Made by a program: the position numbers and the translations under genes. From Acidobacteriota bacterium (GTDB taxonomy: Bacteria; Acidobacteriota; Terriglobia; Terriglobales; Acidobacteriaceae), in assembly GCA_021791935.1 (NCBI GenBank), contig JAJYVR010000003.1, positions 1 through 35,976 on the forward strand: a DNA stretch of 35,976 nucleotides. Direction: 5' to 3'. The notes beneath the pieces are model-generated. The model was not told the origin of the DNA. It ran no database searches and saw only the letters and a program-made list of their open reading frames with translations. Shown here one piece after another: positions 1 to 35,976 of this stretch (positions are counted from its first letter, which is position 1; every line of letters begins with the position of its first letter).

Positions 1-48
1 TGATTCTCCTCTTCGTGCGCTTGGCGGCTCACGTTTGGAGTTTCTGGG

Positions 49-1080
49 ATGGACTCCCGTAAATGTCAAACTGCTCGGGTCCCCCGGCAGAGCCGGGGGA
101 CTTTCCCGGTCGGTAACATTCGCGGTCTCCAGCTCACATCATTTGCCGAGCTTGTCCAGCGAAGTGTCGTAGAAGGATTCGTGGAGTGGTCGATCAACGA
201 GCGAGGCATGAAGGGGCTGTCTATTAAGCCACGGATTGGGATGATTGCTGCCGTTGTTAAGAACCATCCGAAGTTTGCCGGCACAGACTATTCCTGGTTT
301 AAGACACTCGCAGATAGCATCCCGCTTGAAGACGAGTCAGAACTGAAGAAGAGGAAAGCCGCGAGGTATCTCGAATATGAGATTTTCGAGACCATCCCCA
401 TGGCAATTCACGCCGAGGTGAACTCCTCATTCCGAAAGAAGCGCACGCACCATGCAGCTTGCCTTGCCACCGAAGAGTTGCTGATCAGATGGCTTCTCAT
501 TCTCCCGTGGCGGCAGCGCAATATTCGGGAATGCAGGATCGGAGGACCAAATCCGAATGTCTTCAAAGGAAAGATCAGCCCATTTTCCGATCTCGACAGA
601 CCTGCATGGGTCATCGATCAGCAAGCGCGGAATCCGGAAACCGAGTTCTGGCAGTTCTCTTTTGCCCCCGCCGAAACTAAGACGAAGGTCGAAGCGCGCG
701 CGATACTGCCGAAGCATTTGATCGAGCCACTGGAAGAGTACCTAGCCAAGTATCGTCCCGAGTTGCTCAATGGCAAAACCTCAGTGAATCTGTTTCTCAA
801 TCGAGCAGGCCGCGCGTTGCAAGCGTCAAGCATCCGGAACATTGTCGAGCAGTGGACATTCAGGTGCGGCGATGTTCGCATGAATCCCCATCAGGCAAGA
901 GACAGCTTTGCGTTCAGGTGGCTTAAGGAGCACCCGAGGGACTTCCTCCTGCTGTCGAAGATTTTGTGGCATAGGAATATCCAGACAACGATCAACACGT
1001 ACGGCGCCAGGTTCAATGTGTCCTCCGGCATGTGCGCCGTCGAAGAATGGATCGAACAACGTGAAGGCCGGGCGGCATAG
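49..1080 (+). CDS. Divergent tyrosine recombinase/integrase
   Basis: Probable site-specific DNA recombinase of the tyrosine family, acting on the mobile element at this edge. The C-terminal half of the 343-residue protein carries the catalytic signature: an arginine cluster in LPWRQRNIRE (about R155-R160), an HxxR box at H281-R284, a histidine in WHRN (H308) and the candidate nucleophile Y318 in NTYGARF. The N-terminal third shows no domain I recognise. The start at 49 is the first ATG after an in-frame TGA at positions 1-3, with a GGAG 10 bases upstream, so the gene is probably complete, although a longer ancestral N-terminus cut by that stop cannot be excluded. It lies upstream of a small HTH gene and a second integrase on the same strand, which suggests a recombination module. 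The family call is firm; its substrate is unknown. Confidence 0.8.
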   Translation: MDSRKCQTARVPRQSRGTFPVGNIRGLQLTSFAELVQRSVVEGFVEWSINERGMKGLSIKPRIGMIAAVVKNHPKFAGTDYSWFKTLADSIPLEDESELKKRKAARYLEYEIFETIPMAIHAEVNSSFRKKRTHHAACLATEELLIRWLLILPWRQRNIRECRIGGPNPNVFKGKISPFSDLDRPAWVIDQQARNPETEFWQFSFAPAETKTKVEARAILPKHLIEPLEEYLAKYRPELLNGKTSVNLFLNRAGRALQASSIRNIVEQWTFRCGDVRMNPHQARDSFAFRWLKEHPRDFLLLSKILWHRNIQTTINTYGARFNVSSGMCAVEEWIEQREGRAA

Positions 1081-1135
1081 CGGCATGCACGTCCTCACTT
1101 CACACACCAGCAACCAGCAAGGAGACCCGGCGTTC

Positions 1136-1357
1136 ATGCAAGCCACCAACTCAACTCGAACAACTAATCAACCGCTCACGCCCGACGCTGCCGCGGAATA
1201 TCTCGGCCTTGACGTGAAGACAGTTACCCGTTGGGCCCGGCAAGGATACCTGCCTGGCCATCCGCTTGGAGAGGGCAAGCGCAAGTTCTGGCGCTTTTTC
1301 GAAAGCGAGCTGCAGGAATGGCTGGCGGCCAAATCCAATCGATCGGACGCCGCATGA
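1136..1357 (+). CDS. Small HTH DNA-binding protein, excisionase/AlpA-like
   Basis: This 73-residue protein has a MerR/excisionase-type winged helix: LTPDAAAEYLGLDVKTVTRWARQ forms the helix-turn-helix (shown from about residue 13), followed by a basic wing with KRKFWRF and the typical SELQEWLA helix. Such proteins bind DNA and either direct excision or regulate the integrase gene. The reading frame opens much further upstream, inside the preceding recombinase, but the ATG at 1136 has a good AAGGAG at 1119-1124 and matches the usual size of the family. The stop at 1355-1357 overlaps a possible ATG of the downstream integrase frame (1354). Its position between two recombinases fits a role as recombination directionality factor; that role is inferred. 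Confidence 0.78.
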   Translation: MQATNSTRTTNQPLTPDAAAEYLGLDVKTVTRWARQGYLPGHPLGEGKRKFWRFFESELQEWLAAKSNRSDAA

Positions 1358-1422
1358 ATTCCATCCGCCCCTCCACACCAGCCCAAGATGTAAACTCGAC
1401 CACAGCCATCAGTGCGCCTCAC

Positions 1423-1428
1423 AAGGAG
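1423..1428 (+). promoter_or_regulatory. Ribosome binding site deciding the integrase start
   Basis: A perfect AAGGAG lies 9 bases before the ATG at 1438. It favours this start over the in-frame ATG at 1354, which would overlap the HTH gene and has no comparable site. Confidence 0.7.
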
Positions 1429-1437
1429 AAACTCCGA

Positions 1438-2634
1438 ATGAAAGCGCAAAGGTATCAACGCGGTTCACTGAGCCTGCGAAAGCGGAAGAGCCTTCCCGAT
1501 GTCTGGGAGTTCCGTCATTACGAGGAAGTGGGAAACAAGACCGCCTACAAGAAACAGATTGTGGGCGACGTCATCCAGTTCCCTAAGCGGAAGGACGCCG
1601 AGAAGGCCGTCGCACAGCTCAGGGTGGACATCAACCAGGGAGCCGAACACGCTCCCATGAATGTCGAACAGCTCGCTGTCCATTACCAGGAGATCGAGCT
1701 GCCTTCGAAAGCATACTCAACGCAGGAGGGGTACAAGAATTACCTCAAACTGCATGTTTTGCCGAAGTGGGGCCAGCACTCCCTGTCCGCCGTCAAGGCC
1801 GTCGAAGTCGAAGCGTGGCTTCGGGGTCTCAAGACAGCAAAAGGGAAAACCGCCAGTCCCGGCACTAAGACCAAGGTCAGGAACTTGATGTCTGCTTTGT
1901 TCAGCCACGCCATCCGGTACGAGTGGTCGTCGCGCAACCCGATTTCCTCGGTGCGCTCGTCGGCCAAGCGGCTACGCACCCCGGACATTCTGACCACGGA
2001 GGAGTTCCAGGCTCTCATCCCGGAACTTTCCCAGCGAGCCAGAGTGATCGTCCTGCTTGCCGGCAGCACCGGCCTGCGGCGTGGGGAGATGATTGCCCTG
2101 CGTTGGCGTGACATTGATTTCGAGTCGTGCCAGGCAGATGTCCAGCATTCCATCTGGCGCAACGTGGAAGGCGACACCAAAACAGAAGTCTCCCGCAAGC
2201 CGGTGCCGCTCCCTCCGTTCGTCGTTGAGGAACTGAAGCAGTGGCGGGAAGGATCGCTCTACAATTCAGAGGATGATTTTGTCTTCCCGTCTGTCCAGAA
2301 GAATGGCAAGCAAGCTATTTCGCCGGACAGCATTCTCAAGCGCGAGATTAGACCTGCACTGCAGAGGATCGGGGTGACGAAGCAGGTGGGCTATCACACG
2401 TTCAGACACAGCCTCGCAACGCTGCTCGGAGAGCTTGGCGTCAGCATCAAGACGACCCAGGAGCTTCTTCGCCACGCCAACCCGAACATCACGATGCGGA
2501 TATACCAACAAGCCGTCAGCAAGCAGAAACGGGCGGCACAGAAACTCGCGTTTGGGGCCATGTTTTCCGATGGGTTGCAATCGAACCCACCAGCACACAA
2601 CTCGGGGGCACGAGAGATGTGGACATTGCCATAA
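1438..2634 (+). CDS. Tyrosine-type site-specific integrase
   Basis: This 398-residue integrase most likely inserts the element at the neighbouring tRNA-Asp. Counted from the ATG at 1438, the N-terminal part (about 1-65) is a basic arm-binding type region, about 70-180 is the core-binding SAM-like domain, and the rest is the catalytic domain. Visible catalytic residues are R214 in TGLRRGE, H320 and R323 in HTFRH, H346 in LLRHAN and the nucleophile Y356 in MRIYQQ. Length and layout are those of phage and island integrases. The gene ends 22 bases before the tRNA 3' end, with the orientation usual for tRNA-targeting elements. The element would therefore extend to the left, beyond this window. The final 20 or so residues are low complexity and probably not conserved. 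Confidence 0.9.
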   Translation: MKAQRYQRGSLSLRKRKSLPDVWEFRHYEEVGNKTAYKKQIVGDVIQFPKRKDAEKAVAQLRVDINQGAEHAPMNVEQLAVHYQEIELPSKAYSTQEGYKNYLKLHVLPKWGQHSLSAVKAVEVEAWLRGLKTAKGKTASPGTKTKVRNLMSALFSHAIRYEWSSRNPISSVRSSAKRLRTPDILTTEEFQALIPELSQRARVIVLLAGSTGLRRGEMIALRWRDIDFESCQADVQHSIWRNVEGDTKTEVSRKPVPLPPFVVEELKQWREGSLYNSEDDFVFPSVQKNGKQAISPDSILKREIRPALQRIGVTKQVGYHTFRHSLATLLGELGVSIKTTQELLRHANPNITMRIYQQAVSKQKRAAQKLAFGAMFSDGLQSNPPAHNSGAREMWTLP

Positions 2635-2656
2635 ACCCTTGTTTCTAATTGGTTTA

Positions 2657-2734
<78 letters not shown>

Positions 2735-2781
2735 GATGCGCGTCCCGCAGTAGTTACGGTGGCGATCTGCGATGCAGCGTT

Positions 2782-2787
2782 AGTGTA
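2782..2787 (-). promoter_or_regulatory. Possible -10 box of the tRNA-Asp promoter
   Basis: On the minus strand TACACT lies about 50 bases before the mature tRNA 5' end. A poor -35 (TTTCAT) can be placed 17 bases further upstream. This is a weak call. Confidence 0.3.
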
Positions 2788-2937
2788 CCAGAGCGCTTGC
2801 GGCGATGAAAAGCTGGCCCCGCGCTGCGCTTGAAAAGCCTGGCCCGATGAGGACCTTCTCTCATCCGGATTTTTGCCCTTGCCGATGGCCGAGCACTTTT
2901 TCTCGGTATTTTTTTGCTGCCAAAACTGGGCCGAAAA

Positions 2938-2989
2938 TTGGTTGCCTTAGCAACTATTTTGCGGATTTGGTTGCCTTAGCAACTATTTT
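2938..2989. repeat. Tandem 23-bp repeats with MarR-box-like palindromes
   Basis: Two identical 23-base copies occupy 2938-2960 and 2967-2989, separated by 6 bases (29-base period). Each contains the palindrome GTTGC-CTTA-GCAAC, whose core TTGCCTTAGCAA matches 10 of 12 positions of the E. coli MarR operator core TTGCCTGGGCAA. They lie just after the pilP stop and before tRNA-Asp (minus strand). No gene starts next to them, so they are either an orphaned operator pair or short hairpins ending the pilus transcript. The rest of 2734-2996 holds a 5-bp hairpin near 2890-2907 (CCGAG/CTCGG, flanked by T runs) and no gene I can support. Confidence 0.7.
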
Positions 2990-2996
2990 CCCTGGG

Positions 2997-3626
2997 TCAA
3001 CCGATCAGCAACGGCAAGGTCTGCTGGTTGGAGTAGGCAAGGTCCTCGATTACGACCGAATTGTCGTTGATTTGGACCACCTTGTACCGTCCGTCGACGA
3101 TATCGCCTTGTCCGGCGATAAAAACATCTTCCCCATGCATCAGGAAAACCAGCTTGCGCCCATTCTGCACCTGGGCAAAACCATAAAACTTCAGGTCGAT
3201 GGGCGGCGGAGGAGCAGGTCCAGCGGTGGCCGCGGCCGCCCCCGCCATCGTGCGCGCCGAGGCGATGGGTTTCTCGATCGCATCCACCGGGACGGGCGGC
3301 AGCGAGTCCTTGGAAAATATGTTGCGGCTGGTACCCGTGTAGACGGTGTTCTCCGCCTTCGCCATCGCTTCAGGATGCAGCGTGGGATCGAGACTGGTTG
3401 CGCTTTCCAAATGCTGCGCGGGTCTGCCTGTATCCCCGCTTGCGCGGCTTGATGGGCCGGCGGCAGGCGTTGGCGCCGTGGATCCAGTCGTGGCGGGCGG
3501 CGGCGCGGATGATGGCCCGGTCTCCAACTGCCACAACGTGTGCGCAAACCAAGTCAGCGCCAGAGACACGGAAACCATCGCGATCCAGCGCTTTTTCTTG
3601 TCCTCGGTGCCGAGTCGAATCGCCAT
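2997..3626 (-). CDS. pilP: Type IV pilus alignment protein PilP-like
   Basis: This 209-residue inner-membrane protein occupies the PilP position of a pilMNOP set. It has a short basic N-terminus, one membrane segment (about residues 14-32), a long Pro/Ala/Thr-rich periplasmic linker to about 130, and a C-terminal beta-rich domain (about 140-209) with the GspC/PilP-like pattern FYGFAQV...GEDVFIAGQGDIVDG. Classical PilP is a lipoprotein that links PilN-PilO to the PilQ secretin; this one lacks a lipobox and appears anchored by a transmembrane helix. It starts 7 bases after pilO. No pilQ follows. The assignment rests mostly on gene order and the C-terminal domain; GspC-like is the alternative name. 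Confidence 0.68.
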   Translation of the reverse strand: MAIRLGTEDKKKRWIAMVSVSLALTWFAHTLWQLETGPSSAPPPATTGSTAPTPAAGPSSRASGDTGRPAQHLESATSLDPTLHPEAMAKAENTVYTGTSRNIFSKDSLPPVPVDAIEKPIASARTMAGAAAATAGPAPPPPIDLKFYGFAQVQNGRKLVFLMHGEDVFIAGQGDIVDGRYKVVQINDNSVVIEDLAYSNQQTLPLLIG

Positions 3627-3633
3627 CGTTTCC

Positions 3634-4251
3634 CTACTGCTCCGTGGAGTTGGTATCGGTGGTTGTATTTGGCAAGGCAGCGCCAGCGTTGGCCGTGTCT
3701 GCCCGCAGGTATGTGGTAAGGCGCATGCGCAGGCTGACGACGCCGCTTTGCTGCCCGTTCAGCGCAATGCCATCGATCAGGAAAAAAAGCCTGTCTCTCT
3801 CCAATCCATTGATGAAGCGGACGACGGGAGCATAATCGCCGCTCAAGCTGGCTTCCATGTCCATTTCCACCAGGCCCTGCTGCGGTTTGCGGTGCGCGTA
3901 CTGGCCCCGGGCCAGCAGAACGTTATTCTTGACCGCCAGGGCGCCCAACTCGGTCAAGACTTCCGAGTCGGTGGCCGGAAAGCGCTTTTCATAGAACGCC
4001 TGCTGGTCCAGCCTGGCCTGCCGGATTTTTTTGTCCAGTCCGCGCAGCGGCGTGGTCTTCAACTTCATCGCACGATATTCCGCTTGACGCTGTTCAATGC
4101 GCGCCGCATTTCCCGCGCTGGCCCGATTCCAGGCAAACACCAGCCGCACAGCCAGGGTCAAATTCAGCATCAACAGCAAAACCAGGACGCCATAATGCCA
4201 ATGTTGCGCGGCGATGCGAATGTTGGTCCAGCGTGGACGCGAAAGATTCAT
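3634..4251 (-). CDS. pilO: Type IV pilus inner-membrane protein PilO-like
   Basis: This 205-residue bitopic protein is of the PilO type. It has a short cytoplasmic N-terminus, one membrane helix (HYGVLVLLLMLNLTLAVRL region, about 18-40), a coiled-coil stretch (about 45-90) and a ferredoxin-like periplasmic domain with the PilO pattern of a YEKRFP segment and SGDYAPVVRFINGLER. PilO dimerises with PilN and joins the inner-membrane platform to PilP. Its start overlaps the pilN stop by 4 bases (ATGA), showing translational coupling. The C-terminal 20 residues are Thr/Asn-rich and probably disordered. Confidence 0.8.
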   Translation of the reverse strand: MNLSRPRWTNIRIAAQHWHYGVLVLLLMLNLTLAVRLVFAWNRASAGNAARIEQRQAEYRAMKLKTTPLRGLDKKIRQARLDQQAFYEKRFPATDSEVLTELGALAVKNNVLLARGQYAHRKPQQGLVEMDMEASLSGDYAPVVRFINGLERDRLFFLIDGIALNGQQSGVVSLRMRLTTYLRADTANAGAALPNTTTDTNSTEQ

Positions 4252-4994
4252 CGCCCACCTCGCGTTGCCGTGGGAGGCGCATGGGCCGGCGCGCGGCGCG
4301 ATACGGCGTTGCCACCGGATTGAGACGCGTTTGTCTCGCCTTGCGTCCCGTGGGTCCCCGATTTCTTCTCTTCAGCGTTGACATCGGTCGATGCCAGGCC
4401 ACCCGGATTGAACCCGGCGAGAATCTCGACATTCACGTCGGTCGCTTCCGACATGGTAGGGCGAAATCCCGCCTGCCCTTGTCCTTGGATGTCGGCGGTC
4501 TCTGCAACGACAAGCGGCTGAATGAAGTGGGGCGATTTTTCCAGGTTGCCGACCAGTCCCACCACCTTGTCGCGAGGGCCGTTGACCCGCAGGCGCATCA
4601 TGACGAGGCCCTCTTTTGTCATTTGCGGATCGATACTCATCACCTGCACGCCCTGAGGCAGCACCAACTCCAGGTCCATCATTGCCGTAGTCCAGGAAAA
4701 GGACTTGCGGAGAAAAATCCGGTTCAAGAAATCCGACCGCTCCAGGGTGGCCGCATTGGCAGGCTCGCGCATCAGCGCCTGGTCCCGTTGCCATTCCTGC
4801 TGCAGTTGCCGCGAGGCGACCGTCCAGCGATGGACGACAGCCTGGGCCCGGTCGGCCTTGACCTCGGCACGACGCAGCAGAAGGAAAAGGACCAGCGCCA
4901 GAACCATCAGCGCGCCCGCAACGATCCGCAGTCGCAGCAGCACGGGCCGCAGTTCGAAAAAAGGCCGGGAAGCGAGATTGAGAGTCATACGCAT
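4248..4994 (-). CDS. pilN: Type IV pilus inner-membrane protein PilN
   Basis: This 248-residue PilN homologue starts with the typical MRMTLNLASRPF motif, which in PilN binds PilM on the cytoplasmic face. A membrane helix (about 23-42) follows, then a coiled coil and a periplasmic ferredoxin-like domain ending near residue 190. The frame is open further upstream, but the ATG at 4994 sits in a TGATG junction with the pilM stop and gives the conserved N-terminus. The last 50 or so residues are a Gly/Ser/Thr/Ala-rich tail not seen in classical PilN. The gene is coupled at both ends, to pilM and pilO. Confidence 0.85.
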   Translation of the reverse strand: MRMTLNLASRPFFELRPVLLRLRIVAGALMVLALVLFLLLRRAEVKADRAQAVVHRWTVASRQLQQEWQRDQALMREPANAATLERSDFLNRIFLRKSFSWTTAMMDLELVLPQGVQVMSIDPQMTKEGLVMMRLRVNGPRDKVVGLVGNLEKSPHFIQPLVVAETADIQGQGQAGFRPTMSEATDVNVEILAGFNPGGLASTDVNAEEKKSGTHGTQGETNASQSGGNAVSRRAPAHAPPTATRGGR

Positions 4995-5920
4995 CAGCCG
5001 CGCAGCGCCCCCACCACACTTGTAAACCGTCCAGGATCGACCTCGCTGGGGACCGCGCCGGCGGAGAAGGATTGCGAGTTGACCAGGCTGCGCAACGGAA
5101 TCTGCCACGCTTCGTCCGCGGCAAGATGCTGCCGCAATACATCGGTCGACTCGAGGCCCGCCACCCACAGTTCCCGCAGGGGCACATGCAGGGCGTCCTC
5201 GTAATAGGCGGCGGCGATCAGGACTGCCTGCGCCATATCGCCCAACTCAGTGTTGACGCGATCGGTCGTCCGGTAGAGCAGCAATTCCCCATTGTGCGTG
5301 ATGGCCGTCGTCATCGAATCCTGCTCGGTGTGCACCAGCAGATGCGAGCCCGTGTCCGGCAGCGCAGCCATCGCCGCCAAGGTCGCCGGCAACAGGACGC
5401 CGGGTTCGCGCTGCATGCTTCGCACCATGGACTCGACTTCCTCTCGTACTTCCGCCGACATGGCGGCCGCAATCACCTGCACGGGAGCATCTTTTTTGGC
5501 GACGTTGGAAGGGTTCAACAACTGGTAGGAGACGGCTGCCGCATCGGCGTCAAACGGAAGCATGCGACGCAATCGAAAGCGCACCAGCGGCAGGACCTCC
5601 TGCGGTCTCGCCGGCAGCGTGTCGAAGTCGAGGATATGCACACGGGTACATGCATCCGGCAAGACGATCGTCCAGTCTCGTCCACGGGGATCGACGGAGT
5701 CGAGCGCGTTTTTCAGCGCTGCGTGGACGACGGCGCTGTCGCGAAACACGGGGGCGGTCACTCCGACGGAGACGGCGCCTGCCGGCAAGGGCACGAAGAC
5801 AGCCTTATCCAGCGGGGACTCCATGCGGGCAGCGCCGCCCGCCAGCATCCCATCCGGCGCAATTTCGCAGGCCAGCCGCGGACGCGCTGCAGCTTGCAGT
5901 GAAGTTGGGAAAAGACGCAT
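4994..5920 (-). CDS. pilM: Type IV pilus assembly protein PilM-like (actin fold)
   Basis: This 308-residue protein is in the PilM position and shows the actin/ASKHA-like pattern in places (RDWTIVLPDACTRVHILDF; EVLPLVRFRLRRMLPFD; HLLVHTEQDSMTTAI). PilM is a cytoplasmic ring protein that binds the N-terminus of PilN. The N-terminal nucleotide-binding signature is degenerate and the protein is shorter than the usual ~350 residues, so ATP binding is doubtful. The start at ATG 5920 (MRLFPTSLQ) is preferred to the open frame upstream because that region holds a palindrome and reads as non-coding. The stop overlaps the pilN start (TGATG). Confidence 0.75.
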   Translation of the reverse strand: MRLFPTSLQAAARPRLACEIAPDGMLAGGAARMESPLDKAVFVPLPAGAVSVGVTAPVFRDSAVVHAALKNALDSVDPRGRDWTIVLPDACTRVHILDFDTLPARPQEVLPLVRFRLRRMLPFDADAAAVSYQLLNPSNVAKKDAPVQVIAAAMSAEVREEVESMVRSMQREPGVLLPATLAAMAALPDTGSHLLVHTEQDSMTTAITHNGELLLYRTTDRVNTELGDMAQAVLIAAAYYEDALHVPLRELWVAGLESTDVLRQHLAADEAWQIPLRSLVNSQSFSAGAVPSEVDPGRFTSVVGALRG

Positions 5921-5941
5921 GTAGCTCAAGCTTAGACCGTT

Positions 5942-5958
5942 TTCACAGTACCTGTGAA
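5942..5958. repeat. 17-bp perfect palindrome upstream of pilM
   Basis: TTCACAG-TAC-CTGTGAA is a perfect inverted repeat 22 bases upstream of the pilM start, in the pilB-pilM gap. A related 6-bp-arm version lies upstream of pilB (7770-7789), and a half site lies upstream of the M16 gene near 13150. It may be a regulator binding site. Confidence 0.6.
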
Positions 5959-6046
5959 CTATCAAAAATCGACGATGCGCAGGCGGCGTTCGATGACCGC
6001 CAGCGCCCGGAAACAACTGCTCGACAACCCTTCTTGTGAAAGCGGT

Positions 6047-7681
6047 CTACCGTGAAGCCTCAATGAACGTAACTTTGTTGATCTCTTTCAGCGTTGTCAG
6101 GCCCAAACGGACCCGCTGCAACGCCGACTCCCGCAAGAACGACATGCCTTCGGCGCGCGCCGCTTTGCGCACCTCAGAGCTTGGCCTTTTCTCCAGAATA
6201 ATTTCGCGGATCCTGTCGTTCAGTTCCAGCAATTCGTGGATTGCCGTCCGGCCGCGGTAGCCGGTGCCGCCGCACTCGATACAGCCGGCGCCTTCCTGAA
6301 AATCAAATCCCGACCATTCACTTGTATCCAGTCCGCTGAGTTGCAGCGTCTCGCGATCGTATTGGACCGGTCTCTTGCAATCCTCGCAGATGACTCGAAC
6401 CAGCCGTTGGGCCAGAATGCAGTTCAGCGCGGAAACAAAATTGTAGGGTTCGACGCCCATGTTGAGAAAACGTCCCAGAACGTCCACCACGTTGTTGGCG
6501 TGGACGGTGGTGAAGACCAGGTGGCCGGTGAGGGCGGAGTTGATGGCGATCTGCGCCGTTTCCTGGTCGCGGATTTCGCCGACCAGAATCTTGTCGGGAT
6601 CGTGACGCAGGATGGAACGCAAGCCGCGGGCAAAGGTGAGGCCTTTTTTCTCATTCACCGGAATCTGGGTGATGCCGCGAATCTGATACTCCACCGGATC
6701 TTCAATGGTGATGATCTTATCTTCGTCGCTTTTAATTTCGTTCAAGGCGGCGTAAAGCGTGGTGGTCTTGCCAGAGCCGGTGGGCCCGGTGACCAGCACC
6801 ATGCCGTAGGGCTCGCGAATATAGCGGCGAAAGCGACGCAGGTCCTCCTCCGCGAAGCCGACAACATTCAGCGTCAGGGAGCGGAAGGTTTCACTCATCG
6901 ACTCCTTGTCCAGCACGCGGAGGACCGCATTTTCTCCATGCACGGTGGGCATGATGGAAACACGAAAATCAATCAGGCGGCCTTTGTAGCGGACCCGAAA
7001 ACGGCCGTCCTGGGGAACGCGGCGCTCGGCGATGTCCAGCTCGCTCATGACCTTGATGCGGGAAAGGATGGTCTGGTGATGCTCTCGCGCAATCGGCGCC
7101 ATGGCATGTTGCAGGACGCCGTCGATGCGGTACTTGACCAGCAGACTGTCGTCGTAGGTCTCCAGATGGATATCGCTGGCCCGTCGCTCCAGCGCGGTAA
7201 AGACCATGGTGTCCACCAGCCGGATGATGGGGCTGACGTCTTCCTCCGACGTCAGCTTTTCAATCGAAAGGGTCTCGTCGGTATTGTCTTCGGAGGAGAG
7301 CACATCGAAGGTCAATCCTTCGGTGGCTTCGTCGAGCACGCGCTGCGATTGCTCGGTCTTCTTCAGCAGGTCGGTAATCTGGCTGAGCGTGGCGACCTTG
7401 ACGCCAATTTTCTGCCCCAGAAGGCTGGCAATTTCATCCAGCATCATCAACCGGCTGGGATCGTTGACGGCGATGATCAGCTTGGTTTCCGTCTGTTCCA
7501 GCGGGACGAAGTTGTAGCGGAACATCATGTCGACCGGCACGGTGCGGAACAACTCATGCTGGATACGAAAATTTCTGAGGTCGACAAATTCGCAGCGGTA
7601 TCTGGAGGCAAGCATTTGCGCCTGCGCCGTTTCGTCGCTGACGATGGGCTTTCCGTTGGGAACGATCGCAATCTCCGCCAT
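6047..7681 (-). CDS. pilB: Type IV pilus extension ATPase PilB
   Basis: This 544-residue hexameric ATPase powers pilus extension from the cytoplasmic face. An N-terminal MshEN/T2SSE_N-type domain occupies about 1-120, followed by a linker and the secretion ATPase domain. Visible motifs are the Asp-box region near ASDIH (168-172), Walker A GPTGSGKTT (299-307), Walker B ILVGEIRD (365-372), the His box TGHLVFTTVHAN (385-396) and the tetracysteine zinc site C432/C435 with C467/C470, which is typical of PilB/GspE and absent from PilT. The start has a strong AAGGAG. It lies between pilC and pilM, with a hairpin element and an inverted repeat in the 115-base gap upstream. Confidence 0.94.
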   Translation of the reverse strand: MAEIAIVPNGKPIVSDETAQAQMLASRYRCEFVDLRNFRIQHELFRTVPVDMMFRYNFVPLEQTETKLIIAVNDPSRLMMLDEIASLLGQKIGVKVATLSQITDLLKKTEQSQRVLDEATEGLTFDVLSSEDNTDETLSIEKLTSEEDVSPIIRLVDTMVFTALERRASDIHLETYDDSLLVKYRIDGVLQHAMAPIAREHHQTILSRIKVMSELDIAERRVPQDGRFRVRYKGRLIDFRVSIMPTVHGENAVLRVLDKESMSETFRSLTLNVVGFAEEDLRRFRRYIREPYGMVLVTGPTGSGKTTTLYAALNEIKSDEDKIITIEDPVEYQIRGITQIPVNEKKGLTFARGLRSILRHDPDKILVGEIRDQETAQIAINSALTGHLVFTTVHANNVVDVLGRFLNMGVEPYNFVSALNCILAQRLVRVICEDCKRPVQYDRETLQLSGLDTSEWSGFDFQEGAGCIECGGTGYRGRTAIHELLELNDRIREIILEKRPSSEVRKAARAEGMSFLRESALQRVRLGLTTLKEINKVTFIEASR

Positions 7682-7737
7682 GGTATTTCTCCTTCGCGTG
7701 CATTTTCAAGGTGACTGCAATGCGGGCTTCGTTCCAA

Positions 7738-7768
7738 CCCACCCTAGCTGCGCTAGGATGGGGCACCC
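7738..7768. repeat. GGGTGCCCCA-type hairpin element, copy 1
   Basis: This copy reads GGGTGCCCCA on the minus strand, then a stem CCTAGC/GCTAGG around a 3-base loop with further pairing of the outer CCCA/TGGG bases. It lies in the pilC-pilB gap. Two other elements with the same outer sequence but different stems occur at 13627 and 23022. Confidence 0.7.
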
Positions 7769-7769
7769 A

Positions 7770-7789
7770 TCACAGTACACTATCTGTGA
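7770..7789. repeat. Inverted repeat TCACAG-N8-CTGTGA upstream of pilB
   Basis: The arms TCACAG and CTGTGA match the palindrome upstream of pilM, but the spacer is 8 bases instead of 3. It lies directly after the pilC stop and about 90 bases before the pilB start. It could be an operator shared by the pilus genes. Confidence 0.5.
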
Positions 7790-7796
7790 AAATACT

Positions 7797-8999
7797 CTAG
7801 TGTTGCATGGCGCCGGCCGCGCCCAGACTGAAGATGGGCAGGTAGAGCGCGATGAGGATCGTGACCACGACACCGCCCATCACGATCAAAATCGCCGGTT
7901 CGATGAGAGAAAGCGCGGCGGTCAGCGCCGTCTGCACATCTTCCTCAAAAAATTCGGCAACGGAATTCAACATGCCGGGCAGCGCTCCGGTGGCTTCGCC
8001 GACTTCAATCATTTCAATCGAAAGCTCAGGAAAAATACCGGTGCTGTTGAGGCTGGCGGCCAGCCCTTTGCCTTCTCGCACGCTGGTCACCGATTGGCCA
8101 ACGGCCTGGCTGAGGCGGCGGCTGCCGATGGACCTGGCGGCGGTCTCCAGCGACGGCACCAGCGGCAGGCCACCGGAGAGCAGCGTGGAGAGCGTGCGCG
8201 AGAACAAGGCCACTTGATACTTGACCCAGATGCCGCCAAAAATCGGGGTCTTGATGCGAATGCTATCGATCTGGTTGGCGCCGCTGTCGGTCCGGCTCCA
8301 GCGAAACAAGAAGAAAACGATGGCCGCGAAAGCAACCAACAAATATGGCAGATAGGATTGGAAATCCTTGCCCATGGCCAGCATAAAGACGGTGATGCCG
8401 GGCAGTTTGGTGCCGATCTGATCGTAGAGCGCGGCAAAGCGCGGCACCACGAAGCTGATCAAGAAGATGAACAGGCCCGTGACCATGATAACCAGCAGGA
8501 CCGGATAAAAAAGCGAGGCGATCAACTTTTTGCGGAAGGTGAGCGCGATCCGCTGGAAGGCCAAATAGCGGGTGAGCACCTCTTCCAGGTTGCCGGAACG
8601 CTCGCCGGCCAGCAGCGAGGTGGTGTAAATCACCGGAAATCCGCCCTGAGATTCAAAGGCAGCCGAGAGCGATTGGCCGGTGCGAACGCGCACGGCGACA
8701 TCCTCGAGCTGGGCGCGCAGGATCGAGGCTTTTTGCCGCTTGGCCAGCAGCTCCACGGAAGACAGAATGGGCAGGCCGGCGCGAATCAGCGTGAGGAATT
8801 GCTGGTTGAAGATCAGGAACGGTTCGAGCTTGACGCGCTTGCCCGCGCCCGCCTTGCCGGCGAGTCCCTTGGGCTTGACCCAGTAGACGTAATGGCCGGA
8901 TTGGGCGAAGCGCTGGCGCAGTTCCTCGGCGGAGTTGGCCAGGTGGACATTCTCCTGGACATGTCCACGCTCATCCGCGGTTTTGACGATATATTCCAA
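7797..8999 (-). CDS. pilC: Type IV pilus platform protein PilC
   Basis: This 400-residue inner-membrane platform protein is of the type II secretion F (GspF/PilC) family. It has two T2SF repeats: the first about 60-185 (FNQQFLTLIRAGLPILSSVELL ... LLAGERSGNLEEVL) and the second about 265-390 (LFSRTLSTLLSGGLPLVPSLE ... MIEVGEATGALPGML). Membrane helices lie near 165-190, 215-235 and 368-392. PilC couples the PilB motor to pilin polymerisation. It begins 7 bases after the BNR-repeat gene, suggesting one transcript with it, and is followed by pilB on the same strand. Length and motifs are normal. Confidence 0.93.
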   Translation of the reverse strand: MEYIVKTADERGHVQENVHLANSAEELRQRFAQSGHYVYWVKPKGLAGKAGAGKRVKLEPFLIFNQQFLTLIRAGLPILSSVELLAKRQKASILRAQLEDVAVRVRTGQSLSAAFESQGGFPVIYTTSLLAGERSGNLEEVLTRYLAFQRIALTFRKKLIASLFYPVLLVIMVTGLFIFLISFVVPRFAALYDQIGTKLPGITVFMLAMGKDFQSYLPYLLVAFAAIVFFLFRWSRTDSGANQIDSIRIKTPIFGGIWVKYQVALFSRTLSTLLSGGLPLVPSLETAARSIGSRRLSQAVGQSVTSVREGKGLAASLNSTGIFPELSIEMIEVGEATGALPGMLNSVAEFFEEDVQTALTAALSLIEPAILIVMGGVVVTILIALYLPIFSLGAAGAMQH

Positions 9000-9005
9000 T
9001 GGATC

Positions 9006-10151
9006 CTATTCCTTATGCTGCTCGGGCGCTGCCGTTTTCGGAGCTTGATTCAATACGCGTAGCTGACCCCAAGATATCAGTCTTGCAATGCGGCCGTCTG
9101 GCCCGACGGCGAACGGCAGGCCGATGGCATTCCAGTTTCCATGGTCGAGCGGCTGCCAGGTTTTGCCGTTATCGCGAGAAATGTCACTGCCGGTTGGGCC
9201 AGCGGCAATCCAGCTTGCGTCGGTTGGGTTCCAGGCCACGGTCGAGCGATAGCCTGCGGGAGGGTGGAGCGCGACCTGCCAGTGGATGCCGTCCGTTGTG
9301 GAAGCGGCGGTGTTGGCCTCGTTCTGAGGCTGGGCATAGTCTCCTCCAACCGCAACCCCGTAGGTGTCGTCGTGAAACGCGATGGCGAAGATACCGGCGG
9401 ACTCCTTCGCGCCGAGCGGCAAGGGCTGCGCATGGGCGCATCCGTCGGTGGCGGTTCCGCCGGTTGCGGAAATCAATTCAAGCGGCGCCAATTCGAATCC
9501 GTAGAGCCACCCTCCGCTGACGCCGAACCATATTTGATGGTTGGCGGCGGCCCCCCGAGGAGAATTTGCGTCCTGAATCGGAAGAACAGCCAGGGACTGA
9601 TTGCTGGCGGCAAAAGCCCCCTGTTTCGGTTCCATTGCGCGCAGGCAAGGATTGTTTTGCCGGGTCCACTGACTTCCGCCGTCGTAGGTGACAAACATGG
9701 TGAAGCTGCCGCGAACGGGATCGCCGAGAATCACGCCAAAACGCGTGCCGTCGAATTGCAGGCCGTCCCAGAAACCATCCGCATCGGGGTTGGTGAGAAC
9801 AAGGCTCCAAGTGCGGCAGCCGTCATGGGTGGAATACAGTCGCGACTCGCTGCCGGGGCCGCTCGACAGCACCATGGCATGGTCGCCATCCCAGGCCCAC
9901 ACGCTGCGAAAGTCCAGCTTGCCGGCGCCTGCGGGAACGTTGCACGGTTGCCAGCTTTGGCCGCTGTTCAGGGTACGAAGCACGGTGCCGTTGGTCCCGC
10001 TGGCCCAGGCGATTTCGGCGGTCACGGCATGGATTCCTCGCAGGCTGGCAGTCGTTCCACTACGTTCGATCTGCCATTGCACCTCGGCGGGCATGGTTGC
10101 GCCAATCAAGGCCAGCCCACATAAACTTGTCCGCAAGAATTGAGACTGCAA
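9006..10151 (-). CDS. Secreted BNR/Asp-box beta-propeller protein (Ycf48-like)
   Basis: This 381-residue exported protein has repeated Asp-box-like motifs, in forms such as SxxxGxxW (LNSGQSWQ, THDGCRTW, TYDGGSQW, TTDGIHWQ, SRDNGKTWQ) spaced through the chain. They mark a sialidase-type or Ycf48-like beta-propeller without evidence of a sialidase active site. The N-terminus is a signal peptide (LRTSLCGLALIGATMPA). The longest frame starts at a TTG at 10187, but the TTG at 10151 has AGGAGG 6 bases ahead and gives a better signal peptide, so I chose it. The gene is 7 bases ahead of pilC. A role in pilus or envelope assembly is only suggested by position. Confidence 0.75.
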   Translation of the reverse strand: MQSQFLRTSLCGLALIGATMPAEVQWQIERSGTTASLRGIHAVTAEIAWASGTNGTVLRTLNSGQSWQPCNVPAGAGKLDFRSVWAWDGDHAMVLSSGPGSESRLYSTHDGCRTWSLVLTNPDADGFWDGLQFDGTRFGVILGDPVRGSFTMFVTYDGGSQWTRQNNPCLRAMEPKQGAFAASNQSLAVLPIQDANSPRGAAANHQIWFGVSGGWLYGFELAPLELISATGGTATDGCAHAQPLPLGAKESAGIFAIAFHDDTYGVAVGGDYAQPQNEANTAASTTDGIHWQVALHPPAGYRSTVAWNPTDASWIAAGPTGSDISRDNGKTWQPLDHGNWNAIGLPFAVGPDGRIARLISWGQLRVLNQAPKTAAPEQHKE

Positions 10152-10225
10152 ACCATCCCCTCCTGAAAAATTCAACGTTGCGCTCAAATGGAATTATTGT
10201 CAGCGTGCTGCTCAAAAAGGACATG

Positions 10226-10327
10226 AGTCATTCTGAGCGCAGCGAAGAATCCAGAGCATGATGGCAGAATCAAATAGGCGGACATTGTCTGGATTCTTCA
10301 CTCCGCTGTGCTCCGTTCAGAATGACT
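10226..10327. repeat. Large imperfect inverted repeat (CATTCTGAGC...GTTCAGAATGA)
   Basis: Arms at 10226-10255 and 10288-10327 are largely complementary: the outer AGTCATTCTGA pairs with TCAGAATGACT and the inner GAAGAATCCAGA with TCTGGATTCTTC, with about 10 extra bases in the right arm. It fills most of the gap between the LolA-like and BNR genes. The outer motif recurs over the LolA-like start (11072-11081). It resembles a dispersed repeat family of environmental genomes. No gene is evident in 10152-10367. Confidence 0.75.
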
Positions 10328-10367
10328 TGCTCCTAATAAATACACGCAAAAAACTCCGTCCCCCTCG

Positions 10368-11075
10368 CTAAATCGGAGCCATCCCTTTGACAACGGCAAC
10401 TCCGGCGGGTGGATGAAAGGAGAACGTATCGGCAGCGAGCGGGGGATTCGGCATTTCGCCGGAGAGATGAAATTCCGTGGTCGCGCCGTCGGTTTCTTTC
10501 CACTGGATCGCCTCAATGGCGCCGTCGGCGGTCACGGTCAGGTCTACTTCCGCGACTCTTTGCTCCATGTCTTTGGGAACACCGCGCAGCTCATACTCCG
10601 CGCCCTTCTGGGCGAGCGTCAAATTGGTCAGCTCTTTTTCAATACGCGTATGGCCGAGCAAGAAACGCAGAGGCGAGCGAAAATCTTCAAGTTGTTTTGC
10701 CGGGTAGCGCTGTGCCTGCGCATCTCCCGGGGTGTAGGAGTAGCCATATTTCTCATTGATCACGAAAAGCTTGCCGGCCGGGTTGGAGTAATCCCACCGC
10801 ATGAGACCCGGTTTTTCCAGCAGCAGCGTGCCGCTCTCCGTCCGCTTCATCCCCATACCCTGGTAGGTTTCTGTAAATTGGACGCTGAGCGAATGAAGTC
10901 GGTTATAGTGGCGATCCACTTGTTTGCATATTTCCGGAACGGTCGGTGCCGTCGGAAGATCCGGCTTGGCACTGGCGCACCATGACGGCGCTGCGGAAAC
11001 CAGGCACACCATCGGCAGCCATATCGCTGCCAGCCAATGTCTGGATCGCGTCTTGGAAATATGAATCAGAGTCAT
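10368..11075 (-). CDS. LolA-like outer-membrane lipoprotein carrier
   Basis: This 235-residue exported protein has the LolA fold pattern: a signal peptide (about 1-34, AAIWLPMVCLVSAAPSWCASA), then VDRHYNRLHSLSVQFTETY, a strand with SGTLLLEKPGLMRWDY, and the PxxFLLG and IQWKETDGATTEFHLS segments. LolA carries lipoproteins across the periplasm from LolCDE to LolB. The ATG at 11075 is chosen because it gives a proper signal peptide; the frame is open further upstream through a repeat region. The gene lies inside the pilus cluster between pilin and BNR genes, so it may serve a pilus lipoprotein, or this may simply be its location. It is a LolA family member; whether it is the main LolA is unknown. 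Confidence 0.82.
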   Translation of the reverse strand: MTLIHISKTRSRHWLAAIWLPMVCLVSAAPSWCASAKPDLPTAPTVPEICKQVDRHYNRLHSLSVQFTETYQGMGMKRTESGTLLLEKPGLMRWDYSNPAGKLFVINEKYGYSYTPGDAQAQRYPAKQLEDFRSPLRFLLGHTRIEKELTNLTLAQKGAEYELRGVPKDMEQRVAEVDLTVTADGAIEAIQWKETDGATTEFHLSGEMPNPPLAADTFSFHPPAGVAVVKGMAPI

Positions 11076-11114
11076 TCTGAATGTAGATCGCCTCGGGTCG
11101 CCGCGGCGACTCCT

Positions 11115-11215
11115 GGGTCTACCTTGGTTTCTCATCCTCGGACTGTCGCGCCTCAGCGCCTAAAGGCGTATTTCGGCGGCTTCTAATCCCCGGACTAAAG
11201 TCCGGGGTCTACCTT
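11115..11215. repeat. Composite repeat: TAAA-loop hairpins flanked by GGGTCTACCTT
   Basis: GGGTCTACCTT occurs directly repeated at 11115-11125 and 11205-11215. Between them lie two hairpins that share a TAAA loop: CGCC-TAAA-GGCG (11157-11168) and the perfect 8-bp stem CCCCGGAC-TAAA-GTCCGGGG (11188-11207). On the minus strand the stronger hairpin begins 9 bases after the pilin stop, so it could stabilise or end the pilin mRNA, though no U-tract follows. Confidence 0.7.
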
Positions 11216-11216
11216 T

Positions 11217-11735
11217 TTACGAAATGGGCTGGGTGCAGTTCGTGCCGCCGGCCGGATCTGCCTTGACTTCGCCCGTCTGGTCCATGCAGAACCCACGATG
11301 CCCGGTCTTGCCCACCGACTGCGGAACCGCCGTCACCTCAAACGAGGTGTATACGTCATGGTTGTTGACGTTCACCTTGGTGCAGTTGGTGATGGCAAAC
11401 AAGTATCCGCTCTTGTAGCCGCCGGCCAGATCCTGCGGGATCAACTGCGCTGCCTGGGCGCTGGGCGCCCCGGACTTGGGGTCGCCGCCCAACTGCGCCA
11501 GATTGCAGGCAAACCCATTGGCGGGATAATCGGTCTCGTACTGGATTTCCGCGCTGTTCAATGTGCGCAATTCTTCCATGGCCGCAGTCTCATTCGCCTG
11601 ACTGCGCATGTTCATGTAATTCGGGATCGCGACGGCCATCAGGATCAAAATGACCGACATGACGATCAGCAACTCCATCAGCGTAAAACCAGCCTGACGC
11701 AGCAGTTTGCTGGAAACTTGAAAACCTGTATTCAT
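11217..11735 (-). CDS. Type IV pilin / pseudopilin
   Basis: This 172-residue prepilin has a class III leader: MNTGFQVSSKLLRQAG is followed by the cleavage context G|FTLMELL with Glu at mature position 5 and a hydrophobic helix (IVMSVILILMAVAIPNY). PilD-type peptidase would cut after G16 and methylate F1. The globular part has four cysteines (in FACNL, TNCTK, GFCMD, TNCTQ) that could form disulfides. The start at 11735 follows AGGGTG and gives a normal short leader. Length fits a major pilin of this clade, but GspG-like pseudopilin is possible. It sits 46 bases after the M16 gene and is followed by a strong hairpin. Confidence 0.87.
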   Translation of the reverse strand: MNTGFQVSSKLLRQAGFTLMELLIVMSVILILMAVAIPNYMNMRSQANETAAMEELRTLNSAEIQYETDYPANGFACNLAQLGGDPKSGAPSAQAAQLIPQDLAGGYKSGYLFAITNCTKVNVNNHDVYTSFEVTAVPQSVGKTGHRGFCMDQTGEVKADPAGGTNCTQPIS

Positions 11736-11781
11736 TTCAACACCCTGCATTGGAACCAATGCGAATATATTCCCTACTGTA

Positions 11782-13137
11782 TCAGCAGGCAAGGTGTTCG
11801 CGGGTGATCTTCAGTCCATTCAGGTTGCCCAGCATGGCCACCGCAACCGACTCTGGCACGAACAACTGTTGCGCCATTCGCATCAGATCGCCGCTGGTCA
11901 CCTGGGCCACTTGTTCCAGAATTTCGGGCACGGCATAGAAGCGATGGAAGTACATTTCCTGCCGCGCCAGGTTCGACATCAGCGCGCCGGAGCTTTCCAG
12001 GCTCATCAGGATGTTGCCCTTCAACTGGTCTTTGGCGCGCTGCAATTCTTCTTCCGGCACCGGGACCTCTTTCAGACGCCGAAATTCATCGACTGTCAGG
12101 CGAATCACCTGCTCGGCATTCTGCGCCGATGTGCCGGCGTAGACGCACAACGAACCGGTGTCGCGGAAGGAGTTGACTTCGCTGAAAATGGAGTAGGCCA
12201 GGCCGCGCTCCTCGCGGACATTTTGGAACAGGCGAGAGCTCATGCCGCCGCCGAGAATTGTATTCAGCAGGGCGACGGTATAGCGTTGTTCATCGTTCAC
12301 CGGCGGAGCCGGGACGCCGAGACAAAGCTGCAATTGCTCCAGCGACTTCTTCTGTTTGGAGACAATGCGCGCATGCACTTTGGGCGTGGCGGCAAACGGG
12401 AGAGCCAAATTGCTGTCCGCTGAGGGCGCGGCCGGCAGATGCGCCAGCTTCTCCGCGACCAGCGTCACAAATGAATCGTGGTCCAGGTTCCCCGCGGCGG
12501 AGAAGATCATGTTCTGGCCCTGGAATCGCCCGCCGTAAAAATCGAACAACATGCTTTGATCGAAACGCTTGACTGTTTCCCGCGTGCCCAGGATCGGCTT
12601 GCCCAGCGGATGGTCTTTCCAGAAGCTCTGGGTAAAGATTTCATGCACCAGCATGTCCGGGTTATCTTCATCCATCTTGATTTCTTCCAGTACCACTTTG
12701 CATTCCCGTCCGATATCGTCGGGAGCAAAAATCGGTTGCGTCACCAGATCGGTGAGCACATCGAGCGCCTTGGGAACATGCTCGTCCAGCACCTTGATGT
12801 TGAAGCAGATGGTTTCCTTGCTGGTGAAGGCATCGAGGTTGCCGCCGATGGCATCGACCTCGCGCGCAATGTTCTGGGCAGAACGCGACTTGGTGCCCTT
12901 GAAGACCATGTGCTCGACAAAATGGGAGACGCCGTTGATCTCTGGCCGCTCATCTCGCGAGCCAGTCTTGACCCACACGCCCATGGAGACGGAACGGACG
13001 TGCTCCATGCGCTCGGTGAGGATGACAAGGCCGCTGGACAATTCCGTGCGGCGAATGTTGCGGCTTTGGGCGCTGTCGAGCGAGTTGCCAAGCGAACTGA
13101 AATGCGTAGTATCCTGCGGATTGTCGGTCGTAATCAT
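11782..13137 (-). CDS. M16 family zinc metallopeptidase (processing-peptidase-like)
   Basis: This 451-residue M16B-type peptidase is of the PqqL/YmxG/mitochondrial processing peptidase kind. The inverted zinc motif HFVEH (H72, E75, H76) is followed by the third ligand in VVLEEIKMDEDNP (E151 or E152). The first M16 domain spans about 30-180 and the second about 195-400, including the GGGMSSRLFQNVREERGLAYS substrate-side motif. All active residues are present, so it should be active in the cytoplasm or periplasm; no signal peptide is visible. It is the most upstream gene of the minus-strand pilus cluster and divergent from rlmN, and may share the transcript with the pilin gene. No clear ribosome site precedes the ATG at 13137. 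Confidence 0.9.
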   Translation of the reverse strand: MITTDNPQDTTHFSSLGNSLDSAQSRNIRRTELSSGLVILTERMEHVRSVSMGVWVKTGSRDERPEINGVSHFVEHMVFKGTKSRSAQNIAREVDAIGGNLDAFTSKETICFNIKVLDEHVPKALDVLTDLVTQPIFAPDDIGRECKVVLEEIKMDEDNPDMLVHEIFTQSFWKDHPLGKPILGTRETVKRFDQSMLFDFYGGRFQGQNMIFSAAGNLDHDSFVTLVAEKLAHLPAAPSADSNLALPFAATPKVHARIVSKQKKSLEQLQLCLGVPAPPVNDEQRYTVALLNTILGGGMSSRLFQNVREERGLAYSIFSEVNSFRDTGSLCVYAGTSAQNAEQVIRLTVDEFRRLKEVPVPEEELQRAKDQLKGNILMSLESSGALMSNLARQEMYFHRFYAVPEILEQVAQVTSGDLMRMAQQLFVPESVAVAMLGNLNGLKITREHLAC

Positions 13138-13206
13138 CTGAATACAATTTTTTCACAGTCTGGACCGGCGTGCAGGCGAGGCCGAAAGGGGCTGGGCTGC
13201 AACCAG

Positions 13207-13236
13207 TTATCCACATTGGATGCAAAGTTTTCCACA
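13207..13236 (+). promoter_or_regulatory. Two DnaA-box matches at the rlmN start
   Basis: TTATCCACA at 13207-13215 is the exact DnaA box, and TTTTCCACA at 13228-13236 fits the relaxed TTWTNCACA form. Both face the same way, 21 bases apart, flanking the rlmN start codon at 13220. Regulation by DnaA is possible, but chance matching cannot be excluded. Confidence 0.4.
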
Positions 13237-14404
13237 ATTCGATTCCCTTCCCTTCAAGAATGTCGAGAATTCTGCTGTATCTCTATTTTCTCTTTCTTTA
13301 CAGCAACTTGAAGATATAATTGAAAGATTTGGTTTAGGGCGTTATCGCTCCCGGCAGCTTTGGCGGGCACTTTATCAACAGCGGGCCTCTTCCCTGGAGG
13401 AGATGACGGCGCTGCCAAAATCCGTGCGCGAATTGCTGCGTCAGTCTGGATTTCAGGTGGGGATGCCGCGCATCGCACAGGCATTCGTTTCGACGGATGG
13501 GACCGAGAGATACCTGGTCACTTGCCCGGATGGCGAGACCGTTGAGACGGTCTGGATGCCGAACGGGGACGACGGCGAGCTGGGCGACGGATCGGATGCG
13601 GCGGCTGACGAAGAAGTGAAAGAACCGGGTGCCCCACGTCGCGCGTCTGAGACGTGGGTATCACGTCGCGCGACAATTTGTGTTTCGAGCCAGGTGGGTT
13701 GCGCCGTCAATTGCCAATTTTGCCTGACGGCAAAATTGGGCATGAAGCGAAACCTGACAGCGGGCGAGATCGCCGGACAAGTGGCGGCGGTGCTGAATCG
13801 GCACCAGGTGCGGGTTGGCCGGGACCGGATCAACCTGGTGTTTATGGGGATGGGCGAGCCATTTCTGAATTACGACAATTTCATGGCGGCGGTGCATCTG
13901 CTGGTCGAGTGCATGGGGATTCCTGAGTCACGGATGACCGTTTCGACCTCGGGCATTCTGCCGGGCATTGAGCGGTTTGCCAAGGAGAAGCTGCGGCCCA
14001 AGCTGGCGCTGAGTCTGAATGCGCCGAACGACGGCATTCGCGAGAACATCATGCCGATCACGCGCAAATGGAAGATTGAAGACCTGCTGGCGGCGTTGCG
14101 GGAGGTCCCGCTGCGACCGCGGGAGCGGATGACGTTTGAATATGTGCTGCTGGGCGGCGTCAACGATTCGTTGCAGAACGCGCGCGAACTGAGTGCGCTG
14201 CTTCGGAATTCCGGCTTGCCGGCCAAAGTGAATTTGATTGTCTGGAATCCGGGGCCGGACATTCCCTATCGAATGCCGAAGCCGGAGGATGTTGCAGCGT
14301 TTCAGCAGCATTTGATTGCGAGCGGCGTGCCCGCTTTTCTGCGGCGACCACGCGGACGCGACATTTATGCGGCCTGCGGGCAGTTGAAGCGAACGATGGA
14401 ATAG
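13220..14404 (+). CDS. rlmN: 23S rRNA/tRNA m2A methyltransferase RlmN
   Basis: This radical SAM enzyme methylates C2 of A2503 in 23S rRNA and A37 in some tRNAs. The 394-residue protein has the N-terminal helical domain (about 20-75) and the radical SAM core with C161-x3-C165-x2-C168. The two mechanism cysteines are C154 (TICVSSQVGC) and C386 (IYAACGQLKR). MGMGEPFLNYDNF and SLNAPND motifs are intact. Compared with usual family members, about 35 extra residues (about 115-148) separate the VWMP strand from RRATICVSSQ. This insert includes an in-frame copy of a genomic hairpin element (13627-13658). All catalytic parts survive, so the enzyme is probably functional. It is divergent from the M16 gene and convergent with kdsC. 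Confidence 0.93.
   Translation: MQSFPQFDSLPFKNVENSAVSLFSLSLQQLEDIIERFGLGRYRSRQLWRALYQQRASSLEEMTALPKSVRELLRQSGFQVGMPRIAQAFVSTDGTERYLVTCPDGETVETVWMPNGDDGELGDGSDAAADEEVKEPGAPRRASETWVSRRATICVSSQVGCAVNCQFCLTAKLGMKRNLTAGEIAGQVAAVLNRHQVRVGRDRINLVFMGMGEPFLNYDNFMAAVHLLVECMGIPESRMTVSTSGILPGIERFAKEKLRPKLALSLNAPNDGIRENIMPITRKWKIEDLLAALREVPLRPRERMTFEYVLLGGVNDSLQNARELSALLRNSGLPAKVNLIVWNPGPDIPYRMPKPEDVAAFQQHLIASGVPAFLRRPRGRDIYAACGQLKRTME
13627..13658. repeat. GGGTGCCCCA-type hairpin element, copy 2, inside rlmN
   Basis: GGGTGCCCCACGTC, a 10-base loop and GACGTGGG form a perfect 8-bp stem (13633-13640 with 13651-13658). The outer GGGTGCCCCA matches the intergenic copies at 7738 and 23022. CACGTCGCGCG is directly repeated at 13635-13645 and 13662-13672. 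The reading frame passes straight through, coding roughly PGAPRRASETWVS. Confidence 0.7.
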
Positions 14405-14477
14405 TCCGCTCCGCTGCGGATGCTCGGAGAGGCCCAGCGGCGCGGCGACCGGCACCATGGATCGGCATGACCGGCGT

Positions 14478-15029
14478 TTATGCCAGCGCTTTCGGAACCG
14501 CTTCTTCCCATCGTCCCTGCGCCTTCAGGACCAGCTCGACGACTTCGCGCGCGGCGCCTTCGCCGCCCTTGGCGCGGGTGACATAGTGGCAGATCGTTTT
14601 CAACTCCGGCGCGGCGTTGGCCACCGCGACGGCCAGACCGGCGAGTTTCGACACTGGCATGTCCGGCAGATCGTCGCCGAGGTAGGCGACTTGGTCCGCA
14701 GTGACGCCGGCTTTCCGTATACAGTCCTCAAAGGCGGCGGTTTTGGTGGCCTGCCCCAGATAGACGTAGGCGACCGATAATTCGTCGGCGCGCTGCTGGA
14801 CGGCAGGAGATTTTCTTCCCGTAATGAATCCGGTTTTGATTCCCATGATGTGCGCCAGCTTGATCGCCAGACCGTCCTGCGAATTGAAGACCTTCATTTC
14901 CGCGATGCCGCCGTTGTTGGGCAAGGAGATGAGACAGACGCCGCCGTCGGTCAGGGTGCCGTCGATGTCCATGAGAATGAGGCGAATCTTTTTCGCGCGT
15001 TCCAGCAGGGTGGGCGATTTTTCCGGCAT
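14478..15029 (-). CDS. kdsC: KdsC-like HAD phosphatase (KDO 8-phosphate phosphatase)
   Basis: This 183-residue HAD-superfamily phosphatase is of the short C0 (capless) type, like KdsC, which removes phosphate from KDO-8-phosphate in lipopolysaccharide core synthesis and works as a tetramer. The catalytic motif MDIDGTLTDG holds D21 and D23; FITGRKS is motif II; the conserved lysine lies in GQATKTAAF; motif IV is LGDDLPDMPV. The length is that of KdsC. No kdsA or kdsD is adjacent, so related short HAD phosphatases with other sugar substrates remain possible. It is convergent with rlmN and followed upstream by a VOC gene on the same strand. Confidence 0.82.
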   Translation of the reverse strand: MPEKSPTLLERAKKIRLILMDIDGTLTDGGVCLISLPNNGGIAEMKVFNSQDGLAIKLAHIMGIKTGFITGRKSPAVQQRADELSVAYVYLGQATKTAAFEDCIRKAGVTADQVAYLGDDLPDMPVSKLAGLAVAVANAAPELKTICHYVTRAKGGEGAAREVVELVLKAQGRWEEAVPKALA

Positions 15030-15077
15030 GACAGTGATTTTATCCTTGCCGACAGCAACCCAGATTTTCGATTTGGC

Positions 15078-15461
15078 TTAGACAGTGACAGAAATCTCAA
15101 TCAAGTTACGGTCGGGGTCGCGGAGATAGATGGAGCGAAGTTTTCCGATGGCGCCGTCGCGTTCCACCGGGCCAGATTCGATGTGGACTTTTTGCTCTTT
15201 CAAGTACTCCATCACCGTGTCGAGCGAGGTCGTTGTCAGGAAGCAGAGGTCGGCGGAGCCGGGCGTGGGATGGGCGGCCTTCGGTTCGAACTCATGCCCG
15301 CGCTGGTGAAGGTTGATCTGCTGGATGCCGAAGGCCAGCGCCTTGCGGCCGTCGACTTTGATGAGGTCCATACCCAGGACTTCCGTGTAGAAATCGACGG
15401 TGGCATCGATGTTGGCCACAGTGAGAACGACGTGATCCAAATGCTCCAAGACAAATGCCAT
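15078..15461 (-). CDS. VOC (glyoxalase/dioxygenase fold) family protein
   Basis: This 127-residue single-domain vicinal-oxygen-chelate protein has two beta-alpha-beta-beta-beta modules, with VLEHLDHVVLTVANIDATVDFY at the start and KLRSIYLRDPDRNLIEISV at the end. Putative metal ligands are H9 in the first strand, a His/Glu near INLHQRGHEFEP and the terminal Glu in LIEIS. The pattern matches a group often annotated as VOC family virulence protein, whose substrate is unknown. It is the same strand as kdsC, with 48 bases between them. No clear ribosome site precedes the ATG at 15461. Confidence 0.8.
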   Translation of the reverse strand: MAFVLEHLDHVVLTVANIDATVDFYTEVLGMDLIKVDGRKALAFGIQQINLHQRGHEFEPKAAHPTPGSADLCFLTTTSLDTVMEYLKEQKVHIESGPVERDGAIGKLRSIYLRDPDRNLIEISVTV

Positions 15462-15541
15462 ATGGGTACCATGCTAGACCCAACTGCAAAAATGCGCGAA
15501 AAACAGGAGGGAGCGCCGGCCCAGACGGGCGGGCAATCCGT

Positions 15542-16294
15542 TCACAGCGGCTTGATCTTGATGTTGCGGAACATGAGTTTCTCTCCCGGCTTGCCCTTCG
15601 GTTCCGTTCCCTGCAGCGAGACATGGCCCTTGCGGAAGGTCCCAAAGTTCGGCATTTTTACAAATTTACTATGGGCGACAAGGCCCTTCCACTCCGCTCC
15701 ATTCAGGTCCGTATCGATGACTTTATGCCCGTTCTGGAACAACTGAACGTGTCCGTTGTCGGCGACGATTTCAAACTGATTCCATTCTCCAGCCGGCTTT
15801 ACGTATTCGACTTTGTCCGAGATCAGATCGAAAATATCTCCTGACCGCTCCATCAATATCCTGCTGTCGGGTACGGTGCAGGCCAGGTCCGCAATCTGCA
15901 TTTCCGGGCCGGTACTATAGGGTTGTTGATACTGCGGCGACTCATGGACGTAAAACATGACGCCGCTATCGATGCAGGGTTTCGCCTTCCATTCCAACTT
16001 GAGATCGAAATTTTCGAACTCGTCGTTCGTTGTCAAGTCTTGATAATCCTGGGGCGGGTCGGCGTTCCGTTTGTTCAGCACGATCGCGCCATGTTTCACG
16101 GACCAGTCTTTCCCTGGAGATTTTTCAAGATAGGAGTGCCAGCCATCCAGGTTTTTCCCGTTGAAGAGCAATTTCCAGCCGTCCGCTTTTTCCTGCGGAG
16201 TCAGCGTATTCGGCTGCTGAACCTGTGCCATCGCGGAGAACAGGCATCCACTGACCGCCACGGCCGCCAGCATCGAGAGTTTTATCGAAGGCAT
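15542..16294 (-). CDS. Secreted DUF1080 (3-keto-disaccharide hydrolase-like) protein
   Basis: This 250-residue exported protein has one DUF1080 domain, a concanavalin-like beta sandwich seen in sugar-processing proteins of Acidobacteria, Planctomycetes and Bacteroidetes. The N-terminus is a signal peptide (LSMLAAVAVSGCLFSAMAQ) with a possible lipobox-like SGC that is not well placed. Domain landmarks are GWKLLFNGKNLDGWHSY (about 40-56), the NFDLKLEWKAKP strand, SGVMFYVHESPQYQQ and the closing GEKLMFRNIKIKPL. Some family members hydrolyse 3-keto-glycosides; the substrate here is unknown. It is monocistronic as far as seen, with a 405-base gap upstream. Confidence 0.87.
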   Translation of the reverse strand: MPSIKLSMLAAVAVSGCLFSAMAQVQQPNTLTPQEKADGWKLLFNGKNLDGWHSYLEKSPGKDWSVKHGAIVLNKRNADPPQDYQDLTTNDEFENFDLKLEWKAKPCIDSGVMFYVHESPQYQQPYSTGPEMQIADLACTVPDSRILMERSGDIFDLISDKVEYVKPAGEWNQFEIVADNGHVQLFQNGHKVIDTDLNGAEWKGLVAHSKFVKMPNFGTFRKGHVSLQGTEPKGKPGEKLMFRNIKIKPL

Positions 16295-16699
16295 CGTTTA
16301 TGACCTTTGCATGTGTCGTTGACGAAACTGTTATGGAGGATGCAGCACAGGCGGTAGGACAATGCGCGCGCGAAATCGTACCCAGATTACCGCAAGCGAC
16401 GATGGATTGTCACAACGCGGCGGAACAGGGACCCTACGCGGTACAATTCCGGCCACGATGAAGAGTCGGAATTGCACGCCAATCTCGTCGTGGACGGGGC
16501 CCCGCGCTGCTTACCGCGGCGATGGAGCGTACTGGCTTTCCTCGAAGACGCTGGACCTGGCTCAAGCTTGTAGAAGGCGGCGAAGGATTTCCTGCTCCAT
16601 CTCCGCCAAAGCACTCTTCGACTTTGTTGACTTTTCTGCACAAGCCGCTAGAATGCACTCGATAATAGGAACTGCACTTTTCATGCGGAGCGAAATGCA
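16295..16699. other. Intergenic region between DUF1080 and methyltransferase genes
   Basis: I see no supportable gene in these 405 bases; open frames here have unnatural compositions. The right part holds a good plus-strand promoter (16627-16654). The left part should hold the DUF1080 promoter on the minus strand, but I cannot place it. Confidence 0.5.
16627..16654 (+). promoter_or_regulatory. Sigma-70-type promoter for the methyltransferase
   Basis: TTGACT (16627-16632) and TAGAAT (16649-16654) are separated by 16 bases, each with one mismatch to consensus. This leaves a leader of about 40 bases before the ATG at 16700, which has GGAG 9 bases upstream. Confidence 0.6.
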
Positions 16700-17383
16700 A
16701 TGCGTAGGTTGTCCCTGAAACAACTAAGGCGTCGCGTTCATTGTTTGCTTCATCCGCGCCGCAAGATGGCCTTTATATTCTCCATCCCTAAATCCGCCAA
16801 AGTCCTCGATGTGGGATGCGGCAACAGCTCGCCAGCAATCACGATGAGAGCACGCCCCGATCTGCGGTATACAGGGCTGGACGTTTGCGACTATGAACAA
16901 AACTATCCTGCCAGGGATTACTCGGAGGAGTATCTCGTCGTTGCTCCGGAAAACTTTGCGGCTGAAATTGCGAAGAGGCCGAACAGCTACGACGCCGTGA
17001 TCTGCTGCCATAATCTGGAACATTGCACGGAGCAGGAAGAGGTCCTGGTGGCCATGTTAAGGGCACTTAGAAAGAATGGGACCATTTTCCTTGCCTTTCC
17101 CTGCGCCGAAAGCGTCCGCTTTCCAAACCGCGAGGGCACACTGAACTTCTATGACGATAAGACCCACACAAGACCCCCGGATTATTCCAAGACCCTCAAT
17201 ACCTTAAGTGAAGAAGGCTTCAAGGTCACGTTTGCGCGACGAAGGTACCGGCCTTGGAGGCTTTTTTTAATTGGATTGTTTTTTGAGCCAATCAGCCGCG
17301 TGAAAAAGAAAGTCATCCGAGGGACCTGGTCCTTCTATGGCTTTGAGTCGATCATCTGGGCAAAAAAGATCCGCGATGTATAG
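16700..17383 (+). CDS. Class I SAM-dependent methyltransferase
   Basis: This 227-residue methyltransferase has SAM motif I in AKVLDVGCGNSS (about 33-44), an acidic loop after LRYTGLDV, motif IV-like SYDAVICCHNLEHC (about 97-110) and the post-motif LRKNGTIFLAFP, the usual Methyltransf_11 layout. The C-terminal 70 residues are basic and partly hydrophobic (PWRLFLIGLFFEPISRVKK) and may touch the membrane. The substrate is not evident; with a flippase, an FkbM methyltransferase and a glycosyltransferase nearby, a surface glycan or lipid sugar is a reasonable guess. The start is supported by GGAG at 16687-16690. Confidence 0.82.
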   Translation: MRRLSLKQLRRRVHCLLHPRRKMAFIFSIPKSAKVLDVGCGNSSPAITMRARPDLRYTGLDVCDYEQNYPARDYSEEYLVVAPENFAAEIAKRPNSYDAVICCHNLEHCTEQEEVLVAMLRALRKNGTIFLAFPCAESVRFPNREGTLNFYDDKTHTRPPDYSKTLNTLSEEGFKVTFARRRYRPWRLFLIGLFFEPISRVKKKVIRGTWSFYGFESIIWAKKIRDV

Positions 17384-17433
17384 CGGAAAGGCGCGCGCAG
17401 GAGCAAACGCAGTACGGTTGAGCTTGCCGATTC

Positions 17434-18951
17434 CTACGCTTTTGTCTGACCCGGCCGTCGCGCCACTCGACTCAATAATTTCCGCGCAATCCGTCGCACG
17501 TCGAAAAGAAAAAACGCGGCTATCGATAAAGCCGCGCTGGTCCCCAAACCCACCGCGAATTGCAATTTGTAAGAACCAGAGTACGTGTGCATCAAGAGTG
17601 TCCCTGCGCCCACAAGTCCAACCGCGCTTAAAGCCGCCAATCTATAGACATAACGCAGATGATGTTCCCCGGTATGCGCGAACAGTTCCTGGTTCAGCCA
17701 CACAATCCGCACCGTCTGGAATAGCTCGATTCCAAGCCACGCATACAGAAAGCCCAGCATTCCCAGCCAATACACCATGGGCACAGCCATAAGAGCAAGC
17801 GCAGCGTAACTGAAAAACATGATGCGCGCCAGCTTCTCATGCGTATTCGTCGAGAATTGAAACTGGAATTTATGCTCTTTTGCGCTCAACGTCATGGAGA
17901 TAGCAGCCATCATCACGTACGGAAGGACCGCGAACAGCGCAGGTTTATGCAGCCAGATTGTCAACAGAACCGGGGAAATCATTAGCACGCCAAGGTTCAC
18001 CGTCGGAATCAGGGAGAAAATCATCCGTTCTGAATATATGTAGACGGCGGTCAGATCGCGCCAATCCTGTCTTCCGAACAGCCTTGTAATCTCCGCGCCC
18101 ATGGCCTGCGTCGGCGCATTCAATATCTGGCGGCACATGGAAAAGATGGTCCGCATCACGGTAAATGCAACCACCACAAACGGCCCTGCTTCGCGTTGCA
18201 TGATCAGCACCGGAATCTCATAGGAGAGAAAGGTGCTCATGCCGATCAGGCCGAAGTAGCTGCTTGGGCCCAGGATGGCGCGGACCGCACTGCGGTCCCA
18301 TAAGCCTACCTGCGGAAAAATCTCCGGCGCCACGCGGCGAATGTGCAGCAACACCAGCAGAATTCCCACAACATACACGGCCGCTTGGAACCCGGCCAGC
18401 ACGGGAAAAGAAAATCGCATCCAGGCGCCCGCCGAAGTCACGACGACCATCGTGAGTCGCAATCCGTTCACCCACAAGACGCCTGTGTGGGCGCGGCTGA
18501 GCACCATAAACATGCCCGTAAAGTAACCGAACAGCACCCCAAGCAGAATTTGCAATCCCAAGAAATACAGGGTCAGCGAGGCGACCTGGCGCGACAGCGT
18601 CAGGCGCAGCCAGGCTTGGACGGGAAGCGCAAAAACGACCAGACACAGCAGTGCGGCGCTGCCAAGGATCCCCAGCAGCACGCGCAGCGACGTGGACTGT
18701 TGCAGGTGATAGCGGTCAAGCTCGTGACGCTGATAGCGGACCGTCAGATCCTGCGTAACGTAGGTCTGGATGCCAAAGTTGAGCGTGCTGAGATAGGCCA
18801 CCGCGCCCGACAGCGCAATCCATTCGCCGTAGAGCGTGGTGCCGTATTTAAAAAGAAAAATGGGCGGCAGCAGCAACTTCGTGGCCAGGTTGACCACGTT
18901 GGAGGTCATCAGCGCGGCCATCACTTTAAGGATGCGTGTCAGTATGCCCAT
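17434..18951 (-). CDS. Wzx-type polysaccharide flippase (MOP superfamily)
   Basis: This 505-residue polytopic protein has about 12-14 predicted membrane helices of the MOP superfamily, the group that includes Wzx O-antigen flippases, MurJ and MATE transporters. The N-terminus (ILKVMAALMTSNVVNLATKLLLPPIFLFKYG) is typical of polysaccharide biosynthesis flippases, with the conserved YGEWIALSGAVAYLSTLNFGI segment after it. It would move lipid-linked oligosaccharide across the inner membrane. The basic C-terminus (RRIARKLLSRVARRPGQ) is cytoplasmic. It is divergent from the FkbM gene and close to two further glycan-type genes, but no glycosyltransferase operon is adjacent. Confidence 0.82.
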   Translation of the reverse strand: MGILTRILKVMAALMTSNVVNLATKLLLPPIFLFKYGTTLYGEWIALSGAVAYLSTLNFGIQTYVTQDLTVRYQRHELDRYHLQQSTSLRVLLGILGSAALLCLVVFALPVQAWLRLTLSRQVASLTLYFLGLQILLGVLFGYFTGMFMVLSRAHTGVLWVNGLRLTMVVVTSAGAWMRFSFPVLAGFQAAVYVVGILLVLLHIRRVAPEIFPQVGLWDRSAVRAILGPSSYFGLIGMSTFLSYEIPVLIMQREAGPFVVVAFTVMRTIFSMCRQILNAPTQAMGAEITRLFGRQDWRDLTAVYIYSERMIFSLIPTVNLGVLMISPVLLTIWLHKPALFAVLPYVMMAAISMTLSAKEHKFQFQFSTNTHEKLARIMFFSYAALALMAVPMVYWLGMLGFLYAWLGIELFQTVRIVWLNQELFAHTGEHHLRYVYRLAALSAVGLVGAGTLLMHTYSGSYKLQFAVGLGTSAALSIAAFFLFDVRRIARKLLSRVARRPGQTKA

Positions 18952-18999
18952 TGGCTGTTCCCTTATTGTCGCAGAGCCTCAAGGGAATCCCTGTCCGCC

Positions 19000-19848
19000 A
19001 TGTTAAAAATGGTCATGCCAATCAACCTGGAATTTGTCAAGGAGGTCGGCGCCTTCACCTGGCTGAGAAGGACCTTTGTGCGTCAATTTTCGAAGCGTAT
19101 CCTCGGCAAAGACAACACCCTTGTTTTGCCCACGGGTCTGCGCATGCGATTGCCGAGGGCAAGTAAATTTGCTACGGAAATATTCATCACCGGGGCGAAT
19201 GTCGATTGGGGCAGCGAAGAACTTTTCGCCAGTCACCTGGATGCTTCCGGTGTTGTTTTGGATGTGGGCGCGAACATTGGCTATTACTCGCTCTACATGC
19301 TCCCCAAAGCCGGGGCCGTTCATGCCTTCGAGCCGGATCCGCGAGCTTTGGCTGTTTTGCGGTTGAACCTTGCGGCCCATTCGAATGCTCACATACACAG
19401 CGTCGCTGTAGGCAAGCGCCTCGGGAAGTCGTCTTTCATACTGGAGCCGAACAGTGAAGTATCGCACCTTGCCGGCCCATCGACCCAACTCGGCGAAGAA
19501 CGCAACGAAGTTGACGTAACAACAATCGACCAATTTGTGGCCGAGAGAGACCTGCGCGTTACTGGAATCAAGATCGATGTCGAAGGAGCGGACCTCGACG
19601 TGATTGAAGGCGCGATCAAAACGCTGGGGTCGCAGACGCCCTTGGTGCTGACGGAGACATCGCCGGATGAACGCCTTTTTGCCTTGATCCGACCGCTTGG
19701 CTATAGGGTTTTCGCCTTCATCAAGCACCCAAACACTGCCAAGTTTCGATTGCAAGAAATCGTTCGCGAGGGAAACCTTCAAACGAAGATGCTTTTCCTT
19801 GTCCCGACGAGGCTATGGAAACCGTTTGAAAACCTCACTGATGCGTAA
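19000..19848 (+). CDS. FkbM family methyltransferase
   Basis: This 282-residue SAM-dependent methyltransferase is of the FkbM type, which usually O-methylates sugars or polyketides. Motif I is SGVVLDVGANIGYYSLYM, followed by the acidic FEPDPRAL loop and the FkbM signature DVTTIDQF...IKIDVEGADLDVIEGA, with LVLTETSP after it. The frame is open far upstream against the flippase gene, but that part is an antisense shadow. The ATG at 19000 follows AAGGGA and starts a natural sequence; ATGs at 19009 and 19015 are alternatives. It is divergent from the flippase and convergent with the GT9 gene. Methylation of a surface sugar is the best guess. Confidence 0.87.
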   Translation: MLKMVMPINLEFVKEVGAFTWLRRTFVRQFSKRILGKDNTLVLPTGLRMRLPRASKFATEIFITGANVDWGSEELFASHLDASGVVLDVGANIGYYSLYMLPKAGAVHAFEPDPRALAVLRLNLAAHSNAHIHSVAVGKRLGKSSFILEPNSEVSHLAGPSTQLGEERNEVDVTTIDQFVAERDLRVTGIKIDVEGADLDVIEGAIKTLGSQTPLVLTETSPDERLFALIRPLGYRVFAFIKHPNTAKFRLQEIVREGNLQTKMLFLVPTRLWKPFENLTDA

Positions 19849-19862
19849 GTCGACATCAAGTT

Positions 19863-21041
19863 TCACTGGTTCACAGACCGACCGGTCGAGCGTTCCATGC
19901 ACGCGGCGCGTTGGGCAGGGTCGGCAGGAAATTTCCCCAGCAAAGTCTGTGCGGCGCTACACACATCTTCCACGCTGACTTCCTCAATACAATACGTCGG
20001 CGGGATTTCTTGTATTGTCGGCCCGCGCAGGACGCGATAGCGCGGATCATCAACGGGAAGCCATTCCAGCGGACTCTGCCAGGCCGGCGCGATGACGACG
20101 CCGGGCAGTCCGACTGCGCGCGCCACATGGAAGGTCCCCGTATCCAGGCTGACGATGAGGTCGCATTGCGCGAGCAGAGCCGCCAGCGTTGCGACGGTCG
20201 TTTTTCCAGCCAGCGAGATACCCGCATCCGGCAGGTCGTTGCGCAATGCGTCGATCGGCACAGAGTCCTTCGCTGTTCCTACGAAAATCGGGGCTGCACC
20301 CAGGCGGCGCGAGAGGTCCGAAATGACCTGCTGAAAACGCGCTGTGACCCATTGGTTTCGCTGGCCGCCGCTGTTCTGCGTGACAAAAACAATTCGAGGC
20401 GCGTCTGGATGGGCGGTAAGCGATGCGAGCCACTGCGCTGCTGTTTCGGCGTCTTTTTGGGCAAAGAATACGCGCGGTCCGTAAAAAGGAACGCAACGAC
20501 CAAGACTGCGCGCGATGTCAAGGTTGCCCTCGATTTGCCCGTGCTCAGGATCGAAAGCCAGCGGCAGATCGTACAGTTCCGGGGCCAGGGTGTAGCCGAC
20601 CCGCACCGCGCTCCCAGCAAATACGCTCAAAAATGCCAGCCTGGTTCGCTGATTTCCAATGGTGGTGACGACGCAGCGCGGGCCTGGCGGCATGGTTTGC
20701 AGCAGTGCGCGCACCGCCCGCACACAGCGCGCAAAATTTTCAAACGGATTGGGCGTAACCACGCAGCGATCGACGAAGGGGCTGTGTTCTAGAACGCCGG
20801 CGGCCATGCGGGACGCGGCCACGGCGATATGAGCCTTCGGCATCGCACATTTCAGCGCCTCATACAACGGCGTTGCGTGAATGACACTGCCGAGCGGGGA
20901 TTCATATTGCAGGACGACGAAGTTGCGGATTCCACCCAGTTCGGCTTGCGAGATTGGACCGTCGCCATGCAAATGGTGAACGGCACGCTCGATCACGCGA
21001 AATGCTGCTCTCTTCCATCGCGAACGTGGCGGCTGTAGCAT
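19863..21041 (-). CDS. Glycosyltransferase family 9 (heptosyltransferase-like)
   Basis: This 392-residue GT-B fold enzyme is of family GT9, the ADP-heptose:LPS heptosyltransferases. The N-terminal half has NFVVLQYESPLGSVIHATPLYEALK (about 40-64), where Asp/Glu and Gly of the usual GDxxLxTP loop are replaced by SPLGSVIHATP. The donor-binding half has IVFVTQNSGGQRNQWV and LAALLAQCDLIVSLDTGTFHVARAVGLPGV, the conserved D-S/T-G-x-x-H box. It would add heptose or a similar sugar to a lipid core. It is convergent with the FkbM gene, ending 15 bases away. The true donor sugar is uncertain. Confidence 0.85.
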   Translation of the reverse strand: MLQPPRSRWKRAAFRVIERAVHHLHGDGPISQAELGGIRNFVVLQYESPLGSVIHATPLYEALKCAMPKAHIAVAASRMAAGVLEHSPFVDRCVVTPNPFENFARCVRAVRALLQTMPPGPRCVVTTIGNQRTRLAFLSVFAGSAVRVGYTLAPELYDLPLAFDPEHGQIEGNLDIARSLGRCVPFYGPRVFFAQKDAETAAQWLASLTAHPDAPRIVFVTQNSGGQRNQWVTARFQQVISDLSRRLGAAPIFVGTAKDSVPIDALRNDLPDAGISLAGKTTVATLAALLAQCDLIVSLDTGTFHVARAVGLPGVVIAPAWQSPLEWLPVDDPRYRVLRGPTIQEIPPTYCIEEVSVEDVCSAAQTLLGKFPADPAQRAACMERSTGRSVNQ

Positions 21042-21082
21042 CGCGGGACCTTAGCAAGTTGAAACTGGTATCCGTCCCGATG

Positions 21083-21610
21083 CTACATTTTGTAGCGGCC
21101 GAGGTCTTCGTCGTTCAGATTTTCCAGCCAGCGCCGGAGTTCCTCCGTGGAGAAATTCTCCACGCCGGCATTGGCCATGCGGGTGGTCCGCAGCACCTGG
21201 GCGGTAAGGTAGATGGGGCAATCCGTGCGCAGCGCGAGCGCCAGCGCATCCGACGGACGAGCGTCCAGGCTGATCAGTTCCCCGCCACGCTCCATCCAGA
21301 TCAAGGCGTAAAACACATCGTCTTTCAGTTCCGTGATCACCACGCGGCGCACTTCGCCGTCCAGGGTGCGGATCAGGTTCGCCAGCAGATCGTGGGTCAT
21401 GGGGCGCGGCGTCGCCGTCTTTTCAATCTCCAACGCAATCGCGTTCGCTTCGAAGATTCCAACCCATATCGGCACCAGCGCGTCGCTGCCGATGTCCTTC
21501 AGGACCACCATGGGCATATTGGTGACTGGATCCATCATCAGGCCGCGAATCTTGACTTCCATTTCGTCGGCTTGCATTTCACTTGCGTCGGATTGGAGCG
21601 GTGCGCTCAT
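21083..21610 (-). CDS. Bifunctional nuclease family protein (DUF151)
   Basis: This 175-residue protein has the BFN/DUF151 domain (about 18-145): MEVKIRGLMMDPVTNMPMVVLKD, IWVGIFEANAIALEIE, RPMTHDLLANLI and the hallmark SLDARPSDALALALRTDCPIY. Some members are reported as nucleases acting on DNA and RNA; the cellular role in bacteria is poorly known. A short acidic tail (about 150-175, EELRRWLENLNDEDLGRYKM) could be a protein contact helix. The start ATG at 21610 overlaps the miaB stop by 4 bases (ATGA), so translation is coupled to miaB. Confidence 0.88.
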   Translation of the reverse strand: MSAPLQSDASEMQADEMEVKIRGLMMDPVTNMPMVVLKDIGSDALVPIWVGIFEANAIALEIEKTATPRPMTHDLLANLIRTLDGEVRRVVITELKDDVFYALIWMERGGELISLDARPSDALALALRTDCPIYLTAQVLRTTRMANAGVENFSTEELRRWLENLNDEDLGRYKM

Positions 21611-22980
21611 ACAACACAAATTTCCTCTCCCGCGGAGATTGCGGATGGCTGACCTAAGATGACTGCCTCGCCGAGCAGGCTGTTCGGAAAACTCTGCGTG
21701 ATGCGAACGAGCATGTAGGTCCCCGTTGCCGGATAAATCGGCGAATCCACGGTAAAATTCACCACTTTATTTTGCGAACTGCGTCCGGAAACCTGGCCGC
21801 GCGCCGGATTGTTTCCTTCAACCATTACTTCAACAATTTCCCCGATATGTCTGCTATATAGAGTGCGTTGAATTTCTCGCTGGAATTCCAAGAGCGCCTG
21901 CAGGCGTCGACTCTTCACTTCTTCCGGGATGCTGTCTTCCATGGAAATGGCGGGAGTGTTTGGCCGAGCAGAGTATTTGAAGGCAAACACGGCGTCGTAG
22001 CCGACCTGCGCCAGCAGGCTGAGGGTCTGCTCAAAGTCTTCTTCCGTTTCGCCGGGAAATCCGACGATGATGTCGGTCGTCAGGCTGATCGGGCGCCGCG
22101 CCGCCTGAATCCAGGCGATGCGCTCCAGATACCATTCCAGCGTATATTCGCGCTGCATCCGCTGCAGCACGCGGGATGACCCGCTCTGTACGGGCAGATG
22201 GACATGGTCGCAGAGCGTCGGCACGGCATCGATGGCGTCGACAATGTCGCGGGTAAAGTCGCGCGGATGCGATGTGGTGAAGCGGACACGGCGAATGCCA
22301 GCCACGTGGCCCACGGCCACCAGCAACTCCGCGAAACTCATCTTGCCCGACGAATCACGATAGGAATTTACATTCTGGCCTAGCAATTGAATGTCCGTGT
22401 AGCCCGCGTCGGCCATCCGCCGCGCTTCAGTCAGTACGGAGTCGGAGGTCCGGCTGCGCTCTTTGCCGCGCGTATACGGCACCACGCAGTAGGCGCAGAA
22501 CTTGTCGCAGCCTTCAATGATGGTGATGTAGCCGCGATGCTTATTGCCGCGCGCGGTAAATTCTGTTTCAAAAGTTTGGTCGGTCTGGCGGTCGTCCAGA
22601 CCGGCGATGCGATTGTTGCCGGCCTCCAGTTGCACCAGCATCTCCGGCAATTTGCGATAGGAGGCCGACCCGGCAACCAGCGACACATAAGGAGCGCGCT
22701 CGAAGATCTTTTCGCCTTCCTGCTGGGCCACGCAACCCAGCACGGCAAAACGCTTGCCTTGTTTGTGCAGCGCCTTGTAGTCGTTCAGGCGATTGAAGAC
22801 CTTCTGCTCCGCCTTATCGCGAATGGAACATGTGTTGTACAAAATCAGCGCCGCGTCGACCTCGGTTTCCACCTGGCGATAGCCTTCCCGCAGCAGCGTG
22901 CCGATGACTTTTTCCGAGTCATGGGCATTCATCTGGCAGCCGAAGGTTTCGAGGTAAAACGTCTTGTCGAGCAGGGCCAT
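21607..22980 (-). CDS. miaB: tRNA-2-methylthio-N6-isopentenyladenosine synthase MiaB
   Basis: This 457-residue radical SAM methylthiotransferase adds a methylthio group to i6A37 of tRNAs reading UNN codons. The N-terminal UPF0004 domain carries the auxiliary cluster ligands C15 (FGCQMN), C51 (NTCSIR) and C83 (LGCVAQ). The radical SAM domain has C158-x3-C162-x2-C165 (GCDKFCAYC), with VPYTRGKERSR next to it. A TRAM domain closes the chain (about 380-445). The ATG at 22980 gives the normal MiaB N-terminus; the open frame upstream runs into a hairpin repeat. It is coupled to the bifunctional-nuclease gene. miaA is not in the window. Confidence 0.95.
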   Translation of the reverse strand: MALLDKTFYLETFGCQMNAHDSEKVIGTLLREGYRQVETEVDAALILYNTCSIRDKAEQKVFNRLNDYKALHKQGKRFAVLGCVAQQEGEKIFERAPYVSLVAGSASYRKLPEMLVQLEAGNNRIAGLDDRQTDQTFETEFTARGNKHRGYITIIEGCDKFCAYCVVPYTRGKERSRTSDSVLTEARRMADAGYTDIQLLGQNVNSYRDSSGKMSFAELLVAVGHVAGIRRVRFTTSHPRDFTRDIVDAIDAVPTLCDHVHLPVQSGSSRVLQRMQREYTLEWYLERIAWIQAARRPISLTTDIIVGFPGETEEDFEQTLSLLAQVGYDAVFAFKYSARPNTPAISMEDSIPEEVKSRRLQALLEFQREIQRTLYSRHIGEIVEVMVEGNNPARGQVSGRSSQNKVVNFTVDSPIYPATGTYMLVRITQSFPNSLLGEAVILGQPSAISAGEEICVV

Positions 22981-23021
22981 CGCAACAGAAGTATAACGCA
23001 GGGGCGGCAGAAAAGGCCGTC

Positions 23022-23068
23022 GGGTACTTCCCCCACTCAAGCCAATAGAAGGCTTGAATGGGGCACCC
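23022..23068. repeat. GGGTGCCCCA-type hairpin element, copy 3
   Basis: The left arm CCCCACTCAAGCC (23031-23043), a 7-base loop and the right arm GGCTTGAATGGGG (23051-23063) form a long stem with one mismatch, followed by CACCC. On the minus strand the outer sequence is the same GGGTGCCCCA as at 7738 and 13627. It sits between miaB and the broken methyltransferase gene. Confidence 0.7.
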
Positions 23069-23098
23069 GGCTGGTAGCTGTGAGTACACTAACTGCAT

Positions 23099-23737
23099 AT
23101 GGCCGGAAGCGATCAGCAACACTGGAACCAGCGCTATCTTGCGGGCGAATTTGGATTTCGCGAGGTCGACCCGTTCGTGATGGAGGCGCAGAAGAATTAT
23201 TTGCAGCCGTTGCTACGCGAAAATTCTTCTTCCGGCGCTGACGCAGGGCTCGATCTTGCTGGCGGAGCCGGTCATCACGCTGTCTGGCTGGCGCAACAGG
23301 GCTGGCGCATGACGCTTGCAGACTGGTCCGAGCCTGCCCTGGAAATTGCCCGCGAAAAAGCCGCGGCAAATCAGCTCACGCTGGATGTACAGCAAGGGGC
23401 TGCACTTGACGTTGTCTCCCAATACGCCGGCAGGGGCCATCGCTTCTGATTGGTGCTGGTCTCCTTCTTTCTTGACCGCGATGTCTTGCCGTGGCTACCA
23501 AAGGTGCTCGTCTCCGGCGGTCTGCTGCTCTATCGCACCTACACCGAAGACAATGAACGGCTGGGCAATCCGCGTGGACCGCGCAATCCGGAACATCTCT
23601 TGCTCTCGCAGGAGTTGCTGGAAATCTACCGTGGCATGAAAATCCTGCACTACAACGAAACGGTCGCGCAAAAAGGCGTTGCGGAATTGATTGCGCAACA
23701 AACGGAGACCGACCCGAAGAAAATGGAAACTGATTGA
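23099..23737 (+). pseudogene. SAM-dependent methyltransferase broken by an in-frame TGA
   Basis: The reading frame from ATG 23099 to the stop at 23735 codes a complete ~212-residue class I methyltransferase (TehB/small-molecule type) except for one TGA at 23447-23449. The first part has motif I LDLAGGAGHHAVWLA and the acidic TLADWSEPAL loop. The second part has LVLVSFFLDRDVLPWLPKVL, GGLLLYRTYTEDN and GPRNPEHLLLSQELLEIY. In related proteins an Asp would be expected at the stop (RF-D-LVLV). Both halves read naturally in the same frame, so this looks like a recent nonsense change, a sequencing or assembly error, or, less likely, recoding. The stop overlaps the next start (TGATG). Confidence 0.8.
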
Positions 23738-24255
23738 TGACCTCGACCCGCGCAATGAAGCAAAAGACGGCTGCGAGTTCCGGCCATACACTCGATGGGC
23801 CGATCCCCGGACTGGTCCATCACTGCTTTGGCTGTTCCCCGGAAAATCGCACCGGACTGCGCCTGCGCTTCAATGAAACGCCGGACAATGGCGGTGTGAT
23901 GAGCGAATTTCGCGTTCCGCGGCGCTTTGAGGGTCCGCCTGGCCATGTCCACGGCGGGATCATCGCGACCATCCTGGACGAAGCCATGGGGAAAGTGAAT
24001 CGGCGCAAAGGGATTGTCGCGCTCACCCGGCACATGTCGATCGATTATCTACGGCCGGTCCCGCTCGCGACCAGGCTTCGCGCTGTCGGCTGGTCCGTCA
24101 AGGAAGAGGGACGGAAGCACTTTCATACCGGCGAAATTCGCGCCCTGGATGGAACGGTGCTGGCCCGCGCCAAGGGCGTTTTTATCGCCGTCAACTCCGC
24201 CGAATTGTTTGAGAAATATAAACAGCGGTTGACCTTCAACGCCGCAAATCGATAA
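23737..24255 (+). CDS. PaaI-type hotdog thioesterase
   Basis: This 172-residue protein has a single hotdog domain of the PaaI/YigI type, which hydrolyses acyl-CoA thioesters. The signature PGHVHGGIIATILDEAMG (about 71-88) holds the expected Gly-Gly and catalytic acidic residue, and TRHMSIDYLRPVPLATRLRAVG is the following sheet. An N-terminal CFGCSPENRTGLRLRF segment is a common feature of this subfamily. The ATG at 23737 overlaps the upstream stop in a TGATG junction, so it was probably co-translated with the now interrupted methyltransferase. The substrate is unknown. Confidence 0.85.
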   Translation: MTSTRAMKQKTAASSGHTLDGPIPGLVHHCFGCSPENRTGLRLRFNETPDNGGVMSEFRVPRRFEGPPGHVHGGIIATILDEAMGKVNRRKGIVALTRHMSIDYLRPVPLATRLRAVGWSVKEEGRKHFHTGEIRALDGTVLARAKGVFIAVNSAELFEKYKQRLTFNAANR

Positions 24256-24314
24256 CCGGCGAAGCTGATAAACTTATATTTCCACGATAGTTTTGCGTGG
24301 CGAGGAGCAGTCCC

Positions 24315-25256
24315 ATGGCAAATCACCAGAACAATGGCAACGCGAATCCTGAATCCGGTCACGGGCTGCGCCTGAAGGTCGGCCTGGCGGAGATGCTGAA
24401 GGGCGGCGTCATCATGGACGTCATCAACGCCGAGCAGGCGGAGATTGCCGAGAAGGCCGGCGCAGTGGCCGTGATGGCGTTGGAGCGCGTGCCGGCGCAG
24501 ATTCGCGCCGAGGGCGGCGTGGCCCGCATGGCTTCCCCGGCGATCATCAAGGAAATCATGGCCACAGTTTCCATTCCTGTGATGGCGAAATGCCGCATTG
24601 GACATTTTGCCGAAGCCCAGGTGCTGCAGGAACTGGGCGTCGATTTCATCGATGAGTCGGAGGTCCTGACGCCAGCCGACGAACTGCATCACGTGAACAA
24701 GCACGCCTTCAAAACTCCATTCGTCTGCGGCGCGCGCGACCTGGGCGAGGCGCTGCGTCGCATTGCCGAAGGCGCCGCCATGATACGCACCAAGGGCGAA
24801 GCGGGCACCGGCGATGTGGTCCACGCTGTGAAACATCTGCGGCAGATTGTGAAAGACATGCGCCAGTTGACCGTGATGAGCGAGGAAGAATTGTTCGCAG
24901 CGGCGAAGGATCACCGCGCGCCGTATGAACTCATCCGCATGGTCGCGAAAGCCGGCAAGCTTCCGGTGCCGAACTTTTCCGCCGGCGGCATCGCCACCCC
25001 TGCCGATGCTGCGCTGGTGCGGCAACTCGGCGCGGAGGCCGTTTTTGTCGGCTCGGGAATTTTTATGAGCGACTCGACCCACCTCGCCTCCATTGAGGAA
25101 GCGACCAGCCGCGCTCGCGCGATTGTCCGTGCCACCACGTTCTTCGACGACCCCAAAGTACTGGCCGAAACCAGCGCAGAATGCACGGGCGCGATGAAGG
25201 GCCTGGCGATAGCTGGGATGGATGCCGCCACCATGATGCAAACGCGCGGCTGGTGA
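24315..25256 (+). CDS. pdxS: Pyridoxal 5'-phosphate synthase subunit PdxS
   Basis: PdxS makes PLP from ribose 5-phosphate, glyceraldehyde 3-phosphate and ammonia supplied by PdxT. The 313-residue protein is a (beta/alpha)8 barrel with all key residues: D35 (MDVINAEQA), K92 (VMAKCRIGH, the residue that binds ribose 5-phosphate) and K160 ([10 protein letters not shown], the second Schiff-base lysine). [14 protein letters not shown] and VFVGSGIF are the phosphate-binding loops. The ATG at 24315 has GAGGAG 7 bases upstream. pdxT follows after 56 bases, the standard arrangement. Confidence 0.97.
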
Positions 25257-25312
25257 ACTGGCCGTTCAGATTCGACCTGTTGTAGACAACGAAAATCTCT
25301 GGAAGCTCGCGC

Positions 25313-26002
25313 ATGCAGCCAATCCCTACTATCGGCGTGCTGGCCCTGCAGGGCGATTACGAATCGCACGCGCGCGCCCTGGAACAGGTGAACGCGCAGC
25401 CGAAAATGGTGCGCACCGCTGCCGAATTGGAACAGGTCGATGGCCTCATCATTCCCGGCGGCGAGTCCACAACGTTTCTGAAATTGCTGGAGCGGGAGGG
25501 ACTGTTTGCTCCGCTCGAAGAGTTTGCTCGCACCCGCCCCACCTTTGGCACCTGTGCCGGATGCATCCTGCTGGCGAAACGGGTCACGCATCCAGAGCAG
25601 CAGAGTTTGGGCGCATTGGACGCGACCGTGGAGCGCAATGCCTACGGACGGCAGATCGATAGCCAAATTGTTACCGGAGCCACTTCCCTGCCCGGCGGAC
25701 CGCTGGAGATGGTTTTCATTCGCGCCCCGCGGCTGATCGAGCTCGGCAGCGGAGTGGAAGTGTTGGCCACGCGCGATGGCTCTCCAGTTCTGGTGCGCCA
25801 AAAAAATATTCTGGCGGCGACGTTTCATCCGGAGCTGTCCCACTCTGATTCCTCATCGGAGAGCGACAGTCCGGACGATTTGGAGCGAAATCCAGACCGG
25901 CGCGTGCATCGATATTTTGCCCAGATGGTCCGAGATGCGTTGCCAGAAAGCGGCGAAGGTAAATCTTCAGCGCAGCGTGACCCAATCCGCCAATCCAGAT
26001 GA
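25313..26002 (+). CDS. pdxT: Pyridoxal 5'-phosphate synthase glutaminase PdxT
   Basis: This class I glutamine amidotransferase hydrolyses glutamine and channels ammonia to PdxS. The triad is present: C81 (GTCAGC), H172 and E174 (FHPEL). The IGVLALQGDYESH start and the LIIPGGEST oxyanion strand are typical. At 229 residues it is longer than the usual ~190-200. About 20 Ser/Asp-rich residues (about 176-196) are inserted between the FHPEL motif and RRVHRYFAQMV, and there is a ~20-residue charged tail. Both extras follow the catalytic core, so activity is probably kept. The ORF starts 56 bases after pdxS. Confidence 0.94.
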   Translation: MQPIPTIGVLALQGDYESHARALEQVNAQPKMVRTAAELEQVDGLIIPGGESTTFLKLLEREGLFAPLEEFARTRPTFGTCAGCILLAKRVTHPEQQSLGALDATVERNAYGRQIDSQIVTGATSLPGGPLEMVFIRAPRLIELGSGVEVLATRDGSPVLVRQKNILAATFHPELSHSDSSSESDSPDDLERNPDRRVHRYFAQMVRDALPESGEGKSSAQRDPIRQSR

Positions 26003-26185
26003 CCGCATCGGACCGTGAAGGATAGCGAGGCCAGCGCCAGCATCCATGCCCGCAATACGCTCGCCCGGCAGTCGGTCTGGAGAATGCTGTGCTATCGGCA
26101 TTGCCTTTGTTTCGTCCGCTGAACATTTCCTGCGATCGCCGCATCGAATCAAGAGTAAACTTCAAGTATTCGGGAATGTGGCCCT

Positions 26186-26941
26186 ATGCCCGCTACGATT
26201 ACTCAATCTCCGATCGACGTTGAACGCAAAGATCCAGGCAGCGGCGGACGTCCGCCCGTTCCTCGACGGCCTACGGGTGGCGGCGGCGGCGATGAAAATT
26301 GGGGACGCGGTCAACCTCGCCGTGGCCCGCGGGAGCTGCTGACCCGTTGCCGCATGGGTTTGGGCTTTGCACTGGCCGGCGATTTGACGTTCTTCGTCAG
26401 CCTGATTCTGGCCTTCTACACGCAACAACATACCGGCCATGTCCGCATCGACGACCCTTATCTTCTCGATTGGAAGCCGCTGACTGTGCCTCCGATCCTC
26501 TGGATCAATACTGCGACCTTGCTGTTGAGTGGCTTGACCATGGAAATTGCGCGCCGCAGCGTGTTCCGCGAGCTGGACGTGATGGAGGAATGGCTCGGCC
26601 TGGGCCGTCCCACCTCGAGGCGCGCGTTTCCCTGGCTGGTGGCGACGCTCGTCCTGGGATGTCTGTTTATTGCCGGCCAGCTTGTCGCATGGCGCCAACT
26701 CTATGGCGAAGGCGTCTTCGTGGCGTCCAATCCCAACAGCCACTTTTTCTATCTGGTCACCGGCGCCCATACGCTGCACCTGTTGCTTGGGGTCGCGGCT
26801 CTAGGTGTTGCGCTGGTTGCTTTAGGGTCTTCCCGTCGCATGGAAATCCGCCAAATCGTCGTCGATATGGCCGCCTGGTACTGGCATGTGATGGGCGCGC
26901 TGTGGCTGTTCCTGTTCGGCCTGTTGCTGCTGGCGCAGTAG
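26186..26941 (+). CDS. Cytochrome c oxidase subunit III (heme-copper oxidase)
   Basis: This 251-residue COX3 family membrane subunit of a caa3/aa3-type oxidase has an N-terminal, Pro/Gly/Arg-rich cytoplasmic segment (about 1-50) followed by about five membrane helices. Landmarks are RMGLGFALAGDLTFFVSLILAFY, NTATLLLSGLTMEIARR, NSHFFYLVTGAHTLHLLLG and the closing DMAAWYWHVMGALWLFLFGLLLL. Subunit III stabilises the enzyme and proton uptake; it holds no metal. Subunits I and II are not nearby, so it is a detached copy, or its partners lie elsewhere. It follows pdxT after 183 bases in which I see no gene. Confidence 0.85.
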   Translation: MPATITQSPIDVERKDPGSGGRPPVPRRPTGGGGGDENWGRGQPRRGPRELLTRCRMGLGFALAGDLTFFVSLILAFYTQQHTGHVRIDDPYLLDWKPLTVPPILWINTATLLLSGLTMEIARRSVFRELDVMEEWLGLGRPTSRRAFPWLVATLVLGCLFIAGQLVAWRQLYGEGVFVASNPNSHFFYLVTGAHTLHLLLGVAALGVALVALGSSRRMEIRQIVVDMAAWYWHVMGALWLFLFGLLLLAQ

Positions 26942-26967
26942 TCCCGGCCCGCCTGGGACGTCGAGCC

Positions 26968-27162
26968 CTACGACTTCGGGTCGAAGATGTCCTCAATGCG
27001 GCGGCCAAAATGTTTCGCGATCTGGAATGCCAGCGGCAAGCTGGGGTCATACTTGCCAATCTCAATGGCATAAACCGTCTGGCGTGAAACGCCGATCTTC
27101 TGGCCGAATTCGGCTTGAGAAAGCCCTCGCTGTTCCCGCAACTCCTTCACCTTATTTTTCAC
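26968..27162 (-). CDS. XRE-type small transcriptional regulator
   Basis: This 64-residue single-domain Cro/CI helix-turn-helix protein has KVKELREQRGLSQAEFGQKI then GVSRQTVYAIEIGKYDPSL as recognition helix region, ending LAFQIAKHFGRRIEDIF. This is the compact YozG-like group. The start is taken as GTG 27162 by similarity to the usual (M)KNKVKELR beginning; the longer frame would run back through the partner gene. The GTG overlaps the end of the upstream membrane-protein frame (GTGA), so the two form one unit. Such regulators typically repress their own operon; a palindrome in the promoter (27552-27567) is a candidate operator. Confidence 0.85.
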   Translation of the reverse strand: MKNKVKELREQRGLSQAEFGQKIGVSRQTVYAIEIGKYDPSLPLAFQIAKHFGRRIEDIFDPKS

Positions 27163-27539
27163 CGGTATTTTCTCTTGGCAATCAATTGCCCAACCATCCA
27201 TAGAGAGCCCATAATGGGCCACACCCAAACCCTGTCGATATCGGGGAACCCCACATTCTGCAGAAATCCGTAGGTCAATGTCCGGACCGCGGTACCGGCA
27301 AATACGCAGGCCAACGATTGCAGATGGATGCGAATCTACAATTCATCGCACCGGCTGAAAAATGCGAGCATGGCGCGCACCACAAGCAGGCATGGCAGAA
27401 CCGGCGCAAGCGCAACCGGAATGCGCCACCAGCCGAGATGAAACCTGGAGTTCGCACCGATGGAAAGCATCAAAACAACTGCATAAAGTCCAAGCGCGAC
27501 CAGGGAATCCTTGCGATAGAGCCTGCACGATTCATTCAC
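27159..27539 (-). pseudogene. Small membrane protein gene broken by an in-frame TAG
   Basis: The minus-strand frame from GTG 27539 (AAGGAG 9 bases ahead) codes a four-helix membrane protein that should partner the XRE regulator. It reads NESCRLYRKD..., two hydrophobic helices, and CDEL, then a TAG at 27336-27338. It continues in the same frame with IRIHLQSLACVFAGTAV, TYGFLQNVGFPDIDRVWVWP and a last helix up to a TGA at 27159. Related proteins usually read CDELQRRIQ at this place, so a single C to T change of a CAG codon explains the stop. The downstream half still reads as protein, so the lesion is recent or an error. The product would otherwise be about 126 residues. Confidence 0.75.
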
Positions 27540-27551
27540 GAGTAAAGTCTC

Positions 27552-27592
27552 CTTTACATTCGTAAAGTAAAGGAACACTTACATCCTGTCAA
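27552..27592 (-). promoter_or_regulatory. Promoter and candidate operator of the membrane protein/XRE pair
   Basis: On the minus strand TTGACA (27587-27592) is followed after 17 bases by TACTTT (27564-27569). The palindrome CTTTAC-ATTC-GTAAAG (27552-27567) overlaps the -10 box, a position suited to autorepression by the XRE protein. The -35 box is perfect; the -10 box is weaker. Confidence 0.55.
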
Positions 27593-27676
27593 CTGTTTTT
27601 ATTGGAAACCGGAACGATATCATCGGACAAGCCTGAGGCACCGGGGATGTTCGTCGGTGCCTCACAACACGAACTA

Positions 27677-28363
27677 CTACTTCTTTTTCGCCGCCTTGGG
27701 TGCAGCTTTCGGGACAATCAGGAAGTTGTCGACGCTGAACACGCCGGGTACGGACTTGGCCTGCAGGCCTGCGATGGACTTATCACTCTGGCTATCGACA
27801 ACGCCAAACAGCATGACGTTGCTATTTTTCACAATAATATGGATGGCGTTGAAGCCTATGGGCGGATCGTAGAGAATACCGCCAGCCATCCGGGCGACAC
27901 TCGGTTGCGGCCGGGTGGCTTGCCACACGCCGCCTTGGTAGGCGTTGTATTTCCGCAGGACGGGTTGGGTATAAATTCGGTTGTAAACCTGTACGCGGAT
28001 GTGGTCGTCGATCATGGATGTGGGCAGAACTTCGATGTCGTTTTTGACCGACTCGACTCCGTGAATCCCCTTAACGGCATTGCCGGCGCTGGTTTTCAGC
28101 GTAGGCAGCCCTGCGTATCCGTGCAGGATAACGGACTTATCGTGCAGGTCGAAGGTGATCCAATCGAAGACGCTGTAGTAGGCGAGGCCGCCCAGCTTCG
28201 TCTGTACTTCCTCGACAATGCGCTGAGTTTCCTGCGGTGACCAACCTGTTCCGGGTTCGGGAGCCGGATTCTGTGCAGCTAGAGTTCCTGTTGCAAGCGC
28301 GGAGATAAGAAGAGCGACGAGAACCGGCAAAGCTCGATGGGTGAAACTAGGCAGGACTTTCAT
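27677..28363 (-). CDS. Exported BON-domain protein
   Basis: This 228-residue periplasmic protein has a signal peptide (LPVLVALLISALATGTLAAQ) and two BON-like domains. The first (about 46-113) reads RIVEEVQTKLGGLAYYSVFDWITFDL...GNAVKGIHGVESVKNDIEV; the second (about 118-215) reads DDHIRVQVYNRIY...AIHIIVKNSNVMLFGVVDSQSDKSIAGLQAKSVPGVFSVDN. BON domains bind phospholipids or the envelope in proteins such as OsmY and secretins. The tail is Lys/Ala-rich. The spacing between the two halves of domain two is enlarged by a YNAYQGGVWQATRPQP segment. Single gene, no obvious operon. Confidence 0.82.
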   Translation of the reverse strand: MKVLPSFTHRALPVLVALLISALATGTLAAQNPAPEPGTGWSPQETQRIVEEVQTKLGGLAYYSVFDWITFDLHDKSVILHGYAGLPTLKTSAGNAVKGIHGVESVKNDIEVLPTSMIDDHIRVQVYNRIYTQPVLRKYNAYQGGVWQATRPQPSVARMAGGILYDPPIGFNAIHIIVKNSNVMLFGVVDSQSDKSIAGLQAKSVPGVFSVDNFLIVPKAAPKAAKKK

Positions 28364-28445
28364 AATTGCCCCCGTGTGTAAAATCTTTACTCCGCCGAAT
28401 TAGATGCGCGCTCAACAATTGAGTCAACTACTTTCGCAGGTTTTT

Positions 28446-28682
28446 TTATCGTTTTTTTCGACCGCCTTCATCGAGGCCGCCGCCGACAAATTGGACAACT
28501 TCCAATTTGTCGCCGTTCGCAAGCACAACCCCGGCCCAACTGGCACGCGGAACAATGTCGCCGTTGCGTTCGATGGCAACGCGGTCGGGCTTCAGTTGAA
28601 GCAATTCGAGGAGGCGGTGGAGCTTGGGGTCCGAGTCCAACTCCGGAAATTCACGATCACGCCCATTGATTGTGAGATTCAT
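28446..28682 (-). CDS. thiS: ThiS/MoaD-like sulfur carrier protein with a C-terminal extension
   Basis: This 78-residue ubiquitin-like protein begins MNLTINGRDREFPEL and reaches the ThiS-type end GDKLEVVQFVGGG (about 57-69). ThiS carries sulfur as a thiocarboxylate on its terminal Gly-Gly for thiazole synthesis. Here nine more residues (LDEGGRKKR) follow the GGG, so the protein as encoded cannot be thiocarboxylated unless it is trimmed. The start at 28682 gives the normal ThiS N-terminus; the frame is open upstream. thiG and thiF are not adjacent. It may be a ThiS of another pathway, or need a protease to mature. Confidence 0.75.
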   Translation of the reverse strand: MNLTINGRDREFPELDSDPKLHRLLELLQLKPDRVAIERNGDIVPRASWAGVVLANGDKLEVVQFVGGGLDEGGRKKR

Positions 28683-28750
28683 TGGATCGCGATCTTTATA
28701 TGGATAAAAAGTTTCATTTGGCAGGCAGCGCCTTGCATTTCCGGGTTCGA

Positions 28751-29281
28751 TCACCTGGATGAGGACAAGGGTAGCACGGCCACGGACTTCGATTGCGAGG
28801 TCCGATCGTCTCTCCGATGAGATTCAAGGGCAAGTTTACGCTCGGAATTGCGATGAAACAGACGGTCCCAGAGGCGCAACCTCCTCGGCTCCCGGACCGA
28901 CGCAGACTGCAGAACCTTCGAGCGGGCTGCGACCAGGATCTGCATCGCCTGGGTGGAAGGCCCGCCAATGTTGATTGGTTCGTTGTCGTCGCCCTCATAC
29001 AGATAGCAATCGTTCAAATAGTCCACGGCGTGCCCGATCAGTTCCAGGGCCCGTCCCTGTTCCCGAGTGAGAATTCTGCGCAGGTTGTGGGACTTCGGGT
29101 TTCCTGCAAGCGCACTGGGAATATAGGCGACGGGCGCAAGATCGCGCACGCTGGATACGGACTGAAAAAGCTGCTCCTCGTCGCGGCCCGCTGCGGTTGC
29201 CGCTTCAGCCGTACGATCCGGCTCCGGGATGCAATTTCGGTTGGCCTTCGGGTTCGCTTCGAGGCTGGGGTGAGTCGTCAT
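28751..29281 (-). CDS. Hypothetical protein
   Basis: This is a 176-residue protein I do not recognise. The middle (about 68-130) has a natural protein pattern: NLRRILTREQGRALELIGHAV, then DYLNDCYLYEGDDNEPINIGGPSTQAMQILVAARSKVL, likely helical. Both ends are low complexity: an Ala/Glu-rich N-terminus and an Arg/Ser-rich basic C-terminus (FHRNSERKLALESHRRDDRT). No signal peptide or membrane helix is seen. The ATG at 29281 has GGGGAGAGAGG upstream. It is the same strand as thiS, 68 bases upstream, so a two-gene transcript is possible. Confidence 0.6.
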   Translation of the reverse strand: MTTHPSLEANPKANRNCIPEPDRTAEAATAAGRDEEQLFQSVSSVRDLAPVAYIPSALAGNPKSHNLRRILTREQGRALELIGHAVDYLNDCYLYEGDDNEPINIGGPSTQAMQILVAARSKVLQSASVREPRRLRLWDRLFHRNSERKLALESHRRDDRTSQSKSVAVLPLSSSR

Positions 29282-29570
29282 GGGGAAACCTCTCTCCCCT
29301 GATATTGACGTTTGCAACGGTGGCCAAGGAGGAAAAACCGTGGAACCGCGCGCTGCTTGGGTCAAATTGGAACAGCGCTCCGAAACGGAACTCTGCGTGG
29401 TTACCAAAGTTTTCTCGCAGCGCGACAGATGGATGCATGGAGTAATTTGCGCGCTACGCTATCGACAGGCACAGATGTCCTTACATCCCGGCCCTTCGCT
29501 TGCGCCGCAGACCAGCGGCATCCAGCATTCATTTCACGAAAGTCCACGATCCTCGCGAGCCTGCGGCGGC

Positions 29571-29599
29571 TTGACAGTGCTGCGATTCAACCTTAAAGT
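29571..29599 (+). promoter_or_regulatory. Sigma-70-type promoter of the nuo operon
   Basis: TTGACA (29571-29576), 17 bases and TAAAGT (29594-29599) make a good promoter 50-80 bases before nuoA. GGAGG at 29618-29622 lies between it and the nuoA start. No gene is supported between 29282 and 29650. Confidence 0.65.
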
Positions 29600-29650
29600 C
29601 GAGCTATAGGCGGCGACGGAGGATTGTTGTGCGCCTGGACTGCGTCCCTC

Positions 29651-30058
29651 ATGCAAACTCCCAATTACTTCTGGAATTACGTGCCGCTGCTGCTCCAGAT
29701 TCTGGCTGCGGTCGGCCTGTCCAGCTTCATCGTTCTGGCTTCCTGGTTGATCGGACGCCACCGGCCTGGAAAAGTGAAGTTATCGACCTACGAGTGCGGC
29801 ATGGTGCCGCAGGGCGATGCGCGCGGACGTTTTTCCGTTCGCTTCTATATGGTCGCGATGCTTTTTATCCTGTTCGATGTGGAAGCTGTCTTCATGTTTC
29901 CCTGGGCCGTCATCTATCGCAAGCTGCCGGCCATCACCGGCTCCCGTTTCTTCGGCTTCTGGGAAATGCTGGTATACATCGGCTTCGTCCTGGTGGGCTA
30001 CTTCTACATCTGGAAAAAGGGCATTCTCGAATGGTCCAAAGACCAGGCAGACCTCTAA
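29651..30058 (+). CDS. nuoA: NADH-quinone oxidoreductase subunit A (complex I)
   Basis: NuoA is a small three-helix membrane subunit next to the quinone site. The 135-residue protein has helices at about 8-30, 62-85 and 95-115, and the conserved loop KLSTYECGMVPQGDARGRFSVRFYMVAMLFILFDVEAVFMFPW, including the TYECG cysteine and the FDVE acidic motif. The ATG at 29651 gives a normal length but lacks a ribosome site. A TTG at 29627, 4 bases after GGAGG, is the alternative and adds 8 residues. It starts the nuo operon; nuoC follows after 3 bases, with nuoB absent. Confidence 0.93.
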   Translation: MQTPNYFWNYVPLLLQILAAVGLSSFIVLASWLIGRHRPGKVKLSTYECGMVPQGDARGRFSVRFYMVAMLFILFDVEAVFMFPWAVIYRKLPAITGSRFFGFWEMLVYIGFVLVGYFYIWKKGILEWSKDQADL

Positions 30059-30061
30059 GGC

Positions 30062-30565
30062 ATGGGATTGGTGACTGACACCGGCGAAAACAAGGATGCT
30101 GTCCTCGCGGCCCATGCGGACCACCGGGCCATTGCAGCCCTGACACAACATTTGCCCGATGCTATCCAGAACGCGAAGTACGACCGTACAGAATTGACCC
30201 TAACCATCGCCCGCGAGTCGATCGTCGCGGCATGCCGGACAGTGCAGGCTGCGGGGTACAACTTTCTCGTCGATGTCACCTGTGTCGACTGGTATCCGAA
30301 CCAACCCCGCTTTCAGATTTCCTATCACATTCTTTCGCACTCGCTGCACCAGCGCATCCGGTTCGCTGTTTTTGTGGAGGAAGGCGATCCTGCGGTCGAC
30401 AGCATTACCGGCGTGTGGCCTGCCGCGAATTTTTACGAGCGCGAAGTCTTCGATCTGTTCGGCGTCCGCTTCGGTGGCCACCCTAACCTGCGGCGCTTGC
30501 TGATGCCGGAAGACTATCGCGGCAATCCGCTGCGCAAGGACTTTCCGGTGGAAGGGTATCGCTGA
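30062..30565 (+). CDS. nuoC: NADH-quinone oxidoreductase subunit C
   Basis: NuoC is the 30-kDa-type peripheral-arm subunit that contacts NuoB and NuoD. The 167-residue protein carries the family signature FYEREVFDLFGVRFGGHPNLRRLLMPEDYRGNPLRKDFPVEGYR at its C-terminus (about 122-167). It is not fused to NuoB or NuoD. It begins 3 bases after the nuoA stop and ends in a TGATG overlap with nuoD. The first 30 residues are Ala/His/Asp-rich and variable. Confidence 0.94.
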   Translation: MGLVTDTGENKDAVLAAHADHRAIAALTQHLPDAIQNAKYDRTELTLTIARESIVAACRTVQAAGYNFLVDVTCVDWYPNQPRFQISYHILSHSLHQRIRFAVFVEEGDPAVDSITGVWPAANFYEREVFDLFGVRFGGHPNLRRLLMPEDYRGNPLRKDFPVEGYR

Positions 30566-31773
30566 TGGGAAACCTGCTGACCGCTCCCACTGTCGTCGAC
30601 TCCAGCGAAGATCGCACCATGATTTTGAATATGGGGCCGCAGCATCCGTCCACGCACGGGGTCCTGCGCCTGGTGCTGGAAATTGACGGTGAAGTGGTGG
30701 TCCGTGTCGCTCCGGACATCGGTTTTCTGCATACCGGGATCGAAAAGACGTGCGAGGCGAAGTTCTACCAGCAGGTGGTGCCGCTGACCGATCGCATCGA
30801 TTACATCAGCCCCATGCATAACAATCTCTGTTACTGCCTGGCGGTGGAAAAGCTGCTGCAACTGGAAATCCCGGAGCGCGCGCAATGGCTGCGGGTCCTG
30901 TTGAGCGAGCTGACACGGCTGAATTCCCATCTGGTCTGGCTGGGCACGCACGCCATGGACATTGGCGCGCTGACCGTGTTCCTGTATTGCTTCCGCGAAC
31001 GCGAGCAGATTTTGCGTTTGTTCGACGACCTTGCGGGGCAGCGCATGATGACATCCTACTTTCGCATTGGCGGAGTGGCGCTGGAACCGCCGCTGGATTT
31101 TTACGACCGGACTCGCGCCTTCCTGAAAACGCTTCCGGAAAAAATCGACGAATACGAGGACCTGCTCACCGGAAATCGAATTTTCATCGATCGCACCAAG
31201 GGAGTGGGCCTGCTGAGTCGCGAAGATGCCATCTCCCTGGGAGTGACCGGGCCGCCTCTGCGCGCCAGCGGTGTCGATTGGGACCTGCGGCGCGACATGC
31301 CGTATTCCGGCTACGAGAAATTTCAGTTCAAGGTGCCAGTTTCGACCGATTGCGACGTGTGGGCCCGCTACGTATTGCGCGTGCAGGAAATGCGCGAGTC
31401 CGTCAAGATTGCGACCCAGGCGCTTGACGGCCTGCCGCAGGGGCCGATCAAGGCCGACGCGCCCAAGATCGTCCTGCCGGACCGGGAAGCGATGAAGACA
31501 CAGATGGAGGCCTTGATCCATCACTTCAAAATCGTTACCGAAGGCTTTGGCGTTCCCGCCGGCGAGGTCTACCAGGCCATTGAATCCTCGCGCGGCGAAA
31601 TGGGCTATTACGTCGTCAGCGACGGCACCGCGAAACCGTATCGCGTCCACATGCGCAACCCAACCTTCGCCACCCTGCAGGCCATCGAGAAAATGTGCGT
31701 GGGCAGGCTCATCGCCGACGTAGTCGCCGCAGTCGGCTCCATCGACATCGTCCTTGGGGAGATTGACCGATGA
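30565..31773 (+). CDS. nuoD: NADH-quinone oxidoreductase subunit D
   Basis: NuoD is the 49-kDa subunit that forms the quinone-reduction chamber with NuoB. The 402-residue protein has the conserved LNMGPQHPSTHGVLRLVLEIDGE region (about 21-43), RIDYISPMHNN, GTHAMDIGALTVFLY and the C-terminal REAMKTQMEALIHHFK...GEVYQAIESSRGEMGYYVVSDGT...CVGRLIADVVAAVGSIDIVLGEIDR, all intact. It is translated in overlap with nuoC (TGATG) and with the following small gene (ATGA). Confidence 0.96.
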   Translation: MGNLLTAPTVVDSSEDRTMILNMGPQHPSTHGVLRLVLEIDGEVVVRVAPDIGFLHTGIEKTCEAKFYQQVVPLTDRIDYISPMHNNLCYCLAVEKLLQLEIPERAQWLRVLLSELTRLNSHLVWLGTHAMDIGALTVFLYCFREREQILRLFDDLAGQRMMTSYFRIGGVALEPPLDFYDRTRAFLKTLPEKIDEYEDLLTGNRIFIDRTKGVGLLSREDAISLGVTGPPLRASGVDWDLRRDMPYSGYEKFQFKVPVSTDCDVWARYVLRVQEMRESVKIATQALDGLPQGPIKADAPKIVLPDREAMKTQMEALIHHFKIVTEGFGVPAGEVYQAIESSRGEMGYYVVSDGTAKPYRVHMRNPTFATLQAIEKMCVGRLIADVVAAVGSIDIVLGEIDR

Positions 31774-32147
31774 GCGCGACCGCTGAGGCACCCGTGGAAT
31801 CGCCCGCGCCGCCGCAGTTGACCGCAGAATTGTGGATCTCGTTCGCTTCCCTGCTTCGATCGCACGTGGCCATGCATTCGATTGCCGCGCCCGGCCATTC
31901 GTTGCGCCTCCATTCCAGCTCCAGTGCTCGACTGGATGTGCTCGGCCCCATCGGCAAGCTGAGTCTTGTCGGGCCGAACGCATCTGGCGTCGGCGCCATT
32001 GAGTTTCGTCCGGAAAACGGCGAAATGGGCGACGAATACGCAACATTTTCCTTTACCGAAGACGGCCTGGTTCGCTTGGAAGGCGTGGACGATTCGCTGG
32101 AAGTGGAAGCGGCTGTCGAGTATTTGCTGCGCAAGGTACAAGCATGA
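31770..32147 (+). CDS. Unknown small protein embedded in the nuo operon
   Basis: This is a 125-residue protein I do not recognise. It begins with a Pro/Ala-rich segment, then AELWISFASLLRSHVAMHSI, a Ser/His-rich stretch, VLGPIGKLSLVGPNASGVGAIEFRP, and a C-terminal EYATFSFTEDGLVRLEGVDDSLEVEAAVEYLLRKVQA that looks like a small alpha/beta domain. No membrane helix, signal or metal motif is seen. It overlaps nuoD by 4 bases (ATGA) and nuoE by 4 bases (ATGA), so it is co-translated with complex I subunits at roughly their level. A role as an accessory or assembly factor is inferred from position only. Confidence 0.75.
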   Translation: MSATAEAPVESPAPPQLTAELWISFASLLRSHVAMHSIAAPGHSLRLHSSSSARLDVLGPIGKLSLVGPNASGVGAIEFRPENGEMGDEYATFSFTEDGLVRLEGVDDSLEVEAAVEYLLRKVQA

Positions 32148-32668
32148 GTCTGACAAGCATCGCCGAAAATCCCAAGCCCGGCAGCACGATTTTTTCTCCG
32201 GAACTTGCCGCTCGATTCGACAAGCTGGTGACGTTGTATCCGCGACGTCGCTCCGCGCTGATTCCCATGCTGCTCTATGCGCAGGACGAAATCGGATACG
32301 TGTCGGATGCAGCCATCGCAGAGATCGCCCAGAGGCTCGACATCACCGTGCTGGATGTCCGCAATGTGCTGACGTATTACTCCATGCTGCGCACCAAGCC
32401 GGTTGGCAAGTACAACGTGCAGGTCTGCACCAACATCAGTTGCATGTTGCGCGGCGGCCAGGAAATCCTTGCACATTGCAAGGACCGTCTCGGCATTGGC
32501 CACAAAGAGACCACGCCAGACGGACTTTTTTCTCTGGAAGAAGTCGAATGTATCGGGGCCTGTAGCTGGGCGCCCGCGGTCCAGGTGAACTACGACTTTC
32601 ATGAGGAACTGACGCCCGAATCCATGGACGCGCTGCTGGATGAATATCGCAGCAAGGGCGGTCAATAA
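32144..32668 (+). CDS. nuoE: NADH-quinone oxidoreductase subunit E
   Basis: NuoE is the 24-kDa subunit with the N1a [2Fe-2S] cluster, held in a thioredoxin-like fold. The 174-residue protein has the four cluster cysteines at C95 and C100 (CTNISC) and at C136 and C140 (CIGAC). The N-terminal helical bundle (about 20-80) is normal. It begins in overlap with the small unknown gene and is 2 bases from nuoF. Confidence 0.95.
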   Translation: MSLTSIAENPKPGSTIFSPELAARFDKLVTLYPRRRSALIPMLLYAQDEIGYVSDAAIAEIAQRLDITVLDVRNVLTYYSMLRTKPVGKYNVQVCTNISCMLRGGQEILAHCKDRLGIGHKETTPDGLFSLEEVECIGACSWAPAVQVNYDFHEELTPESMDALLDEYRSKGGQ

Positions 32669-32670
32669 AA

Positions 32671-33984
32671 ATGCCCAGACTCGTTTCCCATCCCGATGAA
32701 GTGAAGATCGTCAGCCGCCGATTTGGTCAAGGCGCAACCAATATTGACCGCTATCTCGAACTGGACGGATACACAGCGGTGCGCCAGGCCATCGAGAAGG
32801 GGCCGGAGTGGATCGTCGCCGAAATGAAAGCTTCCAACCTGCGCGGCCGCGGCGGCGCGGGCTTTCCGACAGGCATGAAGTGGTCGTTCGTTCCCAAGCA
32901 GTCGGAGAAGCCAAAGTACGTTCTGGTAAATGGCGATGAAAGCGAGCCCGGCACCTGCAAGGACCACCTGATCTTTCTGCACGATCCCCATGCGGTGATT
33001 GAAGGCTGCATCATTGCCGGTCTTGCCGTGGGCGCGAAGACGGGCTTCATCTATCTGCGCGGCGAGTATCGCTACCTGCTTACCATCATGGAAAAGGCGA
33101 TTGCCGACGCCTATGCCAAGGGCTTTCTGGGCAAAGGGATCTTTGGCTCCAGCTTCGACTTTGAGATCATTTCGCAGACCGGCGCGGGCGCGTATGAAGT
33201 CGGCGAGGAGTCGGCGCTGATGGAGTCGCTGGAAGGCAAGCGCGGCATTCCGCGCATCCGGCCGCCCTTCCCTGCCGTGGTTGGGCTGTATGGCGGACCG
33301 ACGGTGATCAACAATGCGGAGACCATTGCATCCGTGTCGCACATCCTGAATATGGGCGGGGAAGCGTATGCCAAAATCGGATCGAACCGCAACGGCGGCA
33401 CGCGGTTGTTCTGCATCAGCGGCCATGCCGAGCGCCCCGGCGTGTACGAACTGCCGATGGGCTACAACCTGAAGAAGATGATCTATGAAGTGGCCGGAGG
33501 GATTCGCGGGGGGCGCGAGTTGAAGGCCGTCGTGCCTGGCGGCTCGTCGACGCCGGTCCTGTTGCCGAGCGAAATCGACATTGGCATGGATTTCGATCAG
33601 GTGGGCAAGGCGGGCAGCATGTTAGGCTCCGGCGGCGTGGTGGTGCTGGATGAGACCGTCTGCATGGTGGAGTTTGCGCTGCGCACCATTCAGTTCTACC
33701 AGCATGAAAGCTGCGGCTGGTGCATCCCTTGCCGCGAAGGCACGGACTGGCTAAAGAAGACGCTGACCCGTTTTCATGCCGGGGGCGGCGAGGCCAAAGA
33801 CATCGACAATATTCGGTATCTGGCGGAGAACATGCTGGGTCGGACCTTTTGTCCACTCGGCGATGCCGCGGCCATGCCGACCATTGCATTCATCAAAAAG
33901 TTTCGACAGGAATTTGAAGACCATTTAAACGGCAAACCCTGCCCGTATGCGAAGCGTCCTGTCGGCGAGTTGGTCGGTGTATGA
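32671..33984 (+). CDS. nuoF: NADH-quinone oxidoreductase subunit F
   Basis: NuoF binds NADH, FMN and the N3 [4Fe-4S] cluster and starts electron transfer. The 437-residue protein has the FMN/NADH loops NLRGRGGAGFPTGMKWSF (about 56-73) and NGDESEPGTCKD. The cluster cysteines are C348, C351 and C354 (ESCGWCIPC) and C394 (TFCPLGD). It starts 2 bases after nuoE. Its stop overlaps the start of the ATPase gene by 4 bases (ATGA), where nuoG would be expected to follow. Confidence 0.96.
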   Translation: MPRLVSHPDEVKIVSRRFGQGATNIDRYLELDGYTAVRQAIEKGPEWIVAEMKASNLRGRGGAGFPTGMKWSFVPKQSEKPKYVLVNGDESEPGTCKDHLIFLHDPHAVIEGCIIAGLAVGAKTGFIYLRGEYRYLLTIMEKAIADAYAKGFLGKGIFGSSFDFEIISQTGAGAYEVGEESALMESLEGKRGIPRIRPPFPAVVGLYGGPTVINNAETIASVSHILNMGGEAYAKIGSNRNGGTRLFCISGHAERPGVYELPMGYNLKKMIYEVAGGIRGGRELKAVVPGGSSTPVLLPSEIDIGMDFDQVGKAGSMLGSGGVVVLDETVCMVEFALRTIQFYQHESCGWCIPCREGTDWLKKTLTRFHAGGGEAKDIDNIRYLAENMLGRTFCPLGDAAAMPTIAFIKKFRQEFEDHLNGKPCPYAKRPVGELVGV

Positions 33985-35429
33985 AAATTCTAAACCTGAG
34001 ACATAAAGACGTTATGCCGGACATTGCCATTCGCAAGTTCGACCTCAACATTGAGAAGATATTGGAAGGCTGGGAGACTCGCCACGCCATCCGCGAGATA
34101 ATTGCAAACGCTTTCGACGAACAAGCGTTGACAGACACAGCGGAGGTAAAAATCACAAAGGACTCGAAGGGAGTCTGGCACGTCCGAGATTTTGGCCGTG
34201 GCTTGAGATATGAACATCTGACTCAGAACGAGAACAAAGAAAAGCTGCGCAATCCCGCCAAGGTGATCGGTAAGTTTGGGGTCGGGCTAAAGGACGCCTT
34301 AGCGACATTGCATCGTCGCGGGGTTGTTGTAGCGGTTAGTTCGAAGCACGGCGACATCACGTTAGAGGCGACGGCTAAGCACGGGTTCTCCGACATTACC
34401 ACTCTGCATGCTGTCATTTCTCCATCTACCGATGCCAAGCTGATCGGCACAGATTTTTCTCTCCAAAAGATTGAAGATGTCGATATTGCCGAAGCTAAGA
34501 GGTTTTTCCTCAAATTTTCTGGCGAAACAGTCCTTGATAACACAAGCTATGGGCAAATCTTGCGGAGGAACACAAACGGTAAGGCGCGTATTTATGTCAA
34601 AGGCTTGCTGATTGCTGAAGAAGAGGAGTTCGCATTTTCCTATAACATCACATCGCTCACGGCTGCTATGAATCGCGCGCTGAACAGAGAGAGAACGAAT
34701 GTAGGTCGGACGGCCTATGCGGATCGCGTTAAGGCGATGCTTTTGGACTCGGATTCTCGAGACGTTGCTTCAACTCTTGCGGATGATCTAAAGCGCATGG
34801 AACAGGGCACCAGCCGGGATGAGGTGAAGTGGATCGATGTTGCCATTCACGCATGCCAAATCCTCAACGCGTCTGAGAAAGTTGTCTTTGTAACGGCAGA
34901 ACAGAGGACTTCTGCTTCCTCTGCTGTCGATCACGCTTTGAATGACGGCTACAAGGTCGTCACAGTCCCTGAAAGCATAAAGGAGCGGCTGCGTGGCATA
35001 AAAGATATCCACGGCAATCCAGTCCGCAACCTGGACGTATACAAACAGGAGTTTGCCGAGAGTTTTGAATTCAAATTCGTTCCGCCAGGCAAATTGTCCG
35101 CTGCTGAACGCGATATCTTAGACATGCGTGAAAAGATCGCTAATCTCGTCGGCGGTCTGCCCCGCGAAGTCAAAGAGATCCTGGTCTCGGAAACAATGCG
35201 ACCAGATTTTGGTTCACACTACGATGCGGCAGGGTTGTGGGAACCTGGTAATCGGCGAATTATTATCAAGCGGTCAGAGCTTAGATCTCTTGAGGCGTTC
35301 GCTGGAACACTGCTCCATGAGATAACACACGCGCGCACGGGATATGACGATCTTACGCTGGATTTCGAGCACGGGCTTACGGAGGCCCTCGGTAAAACCT
35401 CCACACATGCGGTCAAGGTTTTGAAATGA
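33981..35429 (+). CDS. GHKL-type ATPase with a C-terminal HExxH metalloprotease-like motif
   Basis: This 482-residue protein is of unknown role. The N-terminal third is a Bergerat-fold (GHKL) ATPase. It has N-box E39IIANAFD46, G1 box D70FGRG74 and G2 box KFGVGLKDA (98-106), the signatures of gyrase/Hsp90/MutL/histidine-kinase ATPases, with no kinase or MutL domain after it. The middle (about 150-400) is unrecognised. Near the end H446EITH450 is a zinc-protease motif, followed by DFEHGLTEALG with a possible third ligand E463. The gene overlaps nuoF and hicB by ATGA. It is A+T-richer than both: 24 of 60 G+C at 34501-34560, against 42 of 60 at 33181-33240 (nuoF) and 42 of 60 at 35461-35520 (hicB). 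That suggests transfer into the operon. A second in-frame ATG lies at 34014 (MPDIAIRKF). Confidence 0.85.
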   Translation: MKILNLRHKDVMPDIAIRKFDLNIEKILEGWETRHAIREIIANAFDEQALTDTAEVKITKDSKGVWHVRDFGRGLRYEHLTQNENKEKLRNPAKVIGKFGVGLKDALATLHRRGVVVAVSSKHGDITLEATAKHGFSDITTLHAVISPSTDAKLIGTDFSLQKIEDVDIAEAKRFFLKFSGETVLDNTSYGQILRRNTNGKARIYVKGLLIAEEEEFAFSYNITSLTAAMNRALNRERTNVGRTAYADRVKAMLLDSDSRDVASTLADDLKRMEQGTSRDEVKWIDVAIHACQILNASEKVVFVTAEQRTSASSAVDHALNDGYKVVTVPESIKERLRGIKDIHGNPVRNLDVYKQEFAESFEFKFVPPGKLSAAERDILDMREKIANLVGGLPREVKEILVSETMRPDFGSHYDAAGLWEPGNRRIIIKRSELRSLEAFAGTLLHEITHARTGYDDLTLDFEHGLTEALGKTSTHAVKVLK

Positions 35430-35647
35430 GCAAATACACGGTGATCTACGAGAAGTCGACTACGGGCTACGGCGCCTACGTGCCCGATCTGCCCGGGCTG
35501 GGCGTCGTCGGAAAGACGCTTGACGATACCAAAAAGCTGATTCGCGAAGGCATTGAAGCTCACATTCAGGTCATGCGGGAGCACGGCGAAATCGTTCCCG
35601 AACCGACCTCTACGGCGGAAGTGGTAGAAATTCCTTTCTCCGCCTGA
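35426..35647 (+). CDS. Orphan HicB-like protein
   Basis: This 73-residue protein has the HicB partial RNase H-like fold: YTVIYEKSTTGYGAYVPDLPGLGVVGKTLDDTKKLIREGIEAHI. HicB proteins are usually antitoxins to the mRNase HicA, or related regulators. No HicA-like dsRBD gene is adjacent and there is no C-terminal DNA-binding domain, so this is a short orphan. Its ATG overlaps the ATPase-gene stop by 4 bases and nuoG follows after 29 bases, so it is part of the operon transcript. Its base composition matches the nuo genes rather than the ATPase gene. Confidence 0.82.
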   Translation: MSKYTVIYEKSTTGYGAYVPDLPGLGVVGKTLDDTKKLIREGIEAHIQVMREHGEIVPEPTSTAEVVEIPFSA

Positions 35648-35676
35648 AGTTGCGATATCCAGGAAAGTTCAAAAGT

Positions 35677-35976
35677 ATGGCTGATGTAACCCTCACGGTC
35701 GACGGCAAAACAATCACGGCTCCCGCGGGAACGCTGCTGCTGGAGGCTTGCCGCAAAGTCGGCATCGAAATTCCTGCCTTCTGTTATTACCCTGGCCTGT
35801 CGTTGCAGGCCGCGTGCCGGATGTGCCTGGTGCGCATTGAAAAAATGCCAAAGCTGCAAACCGCCTGCACCACTCAGGTGACCGAGGGCATGATCGTCGC
35901 CACCGATACGGACGAGATCCATCAGGCGCGCAAGGCCATGCTGGAGCTGGTGCTGGCCAATCATCCGCTCGACTGC
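35677..35976 (+). CDS. nuoG: NADH-quinone oxidoreductase subunit G (5' part)
   Basis: These are the first 100 codons of NuoG, running off the right edge. The N-terminal [2Fe-2S] ferredoxin domain is complete: MADVTLTVDGKTITAPAGT, then the four cysteines in FCYYPG, AACRMC and TACTT. HPLDC at the edge begins the histidine-cysteine [4Fe-4S] site. AGGAAAG lies 9 bases before the ATG. nuoG normally follows nuoF directly; here two genes intervene. Confidence 0.94.
   Translation, partial: MADVTLTVDGKTITAPAGTLLLEACRKVGIEIPAFCYYPGLSLQAACRMCLVRIEKMPKLQTACTTQVTEGMIVATDTDEIHQARKAMLELVLANHPLDC

Follow-up and report, generated by a model that had tools for sequence, protein, structure and literature searches.

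In the Acidobacteriaceae genome examined here, the sulfur carrier ThiS is encoded with nine residues after the triglycine of its core, and tails of one length or another follow the same triglycine in most ThiS genes of the family. A zinc peptidase encoded in nearly all genomes of the family probably has to cut these extra residues away first: the preferred reading, which comes from sequence comparison and is held at a probability of about 0.77, is that ThiS is made capped and that a JAMM peptidase would trim it before activation by an E1 enzyme. Hidden ThiS ends were almost confined to genomes that have a JAMM gene. If the reading is true, a deubiquitinase-like peptidase is required for making vitamin B1 in this family and in bacteria whose ThiS is fused to ThiG. 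For annotation it would mean that thiS genes of this family should not be trimmed back to GG.

The thiS gene and its encoded cap

The gene lies in a window of 35,976 nucleotides (the whole stretch of DNA analysed), and its parts are these:

28446..28682, minus strand: thiS, encoding a 78-residue sulfur carrier precursor, stop included (open reading frame; TIGR01683 and PF02597 above cut-off; AlphaFold beta-grasp core)
28476..28682, minus strand: residues 1-69, the conserved core of ThiS, with VGGG at its end (alignments A1 and A3; dN/dS)
28449..28475, minus strand: cap LDEGGRKKR, nine unconserved residues after the triglycine (C-termini of relatives; low pLDDT)

The reading frame opens with ATG at 28682 and closes with TAA at 28448-28446, and its product ends ...VVQFVGGG-LDEGGRKKR. 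The nine residues that the initial annotation saw after GGG are present, on the minus strand (the strand was left unstated there), and the encoded chain thus does not have the canonical end at Gly. A longer in-frame start exists (GTG at 28754); the alignment of relatives begins at the ATG. Against the NCBIfam equivalog TIGR01683 the protein scores 68.3 bits (cut-off 37.45), with residues 3-69 covering the whole profile, and against Pfam PF02597 it scores 54.6 bits (cut-off 22.5) over residues 4-69. In an AlphaFold model made from 33 ThiS sequences the beta-grasp core is confident (pLDDT reaches 90 or more at 64 of the 78 residues) and the tail weak (mean pLDDT 51 over residues 71-78). The solved structures nearest to this model all come from ThiS: 1zud_2 (Z 10.7, rmsd 2.7, 65 residues aligned), then 3cwi (Z 10.5, rmsd 2.9, 68 aligned) and 1tyg_B (Z 9.9, rmsd 2.2, 65 aligned).

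Core and tail evolve differently. The VGGG motif occupies residues 66-69, and its GGG is kept in all 64 ThiS genes of the family and genus that were read; in alignment A3 the coordinates chosen cut some rows short (L088 and L098, and L149, whose row is without GGG). Between the core and that of the nearest relative (G062) dN is 0.033 and dS 0.288, a ratio of about 0.11, and on these rates the core is under purifying selection while the tail changes freely: the two proteins are 93% identical, and the relative has LEL in place of LDEGGRKKR. A functional conserved tail was considered and ruled out, tails being unlike even between such orthologues.

Most simply, the gene encodes the housekeeping thiamine carrier, because a PF02597 search of the genome (92.6% complete) found no other stand-alone ThiS/MoaD-like protein, the product has the score of a ThiS, ThiG is also encoded (contig C141), and its orthologues are alike in most genera of the family sampled. 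On the same evidence the earlier suggestion of a specialised sulfur carrier is not supported; a specialised second ThiS is likewise unsupported, since PF02597 finds just this protein and a MoaD-MoaE fusion.

Two minor features of the gene can be recorded. A run of seven A stands directly before the stop, and the tail runs into it. Inside the code for DKLEVVQFV, two 11-base arms form a perfect inverted repeat around a loop of 5 bases (28485-28511, minus strand); it is complete in just 3 of 10 genus loci, the window's own included, and is therefore treated as probably incidental.

Tails across the family

C-termini were read from DNA in a sample of 60 family genomes and 10 genus genomes. In the family sample ThiS was read at 57 of 58 places (G024, at a contig edge, was left out), and two paralogues (L071 and L072, with ends AAGG and FAGG) were set aside before counting. 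The resulting 64 genes comprise 55 from the family sample, to which G052 contributes two, and 9 from congeners. Residues follow GGG in 57 of them; the outcome named beforehand as refuting, relatives that end exactly at GGG, holds for the other 7, so it mostly fails. Within the genus all ten ThiS proteins extend past GGG, one (L044) by a single extra Gly, and among ten further family genomes nine were tailed and one had an exact end. Two of the tailed genes stand in genomes assembled as one contig (L013, L014), and another lies on a contig of 1.8 Mb (L010). With 57 of 64 genes tailed, a lost stop or error limited to the source genome was ruled out.

The tails range from 1 to 48 residues, 33 of the 64 genes having only 1-3, and no shared sequence was seen among the 57 tailed genes. 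The stops still fall near GGG. The first codon after GGG is a stop in 11% of genes (7/64), and each of the next three codons is a stop in 23-28% of the genes remaining (33 stops in 131 codons at risk). Stop triplets make up 2.3% of the background, counted 60-360 bases downstream in three frames (456/19,668). Because stops stay near GGG, far above that background, long tails seem, on these counts, to be selected against and short ones tolerated. A preference for a short cap over a free GG is unproven: its test gives p = 0.023 with congeners and 0.21 without them.

Hidden ends and the JAMM peptidase

The initial annotation had proposed looking for JAMM/JAB and ThiF-like genes in the genome, and both kinds are there: one strong JAMM and two ThiF-type E1s, the latter being ThiF-domain proteins over cut-off. 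The single Prok-JAB match (PF14464, 87 bits) lies on another contig:

Contig C261, about 12071-12562, start uncertain: JAMM gene (PF14464), followed by an E1-rhodanese gene

Its metal motif is intact (HSHPDHPAEWSKTD, pattern HSHX7SXXD), and two upstream Glu residues are invariant in alignment A2, which holds 8 of the 9 JAMM domains extracted; among solved structures, 2kcq is nearest to it in sequence. A rhodanese-domain E1 adjoins JAMM in 14 of 18 loci read, including ten of ten genus loci from nine genomes; the neighbourhoods covered 1,500 bases on each side, and in the remaining four loci the E1 may lie beyond them. The second ThiF-type E1 (L074 1699-2937, minus strand) is nearest to a 'MoeB/ThiF family' model, below its cut-off. 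JAMM is not clustered with the carrier: thiS is on C34 and JAMM on C261, different contigs, and no thiS-JAMM operon was found in the source genome.

In the family, PF14464 matches in 57 of 60 genomes, in all 48 of the high-quality ones; 8 of 9 congeners match a JAMM profile. The wider comparison used a phylum sample of 159 genomes, 16 of them in this family. ThiS matched in 109, and 105 of 113 places were read (the other eight were five places of the family that had been read before, two fragments at contig ends and a paralogue). Among the 95 genes outside the family are weakly ThiS-like ones (E up to 3.8e-4, with ends SGG, CGG, QGG and AGG), two genes from one genome (G083) and a sequence containing masked letters (G109). 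By 'strong JAMM' is meant PF14464 at E <=1e-15, a threshold set after viewing the table; the weaker matches look RadC-like. On this measure, 18 ThiS genes outside the family are tailed or fused to ThiG, and strong JAMM accompanies 17 of them and 26 of 77 exact ends (51 without; Fisher p = 2e-6, per gene); where the genome lacks strong JAMM, 51 of 52 ThiS genes stop exactly at Gly. To allow for relatedness among the genomes, each of 38 families was also counted once, which leaves 11 hidden with and 1 without strong JAMM, and 13 exact with and 13 without (p = 0.027).

A set of named genomes gives the same picture: strong JAMM goes with 31 of 31 tailed or fused ThiS and with 11 of 19 exact ends (p = 1.4e-4). 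This set covers 50 of 80 loci (every one of the 19 exact ends and of the 16 ThiG fusions, with 15 of the 45 others) and overlaps the family set (for example L090, L116 and L139). Its fusions, in Novosphingobium and related bacteria, are at these loci:

L096, L102, L121, L122, L132, L138, L142, L145, L146, L148, L154-L157, L160, L161: ThiS-ThiG fusions

All 16 have strong JAMM, as against 0 of 7 unfused alphaproteobacterial loci; by record titles, from which the classes are taken, 15 of the 16 belong to alphaproteobacterial genera or families and one only to Pseudomonadota. In the phylum, ThiS-ThiG fusions occur in five genomes, all with strong JAMM. The ThiG part was confirmed by Pfam in 3 of the 21 fusions (L096 and L145 among them) and recognised by eye in the others. 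A different extension was observed in L108 and L112 (from 4001), where the ThiS frame stays open through almost 300 further residues, in which a DUF3667 match exceeds its cut-off; GG is buried in both, and both genomes have strong JAMM.

The association runs in one direction: hidden ends come with JAMM, but JAMM does not call for a hidden end. Tail and JAMM could also both be following lineage. The requirement for trimming to expose the diglycine, put forward in the initial annotation, finds support in this comparison, with one JAMM gene in the genome and tailed ThiS nearly always co-occurring with JAMM.

Several genomes do not fit. G203 (assembly 91% complete) has the tail EE and no strong JAMM, its best match being 7.8e-4, and no JAMM match was found in tailed G037 (53% complete) or G065 (85% complete); in G016 the match is partial, the contig ending there. 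In G042, which is 98% complete and 6% contaminated, ThiS stops exactly at GGG and MoaD is fused to MoaE, yet no JAMM was found; this would reflect either an assembly gap or missed JAMM, or another protease. Conversely, G025 and G046 (99% complete) have JAMM, ThiS exact at GGG and no MoaE found; because ThiS is uncapped and MoaE was not found there, JAMM would be kept in these two for some other reason.

A second hidden diglycine and a proposed shared maturation step

The genome's two PF02597 carriers are ThiS and the MoaD-MoaE fusion, and in neither is GG terminal. MoaE was found in 56 of the 60 family genomes and is fused behind MoaD in 54 of those 56 (one locus, at a contig end, was read in part), through linkers of varied length and unlike sequence that follow PPVSGG (PPVAGG in one). 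Both unfused MoaD proteins carry residues past the diglycine, VR at L325 (G034) and GGESQRQSQGSSRSSG at L337 (G052), in each case after PPVSGG; caps are therefore not confined to ThiS. The MoaD diglycine is thus hidden as made in 56 of 56 family genomes with MoaE.

Three other explanations of the tails have to be weighed. The tail could be removed by some other protease or a carboxypeptidase, in favour of which stand G042, with a MoaD-MoaE fusion and no JAMM found, and G203, with its two-residue tail and no strong JAMM; tails as short as one to three residues are common (33/64), and a paper on MoaX calls the protease there 'as yet unidentified' (PMC4326299). If any housekeeping protease were enough, however, tails would be expected without JAMM too, and outside the family that combination is seen in a single ThiS gene of 52, which makes this explanation unlikely.

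It is more improbable still that the tail is never removed and that ThiS works differently, or serves as a non-catalytic or protein-tagging Ubl. A capped carrier, as made, cannot be adenylated at Gly; pairs of JAB and E1 occur also in proposed bacterial Ubl-modifying systems (PMC1779556); and G025 and G046 keep JAMM with no hidden carrier found. Yet this ThiS is the sole stand-alone one found, in a genome with ThiG and two ThiF-type E1s, and GGG is kept in 64 of 64 genes while the residues after it vary, which points to GGG as the working end. The third possibility is a stop that was lost, a mistake in sequencing or assembly, or gene decay. The run of A7 at the end of the tail speaks for it; against it stand the core dN/dS of about 0.11 and the 57 of 64 genes that share this state, read from separate assemblies that include single-contig ones. 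Error is thereby refuted as a general explanation, the exact length of the source tail apart, and its probability is very small.

Trimming by JAMM thus remains the preferred account, and the steps it implies can be set out. ThiS would be made as the capped precursor of a housekeeping carrier, and the JAMM metallopeptidase on C261 would cut after the last Gly of VGGG, releasing LDEGGRKKR (cut, peptidase and site are all predicted). The freed Gly would be adenylated by an E1 of the ThiF/MoeB type and then thiocarboxylated, with the choice of E1 and the order of steps equally conjectural, and thiocarboxylated ThiS would supply the sulfur that ThiG needs to form thiamine's thiazole. This JAMM probably frees MoaD as well, whose GG is buried in its fusion with MoaE. 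Because a peptidase would do the trimming, the stop codon would not need to stand at GGG and could have drifted.

A broader and more tentative proposal, rated a little below even odds, is that one JAMM provides a shared and needed maturation step for thiamine (through capped ThiS) and molybdopterin (through fused or capped MoaD) across the family. Once the peptidase was there, the stops at the diglycine of both carriers would have lost their constraint and drifted in most genera, a ratchet tying vitamin synthesis to the peptidase. Here a free GG may even be less favoured than a short cap, since stops are rarer directly after GGG (7 of 64) than over the three codons that follow (33 of 131 at risk).

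Capped carriers are already known (QbsE and PtmS2 among them), and it is the family-wide capping of a housekeeping ThiS that is new. In the open-access literature searched, where 'ThiS' is indistinguishable from 'this', no report was found of a capped thiamine ThiS in Acidobacteriota or across a bacterial family. According to PMC6006322, the capped carriers QbsE (with QbsD), PtmS2 and PtmS3 need a protease such as QbsD. The likeness to QbsE/QbsD of thioquinolobactin and to PtmS2 and PtmS3/PtmS1 of thioplatensimycin lies in the residues past GG and in a JAMM held to expose it. Those systems, however, serve natural products (QbsE feeds one, and for another PtmS2 and PtmS3 have been assayed as donors), whereas the carrier here is the stand-alone ThiS of its genome; its cap is longer, unconserved and family-wide, and its JAMM lies apart from the carrier gene, unlike the clustered PtmS1 and PtmS2, although the chemistry does not depend on such clustering.

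Buried diglycines offer a second parallel. The JAMM of D. radiodurans (DRJAMM) cleaves a MoaD-MoaE fusion (PMC8832034), and MoaX of M. tuberculosis needs cleavage after GG (PMC4326299). In both, a buried GG is freed by a cut after Gly, and the source genome has a fusion of this kind; theirs is a two-subunit fusion serving molybdopterin synthesis, in contrast to the short non-domain tail that caps ThiS. ThiS-ThiG fusions, which PMC1779556 lists for many proteobacteria, share a ThiS whose GG is not terminal, with the difference that there ThiS is joined to its partner enzyme and here a short tail serves as the cap. The canonical ThiS proteins of E. coli and B. subtilis have the same fold and belong to the same family, but their solved PDB chains (1f0z, 1tyg_B) end at the last Gly, where the present protein has nine more residues. 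The HcyS-HcyD system of Wolinella succinogenes has a carrier with one residue after GG that is removed by a JAMM protein; it belongs to the methionine pathway, not to thiamine. The thiocarboxylate pathway is mentioned briefly in PMC6225789.

Elsewhere in the window, a further open reading frame lies close upstream of thiS:

28751..29407, minus strand: 218-residue open reading frame without a Pfam or NCBIfam match, ending 68 nt upstream of thiS

By tblastn a relative of its product is encoded near thiS in 12 of 20 other loci searched (L038 and L085 being the same place), the relatives coming from four genera, and the protein is perhaps a conserved partner. A 482-residue open reading frame on the plus strand (33981-35429), with weak GHKL-ATPase matches, lies among respiratory complex I-like genes (its neighbours were named by eye) and is perhaps inserted between them.
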